Positions 1-64,000 of a stretch of 64,000 nucleotides of DNA are shown here, one piece after another. A program made the position numbers and the translations under genes. The DNA lies in the IMG/VR virus record IMGVR_UViG_3300012000_002412, positions 1 through 64,000 of that record; one strand, 5' to 3'. Under the pieces are notes generated by a model that saw nothing but the letters and a program-made list of their open reading frames with translations, ran no database searches and was not told the DNA's origin. The stretch's first letter is position 1, and each line of letters begins with the position of its first letter. The DNA is from a virus.

Positions 1-650
1 AGAACATCTGCTGTTACATCTGTTGATTCAAGAGTTTCAACTGAAGAGTCTAACAGAGTTTCTGGTGATGCTTCTTTAACAACTAGAGTTTCAACTGAAG
101 AGTCAGCAAGAACATCTGCTGTTACATCTGTTGATTCAAGAATTTCAACTGAAGAATCTACAAGATTGTCAGCTGATAATTCAATCTCTCAAACAATTTC
201 AAGCAACGCTTCTCTTGCTGCTTCATTGGAAACTAGAGTTTCTAACGAAGAGTCTAACAGAGTTTCTGGTGATGCTTCTTTAACAACTAGAGTTTCAACT
301 GAAGAATCTGCTAGAACATCTGCTGTTACATCTGTTGATTCAAGAGTTTCAACTGAAACTTCTAACAGAACATCTGCTGACGCTTCTTTAGATTCAAGAA
401 TTTCTAATGAAGAAAATGTAAGATTTACACAGATTTCAACTGAAGAATCTAACAGAATTTCTGCTGATGATTCTTTGAATTCAAGAATTTCAGATGTTGA
501 ATTCAACGCTCACATAGAGGTTTCCATTGAAGGATCTAGTAGAATTTCTGCTGATGATTCTTTGGATTCAAGAATTTCTAATGAAGAAAATGTAAGATTT
601 ACACAGATTTCAACTGAAACTTCTAGTAGAATTTCTGCTGATGATTCTTT
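1..650 (+). repeat. 54-bp in-frame tandem repeats in the fibre gene
   Basis: About 12 imperfect copies of an 18-codon unit can be followed in frame, with some units shortened or diverged (for example around 410-540 and 580-650). Several copies are nearly identical at DNA level (1-54 and 109-150), which suggests recent expansion or recombination between units. This is coding repeat, not a CRISPR: there are no unique spacers and the frame is kept throughout. Confidence 0.85.
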
Positions 651-918
651 AGCTGCTGCTATTTCTGCAATCAATTTTGCTGACTTCAATAGAAACACTT
701 ACACTGGTTCGATAGACGGTTCAAACAATACCTTCACATTTACTCATGAAATGATTGCTGGTAGTGAGTTTGTTTATATTAACGGTGTATTGCTAGAGAA
801 CGGTTCTGACTACAATACAAGCACTGGTGTGGTTGGTATTAGCTCAATTTCGTTTTTCCCAACAAATTTACCAAAACCAGGTGATAAACTGACAATTGCA
901 GGTCAAATTATAGCTTAA
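1..918 (+). CDS. Phage fibre protein, C-terminal part (5' end outside window)
   Basis: The reading frame is open from the first base, so the gene begins upstream of the window; the first possible internal start (a TTG near 166) is not a real start. About 220 residues are built of an 18-residue repeat of the type R-V-S-T-E-E-S-N-R-x-S-A-D-A-S-L-D-S, rich in Ser/Thr/Asp/Glu, as in trimeric phage fibre shafts. The last ~75 residues form a different, glycine/aromatic-containing globular tip (TFTFTHEMIAGSEFVYING onward), a kind of C-terminal domain seen in phage fibres and tail proteins. It is probably a receptor-binding or whisker fibre. A strong terminator follows. The fibre call is confident; its exact place in the virion is unknown. 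Confidence 0.75.
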   Translation, partial: RTSAVTSVDSRVSTEESNRVSGDASLTTRVSTEESARTSAVTSVDSRISTEESTRLSADNSISQTISSNASLAASLETRVSNEESNRVSGDASLTTRVSTEESARTSAVTSVDSRVSTETSNRTSADASLDSRISNEENVRFTQISTEESNRISADDSLNSRISDVEFNAHIEVSIEGSSRISADDSLDSRISNEENVRFTQISTETSSRISADDSLAAAISAINFADFNRNTYTGSIDGSNNTFTFTHEMIAGSEFVYINGVLLENGSDYNTSTGVVGISSISFFPTNLPKPGDKLTIAGQIIA

Positions 919-950
919 TTTTAAGGATTAAATCAATCTTTAGATTTATG

Positions 951-986
951 AAAAAAAAGAGGACTTTCGAGTCCTCTTTTTTTTTT
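951..986 (+). terminator. Intrinsic terminator after the fibre gene
   Basis: A perfect 7-bp GC-rich stem (GAGGACT/AGTCCTC) closes a TTCG tetraloop. It is extended by an A8 tract pairing with a T10 tract, so it can act in both directions. It lies about 30 bp after the fibre stop codon. Confidence 0.9.
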
Positions 987-995
987 ACATTGAAA

Positions 996-1148
996 AACAA
1001 AGAAAACACAGAAGTCGTTAGCTTCTGTGGTGAATTTGGTATGGATCTAAAATAAGACCCAAGAAATTAGAAATAAGCGTTGAAACGTCTAAAAAGAAGG
1101 AGCTTGTCTCCCTGAAACTTATCGGTCTTTAGTCGAAAAGTAGTTCAT
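996..1148 (+). mobile_element. Internally deleted IS200/IS605-type element (MITE-like remnant with omega-RNA-like end)
   Basis: Both ends match the complete TnpB element at 17841-19174. The left end shares AACAAAGAAAACAC followed by an 8-bp hairpin (1007-1014 with 1022-1029) around a TCGTTAG loop. The full element has the same hairpin with a compensatory G-C to A-T change and the loop TCTTTAG. The right ~75 bp share CGTCTAAAAAGAAGGAGC, then the CTTATCGGTCTTTAG hairpin and the terminal TAGTTCAT. The tnpB coding region is missing apart from its last ~70-100 bp, which corresponds to the omega-RNA scaffold. The right end lies 1 bp from the stop codon of the next (minus-strand) gene. Confidence 0.8.
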
Positions 1149-1149
1149 T

Positions 1150-2355
1150 TTAAATGTTATCGAATAAGTTTGTGTCTGGGTTATAAACTAAGTGTGAGTT
1201 ACCACCGGCGTAAAGATTATCAATTAGTTTATCATATGTTTCGATTAAGTCTTCATTGTCTGCATGATATCTTTGAAGCACTCTATCATTTCTTTGGTCG
1301 TATTCATCTAAGTTATTATCGTGTTCTGTTAAGACATAGTTTAATAATTCACTGCCCTTTTTTGTATCAGCTCCTTCATAATAGTATCCAAGATCCTTAC
1401 ATAGATTTGCGTTATGAATAACTGGGTACCCTAAAAATGCGGCATCTAAATAAAGGTAGTTTAAGGGGTTTAGCACTTGGTGACAGATTAAAACATCAAA
1501 ATACTGAGTAAGAACATAGGCCGTTTGATACCTGGCTTCTGCAAAAACTTTACGGTCCTTAAAAAGATCAAGGGTTTTAAGTAGACCCATAAATTCAAAA
1601 TTAGTCTTAAGTTTTTCAGCATTTGTAATCATTATAGCCTCTATTTTTTCTTTTCCTATTTCTGTTCTATAAGACTCTTCAGCAATCAAAGTTGGAATCA
1701 TTGAGTATTTTACAATATTCAAATTAGGTTCCATAACACCTAATGTTTTTTCTGATTTGAAAGGCACGTATTTCCAATCTTTTTTATATTTACCGCTCTT
1801 GAATCCCTTTTCAACCTCAGTGACTGCATCAAGTAAAAATTTATGATGCCATATAAAAGGTACCATAATTGCATTGGTTCTATAGAGAGTTCTGTAAAAA
1901 CCTGAATTTGTTTCGTGTTGTTGTGGTATGTACCAAAGCTCGTCAAAACACGATTCAACTTCCATATATCTTTCAACATTTTCATCAAATAAGACTTTTT
2001 CAACGTGTAGGATATAATTATTTCCGCATTTATAGGCGATATATTTTTTATTACCTAATTCTTTGAATTTTTTAATATACGATTCGTGGACTTGAGAGCC
2101 CATCATAATAATTAGGTCAAGTTCCAGGTATTTATCGTTAAAATAAAAAATATCTAAATCTTCAAAATGAGGTGCCTTTTTTAATTTTTCTTCTTCTTCT
2201 ATTTTTTTCGTATTCAGTATACAAACCTGGTAATTGTTTTTTGATTGTTTCAATAGATGAGCTAACATTAGCACGTTTTGTCTTATTCCGTTGGTCCAAA
2301 TTGATTCTGAAAGTGACTCTAGACTGAGTGTGATTCCAATTTTTAGGTTTTTCAT
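1150..2355 (-). CDS. DUF2827-like glycosyltransferase
   Basis: 401 residues. The N-terminus (KIGITLSLESLSESIWTNGIRQNV) and a late motif (PLNYLYLDAAFLGYPVIHNA) fit my memory of the DUF2827 family, GT-B-like putative glycosyltransferases found in bacterial surface-polysaccharide clusters. No signal peptide or membrane segment is seen, so it should act in the cytoplasm. In a phage it could glycosylate virion proteins, DNA or host surface glycans; the sequence does not say which. It is transcribed toward the IS remnant, whose right end abuts its stop codon, so the C-terminus may have been reshaped by that insertion. The family call is from motifs only. Confidence 0.55.
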   Translation of the reverse strand: MKNLKIGITLSLESLSESIWTNGIRQNVLMLAHLLKQSKNNYQVCILNTKKIEEEEKLKKAPHFEDLDIFYFNDKYLELDLIIMMGSQVHESYIKKFKELGNKKYIAYKCGNNYILHVEKVLFDENVERYMEVESCFDELWYIPQQHETNSGFYRTLYRTNAIMVPFIWHHKFLLDAVTEVEKGFKSGKYKKDWKYVPFKSEKTLGVMEPNLNIVKYSMIPTLIAEESYRTEIGKEKIEAIMITNAEKLKTNFEFMGLLKTLDLFKDRKVFAEARYQTAYVLTQYFDVLICHQVLNPLNYLYLDAAFLGYPVIHNANLCKDLGYYYEGADTKKGSELLNYVLTEHDNNLDEYDQRNDRVLQRYHADNEDLIETYDKLIDNLYAGGNSHLVYNPDTNLFDNI

Positions 2356-2413
2356 GAACTAAAATTTATTTTAGTTTATATATTTTTTTATCTCATCGGT
2401 TTTAATATATAAT

Positions 2414-3421
2414 ATGATGTTTATAAAAAAATACTTAGATTTTATTTCTGAATCTTACAACGATTTTGACTCTATTGGTCAGTGGATAGAATCACTATCC
2501 ACTGATGATGAAATAATGAGAATTGTAAACAGATATATTACTGATGAAACTGGAATTTATCTAGGGAGTGACATTTCTCCAACAATCAAATTATCAAATG
2601 CCGTTAATCTGCTACCTGATAGAACAAAGTCTGAGATTAAATCTCAAATTATAGACTATTTACAACATGGCATTGAAGAAAAAAAGCCAGATATTATGGC
2701 TTCTACTCAGACTGGAGATTTGTTGGAAAATTTACTACAGGATTCACAAATTGTAAAAGCTGGTCGTGGTGTTTTTCAGTCTTTTTTAAAGACCTGGACA
2801 GCACTTGGTTTGAAAGACGAAAATCCAAATTGGTCTCAAACGCCTGCTGATATGTTAATTTGGTGGCAATCACCAGAGATGGCTTATTTAGAAGTTTCTC
2901 AAGTTTTTTCAAGATTTCGTTCACTTACTGGTTATCTTTCACAACCTCAAATAGGAAGTTCAGTGGTAAAGCTATATTTTGGTGTGAGTTGTGATGGTAG
3001 ATTGGAATATGGTATAATTTTAGAACAAAGAGTGGTTATTGGAGATTTCAAACTAAATAAATCAACACTCAATTGGATAAATAAACTTGCATTAAAATCA
3101 TCAAATTCATTAAGACAAGCGTTGAGTGGATTCGATTATTTTGACTTAAAATGTTTGGGTAGTATCAAAAATGATATGGCGCAATTTATTCCTGGCTACT
3201 TTGAAAGTAAATCAAACCCAACTATTACAAAAAAAATCATTTCATTTGGTTGGTATGGTGTTGGAAAGTGGGATAATGGTAAATTAGACGAAGGTGAATT
3301 GGAGAATATCAAACAAAATTTTGTCAGATGGTTAATGACAAAAAAATGGTCAGATAAGGTATTAATCAGTCTTAAGGCAAATTCATTCTGGATTTATATA
3401 CACATCAAATTAAAAGATTGA
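2414..3421 (+). CDS. Unknown protein with capsid-targeting-like N-terminus
   Basis: 335 residues, no family recognised. It starts MMFIKKYLDFISES, where I-S-E followed by S resembles a T4 prohead-protease site (hydrophobic-x-E). Eight other proteins in this window carry similar N-termini. The body is a soluble mixed alpha/beta protein with many Trp in the middle and C-terminal third and no transmembrane segment. An AT-rich TATATAA word lies directly before the start codon. Two ATGs occur in tandem (2414 and 2417). The packaging idea is inference; the gene itself is clear. Confidence 0.6.
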   Translation: MMFIKKYLDFISESYNDFDSIGQWIESLSTDDEIMRIVNRYITDETGIYLGSDISPTIKLSNAVNLLPDRTKSEIKSQIIDYLQHGIEEKKPDIMASTQTGDLLENLLQDSQIVKAGRGVFQSFLKTWTALGLKDENPNWSQTPADMLIWWQSPEMAYLEVSQVFSRFRSLTGYLSQPQIGSSVVKLYFGVSCDGRLEYGIILEQRVVIGDFKLNKSTLNWINKLALKSSNSLRQALSGFDYFDLKCLGSIKNDMAQFIPGYFESKSNPTITKKIISFGWYGVGKWDNGKLDEGELENIKQNFVRWLMTKKWSDKVLISLKANSFWIYIHIKLKD

Positions 3422-3481
3422 CATTAGTTAACTTACTTTAAAACCAACCAGACTTTTTAGTATATAAAAGATAAATTTATT

Positions 3482-3754
3482 ATGAGTTCATTAAAAGAAA
3501 TATCTATTCGTGATTATGTATCAAGAATTGATTTTAAGAGAGATGATTGGAAGTTATCACAGATGAAAGAAGATATGAGAAGGTTCTTAGGTGAAGAACC
3601 AGCTATAGAAATTATCTATAAAAAAGACGTGATGATAAATGAAGTCACTGGCAGGGCTCAGGAGTTTAAGGATATTGAGATGGTTCAAATAATCTTTACC
3701 GATACCGATGATAGATTTAAAAAACTAGAATTTAAAATTAGCGATATATTATAA
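3482..3754 (+). CDS. Hypothetical protein
   Basis: 90 residues, acidic and basic mixed, no motif recognised. It is the first of three small genes packed head to tail (3482-4280) with gaps of 2 bp and a 1-bp overlap, so they are probably cotranscribed and perhaps continue into the gp46-like gene. AGTATATAAAAG, a word similar to those before many genes here, lies about 12 bp before the ATG. Confidence 0.6.
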   Translation: MSSLKEISIRDYVSRIDFKRDDWKLSQMKEDMRRFLGEEPAIEIIYKKDVMINEVTGRAQEFKDIEMVQIIFTDTDDRFKKLEFKISDIL

Positions 3755-3756
3755 TT

Positions 3757-3975
3757 ATGAGCTTAAAAATTGAACAATATTATCTGGACTTAAAAAAAGT
3801 CGGTAAAATCAAATCTGATTCTGAAAGAGATAAAATTCATAGATATTACCAAGATCTGATGCACGCCGTTTCTGATGGTAGACAACAACAGGCGTTATCA
3901 TTGATGTTGACTTTACTTTCTTCTGGTTATTTGATAGACAGCCGAAACGAAAAAATAGAACATCTACTTTCATAA
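3757..3975 (+). CDS. Hypothetical protein
   Basis: 72 residues, predicted helical, no recognised domain. It begins 2 bp after the preceding stop, and its TAA overlaps the next ATG by one base (TAATG arrangement), which suggests translational coupling. Confidence 0.6.
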   Translation: MSLKIEQYYLDLKKVGKIKSDSERDKIHRYYQDLMHAVSDGRQQQALSLMLTLLSSGYLIDSRNEKIEHLLS

Positions 3976-4280
3976 TGGAAAATGAAATACAATTTGACAT
4001 TATTGATTATATGGGCCAACTTGATGGTGGTATATTTGTGTTAATGAATTTAAATTATCAATCTGAAAATTATGAGGCCATATTTTATTATAGGGAAACC
4101 ATCGTCTCTTTGACACCAGATCCTAAATTAGAAGAAAAAATCGGCTCTGAAATCGAAGACTACTGGGATTATTCAAATTTAATGATGAGAATTATTAAAA
4201 AATTAGTTCCCTATGAGCAAATGATTAATATAGTCAATGATTTTGACCCAAATGTCTATAGAATAGACTTCACTAAGTAA
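3975..4280 (+). CDS. Hypothetical protein
   Basis: 101 residues, acidic and Tyr/Asp-rich, no recognised family. It overlaps the preceding stop by 1 bp. It is followed after 43 bp by the gp46-like recombination gene. The position suggests an accessory early gene, but nothing in the protein proves this. Confidence 0.6.
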   Translation: MENEIQFDIIDYMGQLDGGIFVLMNLNYQSENYEAIFYYRETIVSLTPDPKLEEKIGSEIEDYWDYSNLMMRIIKKLVPYEQMINIVNDFDPNVYRIDFTK

Positions 4281-4323
4281 CCTTTCTGAATTTTATTATA
4301 TAATAATTAAATTTATTTAATAA

Positions 4324-6072
4324 ATGTTAATTAGTGAAATAGGTATACGTGGTTATAAATCATTTGGAAATAACGAACAAGTTCTAAAATTAAATACCGA
4401 AAGTGGCGAATTAGTCCTATTAGTCGGAAAAAATGGAAATGGAAAAAGTTCTCTACTCGAATCTTTTGAATATACGCTTTATGGTAAAGTAAAATCCGGT
4501 AAAACAAAGAAGTGGCATAAACTTTCTACACTGCCAAATAGAATAAACGGTGAATTACTAAATCGAATAAAATTTCAGTCAAATGGAACGGAAGTTGAAA
4601 TTAAAAGGGGAATTTCTCCAAGTGTTTTAGATTTAGTAGAAAATGGAGTTCTTTGTGAAAGAGCTGGTAAATCAAATATCGATGAAAAGATAGAAAAGTA
4701 TATTGGTATGGATATAGAGACATTTAAGTCTTTTATCTCGATGTCTATCAATGATTTTAGAAATTTTATCTCACTTACTAATGAAGAAAAGCAATTACTC
4801 CTAGATAAGTTATTTAATTTAGAAGTGATTAATATTTTAAATGGAATCTTAAAAGATTTAAATAAAAATAATAAAGTTAGATTAGCTTCTCTTGACTCTG
4901 AAATATCTGCCTTAGATGATTCTATAAATTCTATCAAAAGGTCGATTGAAAAGTCAATTGAACGAGAAAGATTGGAAGCCGAACTGGCAATTGAACGTGA
5001 AAAAGAAGATTTACAATCCGAAATCGATAGAATCTCAGTTGAGATGAATTCAAAAAAAGATGAATACAAGTCTTTAAAAGAAAAGATTGAAAAAATAAAA
5101 TTAAAAGAAAATGAACTTATTGAAGAATTGGACTTGGAAAAAAAACAATATATCAACACACAAAATGATATTAAAATTGTTGGACAAGAAATTGACCTTT
5201 ATGACTCGGGTAAATGTCCTACTTGTAGAACAGATTTTGACTCAGACCATTTTATTACTTTGCGCGGCTCTTTAGTGGAAAAGAAAAGAACATTTGAACA
5301 AGTAAAGTTAGAAATTGAAGATAATATAAAAAAAATAAAAGAAAGACAAAATAAACTTAAATCGTTGTCTGAGATGACGAATAATTCATTCAATGATTTA
5401 AATTACTTACTTAGAAATTATAAAGCAGAAATAGATAAATTATCAAAGAAAAGAGATGATCAAAAATTACCAAAAAATTTAGAACCTTCACTAAACGTCA
5501 GGGAGTTTCAAAATACCATAAATGAATTAGAAGAAAAGAAAGACCTATCACAAAATATGTTGACTATTTCCAAAGAAAAGGAAATGTATTATAGAGAGTT
5601 GAATAGAATTTTGTCGGAAGAAGGCGTTAAAAAATCGATAATTTCTGGAATTATAAAGCCTATCAATTTTTTTATTGCTGAAAACATCAAACAAATGTCA
5701 TTAAATTTTGAGGTTAAACTTGATGAGACTTTTACCGCTGAAATTAAGAGCTTGGGTTCACTAGTCGAACATGACTCACTATCAACCGGTGAGCAAAAAT
5801 TAACAAATATTTGCATACTGACGGCTTATCTAAAATTGATAAGAACAAAAAAACATGTTAATATTCTTTTTTTAGATGAAGTTTTTGCAAGCGTTGACTT
5901 GGATAATATTCAAAAAATATTAACACTCTTAAAGTCATTTGCAAATGATTATAATATAAATATATTTGTAGTTCACCATGCGGTGTTAAATCAGGAAATG
6001 TTTGATAGAATTCTACTGATTGAAAAAAATATTTTTTCAAGCATAACCGAAGTATCAGATTACAACATTTAA
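4324..6072 (+). CDS. SbcC/Rad50-like recombination endonuclease subunit (T4 gp46-like)
   Basis: 582 residues, close to T4 gp46 (about 560). The order of parts is typical: Walker A GKNGNGKS (residues 35-42), a long Glu/Lys coiled coil, a zinc hook CPTC (C298, C301), a second coil, the ABC signature LSTGEQ (from 486), Walker B ILFLDE (D518, E519) and a switch histidine in FVVHH. Such proteins pair with an Mre11/SbcD/gp47 nuclease to process DNA ends in recombination-dependent replication and host DNA breakdown. No gp47-like gene is visible in the window, so it must lie elsewhere. It is soluble and cytoplasmic. Confidence 0.9.
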   Translation: MLISEIGIRGYKSFGNNEQVLKLNTESGELVLLVGKNGNGKSSLLESFEYTLYGKVKSGKTKKWHKLSTLPNRINGELLNRIKFQSNGTEVEIKRGISPSVLDLVENGVLCERAGKSNIDEKIEKYIGMDIETFKSFISMSINDFRNFISLTNEEKQLLLDKLFNLEVINILNGILKDLNKNNKVRLASLDSEISALDDSINSIKRSIEKSIERERLEAELAIEREKEDLQSEIDRISVEMNSKKDEYKSLKEKIEKIKLKENELIEELDLEKKQYINTQNDIKIVGQEIDLYDSGKCPTCRTDFDSDHFITLRGSLVEKKRTFEQVKLEIEDNIKKIKERQNKLKSLSEMTNNSFNDLNYLLRNYKAEIDKLSKKRDDQKLPKNLEPSLNVREFQNTINELEEKKDLSQNMLTISKEKEMYYRELNRILSEEGVKKSIISGIIKPINFFIAENIKQMSLNFEVKLDETFTAEIKSLGSLVEHDSLSTGEQKLTNICILTAYLKLIRTKKHVNILFLDEVFASVDLDNIQKILTLLKSFANDYNINIFVVHHAVLNQEMFDRILLIEKNIFSSITEVSDYNI

Positions 6073-6091
6073 AACAACTGATCCATTTATC

Positions 6092-6100
6092 AATATATAA
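6092..6100 (+). promoter_or_regulatory. AATATATAA promoter-like word before bS21
   Basis: This word lies 17 bp upstream of the bS21 start in a non-coding gap and belongs to the group of AATATATA[AC] words found before many genes in the window. Calling it a phage promoter element is inference. Confidence 0.35.
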
Positions 6101-6117
6101 AAAAAATAATATAGAGA

Positions 6118-6309
6118 ATGTTTATAGTAGAAATCACACCAAAGCAAACAATCGAAAGAGCACTTAAAGTGCTAAAAAGAAAATGGGATAAAAATAAAGT
6201 CTCTAAAGAATTAAGAGACAGAAAAGAGTTTACAAAAAAATCTGTTAAAAGAAGAGAGCAGTTAAAAAAGGCAGCTTATATTGAACAAAAATATCGAACT
6301 AACAAATAG
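6118..6309 (+). CDS. rpsU: Phage-encoded ribosomal protein bS21
   Basis: 63 residues, full length for Bacteroidota bS21. Recognisable features are the N-terminal beta strand, then ERALKVLKRKWDKNKVSKEL, RKEFTKKSVKRREQLKKA and a basic C-terminal tail. In Bacteroidota, bS21 sits by the 3' end of 16S rRNA and helps hide the anti-Shine-Dalgarno sequence. A phage copy could replace the host protein on small subunits and bias initiation to phage mRNAs, which here lack Shine-Dalgarno sites. Phage bS21 genes are known from metagenomic and cultured phages. It is followed after 17 bp by dnaJ, probably in one transcript. Confidence 0.88.
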   Translation: MFIVEITPKQTIERALKVLKRKWDKNKVSKELRDRKEFTKKSVKRREQLKKAAYIEQKYRTNK

Positions 6310-6326
6310 TTCCCCCAAATCTACTA

Positions 6327-7040
6327 ATGGATATAAACATTAATTATTATTCGATACTTGGTGTAGACAGCTCGGCCGAAGAAAAAGAAATTAAAAAGGC
6401 GTACTATAAGCTTTCCTTTGAATTTCACCCTGATAAAAACCCATCAGCAGATCCTGTTATTTTCAGCCAGATGACTGAAGCTTATGGTGTGCTTTGCTCT
6501 GAAAAAAGACAGGAATATGATAAAAGAAGTAAATGGGGTAGATTTTATGATGAATACTATGAACTATTTGAATTAAATTATGAATACGACCATACTTCAC
6601 ATTTGACGCATTTAGAAACGTTCAAAAAAAATGAGATTAATAATATAATTTTGACCGTTGGTTCTGATTTTAACGGCACTGTTGAGTATGAGAGACTTGT
6701 TAAGTGTAAAAGCTGCGATGGAACAGGTAAAGACACTAAATCTAAAATCGTAATAAAAGACTTATCTGGAAATATACTTAAATCGTTTGATTCTGAAGAT
6801 GGGTGTGATTTTTGTGAAGGCACTGGTAAATTTGAAGGATTTGATTGTCAGTTTTGTTTTGGTAAGGGAAAAGTAGGATTAAATCCGTGTCAAACCTGTA
6901 GAGGTGAAAAAAGAATATGGGGTAAACAAAAAATTACTAAAATCAAATTAGTTGGAAAAGAAACTAAACTTGAATCTATGGGACACCATTCAAAAAATGA
7001 AGCTGGAAAAGTAGGATATCTCCTAATTAAACAGATCTAA
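6327..7040 (+). CDS. dnaJ: DnaJ-like co-chaperone (short type I)
   Basis: 237 residues against about 375 for bacterial DnaJ. The J domain is at residues 5-70 with the essential HPD (34-36), which stimulates DnaK/Hsp70. Four CxxCxGxG-type zinc motifs follow (C127/C130, C160/C163, C174/C177, C188/C191); the last reads CQTCRGEK and lacks the second Gly. The Gly/Phe linker is absent and the second C-terminal substrate-binding domain is missing. It is likely to redirect host DnaK toward phage protein folding. It converges with the giant virion gene that ends 2 bp away on the other strand. Confidence 0.87.
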   Translation: MDININYYSILGVDSSAEEKEIKKAYYKLSFEFHPDKNPSADPVIFSQMTEAYGVLCSEKRQEYDKRSKWGRFYDEYYELFELNYEYDHTSHLTHLETFKKNEINNIILTVGSDFNGTVEYERLVKCKSCDGTGKDTKSKIVIKDLSGNILKSFDSEDGCDFCEGTGKFEGFDCQFCFGKGKVGLNPCQTCRGEKRIWGKQKITKIKLVGKETKLESMGHHSKNEAGKVGYLLIKQI

Positions 7041-7041
7041 T

Positions 7042-10000
7042 TTATTGACTGATTAAAATGGTTTGAGGAGCCAGTTGTGTGTTATAAATCAGTGTGCCTG
7101 ATTGATTGACATTAGTTGATTCTATGCCTATTGAATCAAGACCTATTCTGATGTTTGATATAAACTGGAAGTTTTCATCGCTGTAATCAATAACAGGGGC
7201 TACTCCAACAAATGGAACTTGAATTTGTTGGTTTACATAATCTTCAGTTGTATATTGAAAGAACGGTATCATATCAACTTCATAGAATTTAATATTATCT
7301 AATTCATGAATTTTGTCCTCTGTATTTTGATTATATAAAGATTGAAAATTAAGGAGACCTAAATCTAACCCTGGTCTATTAAAGAAATACTCGGTTACTT
7401 TTTGACTACCTGTATACTTATAATCTATGCCTTCTGAGTAAATAGAGAGACTCTGTGTATAGGGTGTTATCAGTGGATCGTATCCTGATGGGAAAGAACT
7501 TACTCCTGTATAAACACCTTCCTCATTTACAAAACTGGTAAAGTTATAGAGGTCGATAGTATGAAACTGTAAATCAATACTTTGTGTTCCAAATGTCAAA
7601 AGATTGGTAATTGAATCAGGTTGTCTGATAACATCAAATTCAATCATTGAATACCTATTATTTTCTATGTTTATGTTGGTGTTATTAAGTGTAAAAAATG
7701 ATATTTCTCTATCACTTTCATATTGTAAAGTTTTATTTGTAGTTCTTTTTATATTAAACCCAAGTGATTTTTCAACACCTGAGTTGCTTATAGTAAGATT
7801 AGAATTGGGCAGCAGTTCGAATTTAACCAGGGCTTGGTTAATTCTATCAGTGGCTCCTAAAAATTTATTTCCTCTCCACGGACCGGCTTGTAGGTTTCCG
7901 GTGATTTGTGAAGAGGCGGTTTGAAATTCAACTTTTATTCTATCATTTAGATTCAAAGAACCAGACCAGTCGCAATTTATTTGCACATTTCTTAAATACG
8001 TGACAGGTGAACTATAATTTGGTGTGAATTCTCCTGTATTTATATCACCACCTGAATTTTTTATTGTTCTGGCCTTTAAAGTTTGCCAACTACTTGTTTC
8101 ATTTACCCATCTAAGTATTCTAACTGTTCCAAAAATAGAGTTTTGGGGAATACTTAAATAGGCGTTTGGTGATACCATAATAGCAGCGGCTTGTAATGCT
8201 AAAATGGATTGTATTCTAAGACTTATATCGTATTGACCAGCAGTTTTTACAGTCCACTCTGTGTTTGAAGTAGAGGCTGAAATTAATAATCCAAAAGTGT
8301 TTTCTGAGACCGTGGTAAAAGTGACCGCGTTCCAACTTGGAACTCCACCATTTGGAGTTTGACCAAAAGATGGTGCTACACCATTTACATCATACGTGAA
8401 AATGGTTTGTGTAGTTGGTTTTTCTACTAAATATCTGTTAACATACGAGTGAGTTGCTTGATTTCCTGAAAAACTCCAAGTCCAACCATCTTCAACAAAG
8501 TTATCTAAATTACCCAATTCTGGATTTGAATTAAACGGTTTTGATAGCTCTGAAATACTTCCTAAAAAATCTTGATAAATTTGATATTTAGTACCGAGTG
8601 AATAGTTTCTACGAACAGTTGAGTCAATATCTCGAAACTGACTTTTAGATGACAATACGTCATCTGTAACATAGCCATATAGATTTAAAGCAGTATAGTC
8701 GCCAAATCCAAATCTATGTTTCGAGATAACTTCTTCAATGTCATTACTTTCGGCGTTATATAATATTTTATTTGACCCAATATTTGTTGAAGATTGAGTT
8801 TTATGGGTTATGTCCATCCAGGAATTGTATCTCCAAATATCTGATAATGTGGTAGATGATTTTGAAGTTTTAGGGGCAACATTTTCATCAAAAAATTCAA
8901 AATGTTGAATTAGACCAGAGTTGGTGGTCTTTTTTACTAAACCAGGATCAGCATTTGAGTTAGATTCCCAAGGAATATCGGTAATAATTAAATGTGAATC
9001 AATTATATCTGTTACATTGTGAACTCCGTCATAGCTGCTGTTTACAGTTTTGTCAAATTTGTCTATTATAATTTCATCTCCTGTAATAAAGTTGTGAGTG
9101 GTGGTACCAAATGTCAGACCAACATAACCGTTATAGTAGTAAGTGTCTACGTATTGTAATCTGGTATTTTCAGAGTGAAATCTACCACCCCTAAACTGAC
9201 CCTCTATCCAGTGAGAATCCCACATTTCGGTTATATAGGGGTATCCTCTAAATAAACCATTATTCCAAACTCCTTCAAAGTATCCATTTAAAAAGGCACC
9301 ATTCAACCAAACATTCTTTGTTATTATAATTCGGTGATTGTTTGAGTCTTTTTCAATTCTTCTTATAGGAAAATTATTTGACATCTCTACAATAATAAAA
9401 GTATCTGATTTTTTGATTATGGTAAATAAATTCTTTAATAATTTTCTTTCTTCGTTTATATCAATTGCTACAATATTACTTATGGAGACACTATCACCTA
9501 TTTCAAAATTTGCAACTGATGCTGTAGGACCTGAAATTTGTATTCTCCAACTTATATTTTGAGAAGTGTTTAATACGGCTAAATCAACATTTGAAAATTG
9601 CCATTGGTTTTCATCTATTCTTAGGCCATTATTCCAGACACCATTTTCCCAAATACCGCTGTTGAATTTAGCATTTCCTATTTTTGAATTAATTTCATTC
9701 AAATTTACTACGGTTCCAAATATATTGGAGAAATAGGATTGAAAAGAACCAGTAGCACCTTGTGGACCAAATAGGTTACCCGATAAGTTATGTCTTGTTT
9801 GGTTAGAGGTGACCACGGCGCTATATGTTGCGGTTAGGGAGGCATTTATTGGACTGAGCGAAGTTGTTGGTAAAAACTGATTTGAAGTAGTCATCACAAA
9901 CTGTTCGTTGTTGTCAGTTGTTGAATATCCACCAATTATATCTATCTTTGAAATACTATTTTTATAGGCTATATTGGTGTTTTTATACTCTGATACAAAT

Positions 10001-10935
10001 GTCAGATATGAGTTTCCTGTTAAGTTATAGAATGAAAACGTGCCTGATTGAGTAAAGTGTGCTATTTTTTGACCAGTTTTCAAAAATTGGTCAAAATCAA
10101 ACGTATACTTGGTGATAACCGGTTCTGTTGCAAATAAGTAAGCATCGATGTAAGAATTAGCCGCTATGGTTGAATAGAGTGTGAGATTAAAATAATCTTT
10201 TTCAATATATTTTGAAACAAAGTTTGAATAAGTAACTCCGAAATTTGTAGTTAGCACTCCGATAGGTGGTGGTAAATTAAACGTTATTTGAAGATTCACT
10301 GCTGTTGTGTTAATATCACCTGATAGAATGTTAGATGATAAACATAGTGGAAGTCTTTTATCTGTAGTTGATGAGTGTTGAAACTCGAATGAATCCCCTG
10401 TTTCGTTATATCTCCAACCTTCATATTTTGCATCATTTGATAGATTTGAAGACGTTGCGAAACTATAGCCCTGAATAAGCCAATCTGATTCGATTAATTT
10501 TTGTGAAATTATACCACTTGGATAATCCATTCCACTACTAGTTGCTGCGTAAATAACTTGGTAATCACTGTTAAAATTAGTCAGCGGTGAGTCAATATAA
10601 ATTAGTGTATTTCTAGTTTCTCCTGGTATTGGCAAAGTTCTACTTACTGATGCTGAATTCCAAATCCACGAAAAAGTGGCTCCTGGTTTCCAAGGTGGAC
10701 TTAGTCTTAGGTGCCTACTCTGACTAGCTGAATTAAAGTTAACTACTTCTGTTTTCCAGATATAAGTTTTTTTGGATTTAAATCGATATTGTTCACTTCC
10801 TTTCCATCTCAGTATTGAGTTTTGAGTTGGACTTATCGAATCTCTTTGTAAAATATTTGGCGTAACACTAGTAATTAAGTCCCACCTGAAGTTTGGTGAT
10901 GTTGCTAGACCGGTAAATTGAGAAATCCAAGGCAT
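7042..10935 (-). CDS. Giant virion/fibre protein with WNxG repeats
   Basis: 1297 residues. The sequence is beta-rich and Ser/Thr/Asn-rich throughout. Around residues 435-590 there are repeats of the form W-x-N-G-x-F/W-x-x-G (IWENGVWNNG, VWNNGLFRG, GQFRGGRF), as in the larger neighbour, suggesting a beta-solenoid. No enzymatic motif is recognised. Its start is 1 bp from the stop of the 1825-residue gene, so the two are cotranscribed and probably act together in a fibre or baseplate. The C-terminus is unique and has no chaperone domain. It is a structural protein by composition and context. Confidence 0.7.
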   Translation of the reverse strand: MPWISQFTGLATSPNFRWDLITSVTPNILQRDSISPTQNSILRWKGSEQYRFKSKKTYIWKTEVVNFNSASQSRHLRLSPPWKPGATFSWIWNSASVSRTLPIPGETRNTLIYIDSPLTNFNSDYQVIYAATSSGMDYPSGIISQKLIESDWLIQGYSFATSSNLSNDAKYEGWRYNETGDSFEFQHSSTTDKRLPLCLSSNILSGDINTTAVNLQITFNLPPPIGVLTTNFGVTYSNFVSKYIEKDYFNLTLYSTIAANSYIDAYLFATEPVITKYTFDFDQFLKTGQKIAHFTQSGTFSFYNLTGNSYLTFVSEYKNTNIAYKNSISKIDIIGGYSTTDNNEQFVMTTSNQFLPTTSLSPINASLTATYSAVVTSNQTRHNLSGNLFGPQGATGSFQSYFSNIFGTVVNLNEINSKIGNAKFNSGIWENGVWNNGLRIDENQWQFSNVDLAVLNTSQNISWRIQISGPTASVANFEIGDSVSISNIVAIDINEERKLLKNLFTIIKKSDTFIIVEMSNNFPIRRIEKDSNNHRIIITKNVWLNGAFLNGYFEGVWNNGLFRGYPYITEMWDSHWIEGQFRGGRFHSENTRLQYVDTYYYNGYVGLTFGTTTHNFITGDEIIIDKFDKTVNSSYDGVHNVTDIIDSHLIITDIPWESNSNADPGLVKKTTNSGLIQHFEFFDENVAPKTSKSSTTLSDIWRYNSWMDITHKTQSSTNIGSNKILYNAESNDIEEVISKHRFGFGDYTALNLYGYVTDDVLSSKSQFRDIDSTVRRNYSLGTKYQIYQDFLGSISELSKPFNSNPELGNLDNFVEDGWTWSFSGNQATHSYVNRYLVEKPTTQTIFTYDVNGVAPSFGQTPNGGVPSWNAVTFTTVSENTFGLLISASTSNTEWTVKTAGQYDISLRIQSILALQAAAIMVSPNAYLSIPQNSIFGTVRILRWVNETSSWQTLKARTIKNSGGDINTGEFTPNYSSPVTYLRNVQINCDWSGSLNLNDRIKVEFQTASSQITGNLQAGPWRGNKFLGATDRINQALVKFELLPNSNLTISNSGVEKSLGFNIKRTTNKTLQYESDREISFFTLNNTNINIENNRYSMIEFDVIRQPDSITNLLTFGTQSIDLQFHTIDLYNFTSFVNEEGVYTGVSSFPSGYDPLITPYTQSLSIYSEGIDYKYTGSQKVTEYFFNRPGLDLGLLNFQSLYNQNTEDKIHELDNIKFYEVDMIPFFQYTTEDYVNQQIQVPFVGVAPVIDYSDENFQFISNIRIGLDSIGIESTNVNQSGTLIYNTQLAPQTILISQ

Positions 10936-10936
10936 A

Positions 10937-13900
10937 TTAAACTATTTCTTTAAATTTTATATCGAGTCCATTGTAATCTACCATCAATAATCCAGAATCT
11001 GATTTAATTACAGATTTTTCATATTCTGTATCAAGTAGTTCTTGCGCGATTACGCCTTCAAAAACTCTACCTGGTAGATGTATATATTCAAATTGATAGA
11101 GGTTAACTACTCCTATCTCTTTAATAAATTTAATATTTTTCTTAGCCCTTATATCTGACAACATAGGACCGACAAAATTATTAGCAGGTGGTATTGGTGG
11201 GTAAGACACCGCAACGGGTTGTGACGCATTATTAGTTGTAATCTGGGTGCTTCCTATACCTGACTGAAAGACGTTCCAAAAATGAGTTGATGATGTGCCA
11301 GAATAAGACATGCCCCTGAGTAATATTTGTTTATTGAAATCTGAAATGTTTACGCCATCGTAAACCATATAAGATCCAAACCAATTGCCGTTTCGCCAGA
11401 CGCCATCTTCCCAAAATATATTATAAGCATTCATGTACTCAGAAATTCCCCCTCTCCACACCATTCCAAAGGCCGTTCCTGAAATAAATTTTCCAGATTG
11501 CCATTGTGATATATAAAAATCACTATTTTCGAAATTCCCACCAGACCAGATACACTGACCGGTTTGTAGTAAAAGATCATCATTTAGATTAAAACTTCTA
11601 AGAGTTGACGGTGCTCTTTTAACCCAGGGGTTAAATGAACTTTGTAAAAACCTGCCCTTCTGAAATTCTCCAGATAACCAAACGCTGTTTTTAAATTCAC
11701 CGACTGAATGGCTAAAAGTCCCTGATTGCCATAGCATATTACTAAAATTAACTCTGCTTGATGATTGTATTGTTTCGGTTGCTCTTTTAAGAGTAGAAAA
11801 TATTTTTTGGTCTTTGATAAATTCGTCTTTTCGGTTAGTTACAAGACCGTCTTGCCAAAGACCCCAGAATGAAAAGGTAAATGAGTCTACAAATTGATCG
11901 GCATTTGATTGAGTCATTGCGTCTGGATTGTAGCCACCGACTGCGGACCAGCTCGATCCACCGATGAAATCACCTCCAGTAAACACACCGGTTTTCCAGA
12001 CTCTACCTTGAAATTTACCACCATTAAATTCACCGGTATACCACATGGAGTTTGTTGCCCCAGACGCTACGCCAAATTCACCACCATTAAATTGACCTGA
12101 TTCCCAACCAAATTGTGTCTGTGCTGTGGTGGCATAGGTCCAGCCAAATCCTGATGTGAATTTTCCACCGTTAAAGAATCCGTTTTTCCACTTTGCGTTT
12201 GTTGCAAATTCACCACCATTGAATTTTCCATATTCCCAAGTTGCGGTGTGATTTGATGATGTTTGAATAATGATATCACATCCAAAAATACCATCATTAA
12301 AAACTCCATCTTTCCAAATAATCTGAGACTGACTAAGTCCCATTAGTGATGTGTCTCTAGCAAACAAGTCAGCTCTTTCAACTATAGATTTTAAGACAGT
12401 TCCGTTAAAAAATTGAGTATTATGACTTGAAATTGATTTATCACCAATAATACCATTGCTGAAAGTTCCGGCATACCACGAAGAGTTCCAAAATTTCCCG
12501 TCAATGAAATTTCCTAATTCCCAATCGCTCTTCAAAAACTCACCATTGCTAAAAGTTCCAAATTGCCAAGACCAACGATTATTGAACAAAATGTCAGATG
12601 TCGGTCCTGATTTGAAATTATTGTAGATTCTCTCTGAATCATAGAATTGAGCATATGGAGTTGGTAGTTGATTGAAGCTTCTTGATTGATAAAATAAACC
12701 AGATTCAAAATATCCGTTTTCCCATCTTGACTCTTTAATTAAACCTCTTGAAAAAGTTCCGCCTTTCCAAAATGATCTAAAAAGAAGACCATCATTCCAT
12801 AAATCACTACCCATTGTGAAAAATGAATGTAGGTACGACCCCTTTGAAAGTATATTACTATTATTGTAAAACAAATTTTCAATGTTTATCAACTTTCTAA
12901 AGGCATTCTCGTCAGAAAAATCTTTGTCTGTTAAATCTAACTCGTCATTTTTGATTAAATTGTTATAGAGATAAGTTCTTTTTAATAACCCCGATTTAAT
13001 AAGTGACTTATTAATTTTAAGTGGATAGATATATCCCCATCTGTTTCCGACTCCTTCATTGTATGAGATTCCACCTGTTAATAGTGGTAAAATTGAACTA
13101 GTGGTTGTGATAATTTCTTTAAGCGTTATTTGATTATTTAAAACATTGGTTATCTTATACGCCTCTGGTAACAAATTTATTGAACCAGTTGTTGATATGA
13201 CCGTAACTTGCGCTGTTGATAATCCGTTGTCTATGTCTAGTATATCTCCGACTTGATACCCTACTCCTCCATTTGATATCGTAGCTGCTATCACTTCGCC
13301 GTTTAATATTGAGTTTATGGTAACTTGAGCATTTTGTGACCCACCAGAAATTTCTACAATATCCCCTAGTAAATAGCCACTACCTGAACTCACTACTGAT
13401 ACAGTTGTAAATAGACCCCCGGAAATAGTATAATCAAATGATAATCCAGTGCCTGATGTAGAAATTGGAATTGCTTGTTGTGAGGTGTATGTTCCATTGG
13501 GATAAGTATAGGGCAACGCGGGAGTGGTAATCGCCATGGTTATTGAAATGTCTCCAAGTTCAATTCCACCAATTGGGTTTGCTGTGATATCAACTGTAGC
13601 TTGTGTTCCTAGTCCACCAGATAGATTTTGAGTTGAAGTCGAGTATCCTGTCCCCTGAGAAAGTATTGAAATTTGATTTATTTTACCCTCTGTATTATAA
13701 CTTATATTGTTTAGAAACATAACATTTCCAACTTCAAAAAATTGGTCTAAGCTTTCTCTAAAATTATTATCAAGACCAACAGTTGCTATAATTGACTGGC
13801 TTTGTGTAACGACTTGTAAATCAAAGTATCCGCCACTATTTGAGTATTTTGTGATGTTATTATCGGCATTGAAATTGATGTTATTTCCTGAATTCCAGTT

Positions 13901-16414
13901 TGATTTTTCTAAAATTCCACTTTCAAAGTCATCATTTAAAATATAAGATTTTGCTCCTGGTCTTGGGTCAATCTGAACTTTTGGAACACTTTGTGATGTT
14001 GAAATCTGTGGGTTGTAATTATTCGAAAAAGCAATAGATTTAGCATTACTACTGGCCTGTTGCCAAGAAAAAGTTGAACTATCTGGTATGTTTACTCCAG
14101 AATAAGTTAATGTCATATAAAAAGGTGAACCAGCCGTGTCTCCATTTACTGGGTTGAAGAATTGCCAATTTTCCCATCTGTTATTAGAGGCGGTAAAAAA
14201 TACATAACTAGTTGTAGCCCCATTTGTTAAAATATAATACGGTTTTGAATCATACTGACCGGAAGGTGAAACAATTTCTGAAAATGGTGTAACGCCAACG
14301 CTATATGTGAATAGCATAGTTTCAGAACCGTATACTGTTGTTGTAACTGTTGGTACATCAAAGTCTAATCCATCAACAAAGTTATCGTCTCTATCCCAAA
14401 ATGAGAAAAAGACATCAATTGAATAACCACTTTTAAGATTTAATTTTTCAACCTCGGTCCAATGATTTCCAAATGTATCTTTTGTTGTTGATATTGTCCA
14501 CTTATTATCGGCTGGTGTAGAAAGATAACTTGTTACTTCGACTCCCCTTTTGTAAAACGAATATGTTGGAACTAAACCACCTCCCAGAATTTGCGGAGTT
14601 GACGTTAAATAAGGATTTGTTGGGTCATAGAAGTCATCAAAATACTGCCATCTAGTTCCTAAAATTAACTTTTTATCAAAAAAGTTGGTCAGATTTTTCA
14701 TACCATCGTTAATTAAAATGTTTTTAAAATAAATAGCATCTCCTCTTTTAATTCGAGAGTAGTCTAATTTTGAAATATAAAACTTGTAGAGTTTATGAGA
14801 AGCCGCTGGTCTTTGTGAATAAGTAGATGAAAGAACATTCCATTCTGATATGTTAAACTCATCGTAATTTAATATTTTAATGGTTTCATCACTAATCCAT
14901 TCAGAGTTAGTCACTACACTTTGTTTTAATATCGAACTTATTGATTTTACATTATCAAAACTTGAGTTGAGAGATCTAGCCCTTCTTATTTCTGAATTAG
15001 AAACTTTGACATTTTTAAAATTTGGTTCTTCAAAATATGCCTTATTTATAGTTATTGGAAATTGAGAAACTGATTGTATTAGGTGATCTTCGACAACAGA
15101 ATAGGTCACCGTTGAATTACCAATTTCGGTATTATAGAACGAACCGTTATCAATTTCAGCAACTTCTATTTCTGAATCGATAATAAAGTTCCACCCCCTG
15201 CCATTGTTATTTGGTCCATTTATTCTTTGATATGGATTTCCAAATTCATCTAATTCGGTGATATAACTTTCAGAAAGAGAGTAAATTGAATTCATTTTAC
15301 CAGAGGTCCACTTAGTATTTAAAAGTGTTCCGGTGTTCCAGATAGCCTTTTGTCCATTCCAACTTATTTTTTTATCCCTTCTACCGTAAAGACCTGCGTT
15401 CCAGGTACCTTCAAAATTACCATCTCTGAAATTTGTTTTGGTAAGAATAGACTGTGAATATTTAACATCTGGGACCCAACTAGATTGAGTTGGTCCAATT
15501 TCCCATTTATAGACAAATCCTTCTTGAAATGACCAGCCGTTTTGGAGATTAAATGAACCGTTGTGTATTTTCAATCTTGTAGATGTTGAGAAAGTAGTAG
15601 AAAGCGCCCACGAGTAAGAACCGCTTAAAAATGCCGAGCTTACATCAATCCACGAGTAAGTTCCAAACCCTAATTGATTTGAGTCGTCTCTTACCCAAAA
15701 ACCAGATTGAGTTATGCCGCTATTTACTCCCCAACTTGGACCTCCGTTTGTGGTTGGTGCAAATTGCTTAGTGGTCCATATCAAATTGTTCTGATATAGG
15801 TTGAATTTGTAGTCTACCGTATCATTTTTAGTAGTGATTTCGCGGTTTATGGTATCAAAATCGCTTTGGGAATCTATATAGTATAAATTGACAAAGTCAC
15901 TATCACTGCTCTCAATCCAAGGTACGACTCCTGTAAAATCAATATCTAAAACAACACGACACTCGTCAACTTGTAGAACTTTGTAACCATCTCTGCCTCT
16001 TTTATATTTATCTGTCTTTATCAAAAGGTCACTGTCGTAATTTCCATTTATAATAAAAACTCGCATTCCGGGTTTCAACCCAGAATTTACTTCTGTATAA
16101 AATAAAGTTTTTCTGACACCTGATATCAAATAAGGCTCTACCCAATTAACTAATCTGGCACTGACTGGTTTATCAGTGGTAGAAGTTATCGAGGTTGAAT
16201 TAACACCTACTAAATTCGCATCAATTCCGTATCCTAAAAATTGACCATAGGGAACAAGTAAGGGCTTTATTGATATAGAATCCTTAATTTGTTTATTAAG
16301 TGCGGCTAGCAGGCTTAGGTTTGGTTTAAATCCAGCGACAGTGCTTGATGTGAATGGTTTTAAGTTTTTAATATCACCAACTAAACTATAGCTAAGACCT
16401 GAAAAAAAAGGCAT
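10937..16414 (-). CDS. Giant fibre protein with C-terminal S74 intramolecular chaperone
   Basis: 1825 residues. Three regions stand out. Residues ~905-1080 carry G-x-G-Y-x-x-G-D repeats (SGSGYLLGDIVEI, GGVGYQVGDILDI). Residues ~1195-1690 carry many W-x-x-G-x-F-x-x-G repeats such as WYAGTFSNG and WKNGFFNGGKF, which also occur near residue 330. From about residue 1750 the end is a peptidase S74 chaperone: SDIRAKKNI contains the Ser/Lys pair for self-cleavage, and ends like this help trimer folding and are then released. It is thus a trimeric fibre or tailspike-like protein. A TTTATATATAAAT word lies about 15-30 bp upstream of the start. Confidence 0.82.
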   Translation of the reverse strand: MPFFSGLSYSLVGDIKNLKPFTSSTVAGFKPNLSLLAALNKQIKDSISIKPLLVPYGQFLGYGIDANLVGVNSTSITSTTDKPVSARLVNWVEPYLISGVRKTLFYTEVNSGLKPGMRVFIINGNYDSDLLIKTDKYKRGRDGYKVLQVDECRVVLDIDFTGVVPWIESSDSDFVNLYYIDSQSDFDTINREITTKNDTVDYKFNLYQNNLIWTTKQFAPTTNGGPSWGVNSGITQSGFWVRDDSNQLGFGTYSWIDVSSAFLSGSYSWALSTTFSTSTRLKIHNGSFNLQNGWSFQEGFVYKWEIGPTQSSWVPDVKYSQSILTKTNFRDGNFEGTWNAGLYGRRDKKISWNGQKAIWNTGTLLNTKWTSGKMNSIYSLSESYITELDEFGNPYQRINGPNNNGRGWNFIIDSEIEVAEIDNGSFYNTEIGNSTVTYSVVEDHLIQSVSQFPITINKAYFEEPNFKNVKVSNSEIRRARSLNSSFDNVKSISSILKQSVVTNSEWISDETIKILNYDEFNISEWNVLSSTYSQRPAASHKLYKFYISKLDYSRIKRGDAIYFKNILINDGMKNLTNFFDKKLILGTRWQYFDDFYDPTNPYLTSTPQILGGGLVPTYSFYKRGVEVTSYLSTPADNKWTISTTKDTFGNHWTEVEKLNLKSGYSIDVFFSFWDRDDNFVDGLDFDVPTVTTTVYGSETMLFTYSVGVTPFSEIVSPSGQYDSKPYYILTNGATTSYVFFTASNNRWENWQFFNPVNGDTAGSPFYMTLTYSGVNIPDSSTFSWQQASSNAKSIAFSNNYNPQISTSQSVPKVQIDPRPGAKSYILNDDFESGILEKSNWNSGNNINFNADNNITKYSNSGGYFDLQVVTQSQSIIATVGLDNNFRESLDQFFEVGNVMFLNNISYNTEGKINQISILSQGTGYSTSTQNLSGGLGTQATVDITANPIGGIELGDISITMAITTPALPYTYPNGTYTSQQAIPISTSGTGLSFDYTISGGLFTTVSVVSSGSGYLLGDIVEISGGSQNAQVTINSILNGEVIAATISNGGVGYQVGDILDIDNGLSTAQVTVISTTGSINLLPEAYKITNVLNNQITLKEIITTTSSILPLLTGGISYNEGVGNRWGYIYPLKINKSLIKSGLLKRTYLYNNLIKNDELDLTDKDFSDENAFRKLINIENLFYNNSNILSKGSYLHSFFTMGSDLWNDGLLFRSFWKGGTFSRGLIKESRWENGYFESGLFYQSRSFNQLPTPYAQFYDSERIYNNFKSGPTSDILFNNRWSWQFGTFSNGEFLKSDWELGNFIDGKFWNSSWYAGTFSNGIIGDKSISSHNTQFFNGTVLKSIVERADLFARDTSLMGLSQSQIIWKDGVFNDGIFGCDIIIQTSSNHTATWEYGKFNGGEFATNAKWKNGFFNGGKFTSGFGWTYATTAQTQFGWESGQFNGGEFGVASGATNSMWYTGEFNGGKFQGRVWKTGVFTGGDFIGGSSWSAVGGYNPDAMTQSNADQFVDSFTFSFWGLWQDGLVTNRKDEFIKDQKIFSTLKRATETIQSSSRVNFSNMLWQSGTFSHSVGEFKNSVWLSGEFQKGRFLQSSFNPWVKRAPSTLRSFNLNDDLLLQTGQCIWSGGNFENSDFYISQWQSGKFISGTAFGMVWRGGISEYMNAYNIFWEDGVWRNGNWFGSYMVYDGVNISDFNKQILLRGMSYSGTSSTHFWNVFQSGIGSTQITTNNASQPVAVSYPPIPPANNFVGPMLSDIRAKKNIKFIKEIGVVNLYQFEYIHLPGRVFEGVIAQELLDTEYEKSVIKSDSGLLMVDYNGLDIKFKEIV
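11380..12830 (-). repeat. W-x-x-G-x-F-x-x-G coding repeats (beta-solenoid-like)
   Basis: More than twenty degenerate units of roughly 10-12 or 18-24 residues are visible inside the 1825-residue fibre gene, alternating Trp/Phe and Gly-Gly steps (FNGGEF, FNGGKF, FTGGDF). Similar but fewer units occur near 15400 and in the neighbouring gene at about 9170-9630. The regular aromatic/glycine spacing suggests a stacked beta solenoid; the fold is inferred. Confidence 0.6.
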
Positions 16415-16487
16415 ATGGTAAAAGTTTTATTTATATATAAATAAAAAAAGAGTTTCTATCAAATTTAGAGACCACACTTGGTAAAAA

Positions 16488-17084
16488 ATGACAATAGAAA
16501 TCGAACCACATCCAAACCTTATTGAGTATTTTAATATCACATCAACATTTAAATCTAATTTAACAGTTGACGATTTTACAAATTGTGGTGAAAACTATAA
16601 CATTTGTAGCAATATCAATCAAAATATCTACCTATTAAAACAGCTTTCAGAACTAAATTTGTTGAAAAAGATTAATCGCGTGTGTGATTGTGGATTGGGA
16701 CTTGGAAATGCTCTCTATGACATTTATCTCCAATCTAAAGAAATAGAATTTGATTTTCAATTCGTAGGCGTAGAAAAACAACCGGTTTACATCGACTTTA
16801 TAAAACAGAATCTTTCTCATCTTTGGGGTGATAACTTTAGAATAGTTAATTTTGATATAATGGAATTTGATTTTTCTAAGTTTAATATCATTTATTCATA
16901 CTCGCCCTTTAACAACTATTTACAACTAAAGTCTATGTATCAAAAGATAATATCAGAAATAAAACCGGGTTCAATTATTATAGAGCATTCTAGTCGGGGA
17001 TTAGGACATTTTCAAATTTTGACAGAATTTACTGAACTAGAAAAAAGGGAGTTAGAATGTATGTCTGTTTTTAGAAAAATTTAA
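16488..17084 (+). CDS. SAM-dependent methyltransferase-like protein (copy 1)
   Basis: 198 residues. A Rossmann-type motif I (VCDCGLGLGNALYDIY) is followed by an acidic strand end (FVGVEK), IVNFDIMEFDF (motif III-like) and a motif IV-like strand IIYSYSPF, matching class I SAM methyltransferases. A clear paralogue lies at 46842-47450 with the same CDCGxGLG core and length. Each copy is divergent to a giant fibre gene and ends by overlapping a minus-strand gene by 4 bp. The substrate is unknown. The class I fold is likely; enzymatic activity is not proved. Confidence 0.6.
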   Translation: MTIEIEPHPNLIEYFNITSTFKSNLTVDDFTNCGENYNICSNINQNIYLLKQLSELNLLKKINRVCDCGLGLGNALYDIYLQSKEIEFDFQFVGVEKQPVYIDFIKQNLSHLWGDNFRIVNFDIMEFDFSKFNIIYSYSPFNNYLQLKSMYQKIISEIKPGSIIIEHSSRGLGHFQILTEFTELEKRELECMSVFRKI

Positions 17085-17806
17085 TAATTCATAATTAACA
17101 ATTCTGTTCCCATTATAGTCTTTTTCTGTTCAAATCTACATTTAGAATAAAGTTCTTCTATCCCATCAAAGTAATAATAGGAAAGAGCAAATCTACCTCT
17201 TATATTATTTAGTGTGACTGACAGCTGGTAGTGTGAATTTTCATCAAAGTTATGATTAATATAATAATTCTCACGGTTCATATAGGGTGGGTCTAAATAA
17301 AAGAAAGTATCTTTTGAGTCATATTTATTAACTATCTCTCTATAATCTAAATTATGTATCTCGGAAATTTTTGCAATAATTGGTTCATATGCTCGCCACT
17401 TTAATTTGAAAACTTCAAATTCATCATCACCTCTCCATGAATCTTCACCAATTTGATTTGTCTTTGAACAAGTAAGTACAATAAGCCAATTTATTGCCGC
17501 TGTCATATCGTCTGTTTTAGTAAAAATATCCTTTAGAGACCTTTTGTAATACTCTTTATCTACTTTGATGCCTCTAATGATTTCAATAAATTGTCTGCCA
17601 TTTTTAAGAAATCGAAATAAATTCGCATTTAACGGATTTATATCATTATAGATAAATTTGATGTCTCTAAATTTTGAAAAATCTAAAGAAAAGAACACAC
17701 CCATGGCTCCTGCAAATGGTTCAATGTATGTAGAAATATCTTTTGGAATGTTTGGGGTTATAAAACTAGCAAACTTTTCTTTATGTCCTAAATAGGGTAT
17801 AAGCAT
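17081..17806 (-). CDS. Dam-like (D12 class) adenine-specific DNA methyltransferase
   Basis: 241 residues. It has the D12/alpha-class order: YIEPFAGAMGVFF (SAM-binding motif I, from residue 28) and then YLDPPYMN (catalytic DPPY, 172-175), with an intervening target-recognition region. It would methylate N6 of adenine in a short site, perhaps GATC-like, although the site cannot be read from sequence. No partner restriction nuclease is adjacent, so it is an orphan enzyme, likely protecting phage DNA from host restriction or marking it. It converges with and overlaps the upstream methyltransferase-like gene by 4 bp. Confidence 0.87.
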   Translation of the reverse strand: MLIPYLGHKEKFASFITPNIPKDISTYIEPFAGAMGVFFSLDFSKFRDIKFIYNDINPLNANLFRFLKNGRQFIEIIRGIKVDKEYYKRSLKDIFTKTDDMTAAINWLIVLTCSKTNQIGEDSWRGDDEFEVFKLKWRAYEPIIAKISEIHNLDYREIVNKYDSKDTFFYLDPPYMNRENYYINHNFDENSHYQLSVTLNNIRGRFALSYYYFDGIEELYSKCRFEQKKTIMGTELLIMNY

Positions 17807-17959
17807 TATCTTTCAAATATTTTAATATTTATATGTTTCTAACAAAGAAAACACGGAAATCTTTAGTTTCTGTGATGAATTTGTTAATTATTTAATTAAA
17901 TATTTCAAAAAAGTTTAAAAAGTATTAAAAATGACTTTTAGAATTTAATATATACTAAT

Positions 17960-19165
17960 ATGTTAAAGTCGTATAAATATAAGATCAAACCTAATGAAGA
18001 ACAAATTGTTTTACTTAATAAACATTTTGGAGCTATTAGATTTGCTTATAACTATTTTCTAAATGAAAGAAAAGTTGAATACGAAACTAATAAACAGACC
18101 TTAAATTATAATGATAATTCAACCGCTTTAACAAAATTAAAGAAATTGGAAGAGTTTAAATGGTTAAAAGAAATTAATAGTCAATCACTTCAACATTCGT
18201 TAAAAGGTTTAGATGATGCTTATAATTCTTTTTTCAAGAAAAGAACAGGATTTCCTAAATTTAAGTCTAAACACACCAAAAATAGTTTCAAAGTTCCTCA
18301 ATTTGTTAAAGTTGTAGATGGAAAATTGATAATACCTAAATTCAAAGATCCAATAAATATTATACAAGATAGAAAATTTAAAGGAGAAATTAGACAATGC
18401 ACTCTTTCTAAAACACCAACTGGTGAATTCTTTGTTTCAATTTTAGTAGAGACAAATCATGAAAAATTTGAAAAAACTAATAAACAAATAGGAATTGATT
18501 TAGGACTTAAAGATTTTCTTATAACAAGTGATGGTTATAAATATAAGAATAATAGATATACCAAAACATATGCTAAAAAATTAAAAGAAAATCAACAACA
18601 TTTAAGTAGAAAAGTTAAAGGAAGTAATAGATATAATAAACAAAAATTAAAAGTATCTAAAATTCATAAGAAGATAACCAATTCTAGAATAGATAATCTA
18701 CATAAAGTATCCACTGAATTAATAAAGAAATATGATACTATATTTCTTGAAGATTTAAACATCAAAGGAATGGTTAAAAACCACAAATTAGCAAAACATA
18801 TTAGTGACGCTTCGTGGTCTAAATTCATTTCTATGTTGGAGTATAAAGCTAGTTGGAATGATAAACAAATTATTAAAGTTGATAGATTTTTTCCATCAAG
18901 TAAAACTTGTAATTGTTGTGGATATGTAAATCAAAATTTAAAATTAGATATTAGAGAATGGACTTGTCCATCTTGTAAAACTAAATTAGACAGAGATTTA
19001 AATGCAAGTAAAAATATCCTTAAAGAAGGAATTAAAATAATATCGTTAGGAACTAACGATTACCGACGTGGAGATGAAATAAGACCAGTTTTAACTGGCA
19101 TAATCGATGAAGCGTCTAAAAAGAAGGAGCATGTCTCTCGAAACTTATCGGTCTTTAGGCGATAA
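17960..19165 (+). CDS. tnpB: TnpB RNA-guided nuclease (IS605 OrfB family)
   Basis: 401 residues, a full-length TnpB. The RuvC-like centre appears intact: D180 in GIDLGLKD, E264 in FLEDLNIKGM and D346 in LDRDLNAS. A four-cysteine zinc ribbon (CNCCGY ... CPSC) lies between the second and third motifs, and the N-terminal helical/wedge part (MLKSYKYKIKPNEEQ) is complete. TnpB proteins are nucleases guided by an omega RNA made from the transposon right end; they cut donor sites and help retain the element. The stop codon lies inside the right-end hairpin, as in many such elements. It is AT-rich with codon use somewhat unlike its neighbours. Confidence 0.95.
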   Translation: MLKSYKYKIKPNEEQIVLLNKHFGAIRFAYNYFLNERKVEYETNKQTLNYNDNSTALTKLKKLEEFKWLKEINSQSLQHSLKGLDDAYNSFFKKRTGFPKFKSKHTKNSFKVPQFVKVVDGKLIIPKFKDPINIIQDRKFKGEIRQCTLSKTPTGEFFVSILVETNHEKFEKTNKQIGIDLGLKDFLITSDGYKYKNNRYTKTYAKKLKENQQHLSRKVKGSNRYNKQKLKVSKIHKKITNSRIDNLHKVSTELIKKYDTIFLEDLNIKGMVKNHKLAKHISDASWSKFISMLEYKASWNDKQIIKVDRFFPSSKTCNCCGYVNQNLKLDIREWTCPSCKTKLDRDLNASKNILKEGIKIISLGTNDYRRGDEIRPVLTGIIDEASKKKEHVSRNLSVFRR

Positions 19166-19174
19166 GTAGTTCAT
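19040..19174 (+). ncRNA. Predicted omega RNA (reRNA) scaffold at the tnpB 3' end
   Basis: In IS605 elements the guide RNA overlaps the 3' end of tnpB and the right end, with the guide taken from the flanking DNA. Here the tail of tnpB contains potential hairpins (CGTTAG/CTAACG near 19040-19055, CCAGTT/AACTGG near 19085-19100, and CTTATCG/CGATAAG at 19144-19166). The last ~75 bp are preserved in the remnant at 996-1148 although the coding region is lost there, which argues for an RNA or DNA-end function. The 5' boundary is a guess. Confidence 0.55.
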
Positions 19175-19205
19175 ACTACTGTTTTTAATAAAGTCTAAAG
19201 ATTAA

Positions 19206-20309
19206 TTATTTAAACTCCTTCTTATCATTGGAAATATAGAAGTTATCAAAGTTAAAGTATCTATCATAAACTTCTAGCACCTTTTTTAATTTGATATCAT
19301 CTAAGATATTATATATGGACCATTCTTCTGGATTGATAATATCATTTACTTGTTTGTATCTAAGTATTTCATCTTTTTTCTGTCTAACTGTATAGTAATC
19401 TCTGACCAAGTTAAACCTGTCTTTTGTCAGATATTTTTTTGGGTTTTTTATTACCCCCTCGACTGCATCCACAACAGCGTTAAAGTTTTTATTCGATGTT
19501 TGGGTTGAAATTGAATTAAGACCCTGTCTATTCATTCTACTTTGATAACAATGAACATAATAAACAAGACCCCTTTTTTCTCTTATCTCTTGATAAAGTG
19601 GTGATTTTAATCCAAGTGATAACATAGCGTTTATAAAATGAACATAAGCAAAATCCTCATTGATGACTGGTGAAAGAATCACAATAGAAGTTTTATCTTT
19701 CCAATCATTGTTTAATTCTAATGGGACATTGTGATTTCCATAAACCAGTGGCTTTACTATTGTTGTTTCTGCAAAATCTAAAGCCGGATTTTTATAATCT
19801 TTTTTAGAAACATTAATAATTTTTGTGGGTTTTGCATACTGAAGTTCAAAGAAATTAAGGCAATCTAAAAACTTCATCTTTTCTAAATCTTCTTTTAATC
19901 CAATAGGGTCATAGTCATTGAATAGTTTGCGTGACAGGTTTAACATATGTGATTGAGTTTGCTCGTTGAAAGAATCCATGTATTCTTCGAGTACAATATT
20001 TCTTTCGTTTTCAAATTCTTCTTTAGTGACGTCAAACCCGCTTAGTAAATCCATAAATTTATTTTTCCACTTTGACACTTTTTCTTCTAATCCAGTTAAA
20101 TAAAAAACTATGTTATTAGAATCCGTATAGGCGTTCCAGTCGATCCCGTCGCGGTCAAAGTCTTCTTGAAGGTGGTCAAAATTTTTTGTCATTAAATGCT
20201 CCATCAAATGAGCTATACCATACCAGCCTTTCTTTTCTAAATTAGTTGATCCCTCATAGACCACATAAAACCCCGAAAGATCTGTCTGACTCTTTAAATT
20301 AATTATCAT
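19206..20309 (-). CDS. M16-family zinc metallopeptidase
   Basis: 367 residues, about one M16 repeat pair and smaller than pitrilysin. The inverted zinc motif HxxEH is present as HLMEH (H34, E37, H38). A third ligand candidate lies about 75 residues on, in FENERNIVLEEY (E112). Further M16-like features are the REKRGLVYYVH segment and the C-terminal inactive-like half. M16 enzymes cut peptides or process precursors; in a phage it could process virion or host proteins. There is no signal peptide, so it should be cytoplasmic. An AATATATAC word lies 20 bp before the start. Confidence 0.82.
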   Translation of the reverse strand: MIINLKSQTDLSGFYVVYEGSTNLEKKGWYGIAHLMEHLMTKNFDHLQEDFDRDGIDWNAYTDSNNIVFYLTGLEEKVSKWKNKFMDLLSGFDVTKEEFENERNIVLEEYMDSFNEQTQSHMLNLSRKLFNDYDPIGLKEDLEKMKFLDCLNFFELQYAKPTKIINVSKKDYKNPALDFAETTIVKPLVYGNHNVPLELNNDWKDKTSIVILSPVINEDFAYVHFINAMLSLGLKSPLYQEIREKRGLVYYVHCYQSRMNRQGLNSISTQTSNKNFNAVVDAVEGVIKNPKKYLTKDRFNLVRDYYTVRQKKDEILRYKQVNDIINPEEWSIYNILDDIKLKKVLEVYDRYFNFDNFYISNDKKEFK

Positions 20310-20328
20310 TTTTAATTTTTATTTTAAT

Positions 20329-20337
20329 GTATATATT
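20329..20337 (-). promoter_or_regulatory. AATATATAC promoter-like word before the M16 peptidase gene
   Basis: Read on the minus strand this is AATATATAC, 19 bp upstream of the start codon. The same word recurs at 35755 and 46780, about 20-23 bp before giant structural genes. The spacing is compatible with a -10 type element and a short leader. The promoter role is inferred. Confidence 0.4.
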
Positions 20338-20387
20338 GAGTGATAGATGCTATTATTAAGGTAACACTGAAATTGTAAAGGTTATCT

Positions 20388-21398
20388 TTAATCCTCTTTG
20401 AATCTTCCCCAAATTATCAACTCGTTGCTATCTGTTAATTCGATATCTAAAGAAAAACCATCCAATCTTTTTGTAAATTCAGCAGCGGCAATTTCTATAT
20501 CAGATTCTGTTAACTCCTGAATTCCACATAAATTAAGGATTTCTAAACACAATTTATGAATATTAATAATGATTCTGTCTTCTTCTACAATAGAGAAATC
20601 TTCTAATCTAAGTTGCTCAAAAATACCAGGCCCAGTTGTGCCGCTTTTACCCCGAGATATAAATACTATAGACCGTATTATATTTCCACAAATTGATGAG
20701 AATTCTTCTTCAATATATTTTTGCAATTGACCGATAGCTTCTTCTCTAAGCCACTCTTCATCTATTTGGCACTGTTTCATCCAAAGTTTTCCATATTCTG
20801 TTTGGTGATATCCATATTTGTATCTGATAAAAGCTTCTGAATAGTTGTCATCATTTTCCCATTCATCAATTTCACCCCAGTTCGAACCCCCAAGTCTAAT
20901 AACATTTGGATTAAGTCCTAATTTTTCAAATAGTTTATAAAGATAAAAGTCTTGAATAGCGCCCAGACTATCCAATTTGGAACCAATTGAAAATGGTTGA
21001 AGAATTTGACTCCTTTTTATTTCGTATTCATATTTTTTCTTTAGACCTTCTACTATACTTTTCAATGGTTCTCTATTAATCGGATAACTACCACCTTTAT
21101 AAAATTCTTCTAAATTGTATCCACATCTCTGATTATTTTCTTCAGAGAAAAGGTCTTTAATCTCTTCTAAAGTGAATCCTTTTTCATCAAAATGTTTTTG
21201 AATTTTTTGAAAATCTTGTTCTGGATTTCTATTTATCCTTTTACACATATCAGAGTAGCTCCTGGTGAAGTCAAATTTTGAATAATCTAATTCAAAAATC
21301 TCATCCCAAAATTTACCTCTTTTCATTAAAACTTCTAATAAATCATCAGTTATTTCAACATTTTCATTAATAAATTGAGAATAATTTCTTAATTTCAT
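20388..21398 (-). CDS. Unknown protein with capsid-targeting-like N-terminus
   Basis: 336 residues, no family recognised. The N-terminus MKLRNYSQFINEN has the pattern K-x-x-x-F-I-x-E, very close to the T4 internal-protein leader, with predicted cleavage after I-N-E (residue 12). The body is acidic and mixed alpha/beta, with a Trp/Asp-rich central stretch (NWGEIDEWENDDN). AATATATAC lies only 3 bp before its start codon. It is followed by the M16 peptidase gene on the same strand after 78 bp. Confidence 0.6.
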   Translation of the reverse strand: MKLRNYSQFINENVEITDDLLEVLMKRGKFWDEIFELDYSKFDFTRSYSDMCKRINRNPEQDFQKIQKHFDEKGFTLEEIKDLFSEENNQRCGYNLEEFYKGGSYPINREPLKSIVEGLKKKYEYEIKRSQILQPFSIGSKLDSLGAIQDFYLYKLFEKLGLNPNVIRLGGSNWGEIDEWENDDNYSEAFIRYKYGYHQTEYGKLWMKQCQIDEEWLREEAIGQLQKYIEEEFSSICGNIIRSIVFISRGKSGTTGPGIFEQLRLEDFSIVEEDRIIINIHKLCLEILNLCGIQELTESDIEIAAAEFTKRLDGFSLDIELTDSNELIIWGRFKED

Positions 21399-21408
21399 GT
21401 AGTATATA

Positions 21409-22443
21409 TTAATCGATTTTTCTATCTTTTATGTGCTTGACTAAATCAAAATCAACATCCCATTCTAAATTTACAAATTCTCTATAGTCTTCAATCTTGG
21501 TCAAATTTTGTAAGTCTCTACCTTTACTAAAAATATGTTCACTGGCATCTTTTGCGCAATTACTTATATAGACTTGACATCTGATGTGATATAAATTAAG
21601 AACTTCTTTAGTTATAAAAGAATTGATGATTCCAATTTTATCACAATCTGAAAAGATGCTAACTTTCGATGGTGACTTTTTTATTAATTGAAATAACTGA
21701 ATTGCTGACCAGTTTGGAGAAGAAACAGAAACCGATTTTTGAAACAGGTGACTTAGGGCAATAGTATCGAAAATTCCTTCAGTTAACCAGATTTCATCAC
21801 CTTCTAAAACACCATCTAATCCCCAGATGTGAATATCAGGACATGCCAAACTATATTTTAGAGTTTTTAACTGGTCATTATTTTCTATACTAATTCTTCT
21901 GATAGCACAGTTGATAAGTTTATCATTACCGTCGAAAAGGGGAATTACAATTCCTTCAGATGAGTTTTCTAAGATATTTGAAAGTAGTGGATGAATTGTC
22001 GCCCCAATTGTATCTAAGTCGGATTTATTTGTCAATTTTGAAAGCCCAAATAAGTTCCATCTCCACATATTAGAAAACCTAAACCCCCTTTTCATCAAAT
22101 ACACCATTTCATTTTCTGAAAATTGACTATTCAATTCTAAAAATAGTTCTGATAAATTTTCCAGATCTTTTGGATAAACAATGATATCCTTAGCTTCGTA
22201 ATTAAATTCGGACTTATTCACCTTTATTGTTCTTGATTCAAAATTGAATTGACTTTTTATTTCTAAGATTCTTTCTTCTAACTTTTTTAGAGAAAATGGA
22301 TTAATTTTTTCTGGCAAAAAGTTAGTTACCACTCCTGACGTAGATCTATTATTATAGAGGATAAAAGTCAATTCTTTATCAGTCCAGTTCATTTTTTTTG
22401 AATATAATTTGTTTTTTGAATGTAAATTGTATATATTTGTCAA
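21409..22443 (-). CDS. DNA primase-like protein with Toprim domain
   Basis: Up to 344 residues. A Toprim catalytic core is visible: E222 in LTEGIFDTIAL and the D-x-D pair D266/D268 in SIFSDCDKIG, preceded by a DnaG-like segment (GIVIPLFDGNDKLINCAIRR). No zinc-finger cysteines are seen, as in several phage primases. It would make RNA primers for lagging-strand synthesis, working with a helicase not seen here. The start is uncertain: an internal ATG at 22392 (residue 18, MNWTDKEL) may be the true one, because the first 17 codons overlap an AATATATAC word and the divergent promoter at 22408-22439. Confidence 0.78.
   Translation of the reverse strand: MTNIYNLHSKNKLYSKKMNWTDKELTFILYNNRSTSGVVTNFLPEKINPFSLKKLEERILEIKSQFNFESRTIKVNKSEFNYEAKDIIVYPKDLENLSELFLELNSQFSENEMVYLMKRGFRFSNMWRWNLFGLSKLTNKSDLDTIGATIHPLLSNILENSSEGIVIPLFDGNDKLINCAIRRISIENNDQLKTLKYSLACPDIHIWGLDGVLEGDEIWLTEGIFDTIALSHLFQKSVSVSSPNWSAIQLFQLIKKSPSKVSIFSDCDKIGIINSFITKEVLNLYHIRCQVYISNCAKDASEHIFSKGRDLQNLTKIEDYREFVNLEWDVDFDLVKHIKDRKID
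22408..22439 (+). promoter_or_regulatory. Bacteroidota-type promoter for the CoaE/NMP-kinase-like gene
   Basis: TTTG (22408-22411), a 20-bp spacer, then TATATTTG (22432-22439), matching the Bacteroidota housekeeping consensus TTTG / TAnnTTTG. It would give a leader of roughly 10-15 nt before the ATG at 22456. It lies within the 5' end of the divergent primase reading frame. Confidence 0.6.
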
Positions 22444-22455
22444 ATATTATACGAT

Positions 22456-23079
22456 ATGATTAAAATTGGTTTATCAGGCACTCGTTATTCTGGAAAAGAC
22501 AGAATTGCAAAAATTTTCAAACAAATACAAATTCCTGTATTTGAGGCTGATGTTGTTTTGAAATTTATCCTACAACACAACTATCAACTACAATCGGTGA
22601 TTTCAGATGCAATTGGTCAAAAATATTTCAACAACGGATGTCTAATTTTAGAAAAAGTTAAAACTGATGGTGTGTTTGGTCAAGTATTAGATATTGTCCA
22701 ATTTGAGATATTTAAAACCTGGGAAAAGTTTCTTGAAAAAAACAGGGGTTCTGTTTATTGTATATTTCATTCTTCGGTATTATTTGAAACTGGCTGGTAT
22801 GAAAAAATGGATAAAAATATTTCAGTCTATGCGCCTCTTCTTGAAAGAGTTGAAAGATGTAAACTGCTTACTAAAAAAACTACTTCTTCGATTCATAAGC
22901 AATTATCACAAGAAACAGATGATTTAGAAAAAAATGAACTATCTGATTTTGTAATACACAACTATGAAGTTGATGGATACTACGGAGACACTTTTAGACA
23001 AGTCAACTTTATTGACCAACAGATTATTGATGAATTTATAAAAGACGACAAACAAACCAAAAATATGATTACTTTTTAA
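22456..23079 (+). CDS. P-loop kinase resembling dephospho-CoA kinase or dNMP kinase
   Basis: 207 residues. The P-loop GTRYSGKD (8-15) follows MIKIGLS. The layout resembles CoaE: VFEADVVLK after the P-loop, a middle segment with HSSVLFETGWYEKMD (CoaE-like PLLFE...), RVERCK with basic residues and a C-terminal SDFVIHNYE. CoaE adds the last phosphate to make coenzyme A. T4 gp1 dNMP kinase is also structurally related, and a nucleotide-pool role would be natural in a phage, so the substrate stays open. It is the first gene of a plus-strand run to 25472. Confidence 0.65.
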   Translation: MIKIGLSGTRYSGKDRIAKIFKQIQIPVFEADVVLKFILQHNYQLQSVISDAIGQKYFNNGCLILEKVKTDGVFGQVLDIVQFEIFKTWEKFLEKNRGSVYCIFHSSVLFETGWYEKMDKNISVYAPLLERVERCKLLTKKTTSSIHKQLSQETDDLEKNELSDFVIHNYEVDGYYGDTFRQVNFIDQQIIDEFIKDDKQTKNMITF

Positions 23080-23081
23080 TT

Positions 23082-23477
23082 ATGGCAAACGCATTTATAC
23101 ACGCAAAATCATCAGTCAAAAAGTTTGGCGGTCAAATAGATGACTATCTTTCAATCCATATAAAAATGGATTGTTCTAAGGCATATATTTCTGATAATAG
23201 GCACCGCGCTTTAACACATCACTCCTTTTGGATTCACGAAGCTATGATACCGATTTTTGGATACACTATTAAAAACTCAGATGGTGTCGAAGTTTCGGTC
23301 AAAGATATATGTGAACAACACCTACTTGAAGATTTTAGTATGAGATTTATACCAACTGCTCAGGATTACATTGAAAATTTAGACTTTCAAGATTGGATGC
23401 AAAATGGTGTCAAAAGCCACCCATCGTCCTATAATAAATTAGCTAATAAAGAAAACCTTAAAATAAATTTAGATTAA
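23082..23477 (+). CDS. DUF6915-like small protein
   Basis: 131 residues. The pattern HAKSSVKKFGGQIDDYLSIH, then DNRHRALTHHSFWI, NSDGVEVSVKDICEQH and a C-terminal W matches a phage and plasmid family I recall as DUF6915; its function is not known. The conserved His/Arg cluster (RHRALTHH) may bind metal. It begins 2 bp after the preceding stop, so it is likely coupled to the kinase gene. The family name is from memory. Confidence 0.6.
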   Translation: MANAFIHAKSSVKKFGGQIDDYLSIHIKMDCSKAYISDNRHRALTHHSFWIHEAMIPIFGYTIKNSDGVEVSVKDICEQHLLEDFSMRFIPTAQDYIENLDFQDWMQNGVKSHPSSYNKLANKENLKINLD

Positions 23478-23478
23478 A

Positions 23479-24201
23479 ATGATAGTAATTTCAAAAGTTT
23501 CAAATAAAAGATTGATTAAAGGACATCGATATGAAGTTCAAAGTTTATGGAATAACGGAAATAATCAAAGATGGATTGAGGCAAAAGTTAAATTAATAGG
23601 GGGTGGTAGATTTTCAGTAGATAGCTTTACCGATGCTACCGGTGCACCGATTGCTAAAATAAATTATCAATCCCCTATTAAAGAGGTTGACCGGTTTGTA
23701 AAGTTTGAAGATTGTAAAGAAGGAGATATACTTGTTTGTTTATCTGATAATTACAAAACCATGGCTCGAGATTCAATGTATAAAATTGAAAAGTTAGAGA
23801 AAAAAGAAATTAGCAGAAAGGCATTTTCTGGAACACAGACTTATTTTGAATATAATATCAAATTTGTTGGTTTAAAACGAAAACTTAAGTTCAATCAATG
23901 GAATTTTAGAAAATTGACTGCTGAAGAATTACGAGAAGTCTCACTTGGTCAAATTTTATCTAACGAAGAGCCAAATATTGTCAAAAGTTCTGATATACGA
24001 AAAATTGACTTAATTGAAAATAAAGAAAAGGTGTTAATGACAATCATTTCAAGAACTATCTTAGATGTCAACCGACACCATCTTTCAATTGTGGATTGGT
24101 CTTGTCAAAAAACCGGAGAAAAATATAGGATCAGACCTGAAGATTTCACTAGAATTTTAGATATGAAATTATCAGAAATATTGCAAATAATAGAAAAATA
24201 A
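23479..24201 (+). CDS. Hypothetical protein
   Basis: 240 residues, soluble, beta-rich in its N-terminal half, with a basic patch (GLKRKLKFNQWNFRK) and no recognised family. It follows the DUF6915-like gene after 1 bp and precedes the next gene by 5 bp in an apparent operon. No catalytic motif was found. Confidence 0.6.
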   Translation: MIVISKVSNKRLIKGHRYEVQSLWNNGNNQRWIEAKVKLIGGGRFSVDSFTDATGAPIAKINYQSPIKEVDRFVKFEDCKEGDILVCLSDNYKTMARDSMYKIEKLEKKEISRKAFSGTQTYFEYNIKFVGLKRKLKFNQWNFRKLTAEELREVSLGQILSNEEPNIVKSSDIRKIDLIENKEKVLMTIISRTILDVNRHHLSIVDWSCQKTGEKYRIRPEDFTRILDMKLSEILQIIEK

Positions 24202-24206
24202 AAGTT

Positions 24207-24698
24207 ATGGAATATAAAAAAAAGTTGAAAGATTTAAAACAAATTCGTTCACAAATTAAACTGCTTGAGTCACAAAAACAAAAGTTGTCAGAGGAAGTCT
24301 TTGATGATTTTATAAAGACTATTTTTAATGACTCAGAGGAGTTAGAATCATTTGGTTGGTATCAATATACTCCGTATTTTGACGATGGAAATGTTTGTAT
24401 GTTTTCTGCTAATACAGACTATCTTTTGGTCAATGGTCAACCGGTAGATGAATCCGATTGGTATTTAGAAGAAAACATTACTACCTGGGGCGTTTGGGAT
24501 AACTCCATAAAGTCATATGTGGGTCAAATAAAAGAAAAAAATATAAAATATAATAAAAATTTATCTAAGTTAGTTGACAATATATCTGATTTCTTATCAA
24601 AATTTGATAATGATTTCTTTCTGCAAAGATTTGGAGACCACGCAATAGTAACAATTACCAAAACTGGGGTTCAAATTTCTGATTATGACCACGATTAG
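24207..24698 (+). CDS. Hypothetical protein with QYTPYF-DG motif
   Basis: 163 residues. An N-terminal coiled coil of about 35 residues precedes FGWYQYTPYFDDGNVCMF. This resembles a conserved stretch (FGWxQYTPYFNDGxxCxF) I recall from uncharacterised proteins of other large phages. A second short coil lies in the C-terminal third. No enzyme motif is present. It lies in the plus-strand operon just before the M28 peptidase. Confidence 0.6.
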   Translation: MEYKKKLKDLKQIRSQIKLLESQKQKLSEEVFDDFIKTIFNDSEELESFGWYQYTPYFDDGNVCMFSANTDYLLVNGQPVDESDWYLEENITTWGVWDNSIKSYVGQIKEKNIKYNKNLSKLVDNISDFLSKFDNDFFLQRFGDHAIVTITKTGVQISDYDHD

Positions 24699-24722
24699 TC
24701 CCAAACAAACTCATATTTTATA

Positions 24723-25472
24723 ATGTATCAAAGAATCTATGACTTTTGTAAAGTAAGAAACGAGGGTATGGTGTATAAAAATGACCCTGATATTCCACCA
24801 GCAAGAGTATTATTTTTAATGAATCTTCTTAAATCTGAAGGCATTGATTTTGAATTAGACCAATTTCCTGTAAAAAAAACTACCGGGTATAATATTATAC
24901 TTAGAGGTAGATCTAGTCGAATGGTGGTCGCTCATCATGATATTGTTAATTCCCAAACAGATAACGCAAATGATAATTCGGCATCTGTAATTAATGCTAT
25001 AATGATTAAAAAACTAATGCCTGAAATCAATGTTGTTCTACTCGATGGCGAAGAAGCAGGTGGTTTAGGATCTCAAAGGTGTTCTGATTTAATAAATGAA
25101 GGAAAATTTGGAACAATTGATTGGGTTTTAAATTTAGAACTCACCGGTAGAGGCGGTAAATACTTTTTTATTGGAGATTATCCGGGTAAATTATCTGATC
25201 ACATCAAATCTATTTTTGATTGCCCAAGTGTGGTTACGCCATATAATGATTCTGTGACTTTTAGAAGAAACGGAATTGATTCAGTTGTTATTAATCCACT
25301 GCCGCCAATCGAAGGTAATACCACGTCTCAAGTAAAATGGAATGATGATATTTACTTAGATTTCAAATTATTGTTCAATTGTCACAAACCTACCGATACA
25401 ATCGATGTGATAAGTGTTAGAGATATGAAGGAGTTTGTAGAAGAAGTAGTTATTCCAATACTTCAAAAATAA
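24723..25472 (+). CDS. M28-like zinc aminopeptidase
   Basis: 249 residues. Metal-ligand motifs of M28 co-catalytic zinc peptidases are visible: AHHDIVNSQTDNANDNSA (H72/D73 and D84/N85), LLDGEEAGGLGS (E120/E121), LNLELTGRG, and CHKPTDT near the C-terminus with the final His. It lacks a signal peptide, unlike most bacterial M28 enzymes, so it would act in the host cytoplasm, perhaps recycling peptides. It is the last gene of the 22456-25472 run. A second related-type exopeptidase (M20-like) is at 52043. Confidence 0.78.
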   Translation: MYQRIYDFCKVRNEGMVYKNDPDIPPARVLFLMNLLKSEGIDFELDQFPVKKTTGYNIILRGRSSRMVVAHHDIVNSQTDNANDNSASVINAIMIKKLMPEINVVLLDGEEAGGLGSQRCSDLINEGKFGTIDWVLNLELTGRGGKYFFIGDYPGKLSDHIKSIFDCPSVVTPYNDSVTFRRNGIDSVVINPLPPIEGNTTSQVKWNDDIYLDFKLLFNCHKPTDTIDVISVRDMKEFVEEVVIPILQK

Positions 25473-25483
25473 TTAAAATTTTA

Positions 25484-25732
25484 TTAAACCATGTCCCAGA
25501 TTTCATCTTGAACATCTTTTTCAAGAATTGAATGGTCCTGGTTTAATAAATTTATAAGATTGGACATTTTCGAATCCAATACAATCCAATCTTTGTGATT
25601 TAAGAAATCACTCCAATCACCATCGTAAATAAGATTATCAACTGGGAAAATAAATTTACCTTCTGAGTTAATAAAAATCATAGAACAGAGTTCGGCGAAT
25701 TTATCTTTAATATCTATTTCATTATTTATCAT
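25484..25732 (-). CDS. Hypothetical protein
   Basis: 82 residues, acidic, with FPVDNLIYDGDWSDFLNHKDW; no known family. It is transcribed leftward, converges with the M28 gene, and has 21 bp between it and the upstream minus-strand gene, so the two are probably cotranscribed. Confidence 0.55.
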   Translation of the reverse strand: MINNEIDIKDKFAELCSMIFINSEGKFIFPVDNLIYDGDWSDFLNHKDWIVLDSKMSNLINLLNQDHSILEKDVQDEIWDMV

Positions 25733-25753
25733 AGTGTAAATTTAATAAAAAAT

Positions 25754-26245
25754 TTAGAAAATATCAATCATTTTTATGATATTATTTCCTTTTTTTCCTG
25801 GAAGAACCGTGATTATTTTAACTTCATAAATATTATCAGTCCATTCATCTATATTAAAATACATTATTATTGATAGGTTGTATTCGGTTGAATATAGAGA
25901 ATATTGACCAGTTGAGGGAAATAATTTTCCGACACCATCGGGAAATAGTTTGTTAAATTCTTGTTTAAAATATTGATTAAACTCATCAACACTTTTAAAC
26001 GATGTCCTTTCTGAAATACGTTTAGTTAAATTATGCTCAGCTGTATTGTTCCAAAATATTTCAAATTGAATTTTTTTATTATTCACTCTTTTTTTAAGTG
26101 TAATGAATTTTACTAATTTTTTACTAGAGTCAAACTCCTTATCTTTTATCTCTTTTAAGTTACTGGCGAGACTAGAGGTTCCTGATATATTCATAATATC
26201 AGATAATCTTGCCTCACAAAATAATTTGAAATTAGTTATAATCAC
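25754..26245 (-). CDS. Unknown protein with capsid-targeting-like N-terminus
   Basis: 163 residues, GTG start. The N-terminus MIITNFKLFCEAR fits the shared leader (F-x-x-F-C-E then A). The rest contains AEHNLTKRISERTSF, which resembles the H-x-x-x-R-I-x-x-R helix of small RelE-like or DUF4258-type proteins, followed by strands ending VKIITVLPGKKG. A toxin-like or RNase-like fold is therefore possible but weakly supported. A TTATATATTAAA word lies a few bases upstream, and the terminator of the next operon sits between them. Confidence 0.55.
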   Translation of the reverse strand: MIITNFKLFCEARLSDIMNISGTSSLASNLKEIKDKEFDSSKKLVKFITLKKRVNNKKIQFEIFWNNTAEHNLTKRISERTSFKSVDEFNQYFKQEFNKLFPDGVGKLFPSTGQYSLYSTEYNLSIIMYFNIDEWTDNIYEVKIITVLPGKKGNNIIKMIDIF

Positions 26246-26258
26246 CTAGTTATATATT

Positions 26259-26289
26259 AAAAAAGCCCCAGATAAATCTGAGGCTTTTT
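26259..26289 (-). terminator. Intrinsic terminator after the S1-like gene
   Basis: A/T-flanked hairpin AAAAGCC-C-CAGA / TCTG-A-GGCTTTT with a short AT loop, a few bases beyond the stop of the S1-like gene (read leftward). The symmetrical A and T tracts make it potentially bidirectional. Confidence 0.85.
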
Positions 26290-26291
26290 GT

Positions 26292-27368
26292 TTAGGCGGC
26301 TGTTAGAAAAATCTTTCTCGAAGACCTGTCCACAGAAAGGACTTTTACTTTAAGTTCTTGTCCTGGTTCAAATCTTTTTCCAATTTTCTCCATTTCTGAA
26401 GTGTGGATTAAACCAACTGTTTCATCATCTAAACTTACTAAAGTTCCGAATTGTTTGGTATCTTTTACGATTCCTTTTAGAACTTTACCGTTTTTGATAG
26501 TGTCCCAAAGAGACTCTCTTAAGATTTGTGTTAAAATTATTTTGTCTTTAACGATTTCTTTAATGTAAAACTCTATTTGGAATCCTGGTCTAATTTCTTT
26601 TAATCTTTCTTGCCAGTCTGGGTGAACATTAGCTTTGTGAATCATACCGGTCAGACACTCATTAAACTCTACAAATACTCCAAACGGAGTTGTTCCGGTA
26701 ACATGTCCTGTGTAACTCGACTCATATTGTAATTGTTTAAGAGCTTCTGGGATTAAAGATTGTAGATACTTTCTACGTGAAACAATATATGTTCCTTCTT
26801 GTTCAGCATAAGATTCAATCATTACTTCAAAAGTTTGACCTACAATTGAATTAACATCAAACAACTTGTTTATACCAGCTAATGTGTTTGGCATAAAACC
26901 AGGTAGCGTAACACCGCCTCTCATAATTTCCATATCATATCCGGCTGGATTCAAAGACTTAACTTTTGCTGTTACGGATTCGCCTTCATTAAGAGACTTT
27001 AAGTTCTGGTGTGCTCTATTTTCGTAGAGAGCTGCTACACTTCCTTTTATGCAAAAATCATCGTGGTTTACATCCGTGATTAATACATCGATTATATCAC
27101 CTAAATTGGAATTTTTCAAATACTTTGATTCACCTAATCGATTGTCAACTCGAATGTCGTCTTTGAAACCCGGCACTGAGAAAACAATTTGGTTCTTAGT
27201 TTCTAGTAAATAAGTTGCTTGAACCACTTGCCCTGGTATTGGCATACTCATAAGAGTTTTTTCATAAAGATTAGAAAGTTCAATTTCTACATCAGTTTTT
27301 TTTCTGTTTTTGTATGAATTTTCTTCAAATAAAAATTCAAGATCTGGGTTACCTATTGTTTTTGTCAT
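26292..27368 (-). CDS. rpsA-like: Ribosomal protein S1-like protein with four S1 domains
   Basis: 358 residues. Four OB-fold S1 repeats can be followed at about 36-115, 120-200, 205-285 and 288-358. The last two are most typical: YTGHVTGTTPFGVFVEF...GMIHKANV, and LKGIVKDTKQFGTLVSL...GLIHTSEM with the end VLSVDRSSRKIFLT. bS1 brings mRNA to the 30S subunit; the phage version is shorter than bacterial bS1 (Bacteroidota about 600 residues). It may compete with host bS1 or act as an RNA chaperone. It has its own terminator and could be a single-gene unit. Confidence 0.82.
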   Translation of the reverse strand: MTKTIGNPDLEFLFEENSYKNRKKTDVEIELSNLYEKTLMSMPIPGQVVQATYLLETKNQIVFSVPGFKDDIRVDNRLGESKYLKNSNLGDIIDVLITDVNHDDFCIKGSVAALYENRAHQNLKSLNEGESVTAKVKSLNPAGYDMEIMRGGVTLPGFMPNTLAGINKLFDVNSIVGQTFEVMIESYAEQEGTYIVSRRKYLQSLIPEALKQLQYESSYTGHVTGTTPFGVFVEFNECLTGMIHKANVHPDWQERLKEIRPGFQIEFYIKEIVKDKIILTQILRESLWDTIKNGKVLKGIVKDTKQFGTLVSLDDETVGLIHTSEMEKIGKRFEPGQELKVKVLSVDRSSRKIFLTAA

Positions 27369-27424
27369 AATTTATTTTTTGTAATATTTTTATAATAATT
27401 AACTAAAAAGTTTATTGATGTGAA

Positions 27425-27790
27425 TTAATTTTTACTGATACCCATTTTTATCATATAATCTCTCAAAATCGCAGCTTCTTCATATTTTTCCAGTTTTATT
27501 AGACTTTTTAGTTTTTTGTTACAGTCTGCTTCTAACTGTTCTTTGTTTTGAAAATTATGGGATTCTTCTATTAGTGAGTTGTAGAAATCTTCCATGTCCG
27601 ATAATGTGAAAAAAATTGAATCATTGGTGGATTTTTTTGATAGTTCCGATAACTTCTGGCTTGAATTGATTTTCTCTAAAAATTTGCTATTGAAAGCGTC
27701 ATTATCTACTAAATACTTTGCTAAATGATATGGTCTATTTTTAAATATCTTAAGAAGAGTTACAAGATTTTCTTTATCGAACTTACTCAT
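27425..27790 (-). CDS. UVR-motif small protein
   Basis: 121 residues. The C-terminal ~35 residues (LKSLIKLEKYEEAAILRDYM) are a clear UVR motif, the helical hairpin found in UvrB, UvrC, McsA and ClpC-type proteins for protein contacts. The N-terminal part is helical and charged with no zinc cysteines, so it is not McsA. It may be an adaptor binding host UvrB/C or a Clp protease; which one cannot be told from sequence. Confidence 0.65.
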   Translation of the reverse strand: MSKFDKENLVTLLKIFKNRPYHLAKYLVDNDAFNSKFLEKINSSQKLSELSKKSTNDSIFFTLSDMEDFYNSLIEESHNFQNKEQLEADCNKKLKSLIKLEKYEEAAILRDYMIKMGISKN

Positions 27791-27819
27791 AAATCTTATA
27801 TTATAGAGTAGTGATTGGT

Positions 27820-28509
27820 TTAAACTTTGGTAAAATTTAAGTTAAAGTAATAATCCATCGACCAATCTGAAGTTGGCTTATCTTGTGTGAAAATTAATTT
27901 ATCAATTTTTTTGTCACTGCTGGTTTCTTTTTGAATTTTAGTGACTCGATTTTGCGGTACACCAACTTTCTTTGACCAATTGTTTTTGTATCTTAAAAGT
28001 GGTTGTTTTCTTAAATCTTTATATTCTATATATAACTCGACACCTTCTAGTTTATATCTATCCATTACATTTAGCTCAATATATCGATTGATAGCCGTAT
28101 TTACGTCATTATAAATAGTCATTTCTTTTCTGAGTCCTTCAAAAGTTCTGTGTTTTTTCATTATTGAAAATAGATAGTTAAAAAGTATATCATAAGTGTT
28201 AATAGTCAGAATCCATTTTGCTTTAGTTTCTTTTTGATAATTAGGTTGTGATGAATCTAACTCCAGTGTATGTTTTTGTGACTTATCTTGAGTTGAAGAA
28301 TAAACGACCGGTTGAGTTGAGGATTCTATTGAGAAGTCTAATTGTTCTCCGTCTATATTTTGATACCAGGTAATATCAATATCAGAAATTTCAACATTAT
28401 CTTCGATTTCAAGCATTTTTGCCCCAAAAAAAGTGCTTTCTTCTAGCATGTTGTTTGCTCCCCAAACTCTATATTGGTCAAATTCCGGTGACATATACGT
28501 TCTTCTCAT
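27820..28509 (-). CDS. Putative virion-associated protein
   Basis: 229 residues, no family recognised. It is the last gene of a three-gene minus-strand operon with two giant virion proteins (2 bp from the upstream stop), which suggests a structural or assembly role such as a baseplate or neck component. The composition is mixed, with no membrane segment or signal peptide. Confidence 0.5.
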   Translation of the reverse strand: MRRTYMSPEFDQYRVWGANNMLEESTFFGAKMLEIEDNVEISDIDITWYQNIDGEQLDFSIESSTQPVVYSSTQDKSQKHTLELDSSQPNYQKETKAKWILTINTYDILFNYLFSIMKKHRTFEGLRKEMTIYNDVNTAINRYIELNVMDRYKLEGVELYIEYKDLRKQPLLRYKNNWSKKVGVPQNRVTKIQKETSSDKKIDKLIFTQDKPTSDWSMDYYFNLNFTKV

Positions 28510-28511
28510 TG

Positions 28512-31500
28512 TTATAGATTGTAATTTTGATTTATCGAATTAGTCGTAGACCCAAATTGAGCAGCTGTTGTTGAGTTAATCGTTGGTTGATTAATTAAAT
28601 TAGGTGGAGCCTGTGCGGGTGATAATGTTTCAAAATAATATTGAGCATCCCAACTGGATGAAAAAATAAAAAAGTCTTTAGCCACGTAGCCCCATTCATC
28701 TAACATTGGAAAAATAGAATCAACGTCTGGTTCATTTTTTAACTGCAGTGGTGTACCTTGTCTATTGACTTTGGATAACTTTCTTTCTTTGATTAGACCA
28801 AATTCAGTCAGTGAGGTGTCAAATTTTGTATTTTCAGAAATGCCATTTTGAGTTTTATCAAAAATTTGGATTTCGTAAAAAGTTGGCATATAAAAACCAT
28901 TATATCTATAAATAGAGTTTTTGGTAAAATTAGTAATTGAGCTGTAGTTTTTTAAATTTGGTCTGGTTTTCTGGTTTGCGATAATTTCAGATGCTATTGG
29001 TAGTTGATTATACCAATTAATTTGCGATACTTGATTTATAACACCGTTTGTTAGTTTTCTATTGGATGTTAGTTTTGTAGGCTTTTGAACTGGTTTTATA
29101 GTAAAAGAGTCTATGTTTACCATTAATTCTTCGGGTTCTTCAATTCTTAAAAAATATTTTAGTGATTTAAGATTTGTGAGGAAATTATGTTTAGTAATAG
29201 TGGAATCTTCGTTTATAATTACGTAAGAAACATAATCGGTAAATCCGTATTTGTTTGTGATATCATTGATTGAGTTTATAAAGTTGTTTGCTGATAATTT
29301 GGTAAAAAGTGGTCGATACAATGAGTCTCTGTCTGAGTTTGATATGTTTGGAAGAGTGTTGTCGGAAATATTAATATTACAAAGGATATTTTTCCACTTC
29401 TTATTGATATAAATCACAATTCCGTTATCTAACGTCGAATTTGTGGGGTTTTGACTGCATAGATAATAAATCTCATTCATTTTTATTATTGGATTTTTAT
29501 CTATGTTGTAAATATAGTCAGTGTCTGGTTCTAAACTATATTTTCTTGTCCAGTTACTTGAATTTCCCGGTTCATCTGTGATTAACGGGTTGGAACCTGT
29601 CACGGAACAGGTCCATATGGTTTCACTATGATAAACTATATCATTTGTGGTGTAATTTGAGGTAGGATTCCATAAATCAACTGGTTTCCATTTAGGGCTA
29701 GTTGATGATTGTGTCGCTGTCCACAGTGTTGATTTTTTTGCCGGTGTATACACACCATTAACCGTAGAGCCTGTTGTTAGGAACGGTATTGAATAATCTG
29801 GTGGATATTTATTAGTAGCCTGTTGTAGATTTAAAAATATTGAATATGATCGATACCACTTCTTTTTATAAAGCACACAGGCGGTTGAGCCATATCCATT
29901 GGTTGTCGCAAAGTGCGGGTCCCAAAAGTCGTCAACTCCTGCAGAATTATAGTAATAGAATTCACCGTCATTAAAGACAACATCTCCGTTTAGATATGTT
30001 TGAAACGGTGACCAAAAAATTGTTTTTTTAGATTGAAGTGTGTTAAATGGGTTCAAAGTATTAGATGGATCGTCTAAAAATTTCCAACCTTGTGTATTGT
30101 AAGGTGCTGTCTTTTGCGAAGAGCCACTGATTACTGGTTGCGTCACAGTGACTTCGTTTTGTGCTTGATATAGAATATCATCAAAAACAACGATAGAACC
30201 TGTTGCATAGGTTTTATCCATTTGCCATTCTTCAATTGTGATCCAATTCATAGAATTTACTTCCGTTACTAAATTGCCATTAAAATCGACATATTTATCA
30301 TTATCTGAAATGAGAATAGAAAACTTATAATCATCAAATGAGTTATTTGATGATAGATTGATGTTGGATATATTACCGTTTTGGGTTATATCTATTGAAT
30401 CAGCATTATAAATATTGAATTTCAATCCTCTAAATAGGGTAGAATTTGGTTGAATAGAATCACCCGTGTTGAAGTTGGAATATTTTTTACAATTTTTAAT
30501 TATTTTACCGTCTAGAAATTGCTGCTTTTGAAAGAAAAAATCTGAAAAATAATCCCATGAATAGGTTGCATAAGAATTTGTTCCAACCGAATAGGTAGCT
30601 AAATTTAGATATTTATCTAATTCAAATTTATATGTTGTGTCTAGTTGATAGCTTTGTGTGAATCCTTCAATGTGTAAGCTGTGGTGTAAATAAGAACTAG
30701 TAGAAGAATTTATTGAATAAAAGTAATCTAAGTTTCTTTCTATTCTTGAAAGCGAAGACTCAAATGGATTTACAGTTCGATTAAAGTCTTCAAATTGTTG
30801 TGAGTTGTTTAGTAAATAAGGATAATCATTAGCCGAATGTGAATTTTGAAAAGACCATCTACAATAATTAGGGTTTTTTCTCCAAATATCCGAAAGTTTA
30901 CCGTTTTCTACTTTAAATGTTTCCCAATTTGCTGTATACTCCGAAGCAACTGGAATGTTGACAACTTCGCCTTTATAAACAAAATCATCTAAATCTCTCG
31001 GATTTGATTGAATGCTTATATCTTCAACGTGCATTTTAGTCTCATCTGTTTGGGTCAATTCCGATTCTTTTTCATACTCAAATTTTGAATATTCAGTGTC
31101 TACAATTCTAGTGTCAAAATCTTTGATATCTGAAAAATTAAGCCTGTAAATATGAAATTTTTTCGGTGGGTTTTCAAAATCGACCACAAAACTAACCACT
31201 TTATTTTTACCTGCTATTTTATATTGGTAATCATTCTCATTGAAATCAAAAGAATAATCTGAATTTATTTTGATTCCGGTATTGTCTTTGATAAGATTGT
31301 GATAGACACCGTCTATCTCTATTAACCAAACTGACCAGTCATCAAAGGATTCAATTTGTAGGTATTGATTTTGATATGTTTTTAAGTAATTTTGTGAGTC
31401 AACTCTACCAAAGTTGGAATTTAGCTCCGACTGTTTTGATGTTAAATCAATATTTGATATAATTCTGTATTTTGTTACTTCTAAATTTACATACTGTTGA

Positions 31501-32573
31501 CTTAAAAGACCTCCTGGTTGAGGAACAGCAACTACTTGGTTCTGTGAGACCTCTACAAATTTTTCAACTTTATAGTACTCGCCCTGATATTCAACATAAA
31601 ATGGTCGAGAATCAGCGAATCCCTCTACAAATGGATCTTGATTTGAAGGTGAATAAATAACATTTCCTGGTAATATCTGAACATCGTCTCTTAAAAAAGG
31701 TGCAATCCAAGGAGATAAAGTGCTTATACTTTCGAAACTGTCTATATAAAAACCGTAATATCTATTAATTGACCATTTTTTTGTGACATCTGGGGTACTT
31801 GGTGTGTCATCGAACAAAAAAGATAGATTTAAAATGTTGGGAAAAACAACTTCGTTGACTCTATAAGCATCAAAGATGAATTTTTCAAATTCATAGATTT
31901 GTTGTTCACTTTCTAAATAGTCATCTATGAAATACGATTTAGAACACCATCCGCCGGTTGAATAATCGATACCATTCCATTTACAGAATTCTAATTCTCT
32001 GAAGTCCATTTCAAGTGGTGTTTTTGGAAAATATTCGTTATTGGTAAAATTAAGTTGCAACCACTCACCTAATGCAGTTTTTGGTGATAGGTCAAAACTC
32101 TTAACAAACTTTAATTTTTTGGCTATTTCATTTGTAAAGTTTTCCTTAGTCAAAAGTCCTATACCTGAACCATCTACTCTAAATATAACAAAATGAGATG
32201 GTATTTTATTTTTAAAAACATATAACGGTGCGAAATATTCAAATTCTTCTAAATAGTCTTTATTGTTTTGTATATTTCTAGCTCCGTATTGATAAATCTC
32301 GTCATATTGATCCTTAAAATCACTACTGGCAAATGAATTATCTGCATCATATTTTACGTCAAATGCCACACTGGCAGGTGTCTTTTCAAAGAAGTAAGGT
32401 ATTAATTCATCCCAAAAGTTAGTCTTGATAAATGATTTTTTCTTAAATTTGATATCACCTAATTCTAAATTTGATTCAATAGCAGACAAGCTAAGGTTGT
32501 ACATTGAATCAACCATAACCTTGATATTTGTCGTTAACCCAACATTAGTCCTAAGTAGTCCAAAACTTCTCAT
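28512..32573 (-). CDS. Giant virion protein with CBM5/12-like repeats
   Basis: 1353 residues. The N-terminal part has MVDSMYNLSLSAIES and many aromatic/acidic segments. In the middle to C-terminal part are at least three segments of the form W-x-x-x-x-Y-x-x-G/N-D-x-V (WQMDKTYATGSIVVFDDILY, WSPFQTYLNGDVVFNDGEF, WNPTSNYTTNDIVYHSETIW), resembling small carbohydrate-binding modules of the CBM5/12 type. This suggests a tail or baseplate protein that touches surface glycans. Its ATG overlaps the stop of the upstream gene by one base, so translation is coupled. Structural role from size, composition and operon. Confidence 0.68.
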   Translation of the reverse strand: MRSFGLLRTNVGLTTNIKVMVDSMYNLSLSAIESNLELGDIKFKKKSFIKTNFWDELIPYFFEKTPASVAFDVKYDADNSFASSDFKDQYDEIYQYGARNIQNNKDYLEEFEYFAPLYVFKNKIPSHFVIFRVDGSGIGLLTKENFTNEIAKKLKFVKSFDLSPKTALGEWLQLNFTNNEYFPKTPLEMDFRELEFCKWNGIDYSTGGWCSKSYFIDDYLESEQQIYEFEKFIFDAYRVNEVVFPNILNLSFLFDDTPSTPDVTKKWSINRYYGFYIDSFESISTLSPWIAPFLRDDVQILPGNVIYSPSNQDPFVEGFADSRPFYVEYQGEYYKVEKFVEVSQNQVVAVPQPGGLLSQQYVNLEVTKYRIISNIDLTSKQSELNSNFGRVDSQNYLKTYQNQYLQIESFDDWSVWLIEIDGVYHNLIKDNTGIKINSDYSFDFNENDYQYKIAGKNKVVSFVVDFENPPKKFHIYRLNFSDIKDFDTRIVDTEYSKFEYEKESELTQTDETKMHVEDISIQSNPRDLDDFVYKGEVVNIPVASEYTANWETFKVENGKLSDIWRKNPNYCRWSFQNSHSANDYPYLLNNSQQFEDFNRTVNPFESSLSRIERNLDYFYSINSSTSSYLHHSLHIEGFTQSYQLDTTYKFELDKYLNLATYSVGTNSYATYSWDYFSDFFFQKQQFLDGKIIKNCKKYSNFNTGDSIQPNSTLFRGLKFNIYNADSIDITQNGNISNINLSSNNSFDDYKFSILISDNDKYVDFNGNLVTEVNSMNWITIEEWQMDKTYATGSIVVFDDILYQAQNEVTVTQPVISGSSQKTAPYNTQGWKFLDDPSNTLNPFNTLQSKKTIFWSPFQTYLNGDVVFNDGEFYYYNSAGVDDFWDPHFATTNGYGSTACVLYKKKWYRSYSIFLNLQQATNKYPPDYSIPFLTTGSTVNGVYTPAKKSTLWTATQSSTSPKWKPVDLWNPTSNYTTNDIVYHSETIWTCSVTGSNPLITDEPGNSSNWTRKYSLEPDTDYIYNIDKNPIIKMNEIYYLCSQNPTNSTLDNGIVIYINKKWKNILCNINISDNTLPNISNSDRDSLYRPLFTKLSANNFINSINDITNKYGFTDYVSYVIINEDSTITKHNFLTNLKSLKYFLRIEEPEELMVNIDSFTIKPVQKPTKLTSNRKLTNGVINQVSQINWYNQLPIASEIIANQKTRPNLKNYSSITNFTKNSIYRYNGFYMPTFYEIQIFDKTQNGISENTKFDTSLTEFGLIKERKLSKVNRQGTPLQLKNEPDVDSIFPMLDEWGYVAKDFFIFSSSWDAQYYFETLSPAQAPPNLINQPTINSTTAAQFGSTTNSINQNYNL

Positions 32574-35500
32574 TATTTAATTTGTGTATTTATAGCAGGA
32601 GATATTTTTTTGACAGCTATTTTATTTCTATTGATGTTGAACTTTATACTGAATGTGAATGGTCTATTTTCTGCTTCGTTTTCTAAAAAGAATTTTACCC
32701 TTTTGATATGTTTTATTGTCTTTTTAGAACTATTAAGGTCTATATAAGCGTAGTTTGCACCCGATTGGTTATTATCTAAAGCATTCATTTTGAAGTAAAT
32801 ATTTATCGGTATAATCACATCATTATTTTCACCGGTATTTACTGTTTTCACTTTTTCGGAATTAGTCTCAGTTATCTTTTCTAAATCAGCAACTACCGGG
32901 TGAATAGTTGTCAATAATTTATTTGTTGAAGCCACAGTTATCGCGTTATCAACCCATTTTGTGGGTTCTAAAAGTGATTTGTTGTTTCCAATCATTGATA
33001 AGACACCAGTCTCATTGTATCCTAAATTAAACTCGTTATTTGATAGAATCGAGGTGATGGAGTTATTGGTGGTGAAATTATTTCCAATATTTTCAGCTAA
33101 TTGAGTAACTGTAGTTTCAGAAACCGTGTCGTAGTTTACCGACCAAAGATATTGGTAATTGACTTGTGTCTTTGTTGAGCCACTTATATCTGATGTTAAT
33201 AATTCATCTTTGTCGTTAACCCAAAATATCTGTGGAACCCTTGTGCTATAAACTTGGCTGTTTTGAAGATAAGTCCTATTACTTAATAGCCCAAGTGGAG
33301 AAGTATTTTTGTTTCTCACTCTTACAACAAAGTCTTTAATAACATAGACATTGTTTTGATATATTCTACCAGTTGGAGCACCGGGTGCTTGATATGACTC
33401 GAGATAATCTTCACATTCAACATTAAACACAGTTTCAGAGCCATTTGAGATAACAAATTCTTGGTTATTTCTAAATATGACTATTTCCATTTCACCTTTA
33501 GCTCTGCTTATTTTATCTTCTAAGGTTTTGATTTTATCTTGTAAAGTAGTTAAGTATTCAAATAGATTTAAGACTAAGCCATTACCATCTTTGAAACCTG
33601 ATAATATAGATTGAGTTTCGTGATAGAAAACTTTTCCGTTAATGTTTATTTGTTCTGATAAGTGTTCATCTAAACCTTTAGCTGATAGTTCATTTTTTAC
33701 ACTCACTTTCAAGTCTTCTTTTGTTGCCTCCTGTAAAATAAAGTCATTTTCGTTTAGAACGTTGTTTAAGTCATCTGGAAAATCCACTGTAATGATTTCA
33801 GAATAATCTGACTCAGCCGGTGATTCTGGCCAGCCAACTTCTGAAATTGATTTAATTCTTAATTCAACTCGCTCATTTGCTTGAATTGATATATCAATTT
33901 GATTTATATTTGGCGTTTCAGGATTTTCAACATTCTCTATTTGCCAGTAATATTCACCGGTCGATTTATCATAGCCCCTTTTTCTAACATCTGTTTTATA
34001 CTCTATCCAGTTAGAAAATGCGGCTTTTGTTTGTAATCCATCGAGTTTGTATGTTTCTATCGGATTTTCTCTACCATCTTTTGATAAATATCTATACTGA
34101 ACTACAAATTGAACTACTTCTTGTGGCTTTGTTCCCCTTGTTGAGACAGCTTCGGGTATCGACCAGAATCCTCGTAGTCTAAATTTTGGATCAACTTTGT
34201 TATTTGGATTTTTCGACAACGACAGAATTTCAGTCGTTGAGTTTGCAATTTGTTTAGATTTTCCAGAAATCTTATTTGAAAGGTCTGCGATTTCTTTTTC
34301 AACTTTCTTTTTTTCAGCTAAACTTGGAAATTTAGTAATTTTAAGTTTCTGTGTTCTATTTGCGACGGCAATTTGTAATTGCTCTAATTCTGATTTTGCG
34401 TTTACTAAAATATTATGTTTTGACTTCAAAACATTTGATTCAGTTGTATTGGTCAAGTGTTGATTCACTTGAACTACTTTGAAGTTTGCTGGATTCAAAG
34501 TTGGCGCGTTTGGAGTTCCTGCTAAGCTATTTGGTGTTTTTTTAGCCACTAAATCCTTTAAAACTTGGCCGTAATCATAGACATAATCTATATAAAACTG
34601 TTCAAGTGATAAACCATTTGCGTTAGATGTTGACGAAAGGATCAACTCATTTGTATAAAATGCTGTCCCAAAACTCCAGTCTCTTGCAACTAAATTTAAG
34701 TCAGCGTTGATTGGTTTTACAAAAATGACATTTCTTTCATCATAACCAATGCTAATTCTGACCTTTTTTTGGTAATTCACAGGTGAGTATAACTTCATAC
34801 TAAAATTACCCGGTGCAATAGGATCAAAGCCCTCAACTCTTTCAAACCTGACTCTTGGAAGTGAGGATGAATTATTAATTTCTACTATTTTGTATTTAGA
34901 ATTAGCCTTTGTTAGATTAACAATTAATATATCACCAACTGCCAATTTATTTATAGTTCCGGTGTCGATTACTCTATAGTTTAAGGTGTTTAAAACATAA
35001 TATAGTTTTCTATTAATTCTATCTTCTTCTGTGTTAATTATAGTGAAAATACCATCGTATAGTAAACTATTTGGCAATAGGTCAAAAACTTGCTCATCGA
35101 ATCTCGGGTTATTCGGTTCAACAACACCAGGAGTTGTTTTATGCCAACTTTCAAAAGCATTTATTTCAATGTTTGTAGCACCGTTAAAAGTTAGGTTAAA
35201 GCTTTCAAGTGCTGATTGGCCTAAAGTTGTCAAATCACCTTTGGAGTCCTTAGCAAAATCAACAATATATCTTCTGCTTTGAATTTTTCTTACATTATTT
35301 TCTATTTGAGTTCCTAAATCAAATTCTACCGATAGAAGCGGATTCAACATAGAATCAAAAAACCAATTAGGATCAGTTTTAAAATTGACCACAGGTGATA
35401 ATGAGTTCACTGGTGCTGGTTCTACATTTAAATCAACTGATATAATCTTTTTGAATTGATTAGTGGCTGGATTTTGAATCATAGAACCTCCTGGTGAATC

Positions 35501-35734
35501 TATAGAGTAAAGTGAATTTATATTATTATTCAATCTTTCAATATCGGCTCTAAGTGATTCATTGGATGGAACTGAAAAAGTTCTTAAATTTCCAGTTTCG
35601 TCAAATATTTGCATTTGAATAGAACTCTCACGGGTAGTTGCAATTGAATTTAATTTAGTTAAAATGTCAACAATATTTTTGTTGTAGTTTATTATTTGAT
35701 CCGCGACTCTGGGAAAAGAACTTTGAATAGCCAT
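32573..35734 (-). CDS. Giant virion protein with FN3-like segment
   Basis: 1053 residues. It begins MAIQSSFPRVADQIINYNKN, followed by a helical start and long beta-rich regions. Residues ~420-510 form a Lys/Glu coiled coil. Residues ~545-660 look like a fibronectin type III-like domain (VVQFVVQYRYLSKDGRENP...IEYKTDVRKRG...ANERVELRIKSISEVGWPESP). A second coiled coil comes near residue 720. It is probably a baseplate or tail protein. AATATATAC lies about 20 bp before the start. First gene of the three-gene operon. Confidence 0.68.
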   Translation of the reverse strand: MAIQSSFPRVADQIINYNKNIVDILTKLNSIATTRESSIQMQIFDETGNLRTFSVPSNESLRADIERLNNNINSLYSIDSPGGSMIQNPATNQFKKIISVDLNVEPAPVNSLSPVVNFKTDPNWFFDSMLNPLLSVEFDLGTQIENNVRKIQSRRYIVDFAKDSKGDLTTLGQSALESFNLTFNGATNIEINAFESWHKTTPGVVEPNNPRFDEQVFDLLPNSLLYDGIFTIINTEEDRINRKLYYVLNTLNYRVIDTGTINKLAVGDILIVNLTKANSKYKIVEINNSSSLPRVRFERVEGFDPIAPGNFSMKLYSPVNYQKKVRISIGYDERNVIFVKPINADLNLVARDWSFGTAFYTNELILSSTSNANGLSLEQFYIDYVYDYGQVLKDLVAKKTPNSLAGTPNAPTLNPANFKVVQVNQHLTNTTESNVLKSKHNILVNAKSELEQLQIAVANRTQKLKITKFPSLAEKKKVEKEIADLSNKISGKSKQIANSTTEILSLSKNPNNKVDPKFRLRGFWSIPEAVSTRGTKPQEVVQFVVQYRYLSKDGRENPIETYKLDGLQTKAAFSNWIEYKTDVRKRGYDKSTGEYYWQIENVENPETPNINQIDISIQANERVELRIKSISEVGWPESPAESDYSEIITVDFPDDLNNVLNENDFILQEATKEDLKVSVKNELSAKGLDEHLSEQININGKVFYHETQSILSGFKDGNGLVLNLFEYLTTLQDKIKTLEDKISRAKGEMEIVIFRNNQEFVISNGSETVFNVECEDYLESYQAPGAPTGRIYQNNVYVIKDFVVRVRNKNTSPLGLLSNRTYLQNSQVYSTRVPQIFWVNDKDELLTSDISGSTKTQVNYQYLWSVNYDTVSETTVTQLAENIGNNFTTNNSITSILSNNEFNLGYNETGVLSMIGNNKSLLEPTKWVDNAITVASTNKLLTTIHPVVADLEKITETNSEKVKTVNTGENNDVIIPINIYFKMNALDNNQSGANYAYIDLNSSKKTIKHIKRVKFFLENEAENRPFTFSIKFNINRNKIAVKKISPAINTQIK

Positions 35735-35754
35735 TTATTATTTATGATTTTTTT

Positions 35755-35763
35755 GTATATATT
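35755..35763 (-). promoter_or_regulatory. AATATATAC promoter-like word before the virion operon
   Basis: On the minus strand AATATATAC lies 20 bp before the start of the 1053-residue gene, the head of the three-gene virion operon. The same word and spacing occur before the giant fibre gene at 46756. Candidate late promoter element (inference). Confidence 0.45.
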
Positions 35764-35786
35764 ATTTTTTACCTATTTCTCTAAAC

Positions 35787-35817
35787 TTTGTTTGATTAAT
35801 AAAATTTAATATATTTG
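35787..35817 (+). promoter_or_regulatory. Bacteroidota-type promoter TTTG-N19-TATATTTG
   Basis: TTTG at 35787-35790, a 19-bp spacer and TATATTTG at 35810-35817. It fits the Bacteroidota consensus exactly. The GTG start of the next gene is at 35822, so the transcript would have almost no 5' leader. Confidence 0.65.
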
Positions 35818-35821
35818 TAGT

Positions 35822-36073
35822 GTGAAAATTTATATAGCAACTTTCAATGATGGTTCTTTTTATGCATCAGGTTTACCCGAGATATTTGTAGTAGCTGATT
35901 CAATTGAATCCGCTAAAGATCGGGCTTTAGAAATAAGACCAACCTTTAATACCAGTGAAATTTGGGTTAGTGAACTCAAAATTGATGGATATGTAATAGA
36001 GGTCTATGATGAGAAATTGTATAATAGACATGTGGTTTTAGAGAAATTATTATATCAGAATAGTGATAAATAA
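35822..36073 (+). CDS. Hypothetical protein (GTG start, probably leaderless)
   Basis: 83 residues, KIYIATFNDGSFYASGLPEIFVVADSIESAKDRA at the N-terminus, no known family; it resembles small phage proteins with an N-terminal strand and one helix. No ATG is available in frame near the start, and the promoter -7 element ends only 4 bp before the GTG. Confidence 0.55.
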   Translation: MKIYIATFNDGSFYASGLPEIFVVADSIESAKDRALEIRPTFNTSEIWVSELKIDGYVIEVYDEKLYNRHVVLEKLLYQNSDK

Positions 36074-36130
36074 ATTAATAAGATTGGTAAGAAAAACAAC
36101 TTTTTTGATATATAAATTATAATATTAATT

Positions 36131-36192
36131 AATAAACGGCAAATTAACGGCGATGGCGGCTTACGGTCAATTAAAAAAAATAAACGGCAAAT
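36131..36192 (+). repeat. Duplicated AATAAACGGCAAAT leader before the sigma factor
   Basis: AATAAACGGCAAAT occurs at 36131-36144 and again at 36179-36192, directly touching the sigma start codon. Between them ACGGC/GGCGGC/ACGGTC words recur. This is unusually GC-containing for an intergenic stretch here and may be an operator or an RNA control element. Confidence 0.55.
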
Positions 36193-36221
36193 ATGGAGAA
36201 AAAAATGCAATCATTTGCTGA
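36153..36221 (+). CDS. Short leader ORF overlapping the sigma factor start
   Basis: ATG at 36153 opens 22 codons (MAAYGQLKKINGKYGEKNA...) that end with TGA at 36219-36221, past both possible sigma start codons (36193, 36205) in another frame. It could be a translated leader that controls sigma translation. No ribosome site is visible, so it may also be chance. Confidence 0.3.
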   Translation: MAAYGQLKKINGKYGEKNAIIC

Positions 36222-36792
36222 GCAAGAAAAATTGTTCAGAGAAAAAACAGGAAAAGACTTTTCACAACTTTATCAAAAGTACTTTCCAAAACTAATCTAC
36301 TTTACATCACGAATATGTAATGACCAACAAAAAGCTGAAGACTTATCGACCGATTCGTTTATGATAGCTTTAGATAAGATCGAAAAATACGATCGAGACA
36401 AATCCCAATTTTCTACTTGGCTTTTCACCATCGCAAAGAATCTAACACTTCAGGATATCAAAAACCAAAAAAGGTCAATATCATTAGATGTAGAGTTTGA
36501 TGAAGAAGGAACGACTATGAAAGATTTCATTCAAGAAGAAGAATCTGATTTACAGATACAAAGTATTTCAGCAAAAAAGGCCGAAATCATAAAAAAATAT
36601 ATGAAAGACCTAAAAGAACCTTATAGAACCGTAATAGAGATGAGAGAGGTTAAAAAAATGGCCTATAAAGATATAGCTGGTCAGTTGGGTAAAAATTTAT
36701 CGACTATCAAAAGTCAGATCAGAAACGGTAGACACATTTTAATGTCTCAGTCAAAAAAGGAATTTGACCAGATAGATGAAATGTATATGTAA
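36193..36792 (+). CDS. ECF-type sigma-70 family RNA polymerase sigma factor
   Basis: 199 residues. Region 2 (FSQLYQKYFPKLIYFTSRICNDQQKAEDLSTDSFMIALDKIEKY, with FSTWLFTIAKN) and region 4 (PYRTVIEMREVKKMAYKDIAGQLGKNLSTIKSQI) are both complete; the linker is short and acidic and no region 1.1 or 3 is present. It should redirect host RNA polymerase to phage promoters, and the AATATATAC words upstream of structural genes are candidates for its targets. No anti-sigma gene is adjacent. The start could be 36193 or 36205. Confidence 0.87.
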   Translation: MEKKMQSFAEQEKLFREKTGKDFSQLYQKYFPKLIYFTSRICNDQQKAEDLSTDSFMIALDKIEKYDRDKSQFSTWLFTIAKNLTLQDIKNQKRSISLDVEFDEEGTTMKDFIQEEESDLQIQSISAKKAEIIKKYMKDLKEPYRTVIEMREVKKMAYKDIAGQLGKNLSTIKSQIRNGRHILMSQSKKEFDQIDEMYM

Positions 36793-36815
36793 TTTTAATT
36801 TTTAAAATCTTTTTT

Positions 36816-38078
36816 ATGAATTTAGATATTGAGAGACTTGGAAGACAAGCTGTTGAGATAATTAAAGAAAAATGGGGTTTACCCGAAACCGGATTTATCG
36901 CCGGAGGTGCAATAGCAAATATTGTTTGGCAATTAGTTTCTGGAACTAAAGCTGTTGTAAACGATATTGATGTTTTTATATTTGATGGAATTATTGAAAA
37001 ATTGGATTCCTATAGAGAATCTCTTTTTCAGTATCAAGAAAAAACCAGAACTTTTTTTGAAGATTACAGAGGTCTTAATTTTAGGCAAGTCACTAAAGAA
37101 TTCTATACTATTACCGATGTTTCAAATAATGGTATTTTTAATAAAATTATCTTCAAATCTAATGTTAACGATACCTCTATGATACTTAGGTCATTCGATA
37201 TCAATGCTACTAGAATTGGATATCTAATTGATGAAGATAAACTCTATTGGACCGATGAATTTTCTGATTTTATATCAACTGGTAATCTTAAAGTGTGTAA
37301 TCTAATGACTCCTTCACACACTACTATAAGAATTGTAAAAAAACAGCAGGAGTTACAATGTCAGTTAGATAAATTTGAAATAGATTTATTAAGATACTGC
37401 CACTATTGGAGGTTCGGAGATACGATTAAATTAAAATTCAAAAAAAGATACCATGATTTATTTCAGACTTATTCTAAGATTTTAGAACAATATTTTAATA
37501 TACGTCGTGATAAACTAGTAGAAGAATTTATATTAGAGGCGTATGGGGTCAACTCTGAGATATACGCGCTTGACCTAAAAGATGAAAAGGAGACAATGAA
37601 TTTATTCCAGGATACTAATCTTGGGAGCATTTACACTTCTAATGAGTTTTTATTTTATATGAGAAATGTTTACAATAATCCTGAGTTTGTCGAACTTTGG
37701 AAAAAACTTTATTTTTTCTTTTCTGATACTGATTATGTAGACTGTCGTCCTGATAATTCAGATCTAGAATTACTAAATAGATTGGGTAGATATGCACCAA
37801 ATTCAATAAAAAACTTAAAGGGTTTGAAACTTTCAGAGCAGATTAAAATTGTGAAATCGGTTTTAGAAATTTACCAACACGATCCCCTGGTTGCTATTTC
37901 AATTTTAGAAAAACATAAAATTAGTGAAATTGAACTGGATTCTCAAAACTTGTTACTTTTGGAATTATCTGTTCGCAGAGAAATTGTAAATGATACAAGA
38001 AATAAAGTAGGAAACATTTTAGATCCTAATAAATATAATGATGGGGTAGTTAACGAACAAAACAAATTACCTTTTTAA
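36816..38078 (+). CDS. Nucleotidyltransferase (poly(A) polymerase/CCA-enzyme superfamily-like)
   Basis: 420 residues. The head shows the superfamily signature: FIAGGAIANIVWQL (G30-G31) followed by NDIDVFIFD (D50, D52). RSFDINATRIGYLI further on resembles the RDFTINA stretch of CCA-adding enzymes. The C-terminal two-thirds is helical and not recognised. Since the two tRNA genes in the window lack encoded CCA, 3'-end repair is an attractive role, but the protein could equally be an antitoxin-like or antibiotic-type NTase. It is 23 bp after the sigma gene and upstream of thioredoxin. Confidence 0.6.
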   Translation: MNLDIERLGRQAVEIIKEKWGLPETGFIAGGAIANIVWQLVSGTKAVVNDIDVFIFDGIIEKLDSYRESLFQYQEKTRTFFEDYRGLNFRQVTKEFYTITDVSNNGIFNKIIFKSNVNDTSMILRSFDINATRIGYLIDEDKLYWTDEFSDFISTGNLKVCNLMTPSHTTIRIVKKQQELQCQLDKFEIDLLRYCHYWRFGDTIKLKFKKRYHDLFQTYSKILEQYFNIRRDKLVEEFILEAYGVNSEIYALDLKDEKETMNLFQDTNLGSIYTSNEFLFYMRNVYNNPEFVELWKKLYFFFSDTDYVDCRPDNSDLELLNRLGRYAPNSIKNLKGLKLSEQIKIVKSVLEIYQHDPLVAISILEKHKISEIELDSQNLLLLELSVRREIVNDTRNKVGNILDPNKYNDGVVNEQNKLPF

Positions 38079-38093
38079 AAAAATAAATAAATT

Positions 38094-38435
38094 ATGATGG
38101 CTTACATAACAGAATTGAATGAAGGAAACTTTGAAAGTTTCACTAAAAATGATTTTAGTCTTATAGATATCTGGGCCCCTTGGTGTGGTCCTTGTAAAAC
38201 AATTGCTCCAATTATAGACGAAGTCTCTTCACAATATCAAGGCAGAGTCTGGTGTGGTAAATTAAATGCTGACGAGTGTAGTGAGTTGTTAAAAACTCTA
38301 TCAGTCAGAAATGTCCCAACTATTCTTTTTTATAAAGCTGGAAATCCAATTTTAAATGAAGAGGGAAACCCTGTTAAAATTATTGGTAGTTTTCAGAAGG
38401 ATAAATTAGTGGAAATTTTAGACAAGTATCTTTAA
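38094..38435 (+). CDS. trx: Thioredoxin
   Basis: 113 residues, full length. Active site WCGPC in IDIWAPWCGPCKTIAP, cis-proline in NVPTILFY, and a glycine-rich C-terminal strand and helix. It reduces disulfides; phages use such proteins for ribonucleotide reduction or as polymerase processivity factors. The start may be 38094 or the next ATG at 38097. It follows the nucleotidyltransferase after 15 bp. Confidence 0.93.
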   Translation: MMAYITELNEGNFESFTKNDFSLIDIWAPWCGPCKTIAPIIDEVSSQYQGRVWCGKLNADECSELLKTLSVRNVPTILFYKAGNPILNEEGNPVKIIGSFQKDKLVEILDKYL

Positions 38436-38451
38436 TTGCATATATTTACGG

Positions 38452-38482
38452 TTTGTTGTTTAAGAAATTCTATTTATCTTTG
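38452..38482 (+). promoter_or_regulatory. Bacteroidota-type promoter for smpB (TTTG-N19-TATCTTTG)
   Basis: TTTG at 38452-38455, a 19-bp spacer and TATCTTTG at 38475-38482, an exact fit to the Bacteroidota housekeeping consensus. The smpB ATG is at 38488, so initiation would be nearly or fully leaderless. Confidence 0.68.
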
Positions 38483-38487
38483 TATTT

Positions 38488-38922
38488 ATGAATTTAGCAA
38501 ACAATAGAAAGGCTTATTTTGAATATCAAATCATTGAAGAATTTGATGCTGGTATTATATTAATAGGCACCGAAGTAAAGTCTATTCGTTTGGGTGGTGT
38601 TAATCTAACTGATTCATATATATTTTTTAATAACGGAGAATTGTGGATAAAAAATTTCAAAGTCAGTAGATACAAACAACAACATTTTGCTGATACTCAT
38701 GATGAAAACAGACAAAAAAAATTGTTACTCACCAAGTCTCAGATTTTAAAAATCTCCAAACTTTTTTCAGATAACGGTGTTACTTGTGTTCCACTTCAAA
38801 TATTTATAAAAAACAACAAAATAAAATTAAAAATTGGGGTTGTTAAAGGAAAAAAATTATGGGATAAAAGACAAACTATAAAAGAACGAGATTTGAAAAG
38901 AGAGTCACAAAGGGGTATTTAA
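38488..38922 (+). CDS. smpB: SsrA-binding protein SmpB
   Basis: 144 residues, near full length. The beta-barrel motifs are clear: NRKAYFEYQIIEEFDAGIIL, GTEVKSIRLGGVNLTDSY, RQKKLLLTKSQI and GVVKGKKLWDKRQTIKERD, with a basic C-terminal tail of the kind that enters the ribosomal mRNA channel. SmpB binds tmRNA and rescues stalled ribosomes. No tmRNA gene is visible in the window, so it would use the host tmRNA or one elsewhere in the phage. It has its own promoter and overlaps the convergent gene by 4 bp. Confidence 0.93.
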   Translation: MNLANNRKAYFEYQIIEEFDAGIILIGTEVKSIRLGGVNLTDSYIFFNNGELWIKNFKVSRYKQQHFADTHDENRQKKLLLTKSQILKISKLFSDNGVTCVPLQIFIKNNKIKLKIGVVKGKKLWDKRQTIKERDLKRESQRGI

Positions 38923-40550
38923 CCTAACAGCTGTAAAATGTATTTTTCTAATTCGTCAACGAATTTTCTGTCTTCTTCTATTTCTACTTGCGTTCTTTTT
39001 GCCATTATACCTATACCATCTGATACGTCACTATCATTAAATTTTATATTACTGAATACTTTGTAAAGGCCTCTTGATTTATCGGTTTTTGAGTAGTAAT
39101 AAGTTATACTGTATATTTTAGACAGTAAGTATCTTAATTCATTAAGAGTTGTTACGGGTTTTATAAAAATAAGTTGTAAAATCTTTTTACTTAGTTTTGA
39201 TAGTTTATCAAAAATTTCAATCGTTTCTTCGTCGCCCTCGTCCTGAACTCTTTTTAAAGATCCAGAAAATCTATCAACATATTTTTTTGATTCCTCTTTA
39301 TATGAAAAAAAGCTTTTTTTGACTTTTTCAAAGGCCCACTTTTTTGATTCCTCATCATCTTCACATGTTATCAAATATTTTATATTTTGTTCAAACCGAT
39401 AAATATTTTCAGTGTCTGGTTCGCCTGCAATTAAACTGTAAAGGATTTTTTCTCCACATAAAAAAGTGGAAAATAATTTTTGTAAATTCAATAAATCCTG
39501 CTCTTGAGATTTCAATTCCAGACCATAAATAGAAATTAACCTATCCATTAATCTGTTATAATTAGACTTAGCTATCTCTTCATCTGTCATAAAGTGAGTT
39601 GACCCAGATTTTGACTCCTCTCTAAATTTTTTGATATCCGATACTGGCTCAAAAGTGGGAGCATCTACATCCGGATTCAATAAATCATCATACATTAAAA
39701 CTAAAGCAAAGTCAGCATTACTAACTTCTTTATAACTTGAAATGGAGTTCATATCAGAGTCAGACCATATTACTTGGTTAAAATTATAGTCTAAAGGTAA
39801 ATTCCAATTCAGATGAGACAGATTTTCTGATTGCGATGGCTCTTCTTTTTCTTCATATCTTAGTGGTTCATCACCTGGTGTATAAAAAGTAAGCTTTTCG
39901 TGGTCATCTGGTATAGTTCTTGGTTCATAAATATACCAAGATTGGTCACCGTATTCTGTGTATTCACGCCAACCTGAGTCTGATGGATACGAACCAGATG
40001 CTACATTCTGTATGGCGTAGACTCTATCTCTGTTATCAACATAAACAGTAGCTATCGCAATGTCACCACCAAATATACCAATTACAACTTGACCGGTTTT
40101 TAATTTACTATAGTCTGTTACTCTGCAGATTATACCGGTTTCTGTAATATTTTTTTTGATATAGTCTAACTCTCGATTAGTGAAGGGTGGGTCTTTTCTA
40201 TTTGGGCTGTTATGGATTGTTTTTGGTTCTCGAAAGGTGTATGTTTTATTTCCTGTTGCGGTATATCCTAAATAGCCATTTTCAACTGAAAACCAATATT
40301 TAATTACCCAGATACCCTTTCTGTTGGACACATCTTTGTCATTTTTTAATAAAATAGCCTTTTTGAACGGTAGATATTGTATAAAGTCATCCGTTAATTT
40401 ATTTAGCGGATAATCTGAATTTTGCATAAATTCTTTTAGATCTTCTAAGAATTTTTCTTTCGATTGACTTGATATTTTTTGTGATAAAAAATTTATAGTT
40501 TTAGAAATGCCCTTGGAAGAAAAGGCCTCATATAATTTTAAATATCTCAT
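38919..40550 (-). CDS. Unknown protein with capsid-targeting-like N-terminus
   Basis: 543 residues, no family recognised. It starts MRYLKLYEAFSS, where L-Y-E then A matches the hydrophobic-x-E cleavage rule. Residues ~80-240 are beta-rich (KIGIWVIKYWFSVENGYLG-like strands, SH3-like character), followed by an acidic linker and a helical C-terminal half. There is no signal peptide. It is a candidate head-internal cargo protein like the other members with this leader. Confidence 0.58.
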   Translation of the reverse strand: MRYLKLYEAFSSKGISKTINFLSQKISSQSKEKFLEDLKEFMQNSDYPLNKLTDDFIQYLPFKKAILLKNDKDVSNRKGIWVIKYWFSVENGYLGYTATGNKTYTFREPKTIHNSPNRKDPPFTNRELDYIKKNITETGIICRVTDYSKLKTGQVVIGIFGGDIAIATVYVDNRDRVYAIQNVASGSYPSDSGWREYTEYGDQSWYIYEPRTIPDDHEKLTFYTPGDEPLRYEEKEEPSQSENLSHLNWNLPLDYNFNQVIWSDSDMNSISSYKEVSNADFALVLMYDDLLNPDVDAPTFEPVSDIKKFREESKSGSTHFMTDEEIAKSNYNRLMDRLISIYGLELKSQEQDLLNLQKLFSTFLCGEKILYSLIAGEPDTENIYRFEQNIKYLITCEDDEESKKWAFEKVKKSFFSYKEESKKYVDRFSGSLKRVQDEGDEETIEIFDKLSKLSKKILQLIFIKPVTTLNELRYLLSKIYSITYYYSKTDKSRGLYKVFSNIKFNDSDVSDGIGIMAKRTQVEIEEDRKFVDELEKYILQLLG

Positions 40551-40639
40551 ATGACTATATATAAAAAATTTCTTATTTTTTTTTATTTTTTTTTATCTAA
40601 GAAAAATTTACTATCTTTGAATAATTAAAAGTAGAACAA

Positions 40640-40753
40640 ATGAAAACAATTCAACTTACTCTTCAAGAAATCTGGGCAGCAACTCGACCTCAAATTGAGA
40701 AAAGTAAGAAAACATACTCCAGAAAAGAAAAACATAAAAACAAAACTGCTTAA
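40640..40753 (+). CDS. Small basic protein, 37 residues
   Basis: ATG at 40640 to TAA at 40753. It begins MKTIQLTLQEIW and ends SKKTYSRKEKHKNKTA. The ending K-x-x-Y-x-RKxKHK is of a kind I recall at the C-termini of small conserved phage proteins. A TATCTTTG promoter -7-like box lies at 40612-40619, about 20 bp upstream, which supports expression. The next gene starts 10 bp downstream. Confidence 0.55.
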   Translation: MKTIQLTLQEIWAATRPQIEKSKKTYSRKEKHKNKTA

Positions 40754-40763
40754 AGTATAATAT

Positions 40764-41000
40764 ATGAAAAAAAGTTTATTCGTATTGGTGATTCTATCTA
40801 CATTTTTTTCTTGTGTAGGCCCGAGAAGGAAAAAAAATTTTACAATTGGTGTTTGCCAAGGTGATAACATTAACTACACCGTAACATATGTTGAATGTGA
40901 TTCATTTCAGATGATTTCACCCAATGAGGCCTTTATATGGAGCGACGGGAGAAAAATGAAATTAATTGGAGATAGGGGATTAAAACCAGAGTCGAAATAG
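40764..41000 (+). CDS. Small lipoprotein
   Basis: 78 residues. MKKSLFVLVILSTFFSC is a classic signal peptide with a lipobox cysteine at residue 17, followed by a basic segment GPRRKKN. The mature part is about 60 residues with two further cysteines. It would be anchored in a membrane of the infected cell; roles known for such phage proteins are superinfection exclusion and outer-membrane spanin, but neither is shown here. Confidence 0.7.
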   Translation: MKKSLFVLVILSTFFSCVGPRRKKNFTIGVCQGDNINYTVTYVECDSFQMISPNEAFIWSDGRKMKLIGDRGLKPESK

Positions 41001-41261
41001 TTAGAACTCTGTAAATCTTAGAATGTGATTCTCTGAAACTTTTTCAGGAAGATTATCATGTTTTGTTGCTGCAAAATCTCTTAGTTTTTTCAACCTTCTC
41101 CTATAGGTATTGGAGTCTTTAGCTGGTTTCTTTTTGTCACTGCCTTTTAGAAAAGAGTTGGCTAGATCCTTTACTGATTTTGAAGCCCCTGGCATTTCGC
41201 CCTTAGCCCAAGCATAAGCCATTCCCATAAGTCTTTGTTGTTTTTTTGATACTGATGGCAT
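41001..41261 (-). CDS. DUF3008-like small basic protein
   Basis: 86 residues, beginning MPSVSKKQQRLMGMAYAWAK and containing RRLKKLRDFAATKHDNLPEKV. The KQQRxMG start and the LxDFAxTKH stretch match small phage and bacterial proteins I recall as DUF3008 or a close relative; function unknown. It converges with the lipoprotein gene with no gap. Confidence 0.65.
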   Translation of the reverse strand: MPSVSKKQQRLMGMAYAWAKGEMPGASKSVKDLANSFLKGSDKKKPAKDSNTYRRRLKKLRDFAATKHDNLPEKVSENHILRFTEF

Positions 41262-41302
41262 AACTTACCGTCTTTTTTAGATATATATTAAAAAAAATTA
41301 TT

Positions 41303-41515
41303 ATGGAACAATTAAGAAATTCTGGAATTATATCTAAAGAAGAATATGTCGGAAAAACAATAGAAGATGCCACCAAATGGGCAAATGATGGTGGATTTGT
41401 AGTCAGAATAGTAGAAACTGATGGAATACAACACATGTTGGATATGTCAGTTGATGCAAGACGACTAAACTTTAGAGTCAGCTTTGGTAGAGTCACTGAT
41501 GTATTTGGTGGTTAA
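41303..41515 (+). CDS. Small protein resembling I78-type peptidase inhibitors
   Basis: 70 residues. YVGKTIEDATKWANDGGFVVRIVE, then MSVDARRLNFRVSFGRVTDV, follows the I78/potato-inhibitor-I-like order (VGK, an Arg-containing strand, D-x-x-R-L-N and a closing V-x-x-V-x-G). It lacks the signal peptide of known I78 proteins, so it would act inside the cell. The match is by pattern only. It ends next to the giant fibre gene on the opposite strand. Confidence 0.5.
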   Translation: MEQLRNSGIISKEEYVGKTIEDATKWANDGGFVVRIVETDGIQHMLDMSVDARRLNFRVSFGRVTDVFGG

Positions 41516-44500
41516 TTAGAAATTATTTAGTTTACTCCAAGTAGCCCCATTATATCCCCACCAACCCTTTTGTGTTATTAAAGCACCATCACCTGCATTT
41601 GCATAAACTAATAGTCCTTCTGTTGGTCCGACTATTGCTTCTGCTTGCGAACCTGTCATTACTGGTGGTAAGAAACCTGATGTGGTTGAACTGATGTGTA
41701 GTATCGCACTTGCGTTCGGAGTTGATGTTCCTATACCGATATTATCATTTGAGGCATCGACAAAGAATAAGTTTGAATTTGTTATTCCCTTTATTTTGAA
41801 ATCGTTGTCTAGGGATGATTCATTAAATATTGATGTTCCTTTATTTACAACCAATCCATAATTAGTTGAAGCTGAATATGAGTCGATGTAGACACCATAA
41901 TTAAGAGATCCGGTTCCCGAAACTTGAATATATGAACCTGTTCCACTTCCTGGACCATCTATCCATATTTGTTGACCCCAATTTGAAGCAGTGGTTGACA
42001 TTCGGATATATTGACCTCTGTTGTTTGAATTAGGTAGACCAGGACTAGTATAAATATATTGACCATAGGTGTTTTGACCTGAATGTATTAGTGTATATGA
42101 TCCATAAGTGGTGGTTGTGTTTGTTGGACTTCCGCCTTCGCCAAGAAAAGTGTATGATCCATATTTTGTCCCAGAGTTTGATACAAACGTGTTATAGACC
42201 CCATATACAACTCCGGTTGCTTGGGATGAATTATAGAGTCCATATTTAGTTCCAGTTGATGAAAGTGAGTTATAAAGCCCGTAACTGTTAGTTGAACTCG
42301 ATATGTAATTATAGATACCGTAGTTGTTAACTGTTGACCCCGTAACTTGATTATAAACGCCATAACTACTTGTTCCTGAATTACTCATATCGGTGTAAAG
42401 ACCATAAGATTGGTTAAAAGCCGATGATGTGTTGTTTGCTGTGTCTTGTATATAGAAGTTTCTTCTACCTTGAGTGGATGTTCTTATATGAAACACCGAT
42501 TCTGTGTTTGCTGAGGTAGTTCCAATACTTACCCTGCTTCCATTGTCATAAATCAATGAGTTAGTTAATCCAGTTGCAGAAGACCATTTCGGTAGATAAC
42601 TTGATGTCCCTGAGCCTTGAATTGATGATAATTGAACCCAACTTCCGTTTCCAGATGCGTCGGATTGTAAAAAGTATCCGTTACTTGGAGTTGCGGTCAA
42701 TTTAAATCCTTCTACTGATAAATTGGCAACTCTCAAATCAGAATAAGAATCTATTGCCACATTACCAATCACCGAACTTGAGTCATTGGTTTTAATGAAT
42801 GCAAAAACATCATCTGATTCATCCCAGATAAGTGATTGAGTTTGACCACTTCCTCTTGATATAAAGATACCAGAGTCAAGTGTTGGTGTGCCAGATTGTG
42901 TTGATGCTAGAAGTATAATAGGGTCTTGAACACTTAAATTAGTGGTATTAATAACTGTAGACGAACCACTTACAGTAAATCCTCCGCTTACTACTAACCC
43001 TCCAAATACCGATAGTGTATTTCCATCAAATGTCAAATTTGATTCTACTGTTCCGTTCGGAGCTGAACCGTCCAGAGTTATTAGACCATTGTCGGTTGTT
43101 CCTGATAGTGACAATACTCCGGAAGTTCCAGAAGTTCCAGATGAACCGATGCCTGAGGTTCCAGATGTGCCTGAGATACCAGAAGTTCCATTTATACCAG
43201 AAGTTCCATTAACTCCTGAAGTTCCAGATGAGCCAGAAGTCCCGGCTTGTGACACCAATGCCCAAGAAGAATTTAAAGGAGGCGGAGGTGTTCCATTTGT
43301 CCCATTCGCAAGACAAATGTAAGAGCTGCCTACATACTCAACAACATCGTTTATATTGTATGTTGTAAATGGACTCCAAGAATTTTTCCAGGCAAAAGAA
43401 GAACCAGAAGTTCCAGAAGTTGCAGAGGTCCCTGATGAACCGGAACTTCCTGATGAACCCGATACTCCGGAACTTCCTGATGAACCCGATACTCCGGAAC
43501 TTCCTGATGAACCCGATATCCCAGAAGTTCCATTAACTCCTGAAGTTCCACTTAATCCAGATGTTCCACTTGTTCCTGAATTTCCTGTGGCACCAGCTGC
43601 TCCAGATAACTCAATAGCCGAGGCATTTATGTAATCATATATAAAGTATATACTAGCTACGCTCGATGGTTTTATTGAAAGCGCAAACCAGTATTGAGTA
43701 GATGCTGTGAGGCCGGAAATTATCGTATTAATTTCCATAGCGTCACCACCAATGTATTTTAAAGCTTTTTCAGATGTTGGAGCCCCTGATGTTGGGTCGC
43801 CATCTTGAGGTGCGGTTCCAGTTCCATATCTTAGTTGAATAATGGCATCATCTTGTGGTTCGCCTGAAAACTGATATGATACCCAAACATCACCGGTAGA
43901 TTGTGGTGTAAAGTAAAATCCACCTGTTGCTCCTATCATTGATCCGTTTGCAGTAACTCCGAAAATTGTCAACTGTTGATAGGAGTTATTTGAATTAGAC
44001 CAGTTCATTTGTGTGTTGATTGCTGGTGAAGTTCCGCTAGTACCACTTGTGCTAGAAAAAGTAAAATTCGAAGATGTCCAACTTGCAATACCTGCGTCAT
44101 CAGAAACCAAAATATATCCATTGACTGCTCCTGTTGAAATTCTAAGTTCTTCTGTTGTGATTCTGCCCCTGACATCTAATTTAGAAGTTGGTAGATGAGT
44201 GTTTATTCCAACAAAATCTTGTTTATCAATTGTTTCAATGAGTTGTAAAGTGTTCACAGTTGAATTAGAAACAGCCACTCTACTGTTTTTTAAGTCATAG
44301 GCAAATTCTTTTGGTGAATTATTAACCAAAATTGATGAGATAACAGTATCTGATAAAGTATCAATTACTGATACCACACCAGAGCCGCTACAGGCAACAT
44401 AAACTCTTTTGTTTACTCCGTCATATAAAACTCCATCTGGGTTATTACCAACAGATACCGTTGCTACTATTGTGTCGCTTGTAGTGTCAATAACTGATAC

Positions 44501-46756
44501 GTTGTTTGATACATAGTTTGATACATATATTTTGCCACCATATTTATCCCAGGTCGCCCCATACGGGTTTGTTCCAACCGAAACTGTTGAACTTATGGTC
44601 AGTGTATTTATATCTACTTTTGCGATAAAATCTGGACCAACTCCAGTGACCCAAAGATTTCCGTTATCAGAATCTATTGTAAACTGTCTTGGGGTAGCTA
44701 TTGATATAGAAGAGGTAATTGAAAGTGAGTTGTTGTTAATTACACTTACCGAAGCTCCAATTTGATTGGAAACAAACGTTAAGCCGTTACTATTGTCGAC
44801 AATTACACCGGTAGGAAAGTTTCCAACTGAAATTGTAGCCGTGACTGCTTTTGTAACCGTATCAATAACCGAAACATTGTCTGAGTTTTGGTTTGCTACA
44901 AACATCTGATTATTTACTGAGTCCCAACTTATTGATATTGGATAGTTACCAACTGATACAGTGGCTACTATTTGTAAAGTGTCTGAGTTGAATATAGATA
45001 AATTATTTGAAAGTGCGTTTGTGACCCAAATTAAATTATTATATCCATCATATTCAACGCCAATAGGTCTATTTCCGCAATTTAGCGTAGAAAATGTATC
45101 TTTTGCTATAGCATCAGTAATATAAACAGATGATGTTGAAGATAAATTTTGTGAAGATTTCCATTTAGGAACATAATTAGTTGATCCAGAACCTGTTGCA
45201 GACAAAGACAAAACATTCCAAATTGAAGCTGTTCCTAAATCGACATATCTTTTTGATACAAGTGAGTAGGTTACAAATGTCGATTCAAAAGAATTTGAGT
45301 ATTGCAAACCAAGTGAATCCCCTGTATCAATATAGGCCGAATTGGCAGTCAAATCAAATTGACCAGGGGCTTCTATTTGTATGTTATTTCCTTGTAAATA
45401 AACATAAGCTTGAGAAAGTGCTCCTGAATCGGTCGATATCAAAACGTCGTCTGATGTGCTTGAAAAGTCCAAGTCTAATTGACCGCCTCCATTGTTGGAT
45501 TTTATAACCGTTCCGGTTCCCATAATAATATCTTTCACACCAGAGTCATTTCCTGATGTTAAGACAGTAGATAAATTCGGATTGGATAAAATACTTGTAA
45601 CATAATTTTTATCTACTAATGAATGTGTTGAGAAATTTAGAGAATAATCATCTGTGTATTCTAACCCTTTAAATGTTGATATTGGGCCTGATATTTTAGC
45701 TGTTCCAATTTCAGCATTAAGATTCAATTTAATCGTATCATAAGTCGTATCGGGGTCAGATGAGCTAATCGTTAAATCACTTTTATCCATTATTAGCGAA
45801 GAGTATTCAACCCAAGCAAATGTGGGTCCTTTAGTATTTGAAATTACAATAATCGAATTGGTTCCAGAACCAGGATCAGAGTTAACACCTATGTCTATCA
45901 GCTCCCTGTATTGTTTAGGTGAAAGTGGAAAGAGTAGCGGATTCCAATCAGTTCCTAAAACAACCCAAGCTTTGTCGTAATTAAACATATTTCGGTCTAA
46001 AATCGTTAAGCCATTACCTTCACTTAGTGTAAACATCGTGTCTGAACCAGTTGATCTAATCGAGTTATTCACACCAAAATATAAGTCTGGAACATAAACT
46101 GAATTAGACTGAGACGCTACAATGTTATCTCCACCTAATATTACCGTATTTGAAACACCTGGATATATTTTTGAGTTTTTTGTTCCAATTAATACAGCTG
46201 ATTTGTCACTATTACCCGTTGATGCGGTAAGTGATGTGTTATCCATGACTTTAATTTCGTCTATTTGTGAATAATTAAGTGTAGAATCAACTCCAATTGA
46301 AATCCAGCCACCTGGATTTAAATTGTAGATAGAAATGTTATTTCCACTGCCTCCAAAATTAATAGCCGATTTATATGCTTTTGAGAAGAGATTAACCACA
46401 GAATTCTGTAAAAGTAAACCAGATTCACCAAGTGCGCTATTATCGGTTGATAATAAAATGGAATTTGTCAAACCTAAATAATCTAATTCAATTTTTCCAC
46501 CCCCGTTAGAACTTTTCAAATAGGTTTGCGTTCCAAAAATAATATTTTGATTCGATGTGTTGTTTCCAATTGATAGAATATCACTAAGTGAGTATGTGCC
46601 TAAGTTTCCTGCTGTTGGTCCTCCTCCAACAAGTGTTATGTTTCCAGAAGAATCTTTTTGTTTAAGTATTCCATCTACATCATAACCTAATAACCATCCT
46701 GAAGGCGTAGCGGAAGTAGCAAATGAAAAGGACGAACCAAATGATATATAACTCAT
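41516..46756 (-). CDS. Giant tail fibre with YVTN propeller and collagen-like repeats
   Basis: 1746 residues in clear modules. The N-terminal 540 residues are beta-rich with two similar halves (SLSDILSIGN... and SNPNLSTVLTSGND...). A seven-bladed YVTN-type propeller spans ~550-850 (repeats of V-S-V-I-D-T...ATVSVGN-x-P). A jelly-roll-like segment follows. Collagen-like GTSGTSG/GSSGVSG runs (~1045-1220) are interrupted by a CBM5/12-like module (~1120-1165). Tandem YG[LV]Y repeats follow (~1450-1635), and the tip ends TGSQAEAIVGPTEGLLVY ... WWGYNGATWSKL, of the type found in Bacteroidota phage fibres. Most likely the main receptor-binding fibre. Confidence 0.82.
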   Translation of the reverse strand: MSYISFGSSFSFATSATPSGWLLGYDVDGILKQKDSSGNITLVGGGPTAGNLGTYSLSDILSIGNNTSNQNIIFGTQTYLKSSNGGGKIELDYLGLTNSILLSTDNSALGESGLLLQNSVVNLFSKAYKSAINFGGSGNNISIYNLNPGGWISIGVDSTLNYSQIDEIKVMDNTSLTASTGNSDKSAVLIGTKNSKIYPGVSNTVILGGDNIVASQSNSVYVPDLYFGVNNSIRSTGSDTMFTLSEGNGLTILDRNMFNYDKAWVVLGTDWNPLLFPLSPKQYRELIDIGVNSDPGSGTNSIIVISNTKGPTFAWVEYSSLIMDKSDLTISSSDPDTTYDTIKLNLNAEIGTAKISGPISTFKGLEYTDDYSLNFSTHSLVDKNYVTSILSNPNLSTVLTSGNDSGVKDIIMGTGTVIKSNNGGGQLDLDFSSTSDDVLISTDSGALSQAYVYLQGNNIQIEAPGQFDLTANSAYIDTGDSLGLQYSNSFESTFVTYSLVSKRYVDLGTASIWNVLSLSATGSGSTNYVPKWKSSQNLSSTSSVYITDAIAKDTFSTLNCGNRPIGVEYDGYNNLIWVTNALSNNLSIFNSDTLQIVATVSVGNYPISISWDSVNNQMFVANQNSDNVSVIDTVTKAVTATISVGNFPTGVIVDNSNGLTFVSNQIGASVSVINNNSLSITSSISIATPRQFTIDSDNGNLWVTGVGPDFIAKVDINTLTISSTVSVGTNPYGATWDKYGGKIYVSNYVSNNVSVIDTTSDTIVATVSVGNNPDGVLYDGVNKRVYVACSGSGVVSVIDTLSDTVISSILVNNSPKEFAYDLKNSRVAVSNSTVNTLQLIETIDKQDFVGINTHLPTSKLDVRGRITTEELRISTGAVNGYILVSDDAGIASWTSSNFTFSSTSGTSGTSPAINTQMNWSNSNNSYQQLTIFGVTANGSMIGATGGFYFTPQSTGDVWVSYQFSGEPQDDAIIQLRYGTGTAPQDGDPTSGAPTSEKALKYIGGDAMEINTIISGLTASTQYWFALSIKPSSVASIYFIYDYINASAIELSGAAGATGNSGTSGTSGLSGTSGVNGTSGISGSSGSSGVSGSSGSSGVSGSSGSSGSSGTSATSGTSGSSFAWKNSWSPFTTYNINDVVEYVGSSYICLANGTNGTPPPPLNSSWALVSQAGTSGSSGTSGVNGTSGINGTSGISGTSGTSGIGSSGTSGTSGVLSLSGTTDNGLITLDGSAPNGTVESNLTFDGNTLSVFGGLVVSGGFTVSGSSTVINTTNLSVQDPIILLASTQSGTPTLDSGIFISRGSGQTQSLIWDESDDVFAFIKTNDSSSVIGNVAIDSYSDLRVANLSVEGFKLTATPSNGYFLQSDASGNGSWVQLSSIQGSGTSSYLPKWSSATGLTNSLIYDNGSRVSIGTTSANTESVFHIRTSTQGRRNFYIQDTANNTSSAFNQSYGLYTDMSNSGTSSYGVYNQVTGSTVNNYGIYNYISSSTNSYGLYNSLSSTGTKYGLYNSSQATGVVYGVYNTFVSNSGTKYGSYTFLGEGGSPTNTTTTYGSYTLIHSGQNTYGQYIYTSPGLPNSNNRGQYIRMSTTASNWGQQIWIDGPGSGTGSYIQVSGTGSLNYGVYIDSYSASTNYGLVVNKGTSIFNESSLDNDFKIKGITNSNLFFVDASNDNIGIGTSTPNASAILHISSTTSGFLPPVMTGSQAEAIVGPTEGLLVYANAGDGALITQKGWWGYNGATWSKLNNF
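41860..42410 (-). repeat. Tandem YG[LV]Y repeats in the fibre
   Basis: About ten units of 14-20 residues, each with Y-G-[LVIS]-Y followed by a Ser/Thr/Gly-rich stretch (YGLYTDMSNSG, YGVYNQVTGS, YGIYNYISSS, YGLYNSLSST). The spacing suggests a triple beta-helix near the fibre tip; fold inferred. Confidence 0.65.
43090..43620 (-). repeat. Collagen-like GTSGTSG coding repeats
   Basis: Gly-x-x triplets (GTS, GSS, GVS, GIS, GVN) are encoded by low-complexity DNA with near-identical 15-27 bp units. A non-collagen module (about 43235-43400) interrupts them. Long open frames on the opposite strand, rich in P-E-V-P, are shadows of this repeat. Confidence 0.85.
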
Positions 46757-46779
46757 TAAAATGATTTTATTTTTATGGT

Positions 46780-46788
46780 GTATATATT
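46780..46788 (-). promoter_or_regulatory. AATATATAC promoter-like word before the giant fibre gene
   Basis: On the minus strand AATATATAC lies 23 bp before the fibre start codon, in the gap between two divergent genes. Same word and similar spacing as at 35755 and 20329. Confidence 0.45.
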
Positions 46789-46841
46789 ATTTATTAAACT
46801 CTTATTTGATAAACTTATTTCAAAAATTATATTATAATCGT

Positions 46842-47450
46842 ATGGTAGAAGAAGTGGAACCCAATCAATTACTCATCAAATATTATCAGCTCTCAAAAAC
46901 ACAGTGGACTGAATTCGACTCATCAAAAGATAATTTTTTAGCAAATGAAGAGTGGCACTATGTTATGTCAAATATCGAACAAAATATTTTTTTACTTCAA
47001 AGATTAGATGAAAGGGGTCTTTTATTAGAAAATAATCAAATTTGTGATTGTGGGATAGGACTGGGAGTTGCCTTATTTGATATTTACCTACAGTCTAAAT
47101 TATTTAATGATGGAAAAAAGTTCTTCTTTACCGGAATTGAAAAAGAAAAAACTTATTTAGATTTTCTAAAAAATAAATTATTAGATTTTTGGCAAAATAA
47201 TTTAACTGTTGTAGACGGTGATATTATGGATTTTGATTATTCTAATTTTAATATTGTTTATTGTTTTACCCCTTTCAAGACTCTTGAAAAATTAAGAAAG
47301 TTTTACCAAAAGGTTATTGAAGAAATATCTTCTGGAGCATTGCTTATCGAAAATAAAAATGCTGGTATTGGTATGCATGGTATATTGACCGAGTTGTCGG
47401 GTGTCAAAAAAGTTGAAATTGATGATATTGTGGTTTTTCAAAAAATTTAA
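46842..47450 (+). CDS. SAM-dependent methyltransferase-like protein (copy 2)
   Basis: 202 residues from the ATG at 46842 (MVEEVEPNQLL). A longer frame from 46761 exists, but its extra 27 residues are hydrophobic and AT-rich, cover the fibre gene promoter region and have no match in the paralogue. Motif I is ICDCGIGLGVALFDIYLQSK, then FTGIEKEK, VDGDIMDFDY and IVYCFTPF. It is clearly paralogous to 16488-17084 and has the same neighbours: divergent giant fibre gene and a 4-bp convergent overlap. Substrate unknown. Confidence 0.6.
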   Translation: MVEEVEPNQLLIKYYQLSKTQWTEFDSSKDNFLANEEWHYVMSNIEQNIFLLQRLDERGLLLENNQICDCGIGLGVALFDIYLQSKLFNDGKKFFFTGIEKEKTYLDFLKNKLLDFWQNNLTVVDGDIMDFDYSNFNIVYCFTPFKTLEKLRKFYQKVIEEISSGALLIENKNAGIGMHGILTELSGVKKVEIDDIVVFQKI

Positions 47451-47812
47451 TATTTTGGAATTTTCATATCAGAAGTAATTTCAACTTTGAAGCCAAATCC
47501 AGAATCTTCGTCCTGTGAATATTTAATCTCTGAATCGTAACCGCGAGAGCCATCAAAAGTGACCGGCTTTGGTCCGTTGATTCTTTGCTGTTGTTTTAGA
47601 ATTAAATCTCTTCTTTTATCTTCTTCTACTTTCAACATTTCTTCAAAGGTTAAATTTTGATCTTGTGTCGGTTGTTCGACTATTGGTAATGAAGAAAATT
47701 GTTGAGGTTGATGTCCATACTTTCTAAGCAACTGCTCTGCTTCCCATCCGGTGACTTCTCTTTCAGATTCTACTTGTTGTTGGTCAATAATTGTTGTCTG
47801 TGGTCTTTGCAT
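47447..47812 (-). CDS. Hypothetical protein, Gln-rich
   Basis: 121 residues, hydrophilic and Gln/Glu/Arg-rich, probably largely disordered at its N-terminus, with a helical central segment (TFEEMLKVEEDKRRDLILKQ) and a beta C-terminus ending KVEITSDMKIPKY. No family recognised. It is 12 bp downstream of the next minus-strand gene, so probably cotranscribed with it. Confidence 0.55.
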   Translation of the reverse strand: MQRPQTTIIDQQQVESEREVTGWEAEQLLRKYGHQPQQFSSLPIVEQPTQDQNLTFEEMLKVEEDKRRDLILKQQQRINGPKPVTFDGSRGYDSEIKYSQDEDSGFGFKVEITSDMKIPKY

Positions 47813-47824
47813 GATTTTTAAATT

Positions 47825-48268
47825 TTATTTTATAATTAGTATTATGATATCAATTTCTTCTCTTCTATTAGCTTTTATTATAAAATCAGACTTCCAATCA
47901 AATACATCTTTTATTCTATTTAAAGCCACTTCTATGTCATTATATAACTCAGTCAATTTATCATTTTTCATTCTTAAAAATTCTAGATCAGTTTTAACTT
48001 TTCCGATATAAAGATTTGAACTAATAGGTTGTGAAAAAGATAATTTTTTACCCAATTCTATATGTAGTTTTAAGACCATCACGTCACCGATTGATAGGTT
48101 TTTACTAGTTTCTAAGTCGTGTAAAGTTTGAGCAATCTCGACTGGACTATCAATTTCTACTAAATCATCAACTTCAAAGTTTGGATTTTCACAAATATCT
48201 AAAAAGCAATCCCCTACATATTTGATTGTTTTTTCGTTATTTTCAAATATCTTTCTTAAATATTTCAT
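47825..48268 (-). CDS. Unknown protein with capsid-targeting-like N-terminus
   Basis: 147 residues. The start MKYLRKIFENNEK matches the shared leader (I-F-E then N). The rest is an acidic, mainly helical domain (VDDLVEIDSPVEIAQTLHDLE, then LKMKNDKLTELYNDIEVALNRIKD-like helices). No family recognised. It is divergent from another leader-bearing gene, with a TTAATATATATTAA palindrome between them. Confidence 0.58.
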   Translation of the reverse strand: MKYLRKIFENNEKTIKYVGDCFLDICENPNFEVDDLVEIDSPVEIAQTLHDLETSKNLSIGDVMVLKLHIELGKKLSFSQPISSNLYIGKVKTDLEFLRMKNDKLTELYNDIEVALNRIKDVFDWKSDFIIKANRREEIDIIILIIK

Positions 48269-48270
48269 AT

Positions 48271-48284
48271 TTAATATATATTAA
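48271..48284. promoter_or_regulatory. Palindromic TTAATATATATTAA between divergent cargo genes
   Basis: A perfect 14-bp palindrome lies 2 bp from one start codon and 11 bp from the other. It contains the AATATATA word on both strands, so one element could serve both genes or bind a dimeric regulator. Role inferred. Confidence 0.4.
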
Positions 48285-48295
48285 AACTAAGAGAT

Positions 48296-48886
48296 ATGAA
48301 ATATTTAAAGAGATTTAATGAAAGACTTTACATTTATGATCCGGCCTGGGAATCTTTTCTGCCAAATCAAATAATAGTTATTAAAGGCCAATATAATGAA
48401 ATTCAAAGAGTCCGCTATACTCGAGGAAATATTATGTTAAATAGCGATATGATACAAATAACCTACTATTTTGAAGGTGAGGGGGCTCCTGATACACTTG
48501 AAATTGATATCTATATGGCACAGTATGACACTGAAAAATCATATGCTGATTCAACAACCGTGGTTAGTTCTGGATCTTTGAGTTATGAAAATGAGGATCT
48601 TACAAAAAATAAAAATTTAAGATTAGATGTTGACATCACTTTTGGTGATGAAATGGCTTGTGAGTTTACTATTGATGAAAAAAGCGGAGTTAATTGTTTT
48701 CAACAAACCAGTTATGGTTCAAAGTTTGACCCAAGTAATACTCTATTTGCTTTTGAAGATTCAAATGTGCGACAACTTGTAGCGTTTTTTAATAGATTTG
48801 GATTTAGATTAAGTGGTAGAAAAACACCTACTACCGACTTAGGTAATTTAGAGATTGAAGATTTTAATTTTCTAAGAAATATTTAA
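48296..48886 (+). CDS. Unknown protein with capsid-targeting-like N-terminus; paralogue of the N-terminal domain at 53305
   Basis: 196 residues. Leader MKYLKRFNER (F-N-E then R). The body shares an ordered set of motifs with residues ~35-215 of the protein at 53305: a W-x-x-F-L-P start, LEIDI, LDVDITFGDEMACEFTI (against LVDITYGDHMACEFSI), a Y/G-x-K-[FY]-D stretch and a helix AFFNRF/KFFNAF followed by F-L near the end. It is a domain of unknown function with an invariant-looking G-D-x-M-A-C-E-F core. The strongest single-protein evidence that the leader is modular. Confidence 0.65.
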   Translation: MKYLKRFNERLYIYDPAWESFLPNQIIVIKGQYNEIQRVRYTRGNIMLNSDMIQITYYFEGEGAPDTLEIDIYMAQYDTEKSYADSTTVVSSGSLSYENEDLTKNKNLRLDVDITFGDEMACEFTIDEKSGVNCFQQTSYGSKFDPSNTLFAFEDSNVRQLVAFFNRFGFRLSGRKTPTTDLGNLEIEDFNFLRNI

Positions 48887-48949
48887 TTTATCCGATTTGA
48901 TTACTGGGAATGTCCATACATTTATATATATCTTAAAAAATATAAATCA

Positions 48950-49132
48950 ATGGCATCAAAAGATAAAATGTTCGCAATCAGAGTATCGGAAAAATTATTA
49001 GAAGAATATAAGCAATTTTGTGATGAGAATTCCATGAATGCTTCAAAAAGACTGAGGAGATTTATGGAACAGGATATAGAAATTTGGAAAAAGAAGAAAA
49101 TTCAAAAGGATTCTGGAACTCAAAACTCTTAA
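48950..49132 (+). CDS. Ribbon-helix-helix-type small DNA-binding protein
   Basis: 60 residues. FAIRVSEKLLEEYKQFCDEN followed by NASKRLRRFMEQDIEIWKK fits a ribbon-helix-helix fold (basic strand, two helices) as in CopG/Arc-type repressors. It may regulate nearby phage genes. TTTATATATATC lies about 17 bp upstream. No operator can be assigned. Confidence 0.6.
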   Translation: MASKDKMFAIRVSEKLLEEYKQFCDENSMNASKRLRRFMEQDIEIWKKKKIQKDSGTQNS

Positions 49133-49133
49133 A

Positions 49134-51926
49134 TCACTCAAAAAGCGGAAATTTAGGTAAATAAATCCTAGTAGTTGCATTATCTGCAAAAATTAAATAT
49201 TTAGAGTCATCTCCGATAATATATTGATTCAAAATTTTGTTGTGTGTTGTTTCTGGTATAATATCGTTAAATAGACGAATGTTAGTCATTTTCATATCAG
49301 AAGCTAAAATTTCTGGAGCAAATCCATCTACTTCAAATGAAATGGTCGAAATCGATTGAGTATTATCATAGACTTTTCTTAAAGTTGTAAAGAATAACGT
49401 TGATGCTTGTTCTTCTTCTTCTACGTCTCTTTTGTAAATCCACTGTGAAACTTGGCTATTTCTTTGGTCTATGTTTATTACATAGCAATACCAAGTCTCT
49501 TCTGATAATGCGGTGGTGTCACCTGTTGGAGACGATTTTAAGTTCCAGGTGTAAACGTCATTTTCCATTTGTAGGTTTATTTGATCATTTATTAAATTCA
49601 CTTTCCACCCTTTTATATTTAGTCTGTCAAAAAAGTGAAATAGATTATACGATTCATCTTGGATATAATTATTTAAATTAAACCAACAATAAAAGCCAAA
49701 ATTGCTGGTTGAATTGAATACCGTTTTTAAGTTTTTATACCTTACCGCAACATCACCAAACTTTACTGATGATAAATCGTAATGAGATTTTGAAATAATT
49801 GTAGATGAATTCTCAATTAGTTCTTTACTAATTTCTGCTAAGTATTCCAACCTTATTGGTTCTCTTGTAAGAGGCTGATTTTGATTTTTATTAGCAATTG
49901 CGTCTTTTTGTTCTGTAATTTCTGGTGAAAATAACTCATCAATAGTTGTATTTTTAGTAAGGTTACTAACAGTATTTTTGATGTTGTTGTCTGCGTAGTC
50001 GATGTTTGCTGTTCTGTTGTATTTTTTCAGCACCAATTTGTAATAAACAGCCGCGTTGTTAAAATTTCTAAATTGTTGAGCGTGATCTACAGAATACATC
50101 CTATTTAAGTCGCAAAAATAGAGAAAATCTTCTTTTGCTGGTCTTCTTTGTGGACCAAATAATTCTTTAAACTGTTGTTTTGTTACATGAACTTGGAATG
50201 TTTCAAATAAATTCAAGTCAAATTGATTCATAACAATCTGCGAGTCTGGAAATTGATTATTATCCACCGATATTTTTAATTCACCTTCGCAAACAACATT
50301 AAACAACTGATATTCGTTTATAATATGATCGGTTCCTTTTTTATCTGGGTCGGTGGCAAAATAGATAACACGGTGTCCAAATATCATCTGGGAATCATTA
50401 GACAACTTTTGTAGAAGATTCATAGCCTGACTCTGTTGATAAGGGTTGTATAAACCGGCTTTTTCATCGGTTGTCATTTGTGGAAGTGAACTAATATTTG
50501 GGTCACAACCTGGTCCACCCTGACCGCCGGTTTGATTAAGCGTTGTGTTTGGTATAAATACTCCGTTTTGGTCATAAGTTCCCATTATATTTGATTGGCA
50601 ACATTGTCTTATACCAAAAAGATTTGTTTTTTTATAGTCTTCTGTGACGTTTTGAAAATCACCTATTAAATTTATGTCCTGAATACTGACAGGGATTTGC
50701 GAATTATTTTCGATTAAATACTCTATTTGAAAAAATCTGATAGGATTTATTCTAATAGTTGTGATGTGTTGTTTATCAAAAGGTTCCCATTTTGACCAAC
50801 TTTTAGAGTTGTCTTGAGAATACCTGTATGATACTTTACAACCCTCTGGTATGCCAGTTGATGATATAATTTCTGTGTCAAATATTTTAAAAACTTTATA
50901 GATAAAGGGTGGTTTTATCACAATTGATTTATCTTTTTGCACCAAAGTGGTAACCCCATCTTCTTCTTGAATTTCTCTTTCAAGTTGGCCTTCTATTTTA
51001 TATTCAATTAGTCTAATAATGCCTATATCAGATGTTCCTTTTCTTATCCATTTTATTTCAAGATAAAACGGATCAAGTGGATCAATTTTTGGAAAGTCAT
51101 CAAAATTTGTCTTTATGGTTGTCCATTCTGTCCATGATAGACTATCTCTTGAGATTCTATAATAAGGTATTAAATATCTTTCTTGGTTGATGCCTAGTGT
51201 ATCATAATTAAAAGATTTTAAGTTTTTAACAAATTGTTGTTCCGGAAAGCTTAAAACAAATTCTTGACCCGGGCTTGTAAAAATTGGAGGAGAATTTAAG
51301 TCTTGGTATGCGCAGTCTACTGAAATTTCTATGTTGTCGATTTTAGCGCTATCTCCAAATTGGACACCTTTATTATTATTCCAACCAAAAGCTATCTTTC
51401 TCGATTGAGTAGCCGTAGAGAAGTTTAGATTTGACGACAATTTTATTTTTTTCCAGCCAACATTCGAAAATTCCTCTAAGTGACCAGAAATAAATTTTCC
51501 TGGTAGCAAATTATAATCAGAGGGTAGATTGAAAACCCTAACTTTATCATAAAATGAATCACCGCCTACTTTTAAATCAAATGTCAGGTCTATCTTTTTT
51601 GAATACGGTGGTAGATTAATATCTCTGTAAAACCAACTTACTGAACTTGTTTTCCCATAAGTGGCACTTAGTCCGCCATTTGATGAAATATAAGCTCCAA
51701 ATTGCGATTGACCAGTGGCTCCTGTCACTCCTACAAACCATTGACTAGTGGTGTCATTTACAACTGTCCAACCATTAGCTTGGAATCCAGCAGTTCCTGA
51801 AATCGGTGAACTCTCAAAACCACCATCTTCTGATGGTAGTACAAGTGGGATAGTTGTAATCTTATTTACGTCAAATTTGTTTGAAAATGTAATTATACCC
51901 GTTGTCAAATCTTGAGAAATATCCAT
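49134..51926 (-). CDS. Virion protein with lectin-like C-terminus
   Basis: 930 residues. The N-terminal ~200 residues are beta-rich (SQFGAYISSNGG, YKVRVFNL-like strands with Trp), consistent with a carbohydrate-binding sandwich. A central part contains CCQSN and GGQGGPGCDP. Residues ~720-900 look like a concanavalin/laminin-G-like domain (FGFYCWFNLNN...FHFFDRLNIKGWKVNLINDQINLQMEN). Probably a tail or baseplate protein that contacts the cell surface. The start lies 2 bp from a TTTATATATTAA word. Function by composition; the lectin-like call is tentative. Confidence 0.62.
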   Translation of the reverse strand: MDISQDLTTGIITFSNKFDVNKITTIPLVLPSEDGGFESSPISGTAGFQANGWTVVNDTTSQWFVGVTGATGQSQFGAYISSNGGLSATYGKTSSVSWFYRDINLPPYSKKIDLTFDLKVGGDSFYDKVRVFNLPSDYNLLPGKFISGHLEEFSNVGWKKIKLSSNLNFSTATQSRKIAFGWNNNKGVQFGDSAKIDNIEISVDCAYQDLNSPPIFTSPGQEFVLSFPEQQFVKNLKSFNYDTLGINQERYLIPYYRISRDSLSWTEWTTIKTNFDDFPKIDPLDPFYLEIKWIRKGTSDIGIIRLIEYKIEGQLEREIQEEDGVTTLVQKDKSIVIKPPFIYKVFKIFDTEIISSTGIPEGCKVSYRYSQDNSKSWSKWEPFDKQHITTIRINPIRFFQIEYLIENNSQIPVSIQDINLIGDFQNVTEDYKKTNLFGIRQCCQSNIMGTYDQNGVFIPNTTLNQTGGQGGPGCDPNISSLPQMTTDEKAGLYNPYQQSQAMNLLQKLSNDSQMIFGHRVIYFATDPDKKGTDHIINEYQLFNVVCEGELKISVDNNQFPDSQIVMNQFDLNLFETFQVHVTKQQFKELFGPQRRPAKEDFLYFCDLNRMYSVDHAQQFRNFNNAAVYYKLVLKKYNRTANIDYADNNIKNTVSNLTKNTTIDELFSPEITEQKDAIANKNQNQPLTREPIRLEYLAEISKELIENSSTIISKSHYDLSSVKFGDVAVRYKNLKTVFNSTSNFGFYCWFNLNNYIQDESYNLFHFFDRLNIKGWKVNLINDQINLQMENDVYTWNLKSSPTGDTTALSEETWYCYVINIDQRNSQVSQWIYKRDVEEEEQASTLFFTTLRKVYDNTQSISTISFEVDGFAPEILASDMKMTNIRLFNDIIPETTHNKILNQYIIGDDSKYLIFADNATTRIYLPKFPLFE

Positions 51927-51972
51927 ACGTTTATATATTAAAAATATTTATTTACAATAATTTCAATCAAAA

Positions 51973-52004
51973 TTTGTTATATTGTTAATAAGTTTGTATC
52001 TTTG
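51973..52004 (+). promoter_or_regulatory. Bacteroidota-type promoter TTTG-N20-TATCTTTG
   Basis: TTTG at 51973-51976, a 20-bp spacer and TATCTTTG at 51997-52004. It is located to drive the M20-like peptidase gene at 52043, with a leader of about 30 nt. Confidence 0.62.
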
Positions 52005-52042
52005 TAAAAATGATATTAAAGTATATCTAAAAAAATTGAAAT

Positions 52043-53263
52043 ATGAATATTAAACAAAAGTTCTTGGAGTTAACAAGTAGAACTTATCCACATGGCACCG
52101 AAAGCTTATTATTTCCAATACTACATTCTACCGTTGATGGTCTCGAACAGGATGAATTTGGAAACCTATTTGTAATGATTGGTAAAAGCGATGTTATGTT
52201 TACATCACACTTAGATACAGCAACTCCTCAAAATGTCCAAGTAAACCATGTCATAGATGGTGATATTATCAAAACTGACGGAACGTCTATTTTAGGAGCC
52301 GATGATAAAGCCGGTGTAACTATCATGCTTTATATGATACAAAATAACATACCAGGACTTTATTACTTCTTTTTAGGAGAAGAAGTCGGGTGTGTAGGTT
52401 CTAAAAAATTATCAGCTAAACACAAGCAAGATAAAATCGAAGGTATTAACAAAGTTATCTCATTTGATAGAAGAGGAACTACTTCTGTGATTAGTTTTCA
52501 GTCATCTAAAAGATGCGCCTCTGATACTTTTACCAATTCACTGGCCGAACAATTAAACAGCGCCGATGATGATTTCAAATATCAAACTGACGATACCGGT
52601 ATATTAACAGACTCTTTCCAATTTGTTAGTATTTATCCAGAGTGTACTAACATTTCTGTTGGTTACCAATCTGAGCACACCTTTGGTGAAACGCAAGATA
52701 TTAAACACTTAGAAAAACTAGCAAAAGCTTGCTTATTGGTTGATTGGAATTCACTACCGGTTGAACGAGACCCAAGTAAAGTAGAATATAAGAGTTATGG
52801 GGGATATTATGATTATGATTCATACGATTATCCGTCAAGAAGCTCTGGTTATTATTCTGGTAAAAATTGGGGCTCTATTACCAAACCGATTACTGAAAAT
52901 AAATGGTTTCATGATAAAAAGTGGAACTACGTATCAAAGGTTGAGTATGAAAAGTGGACAAATAAGGTCGTCAATGTAGATTTACACGAAGGTAGAATTC
53001 TTGAAGAAGAATCAATTATATTCGATTTTTTAAAGTCTTTAGAAATTGAATTTGATAAAATTGACTGGGATGGTGTGAATTTGAAAATTATTCGAGAAGG
53101 TGATTCTGATGCTACCAAAATGAAAAAGATTTCTGATAGAAATGAACTTATAGAATTTTTACCAGAGCTAGATTATATTAAAAACTCGCCAAACAAATTC
53201 GTTGGTAGAAATCCACTGGATTTCGATTACTCTAATGATTACTATGATGATTACTGGGATTAA
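52043..53263 (+). CDS. M20/M42-like zinc exopeptidase with acidic tail
   Basis: 406 residues. Ligand motifs in order are FTSHLDTA (H56, D58), LGADDKAG (D87), FLGEEVGCVGS (E113/E114), ISFDRRG (D142) and a late SEHTFGE. The core resembles peptidase T and other M20-clan enzymes that trim peptides. After about residue 245 there is a Tyr/Asp/Gly-rich stretch (GGYYDYDSYDY) and a ~130-residue acidic tail with no known domain, unusual for the family. It has no signal peptide, so it is cytoplasmic. Confidence 0.75.
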   Translation: MNIKQKFLELTSRTYPHGTESLLFPILHSTVDGLEQDEFGNLFVMIGKSDVMFTSHLDTATPQNVQVNHVIDGDIIKTDGTSILGADDKAGVTIMLYMIQNNIPGLYYFFLGEEVGCVGSKKLSAKHKQDKIEGINKVISFDRRGTTSVISFQSSKRCASDTFTNSLAEQLNSADDDFKYQTDDTGILTDSFQFVSIYPECTNISVGYQSEHTFGETQDIKHLEKLAKACLLVDWNSLPVERDPSKVEYKSYGGYYDYDSYDYPSRSSGYYSGKNWGSITKPITENKWFHDKKWNYVSKVEYEKWTNKVVNVDLHEGRILEEESIIFDFLKSLEIEFDKIDWDGVNLKIIREGDSDATKMKKISDRNELIEFLPELDYIKNSPNKFVGRNPLDFDYSNDYYDDYWD

Positions 53264-53304
53264 TTTTCAAAATTACATCTTCAGAAAAAAATATATAGTT
53301 TAGT

Positions 53305-54717
53305 ATGAAATATCTTAAGAAATTCAACGAAGGTGTAAACAAACCTTATAGAAACAAATCTATGCCTCATATGGGTGGGGTAATTTCAAAACCCGGTTCC
53401 ATTTCAATATTTCAACAGGATTGGTTCGAGAAGTTTCTGCCGGATTATTTTATAATACATTCAAATCCTAAACTTAAAAATTTAAATCCGGATTTAACAC
53501 TTACTGACACTGATCACCCGACCGAGTATATTTTTGATAAAAATGATTGTTCAATAGAGGCTGATATTGTGCAGTTCAATTATTTCTACAATAGTGCTCG
53601 ACAAGATGATATTGATTTAGAAAGACCAAAGCCCACTGAATTAGACCCAAATGATGCTCTTCAAAACGGCGAACCTTCGATGTTGGAATTTGACATACAC
53701 TTTGTAAAAAATGAAAGAGGTATTAAACTACTTGTCGATATTACTTACGGTGACCATATGGCGTGTGAGTTTTCAATTGAAACCCCAAATAAAATAAATA
53801 TTATCCACTATACAGGTATAGGCGCTAAGTATGATTCTGAAACACATTGGGGATTTGCTGACGAATCAATAACAGCGTTGTGTAAGTTTTTTAACGCATT
53901 TGAACATGGTATAAATATCACAGAAAGTGACCTTAGTTTTTTAGATGAAAAATATGACAGTTACCACCACGTAATTAATAATACCGACCACTTATACAAT
54001 GACACATCTGATCTGATTCAGTTTGGGAATGCTTATAAAGAATCCTATCAGCAAAATGATATAGTTTTGGTTATCAATAATGCAAAATCTCCGCAGTTTA
54101 AGTATTTCCCAAAAGTTGCAAGATACTTAAGAGTAAATGATATACCCTATCAAGTAGCAGTTACACCGGATGATGTTAAAAGAATCAGTAGTGAATTCAA
54201 TATTATAGGAGCAATTTCTACCGGTTCTGACTACAGAATGTTGAAACCCGAGGACAGAAGGGAATATCAGACATCTGAGTATGCGCTTGAAAATTTAGAT
54301 TGTCCAATTTTAGCACTTTGTTATGGTTTTCAATCAATGGCCAAATTTTACGGAAGTGAGATATCAGGTGAGTCAGAAAAATGTGGAAATTTCAAATTAG
54401 AAAACCCAGACACTTCACATTTTCTTTTTAGTGGAGTGGATACTGGAGGGCTTGAATTTAGATTTTGTTTTCATGATTTTCCAACCAGCTGTCCTGATGG
54501 ATTTTCGGTGATTTCTTATATCGATGGTAAAATTTCTGGTATATCAAATACAAATTTAGAAAGATATGGTATTCTTTTTCATCCTGAAGAATTAGAAGAA
54601 ACTTGGCCTGTATTTGATAATTTTATTGAACATTGCAAAGAACTACAAAGCAATAGAGAAGTTCAAAAAACATATCAACTGGAGACTTTTGAAAGTTTTA
54701 GCAAACGTTTTAAATAA
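53305..54717 (+). CDS. Fusion of a conserved unknown domain and a class I glutamine amidotransferase, with capsid-targeting-like leader
   Basis: 470 residues. Leader MKYLKKFNEG, then residues ~35-215 paralogous to 48296-48886 (core GDHMACEFSI). From about residue 245 begins a class I glutamine amidotransferase domain: DIVLVINNAKSPQ, SEFNIIGAISTGSDYRML, the nucleophile elbow LALCYGFQSMA (C339) and the dyad FHPEE (H426, E428). The triad looks complete, so it should release ammonia from glutamine or cleave a related amide. The acceptor partner is unknown; the fused domain is the natural candidate. AATATATAG lies 6 bp before the start. Confidence 0.72.
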   Translation: MKYLKKFNEGVNKPYRNKSMPHMGGVISKPGSISIFQQDWFEKFLPDYFIIHSNPKLKNLNPDLTLTDTDHPTEYIFDKNDCSIEADIVQFNYFYNSARQDDIDLERPKPTELDPNDALQNGEPSMLEFDIHFVKNERGIKLLVDITYGDHMACEFSIETPNKINIIHYTGIGAKYDSETHWGFADESITALCKFFNAFEHGINITESDLSFLDEKYDSYHHVINNTDHLYNDTSDLIQFGNAYKESYQQNDIVLVINNAKSPQFKYFPKVARYLRVNDIPYQVAVTPDDVKRISSEFNIIGAISTGSDYRMLKPEDRREYQTSEYALENLDCPILALCYGFQSMAKFYGSEISGESEKCGNFKLENPDTSHFLFSGVDTGGLEFRFCFHDFPTSCPDGFSVISYIDGKISGISNTNLERYGILFHPEELEETWPVFDNFIEHCKELQSNREVQKTYQLETFESFSKRFK

Positions 54718-55096
54718 CTTCTTCCCATCTGCCATCTGATAGCAGTTGAAATTTACCAATTAATTCAAATTTATTATTCCATTCTTCTGGAGATATTATC
54801 GAAATAAACTCACCATTTTTTGACAAATAGAGAAAGTAGATGTGACCTACTACCGGTTGGAAGTTTATTTTTGCTGAATAGAGCCTTTCATTTATGGAAA
54901 TTTGCGAAATTAGATTTTGATATTCTTTTTGTATCTCGGTAAGTTTTTGAGTGAAGTGAGACTTAAGTGCCTTAGCCTTTTCAAGTCTAAATAGCGAAGT
55001 ATCTTCTGGTGAAAAATTTTGGGAACCTATTTCAGTTGGATAACTTCTCAGCCTTCTATCTGTCACAAAAGAATCAGGTAATTTTTGATTTTCCAT
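54710..55096 (-). CDS. DUF2452-like protein
   Basis: 128 residues. RRLRSYPTEIGSQNFSPEDTS, a central coiled coil (KAKALKSHFTQKLTEIQKEY), then INFQPVVGHIYFLYLSKNGEFISIISPEEW and a final GRWEE match the order of motifs I recall for DUF2452, a small family of bacteria and eukaryotes of unknown function. It overlaps the amidotransferase gene by 8 bp on the opposite strand. Confidence 0.6.
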   Translation of the reverse strand: MENQKLPDSFVTDRRLRSYPTEIGSQNFSPEDTSLFRLEKAKALKSHFTQKLTEIQKEYQNLISQISINERLYSAKINFQPVVGHIYFLYLSKNGEFISIISPEEWNNKFELIGKFQLLSDGRWEEVI

Positions 55097-55161
55097 ATTT
55101 ATTTTATAGTATCTCGGTGGTTAAAGATTTAAACTACTGAAAAATTAATAATATATATTAT

Positions 55162-55620
55162 ATGAAAAATTCGGTATATAAAATAAAATTTACAAATTCC
55201 TCACTGGAATTAAATGACGAATATGACCGATTTTCAGAGCAAGAAAAACAAAAAATAGCCGATTTAGATTGTGAATCATTTTTTGACTATCACGAGCATG
55301 ACAATAATTATGTCTGTTTTATTATTTGTCAACCAACCGAAATGAAAAAATATTCTGAAATTTTATTAAATAATTTAGTAATACACACTATATCGGACCT
55401 GACTAGTGATATTTTGAACTTTAAAATAGATTTAGAGTCGGAATTAAAGCCACTACTAAGTTCAACAAACTCTATTAAATACAGTTTTTTTGTTGATGAT
55501 ATAAATCAATGGTTGTTACAAAATTTAGAAATAGATGTTGTTTTAGACAGAATTTTGCTGATAGGAATTGGTAATTTGTCAAATGTTGAAAAAGAGTTCT
55601 TAAAAAATTATCATAATTAA
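55162..55620 (+). CDS. Hypothetical protein
   Basis: 152 residues, acidic, with a Cys-containing FDYHEHDNNYVCFIICQP stretch; no family recognised. It is the first gene of a plus-strand run to the DNA methyltransferase at 57601. AATATATATTAT lies directly before the ATG. Confidence 0.55.
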   Translation: MKNSVYKIKFTNSSLELNDEYDRFSEQEKQKIADLDCESFFDYHEHDNNYVCFIICQPTEMKKYSEILLNNLVIHTISDLTSDILNFKIDLESELKPLLSSTNSIKYSFFVDDINQWLLQNLEIDVVLDRILLIGIGNLSNVEKEFLKNYHN

Positions 55621-55651
55621 AATATATTACTTAAATTTGAAAAAAAATAAC

Positions 55652-55831
55652 ATGCAAAAAATTAAAACTAAAATTTTGACACGGGTTTTCAATGAAATTT
55701 CCCAAATCTTAGAAAACGTTTTGCAACATTCTCTCCAACGAGGCGACTTTGATAGATTTGATAAATTTTACCAACTGGCCGCGCAGTTTAACGCCTATTG
55801 CGAAGTTTATTGTGGAATTTATTTAGACTAA
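55652..55831 (+). CDS. Hypothetical small helical protein
   Basis: 59 residues from the ATG at 55652 (MQKIKTKILTRVFNEI); a TTG 15 bp earlier is possible but unneeded. It is predicted helical, with one Cys pair (EVYCGIY, AYCEV) at the C-terminus. No known family. Five bases separate it from the next ATG. Confidence 0.5.
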   Translation: MQKIKTKILTRVFNEISQILENVLQHSLQRGDFDRFDKFYQLAAQFNAYCEVYCGIYLD

Positions 55832-55836
55832 AATTA

Positions 55837-56163
55837 ATGAGCACATTTATTAGAAGTCACATTATTGAAAAAATTAGAAAAGAGGCGTGTGCTAAAAAAA
55901 AGCTACTAAGTTCAATTGGATTCCTTTATTTTGATAGACCTATAAACTGCAAAGGTCGAATTATTAACCGAATTAATGATTTTTTTATCTATGAAAAAGA
56001 AGAGGTAGTTCCAACCAAGTGGCATTTAATAGACGCCACTTCGCTACTCCAGATATACTCTGATTTAAAAGATAATAAATTTTTTACCTACAACTCTATT
56101 TCTGGAAAATCACATAAAATAAGACCAAAAAAACATGATAGAAGTTCTAAGGCAAGATTTTAA
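55837..56163 (+). CDS. Hypothetical basic protein
   Basis: 108 residues from the ATG at 55837 (MSTFIRSHIIEKIR); the longer frame from 55798 uses TTG and overlaps the previous gene. It is basic, ending KSHKIRPKKHDRSSKARF, which suggests nucleic acid contact. It overlaps the next gene by 29 bp. Confidence 0.5.
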   Translation: MSTFIRSHIIEKIRKEACAKKKLLSSIGFLYFDRPINCKGRIINRINDFFIYEKEEVVPTKWHLIDATSLLQIYSDLKDNKFFTYNSISGKSHKIRPKKHDRSSKARF

Positions 56164-56857
56164 GGAACAGGTAACCTTAGACTACGATATCACATACACA
56201 TGTGAGTTTTCTGGTTGCTTTGTAGAAGGAATATGCCGATGTGGAACAGTTGAGCGTGCTACTGTAAGTGGAGTCAATATATCAAAAATAACAAATAAAA
56301 TATTTTGTAAGATTTTTGAAAATAACATCACTAATTCAAGAAATAACAAAATAAATTTATTGATCTGGGGTATTTCTGAAGATATGCAAAGATACACAAT
56401 AGATAGAATACTTAGAGCAAATAAGATTTTTGACGGTAATTTGTGGAATATTGAAATCGCAGAAGGATATTATGGTCAAGAAATTGGAACAGTAACTATT
56501 TTAGAAGAAGTTTTGACAAAAATAAATCTGGATTTGCAGCAGGCATTTTTGATTTCAAGTTTATCTGAGAGAGTTCAATACCTGTTAACAATCGAGAATG
56601 GTTACCTCTTAGATGAATTGGAGTCGATGAATTATTCAATTCAGGATATCGAAAGAGACAAATTAGTTTTTGGAAACAAGCAACATCAAAATCGAGTTCA
56701 GAAATTAGACTTAGATTTCTATTCAGATAAAAATTACCACGGCATAAGAGGAGTTGTTATAAAAAAAGGCGATGGTTGGAAAATCATTGATGGGTATCAC
56801 CGAATTTCTAAATCTGAAAATAGAATTGTAAAAGTTATTGTTGCTGAAAACATATAG
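56135..56857 (+). CDS. Hypothetical protein with ParB-like C-terminal motif
   Basis: 240 residues. A Cys cluster (CEFSGCFVEGICRCG) near the N-terminus could bind metal. The last ~40 residues, HGIRGVVIKKGDGWKIIDGYHRIS, resemble the D-G-x-H-R motif of ParB/Srx-like nuclease or NTPase domains. The two ends are not clearly one known family. It lies directly upstream of the DNA methyltransferase gene, so a DNA-modification partner role is conceivable. Confidence 0.5.
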   Translation: MIEVLRQDFKEQVTLDYDITYTCEFSGCFVEGICRCGTVERATVSGVNISKITNKIFCKIFENNITNSRNNKINLLIWGISEDMQRYTIDRILRANKIFDGNLWNIEIAEGYYGQEIGTVTILEEVLTKINLDLQQAFLISSLSERVQYLLTIENGYLLDELESMNYSIQDIERDKLVFGNKQHQNRVQKLDLDFYSDKNYHGIRGVVIKKGDGWKIIDGYHRISKSENRIVKVIVAENI

Positions 56858-56881
56858 AATTACCAGAATATAACCTAAAAT

Positions 56882-57601
56882 ATGTTTAATAAAATCTATA
56901 ACGAAGATTGTGTATTAGGTATGAAAAAATTACCCGATGATTCAATTGATTTAATTGTTACTTCACCTCCCTATAATTTGAATATTCAATATGCTGAATA
57001 TGGAGATGATATGACTTTGGAAAGTTATTATGGGTGGTGTAAAGAGTGGATTAAAGAAAGTTGGAGAGTCATAAAACCGGGTGGAAGATTTTGTCTTCAA
57101 ATTGGTTGTTTTCAATCATCACAGAATGAACCAACTTATTCAACTTTTACCGAGTTGTTTAGAAAAGAAGGCTTTATTTTTCGAGAATTCATTATTTGGA
57201 ATAAAAACACAATTCCTAAAAGAACAGCTTGGGGAAGTTGGAAAAGTCCTTCTAATCCAAGAATATCTCCGCCTTTTGAAATGATTATCAATTTTCATAA
57301 GGCAAGTCCTAAGATTTTAGAAAGGGGTGAAACAGATTTAACTAAAGAAGAATTTGTTGAATGGACAAACGGCCTTTGGGTAATTGGTCCTGAGAGTGCT
57401 AAAAGAAGAAATCACCCAGCTCCTTTTCCAGAAGAGTTAGCAAAAAGATGTATTAAGATGCATTCTTATATCGGAGCAGTTGTTTTAGATCCATTTAATG
57501 GCAGTGGAACTACAACATCAGTTGCTAATAAGTTGGGAAGAAAGTGGATTGGATATGACATTACTGAAGAGTATTGCAGTTTAGCAGAAGATAGGATATA
57601 A
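56882..57601 (+). CDS. Beta-class DNA methyltransferase (N4-cytosine or N6-adenine)
   Basis: 239 residues. Catalytic motif IV comes first (VTSPPYN, S28-N32), followed by GGRFCLQIG and target-recognition sequence, with the SAM motif I late (LDPFNGSGTT, 203-211) and GYDITEEYC. This circular order is the beta class, and SPPY is used by N4-cytosine and some N6-adenine enzymes. No restriction partner is adjacent; it is probably protective or regulatory. The stop codon is inside the following terminator. Confidence 0.9.
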   Translation: MFNKIYNEDCVLGMKKLPDDSIDLIVTSPPYNLNIQYAEYGDDMTLESYYGWCKEWIKESWRVIKPGGRFCLQIGCFQSSQNEPTYSTFTELFRKEGFIFREFIIWNKNTIPKRTAWGSWKSPSNPRISPPFEMIINFHKASPKILERGETDLTKEEFVEWTNGLWVIGPESAKRRNHPAPFPEELAKRCIKMHSYIGAVVLDPFNGSGTTTSVANKLGRKWIGYDITEEYCSLAEDRI

Positions 57602-57632
57602 AAAAAGAGAGTCATTTGACTCTCTTTTTTTT
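57601..57632 (+). terminator. Intrinsic terminator after the DNA methyltransferase
   Basis: A perfect hairpin AAAAAAGAGAGTCA-TT-TGACTCTCTTTTTT followed by T tract, overlapping the stop codon. Its A/T symmetry also suits the convergent minus-strand gene ending at 57642. Confidence 0.92.
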
Positions 57633-57641
57633 GTTATTATT

Positions 57642-58592
57642 TTAATTATTTTTATATCTTCTTCTTTCCATCATAGCTGGTTCTTCAGTTTTTGCTAAAG
57701 ACATATCTTTATTTGGCTCATTTTTCCAAACTTCACCTAATTTCATTAAGTCATTATTTTTCTGACGACTTGAATTATATATATTTAACCATTCTCCAAG
57801 TGTAATCATTTTTGGTCTAAATGAAAAATGAGCTTTCATCTTATTAAATTCTTTTTGTTTTTCTTCTTCATTTTTAAATTCTACTGGCATGACATCACCA
57901 ATACCACCACTGGCGTATTGCTGTCCCATTTTCATTTCACCTGATTCAATATCGCTAAAAGGGACATATCTATCCGATTGCTCTTTGTAAGCTATCCAAT
58001 CTTGTTCTAACATAGACCATTGTGTAGTTTCTGTAGTAATTGTGCTTCCTGAAAATTCAAAATCAACATGTTGAAAGACTCTACTTAAAAGTTTATCACT
58101 ATCTGTCATTTCTGGATGTCCCCAAAAGTTAGGAACTTTTAAATTAAGTAATGACATCTGAGATGGATGTTTAGACAAATCAAATGCTTTTGGAAAGTTC
58201 TTTGAAACTTTTGCTATTGCTAATCTATCTAAGTTATATACTAAGTTTCCATCTTGAAAATAGCTTCCAGTCAAAAGAAGAAAATCTACCGGTGAGCTTA
58301 CTTCTCTTACCTTATCTGCAGGTATATCTGATAAAGTCATTTTTTTACTCCAAGGTTGTTGACCAAAAGTTGGATTATATAGAGAATACTCGTTAGAAGA
58401 AATTTCATAGAACTCGCCATATGTAGGTAATCCATTTTTCTTCCATAAGTCCAATGTAGTTCTATCTACACCTCTTGCGAAAAGATTTTTAATTTTGTTC
58501 CAAACATTTCCAAAAATATTGGCTTCATTTACTTCCTGGGACTTATTATACTCAGTGCTTTCAAATAATTTATAAGATTTAACGTACTTCAT
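57642..58592 (-). CDS. Unknown protein with capsid-targeting-like N-terminus
   Basis: 316 residues. Leader MKYVKSYKLFEST (L-F-E then S); a second possible site V-N-E/A follows at about residue 23. The body includes WNKIKNLFARGVDRTTLDLWKKNG and several Trp, mostly soluble, with a charged C-terminus ending ERRRYKNN. No family recognised. An AT-rich TTAATATATAAT word lies about 20 bp upstream. Confidence 0.58.
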   Translation of the reverse strand: MKYVKSYKLFESTEYNKSQEVNEANIFGNVWNKIKNLFARGVDRTTLDLWKKNGLPTYGEFYEISSNEYSLYNPTFGQQPWSKKMTLSDIPADKVREVSSPVDFLLLTGSYFQDGNLVYNLDRLAIAKVSKNFPKAFDLSKHPSQMSLLNLKVPNFWGHPEMTDSDKLLSRVFQHVDFEFSGSTITTETTQWSMLEQDWIAYKEQSDRYVPFSDIESGEMKMGQQYASGGIGDVMPVEFKNEEEKQKEFNKMKAHFSFRPKMITLGEWLNIYNSSRQKNNDLMKLGEVWKNEPNKDMSLAKTEEPAMMERRRYKNN

Positions 58593-58639
58593 ATTTTTAT
58601 TTTAATTTTTATTATATATTAATTTTTTTTTGATTTTTT

Positions 58640-60577
58640 TTAATTTTCGTAAATCCATTCTCTAGAATCTAATTCTTCTTGTCTAATTCTTAAATCTTTT
58701 AAAATTTTCTCATTCATTAGTTGTTCAGCCTTTTTAATTCCTTCTGGCTCTTCAAATTGAAATCTTTGTTGTCCCTTTCCTTCAACTTTATCAGTCCAGA
58801 ATCTTAATTTTGGTTTTAATTTTCTAAGTAGTAACGAAAGTAAATTTTCAATACCTTTATTATATTGAATTTTATCAATTACTCTTTCTTCTGATGTATC
58901 AACTTTCCAACCTAAAATAAGAGCATCTGTTTCTGTTAGCCATTCAACTCCAATTTTTAATAAATCAGTTGGAACTTCATCATTTGGATCCTCCTCTAAA
59001 ACTTTATAAACCTCGGTTTCCAAAATTTTTGGAATCCACTCCTCTTTATAATTCTTGGTTAAATTAGACTTAACAATATGCGTGTGGTCATTATAAGTCC
59101 ATTCTCCAAATTCATCTGATAATTTTTCATACCACAACATATCATCAAATTCTGAAATTTTAATGATGTCACTATCATTTTTATGCATCCAATTATCTTC
59201 TGGATTAACATCTCCATCTGAGTATATTTCAACAATTGTTCTTACCGCGTTTTCAACATAAAGATAATACCCATAAGGCTCTGAATAAACCGCATCATCA
59301 ACATGGAGGGGTTCATCAATCCACTCATCATAAACAATGTCGTCACAGTCCTCTGGATAATAACTATTACGGTATCTACGAGAACCTACAGAAATATAAA
59401 TAGCCGAGTCTCTATGAAGATATGAATCAGCCCAATCAGACCACACTGCTTCATCTTCTGGAATCATTCTATCGTGCCATTCTGACCAAACACCACCTCG
59501 AATTTCTTCAAATCCACCACCAGTGTCGTTTAAGATAAACTGACCTTCATAATCAGAACTATCACCTTCGTCATTGTATAGCATACCGTCTTCTGGATTA
59601 TATCTTTTGAATGTGTCCATATAAGGATATTTACTGTATTTACCCGATTTTATTTTAACCGACATCTCGCAATTCTTTTCTTCGCCTACCACTGTCACTG
59701 TTGTAAGTGAATGATGGTTGTTATATGATTTGTAATACCACCCTTTTTCTTTTGCGTAGTTTCTAAATTTTTCCACATACGAATCATTTATAGTGTATTG
59801 CCTATCCATAAACCATACGCCCTCTGACTTAAGACCATATGACTTGATTGAGTTTAGTTTCCAAACAAGTGCTCGGCCTATTAACTTTTCATCTTCTACT
59901 AAGACCAGTAATTTACAGACATCTGGGTTCTCTACATAGAGTTGGAAAATACCTTTTTTTCGAGCCATGCAGGAGTTTCCAAGAGTTCCTTCCATTGAAA
60001 GATAGTTTTCAAAGTTATACCAGTGATTTATTTCATCACCAGAAACTTCCATAAAATGTTGGCCCTGTTTTTCTAAAGTTGCTTTGAATTGATTAGTAAA
60101 TTCTTCAATGTCTTTTGGTGTGAACTTACCGGGTAAAACCGCATTTACAAATCTCCCTAATTTGACTTCGTTTCTGGACTTTTTATCTAATTCGTAGTCT
60201 TTGAAAAGATTATTTACATCTGATTGCGAAGTTTCACCATTTTCGATTTTTTTAAGAAGAGTATCTAATATTGACTGAGCGTCTTCATCTGATAAACTTC
60301 GTGATTTGGCCCATTCTGTAAAAGACTTTTCAATATTTCTTTTTAAATCTCTAAGTCTGTTATAAGTTATATAACCCTCTCGGCCTAATGAAATAAATGT
60401 ATTATCAGATTTACTATCCTTATACTCTATATCAATTAGATCTGTTGCTATTTGATTTCCGGATTTTGACAACTTATAGAGAACGTCTTTAAAATCTTTT
60501 ATGAAGTAAATAAAAGTTTCATTTATCATATTTTCAAAAAGAAAATCATCTTTGAACCGATTATAATCTAAAATCAT
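58640..60577 (-). CDS. Large unknown protein with capsid-targeting-like N-terminus and D-x-A-V-x-S repeats
   Basis: 645 residues. Leader MILDYNRFKDDFLFEN (L-F-E then N). Residues ~195-260 contain YLSMEGTLGNSCMARKKG and NPDVCKLLVLVEDEKLIGRALVW, a pattern I recall from uncharacterised proteins of other large phages. Residues ~355-450 carry acidic aromatic repeats such as PEDEAVWSDWADSYLHRDSAIY and HVDDAVYSEPYGYYLYVENAV. The C-terminus is helical. Function unknown; a multi-domain effector carried in the head is one possibility. Confidence 0.6.
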   Translation of the reverse strand: MILDYNRFKDDFLFENMINETFIYFIKDFKDVLYKLSKSGNQIATDLIDIEYKDSKSDNTFISLGREGYITYNRLRDLKRNIEKSFTEWAKSRSLSDEDAQSILDTLLKKIENGETSQSDVNNLFKDYELDKKSRNEVKLGRFVNAVLPGKFTPKDIEEFTNQFKATLEKQGQHFMEVSGDEINHWYNFENYLSMEGTLGNSCMARKKGIFQLYVENPDVCKLLVLVEDEKLIGRALVWKLNSIKSYGLKSEGVWFMDRQYTINDSYVEKFRNYAKEKGWYYKSYNNHHSLTTVTVVGEEKNCEMSVKIKSGKYSKYPYMDTFKRYNPEDGMLYNDEGDSSDYEGQFILNDTGGGFEEIRGGVWSEWHDRMIPEDEAVWSDWADSYLHRDSAIYISVGSRRYRNSYYPEDCDDIVYDEWIDEPLHVDDAVYSEPYGYYLYVENAVRTIVEIYSDGDVNPEDNWMHKNDSDIIKISEFDDMLWYEKLSDEFGEWTYNDHTHIVKSNLTKNYKEEWIPKILETEVYKVLEEDPNDEVPTDLLKIGVEWLTETDALILGWKVDTSEERVIDKIQYNKGIENLLSLLLRKLKPKLRFWTDKVEGKGQQRFQFEEPEGIKKAEQLMNEKILKDLRIRQEELDSREWIYEN

Positions 60578-60613
60578 ATGGTATATATTAAAAATTTTTT
60601 GTATATTTGATAC

Positions 60614-61099
60614 ATGAAGTGGGACAATCCATATATTTTAGTTCTTGTTGGAACGGTGCTATCTGGAAAATCAACCTGGATAAAAAACAATTATTCTGGT
60701 GTGAATGTTATTTCTCGTGATGAAATCATTTTACAACTTTCTAAGATAGAAGACTACAATTTGGCGTTTCGAAGTGTTGATGGGAAAGAGGTTGATAAAT
60801 TATTACTAAAAAAATTTATCGAAGCAAATCAGACAAAAACATCGACTATTGTTGATATGACTAATATCACAAAAAAACGAAGAATGAAAACACTAAGTTA
60901 TTTTAGTCCTGATTTTCAAAAAATAGCCGTTGTTTTTCCAATATTGACACCTGAAGAATATCAGATTAGAAATAAACAAAGATCTTTACAAGAAAATAAA
61001 TGGGTGTCTACTGGAGTCATTTTAGATATGATACAATCTTTTGAGACTCCAACTTTAGATGAGGGTTTTAATCAAATAATTAATATAACATCAAATTAA
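60614..61099 (+). CDS. Polynucleotide kinase-like P-loop protein (kinase domain only)
   Basis: 161 residues. P-loop GTVLSGKST (13-21), then VISRDEI, DMTNITKKRR and an RNKQRS/lid-like region, as in the kinase half of T4 polynucleotide kinase (PseT) and related AAA_33 proteins. The phosphatase half is absent (T4 Pnk has 301 residues). It would phosphorylate 5'-OH ends of RNA or DNA, useful for repairing cleaved tRNAs. A TATATTTG box lies 4 bp before the ATG. Confidence 0.72.
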   Translation: MKWDNPYILVLVGTVLSGKSTWIKNNYSGVNVISRDEIILQLSKIEDYNLAFRSVDGKEVDKLLLKKFIEANQTKTSTIVDMTNITKKRRMKTLSYFSPDFQKIAVVFPILTPEEYQIRNKQRSLQENKWVSTGVILDMIQSFETPTLDEGFNQIINITSN

Positions 61100-61100
61100 T

Positions 61101-61460
61101 ATGGAAAAACAAACAGAATTAGAAAATTTGACAATAACTGATATAAATGTTTTCGGTGACTGGGAAACACTTATCTGTGAAAATAGTGGCGAGTATTTTA
61201 GAGAAGGCCAATATATTTGTTTTGATTATCTAAACCAGGAAGTCTTTGTAGAGTTCAGTCTTAGAATTTCTGGAGACTTTTGGTATATTCCAGAAAGTTA
61301 TCTGCAACCATCTGAAGGTGAAGTCAATATCACTTCTGTAGCGGTTTCTATTTCCAGTTTCACTATCGATGGTGTAGAGATAGAATCTAAAGAATCTATC
61401 AGGGAAATGGAACACGTAATTGCTAAAATGCTAAAAAACGATACTTCTTATTTGGCATAA
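61101..61460 (+). CDS. Hypothetical protein
   Basis: 119 residues, acidic, beta-rich (YFREGQYICFDYLNQEVFVEF), no family recognised. It starts 1 bp after the kinase stop, so it is likely cotranslated with it. Confidence 0.55.
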   Translation: MEKQTELENLTITDINVFGDWETLICENSGEYFREGQYICFDYLNQEVFVEFSLRISGDFWYIPESYLQPSEGEVNITSVAVSISSFTIDGVEIESKESIREMEHVIAKMLKNDTSYLA

Positions 61461-61467
61461 TTTTTTT

Positions 61468-61476
61468 AATATATAC
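61468..61476 (+). promoter_or_regulatory. AATATATAC word before the flavoprotein gene
   Basis: AATATATAC lies 5 bp before the ATG at 61482, one of the close-spaced cases of this recurrent word. If it is a -10 element the transcript would be leaderless. Confidence 0.35.
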
Positions 61477-61481
61477 TGGCG

Positions 61482-63428
61482 ATGAAAGTCAGGAAATTAG
61501 GTGATATAAAGCCAATGGTTTTAGTTTTTCAAGGTTCTCCAAGAGACCCCGACACCTGTTCACATATGGTTTCAAAAACTCACAAGATTGTAGACTACAT
61601 AGTAGAAAAGTGGTCGCCTTTTGTCAATTTTAAAGTAATCGATTTAGCTGTAAATCATAAAAAGAAGGCTATAATTCAGCCGTGTAAAGGATGCGTATCG
61701 ACTGCTGGTGGATACCATTGTCATTTTAAGTGTGTTGCTTATGATCAAAGGGTTCATACAAATGAGGGATTTGTAGAAATACAAAATCTAAAAATAGGTG
61801 ACATATTACAAGATGGTAATATTGTTTTAAATCATGTTAGAACATCTGATTCTGAGTTAGTCTATGAGTTAAAATTAACAGATGGTAGAAAGTTGGAATT
61901 AACTAATGAACATAAAGTGAAAATTTTATCAAAAGAAAGGTTTAGAACAAAAGAATCTAATTGGAAATTCTTTAGAAAAGAGGAATGGGTTGAGTTACAG
62001 AATATAAAAATAGGTGATAATATTCCTTATATAGAAACTGATAATGTATTTAATGATGATGTTATATATAATGACTTTCTAATATATGGATTAATATGGG
62101 GTGATGGTACTTTCGTGAATAATACGCCTTTATTATATGTTGATAAAAAAGAATCTGATTTTATAAAGGAGATACAAAGTATTTTAAGCGATAAGTTCGT
62201 ATCAATAATTGATCATAAAATTGATCATTCTTGTAAAATTAATGATTTATATGATGAGTATAATACTGAAATGATTAAAATTAACTTTGGTACGGAAATA
62301 GGTAAGAAAATGATAAGTATCTTACCAAAAACAAGAGCTAAGAATAGAAGATTAAATATAAATGTTTTTAAATCAAACTCTGATATATTTAACTTTTTCA
62401 ATGGTTGGATATCAACAGATGGTAGTATATCAGGTGGTAAGATAAGTCTATACAATACGAGTTATAATTGTTTAAGAGATGCTCAATTATTATTATCTAG
62501 AGTTGGTATAAGGTCTAATATATCAGATATTAGTCATAAAGAAATTTTGGTTAGAGGTAAAAAACATCAAAGAACATCTTGTTTAGTGATATCAGACCAA
62601 AAATCTGTTAAGATATTTAGTGATAATATAAAATTATTGAATATTAAAAAAAGATTAAAATTAAGTGAATATTCTAATTTAGAAAGAAGGGTTTTAAAAC
62701 ATCAATATTCAAAAGTAAAATCTATTAAAGAGATTGGATATAAACCAGTTTATGATATAGAGGTTTCAAATTCACATCAATTTAACTGCGAGGGTATAAA
62801 TATTCATAATTGTTCATGTTATTTTAAAGGAGATACCCAAAAACCAGACCTTTTAAAAGAAGAGGGTGTTTATCAACTTCTTCAACAATGTGACGCTTTT
62901 ATTGTTTTTTCACCTATTCATTGGCACGCCCTTTCTTCTCAAATTAAGGCCTTATTTGACCGATTAGTTTGTGTCAATCTAACTTTGACAATTGATGATG
63001 CTAAAAAACTGATGGGTGATGGTAATATAAAAAATCCAGAAATTACTGGTAAATTTGCTAAATCTGGACAATTTGATGATATGTTAAGAAATCATCTTGA
63101 AGGAAAAGTGGCCGCATTTTATGTTCACGGTGACGACGGAGCTGATGATTATAGCGAAAAAGAATTACCGCAGTCTTATAGTGACGTTTTAGATGATGGA
63201 TTTTCAAATAATCCAAAGGCAACGGTGATGCCTTATGTCATGCAATTGAAATATTCTGGAGTTTTTGTTCCTGATAACTTGATAGAGGCCTTTTATACCA
63301 ATAGGGGAATCAATTATTATGTGGCGAATCAGACACTTTTTAAAAATTCTGAATTTTTCGAAAGAGCTGATAACCTGATAGAAAATCTCTTAGACTATTT
63401 AGAAGGTGGTGACGAAGAGACTATATGA
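61482..63428 (+). CDS. NAD(P)H-dependent FMN reductase-like flavoprotein interrupted by an intein
   Basis: 648 residues as translated, 288 after splicing. The host protein is flavodoxin-like: VLVFQGSPRDPDTC (flavin phosphate loop), a Cys motif PCKGCVSTAGGYHCHFK/CSCY split by the intein, then DAFIVFSPIHWHALSSQIKALFDR. Spliced, the motif matches CKGCVS...CH-x-x-CSCY of oxidoreductases I recall. The extein would be a soluble flavoenzyme using NAD(P)H. The intein occupies residues 84-443. Splicing is needed to restore the enzyme; all splice residues look intact. Confidence 0.83.
   Translation: MKVRKLGDIKPMVLVFQGSPRDPDTCSHMVSKTHKIVDYIVEKWSPFVNFKVIDLAVNHKKKAIIQPCKGCVSTAGGYHCHFKCVAYDQRVHTNEGFVEIQNLKIGDILQDGNIVLNHVRTSDSELVYELKLTDGRKLELTNEHKVKILSKERFRTKESNWKFFRKEEWVELQNIKIGDNIPYIETDNVFNDDVIYNDFLIYGLIWGDGTFVNNTPLLYVDKKESDFIKEIQSILSDKFVSIIDHKIDHSCKINDLYDEYNTEMIKINFGTEIGKKMISILPKTRAKNRRLNINVFKSNSDIFNFFNGWISTDGSISGGKISLYNTSYNCLRDAQLLLSRVGIRSNISDISHKEILVRGKKHQRTSCLVISDQKSVKIFSDNIKLLNIKKRLKLSEYSNLERRVLKHQYSKVKSIKEIGYKPVYDIEVSNSHQFNCEGINIHNCSCYFKGDTQKPDLLKEEGVYQLLQQCDAFIVFSPIHWHALSSQIKALFDRLVCVNLTLTIDDAKKLMGDGNIKNPEITGKFAKSGQFDDMLRNHLEGKVAAFYVHGDDGADDYSEKELPQSYSDVLDDGFSNNPKATVMPYVMQLKYSGVFVPDNLIEAFYTNRGINYYVANQTLFKNSEFFERADNLIENLLDYLEGGDEETI
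61731..62810 (+). mobile_element. Intein with LAGLIDADG homing endonuclease
   Basis: 360 residues. It starts with Cys (CVAYDQRVHTNEGFVEI, block A) and has TNEHKVKIL (block B, T-x-x-H). Two LAGLIDADG motifs follow, IYGLIWGDGTF (D208 of the precursor) and FFNGWISTDGSI (D313). It ends in HQFNCEGINIHN with Cys as the next extein residue. Both splicing and endonuclease active sites look intact, so it is probably mobile. Insertion falls in the conserved Cys-rich motif of the host protein, as is typical for inteins. Confidence 0.92.
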
Positions 63429-63500
63429 AGATTTTTTTTGATATTATTTTTTTTATTTTAAATCTTTTTGTTAAGTTTGTGATATAATTAAAGTTCTTAC

Positions 63501-63585
63501 AGAGAAGTGTCAGAGCGGTCGAATGAGGCGGTCTTGAAAACCGTTGATCTTTACGGATCCGGGGGTTCGAATCCCTCCTTCTCTG
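63501..63585 (+). tRNA. tRNA-Ser(UGA)
   Basis: Acceptor AGAGAAG pairs with CTTCTCT, discriminator G. The anticodon stem GCGGT/ACCGT holds the loop CTTGAAA, anticodon TGA. A long variable arm (GATC/GATC) shows class II. The T arm GGGGG-TTCGAAT-CCCTC is canonical. CCA is not encoded (the next bases are CTT), so a CCA-adding enzyme is needed. Confidence 0.95.
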
Positions 63586-63595
63586 CTTAATATAT

Positions 63596-63668
<73 letters not shown>

Positions 63669-63742
63669 CAAAGTTTTCGTAGTGGTTAACTTTCCCTTGA
63701 TAGGGGGTCTGATTTTATCAGTGTGAATACCCAAATTCACTT
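63669..63742 (+). ncRNA. Structured RNA region (degenerate tRNA-like or small RNA)
   Basis: Between the initiator tRNA and the terminator lie three consecutive hairpins: CCCT-TGAT-AGGG (63694-63705), CTGAT-TTT-ATCAG (63709-63721) and GTGAAT-ACCCAA-ATTCAC (63723-63740). The order recalls the anticodon, variable and T arms of a class II tRNA, but the T loop lacks TTC and the acceptor ends pair poorly (GTTT/AAAC only). It may be a decayed tRNA or a small RNA. Confidence 0.4.
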
Positions 63743-63770
63743 AAACCTACAATTTTTGTAGGTTTTTTTA
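63743..63770 (+). terminator. Intrinsic terminator after the tRNA cluster
   Basis: Perfect 10-bp stem AAACCTACAA/TTGTAGGTTT with a TTT loop and following T tract; it ends the tRNA transcript. Confidence 0.92.
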
Positions 63771-63834
63771 TTTTTAAAACTTTTTATTGAAGAAGGAGTA
63801 TAAAAGATACTTTAACAATTTAACTTTTTTATTG

Positions 63835-64000
63835 ATGGGTTTAGAAATCGAAAGAAAATTCCTACTAAAATCTCTTCCAAATAGAGAACCGGTCGAAAAA
63901 ATCGACATATTTCAATGGTATCTTAAAAATAGCGACAATGTCTGGGAAAGAGCCAGGTGTTGCTACTCTGATGTCAGAGGTTCTTTTTTTGTTCACACAA
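63835..64000 (+). CDS. CYTH-domain (triphosphate tunnel) protein, 5' part (3' end outside window)
   Basis: ATG at 63835 opens a frame through the window end (55 residues seen). MGLEIERKFLLKS is the E-x-E-R-K-F-L signature of CYTH/ThiF-like triphosphate tunnel enzymes, with a following aromatic strand (IFQWYLKN) and an Arg-rich strand (WERARCCY). Family members include adenylate cyclase CyaB, thiamine triphosphatase and inorganic triphosphatases; the substrate cannot be told from this fragment. It could act on nucleotides or RNA 5' triphosphates. Confidence 0.75.
   Translation, partial: MGLEIERKFLLKSLPNREPVEKIDIFQWYLKNSDNVWERARCCYSDVRGSFFVHT

Follow-up and report, generated by a model that had tools for sequence, protein, structure and literature searches.

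A tnpB-less derivative of an IS200/IS605 element in a phage genome, probably a degenerate PATE, and phage relatives with a complete omega-RNA scaffold

The sequence of about 160 bp at positions 989–1148 of the window, the 64,000-nucleotide stretch of viral DNA analysed here (IMG/VR record IMGVR_UViG_3300012000_002412), contains both ends of a tnpB element but not its coding part, and its left end is fused straight to the right end. Taken as a whole, this remnant is probably a degenerate non-autonomous derivative of the PATE (palindrome-associated transposable element) type from a phage-borne IS200/IS605 lineage. An earlier note had described it as a MITE-like remnant of a tnpB element, which the homology of both ends and the missing coding part bore out, and also as a possible guide RNA that would retarget the phage TnpB in trans, a reading that presupposed an intact scaffold. 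The structure check found the scaffold broken. The locus is thereby removed from the candidate trans-acting guides, for a concrete structural reason, and is regarded as an ordinary deletion derivative. Of greater interest than the remnant locus itself is the wider phage family, in which the guides are complete although the enzyme is absent from the element. The features of the remnant and its surroundings are as follows:

951–980, strand not assigned: strong terminator hairpin that looks bidirectional, A8-GAGGAC..GTCCTC-T10 (DNA fold −14.5 kcal/mol, z −6.6)
984–988, plus strand: TTTAC, inferred target or transposon-adjacent motif before the remnant (TTTAY spacing)
989–1148, plus strand: remnant, ~160 bp, a tnpB-less PATE-like deletion derivative (end homology, TTTAY spacing)
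1006–1029, plus strand: left-end hairpin CACAGAAG-TCGTTAG-CTTCTGTG with a perfect 8-bp stem (DNA fold z −4.3)
1037–1040, plus strand: GGTA, likely micro-homology deletion point at the left-end/right-end junction (alignment with L175)
1042–1148, plus strand: right-end part, the 3' portion of the omega-RNA region (58.1 bits with the covariance model)
1149–1168, plus strand: sequence that would serve as guide, TTTAAATGTTATCGAATAAG, running antisense across the end of the neighbouring ORF 1150–2355; matched target, or empty allele form, TTTAC-TTTAAATGTTATCGAA

Comparison with the full tnpB element resident in the same window showed 87% identity over 46 bp at the left end (996–1041 versus 17841–17886, E 1.5e-10), or 82% over 55 bp in a longer alignment, and 89% at the right end (1073–1148 versus 19100–19174, E 4.9e-23). 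A third copy of either end was absent across the 165,275-bp viral record, and a search of phage GenBank with the remnant returned Listeria-phage terminator hairpins only. The left hairpin was intact (−7.6 kcal/mol folded as DNA), and the compensatory change noted earlier was confirmed for one pair, the last of the stem, a G-C in the remnant where the full copy has A-T (CACGGAAA..TTTCTGTG). Comparison with relatives identified CACAGAAG..CTTCTGTG as the usual form of the family and the resident full copy as the departing sequence. The right-end hairpin of the remnant, which carries an A-A mismatch, was weak (−3.1 kcal/mol as DNA, z −1.1, versus −7.2 and z −4.6 in the full copy).

The target motif was recognized from the left ends of the family: of 28 left ends with distinct flanks, 25 had TTTAT or TTTAC at a distance of exactly 10–11 nt upstream of the AAAG core, versus 7.8% by chance. 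Because TTTAY stands at this fixed spacing before the core, the remnant was placed at ~989–1148 and the full copy at ~17833–19174, with an uncertainty of ~2 nt depending on whether the boundary is TTTAY or TTTAYAT (TTTAC or TTTACAT in the remnant). Thus, the end homology of the 153-bp copy reported earlier at 996–1148 held, but its start lies most likely at ~989. A 280-bp relative in contig G002, found between genes 4310–4687 and 5040–6884, provided a further case: homologues of both flanking genes adjoin at ~79.7 kb in the phage of the window (79,830–79,601, minus strand), where the orthologous empty site reads TTTTATATATA without the element, which supports insertion after TTTAT. For the remnant's own site, a search with the protein of the adjacent ORF (P0002) gave a single, distant viral relative (39%) and hence no empty allele of this exact position. 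No target duplication was visible around TTTAC.

The remnant is inserted where the T-tract of the terminator hairpin at 951–980 ends. This hairpin lies 3' of ORF 166–918, a tail-fibre-like ORF built from diverged short repeats of the SVDSRVSTEES type, noted at 7–650 of the window. Among the insertions of the family, strong stems were observed in 28% versus 10% (p = 0.06), and no preference for terminators is claimed. That the remnant is kept for a local role, terminating transcripts of the convergent ORF 1150–2355, is hardly probable. On the minus strand, the left-end and GGAG hairpins do form terminator-like stems followed by T-rich tracts (two versus 0.2 expected); however, a stronger bidirectional terminator is already present at 951–980, and such an appearance is inherent to IS605 end hairpins.

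The resident element, with which the remnant was compared, comprises the following features:

17828–17832, plus strand: TTTAT, target before the full copy (TTTAY spacing)
17833–19174, plus strand: full tnpB-only element with left end, tnpB and right end (end homology, scaffold score)
17960–19165, plus strand: tnpB, 401 aa, ISDra2-TnpB-like (E 3e-81 to PDB 8bf8)
19037–19174, plus strand: omega-RNA scaffold of the full copy, intact, with stem 1 bearing GGAAC, stems 2–4 and the GTTCAT end (143.1 bits, E 2.4e-26, for a training sequence of the model)

The TnpB of this element contains OrfB_IS605 and Cas12f1-like TNB domains with the RuvC catalytic D/E/D positions kept, and the element is predicted to be a source of both intact TnpB and intact omega RNA. 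Since the Y1 transposase TnpA (PF01797) was not found in the viral record, the resident copy was classified as tnpB-only. Close homologues of its TnpB (73–83%) occurred in phage contigs only; none was detected among 84,980 GTDB species genomes, where the best matches reached 44–46%. The resident copy shares its TnpB domains, catalytic residues and left- and right-end hairpins with the IS200/IS605, IS1341-like, ISDra2 TnpB group. Like ISDra2, it inserts 3' of a short motif and has a right-end RNA with stem 1, a pseudoknot and a stem 4 with a UUUA loop (PMC10097598). It differs from ISDra2 in the motif, which is TTTAY instead of TTGAT, and in an extra hairpin between stems 2 and 4.

In the ISDra2 TnpB structure, the guide RNA consists of stems 1–4 and a pseudoknot that pairs the 3' UUC with a GAA beside stem 1; positions −116 to −1 form the scaffold, and deletions upstream of −116 are harmless (PMC10097598). 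The homologous structure of the phage scaffold was worked out independently from an alignment (A2) of 17 tnpB-linked right ends, and included stem 1 (AUCGUCA-GGAAC-UGACGAU), stem 2 (AGACGU..ACGUCU), stem 3 (CCAGU..ACUGG), the extra hairpin, stem 4 with its UUUA loop and the pseudoknot GAAC/GUUC. In these 17 scaffolds, 95.5% of the cells were paired, compared with 23–39% in slid versions of the structure, and double-sided changes amounted to 82 cells versus 23.6 ± 4.4 in shuffles. The pseudoknot was paired in 17/17.

Against this structure, the remnant scored 58.1 bits with the covariance model (R1), and the resident full copy, itself one of the training sequences, 143.1 bits. The 3' portion of the remnant is homologous to a TnpB omega RNA (reRNA), with the extra hairpin GGAG..CTCC still present, a stem 4 that retains the UUUA loop and 9 of 10 pairs (the A-A mismatch is the exception), UAGUUCAU intact, and the GUUCAU end. 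Stem 1 is absent and the pseudoknot partner GGRAC occurs nowhere in 984–1148, whereas stem 1 and the 3' GUUC pseudoknot were present in all 17 tnpB-linked and 15 tnpB-less relatives (100%). GGTATGG stands in place of the 5' strand of stem 2, stem 3 is gone, and a forced alignment gave just scattered pairs for stems 2 and 3. The earlier claim that the omega-RNA scaffold is kept was accordingly not upheld. The stem 1 that the covariance model placed in the remnant was rejected: it consists of G-U-rich pairs from left-end sequence, which are non-homologous and lack the pseudoknot letters.

With stem 1 and the pseudoknot partner deleted, the remnant should not be able to supply a normal guide RNA to TnpB; we infer this functional loss from the ISDra2 structure and from the complete conservation of the pseudoknot in the relatives. 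The possibility that the locus is nevertheless a trans-acting guide gene, whose omega RNA would load the resident TnpB and target the end of the adjacent ORF in an empty allele, was evaluated with the same data. One component of the earlier proposal, that a guide made here would come from the 3' end of the neighbouring gene, agrees with the sequence: the stretch past ..GTTCAT runs antisense through the stop and the last codons of ORF 1150–2355. The product of this ORF, a putative glycosyltransferase, was so named in the earlier note. A TnpB that is intact and catalytically complete by sequence is encoded in the same genome, the extra hairpin, stem 4 and GTTCAT are conserved, and the left-end GAAT at 1032–1035 might conceivably stand in as the pseudoknot partner of GTTC. 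However, in addition to the loss of stem 1 with its GGRAC loop and the broken stems 2 and 3, the tnpB leader, apparently retained by full-scaffold relatives such as L205, is gone from the remnant, and a strong terminator lies upstream. The would-be guide had no second target with one mismatch or fewer in the 165-kb record, in which the best second site had two mismatches and no TTTAY. A guide function of the remnant, redirecting the phage TnpB in trans, is therefore not supported and seems very improbable.

The preferred reading, a degenerate PATE-type derivative, has precedents. In Haloquadratum, PATEs formed from IS605 elements by repeat-mediated core deletion (PMC3119063), and one copy consisting of LE and RE only was described in Halanaerobium (PMC7290912). 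Like PATEs, the remnant is too short for a transposase gene (160 bp, without tnpA or tnpB) and has near-terminal palindromes of the IS605 type, of which the LE palindrome is perfect and the RE one homologous but weakened. Unlike the elements of Haloquadratum and Halanaerobium, it is located in a bacteriophage genome, and its right-end RNA region is just partly left. Neither mobilisation in trans nor multiplication to several copies is evident, and because it is a single copy without a sibling junction, we assigned it as degenerate PATE-like only.

We suggest that an ancestor element inserted 3' of TTTAC in the T-tract of the terminator. A later loss of internal sequence, probably by deletion between GGTA micro-repeats, would have fused the left end to the final ~107 bp of the right end. 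GGTA marks the junction and also occurs in each of the parental segments, as ..TTTGGTA in the left end and ..ACAGGTATGGAG (also given as ..ACAGGTATGG) in the right end of L175, which fits a repeat-mediated core deletion as in the Haloquadratum PATEs. The left end of the remnant was identical to those of L205, L020 and L005 at 42 of 44 positions, compared with 40 of 46 for the resident copy, and its last ~60 nt were nearly identical to L175. Thus, the remnant is closer to other phage copies and did not arise recently from the resident one. A search of IMG/VR, where few close relatives of the phage are covered, gave no sibling sharing this junction, which points to one derivative and not to an amplified family. 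Over its last ~75 bp, the remnant is conserved to the same degree as functional copies (68/76 relative to the full copy and likewise to L175), with an intact terminal GTAGTTCAT. Residual selection could account for this, and part of the match may reflect recent origin only.

After the deletion, the remnant would have been inert or, at best, passively mobile by means of a Y1 transposase (TnpA) from the host or a co-infecting phage. Possible sources of such a transposase were found in phage contigs G036 (L056), G040 (L232) and G039 (L187). Complete elements of ~1.77 kb, with a left end identical to that of the family and with tnpA and tnpB encoded on the minus and plus strands, respectively, were located at 2559–4327 (L056) and 4695–6464 (L232). 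An IS605-type element with tnpA(−), tnpB(+) and the same left end runs off the contig end at 10988–11914 (L236), and contig G003 contains a tnpA+tnpB element running off the contig end together with one tnpB-less copy. Thus, the autonomous partner is in circulation among phages, and the tnpA+tnpB elements of L056, L232 and L236 are likely the mobilising partner. Passive mobility of the remnant with TnpA in trans is possible, although no sign that it ever moved was observed. That it is a currently mobile PATE or MITE is unlikely: the perfect left hairpin, the terminal GTAGTTCAT, the TTTAC target, the autonomous elements with the same left end in phages (L056, L232, G003, G039) and the multi-copy nature of the related 280-bp and 370-bp tnpB-less elements favour such spread, but the remnant has one copy in its own record, its junction was found nowhere else in IMG/VR, the A-A mismatch weakens its right-end hairpin, and the record lacks tnpA.

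Searching viral contigs with the right-end motif and the scaffold motif revealed many tnpB-less copies with a complete scaffold; a search with a 16-mer left-end pattern gave matches mostly by chance. Two size groups were distinguished. The ~280-bp group includes L205, L175, L084/L280 and L091, and the more distant L236 and L262, with the same left end as the elements of the window; its core copies are ~96% identical and occupy different insertion sites, and its members appear to retain the tnpB leader (..AATATGTTAGG). Complete internal copies of the ~370-bp group were found in 3300042332_001447 (two), 3300042332_001032 (four), 3300042332_001711 (one) and 3300032331_003909 (one), with additional partial copies at contig ends; intact tnpB genes were present in the first contig (one) and in the second (two). 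The left-end hairpin of this group, CTGAGTGA-TCTTTAG-TCACTCAG, has the same loop as the right end, a pre-hairpin covaries among copies (GAACAT..ATGTTC, GAAACT..AGTTTC, CTAGT..ACTAG), and the target is TTTAY in most copies. The members L363, L353, L354, L362, L365, L368 and L367 (records G018, G019 and G020) each have a different 3' flank. Viral contigs G018, G020, G002 and G007 end inside element copies; the repeats thus seem to interrupt metagenome assembly, and copies are undercounted.

In 15 tnpB-less scaffolds, 95.9% of the pairs and 100% of the pseudoknots were kept, with 55 double-sided changes versus 16.6 ± 3.1 in shuffles, in an alignment that was fitted to the covariance model and included some copies found via a pattern containing GGRAC. 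The pseudoknot partner was also kept in copies found by DNA similarity alone (for example, L353, L354, L362, L363, L365 and L368). These scaffolds scored 98–127 bits, and L296, whose right end is lost, 65 bits. The scaffold model thus tells working from broken guide copies, and the candidate guides for use by TnpB in trans are the full-scaffold tnpB-less elements, not the remnant.

By analogy with TnpB biology (PMC8612924, PMC11870625), the RNA of each full-scaffold copy would take the flank of its own site as guide and would likely cut empty alleles. A plasmid TnpB gene drive combines TnpB and guide in one element (PMC11870625). A similar logic, in which a flank-read guide would cut empty alleles, is likely for the full-scaffold relatives, with the difference that the phage elements carry the guide without the enzyme. 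The remnant could then be a dead member of a phage class made of ends and a complete omega RNA, in which guide-only elements rely on the TnpB of a resident copy or of a co-infecting phage, cut empty alleles at each of their insertion sites and home enzyme-free, one TnpB serving several independent guides per genome; we put this forward as a tentative proposal, somewhat short of an even chance. The guides of G018–G020 had no convincing second targets in the contigs examined. This would fit a defence of the insertion site better than a regulation of other genes, and a regulatory, TldR-like role of these guides was considered and left aside as unsupported. Several guide-only elements per contig occur in 3300042332_001447, 3300042332_001032, 3300020727_000860 and 3300025413_001414, the first two beside tnpB. 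These multi-copy contigs allow testing of whether TnpB serves guides in trans and thereby drives non-coding elements through phage populations.

In addition, several minor observations were made. L145 (158), L147 (minus strand, 6018) and L202 (minus strand, 5453) have the right-end hairpin only, with a short GGAGCGTAAAAC-type stretch ahead of it and no scaffold; they are possibly another, shorter ends-only family. Right-end copies occurred in tandem or close together in L212 (two copies 158 bp apart) and L253, where the left-end hairpins are extended to a longer palindrome (CAAATTCATCACAGAAG..CTTCTGTGATGAATTTG). An Rfam scan at gathering thresholds returned two tRNAs and nothing else; at 63501–63669 of the window, tRNA-Ser (TGA) adjoins tRNA-Met. 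Dense 9/18-bp repeats coding for a P-E-V-P type sequence were observed at 43134–43603 of the window, within ORF 41516–46756.
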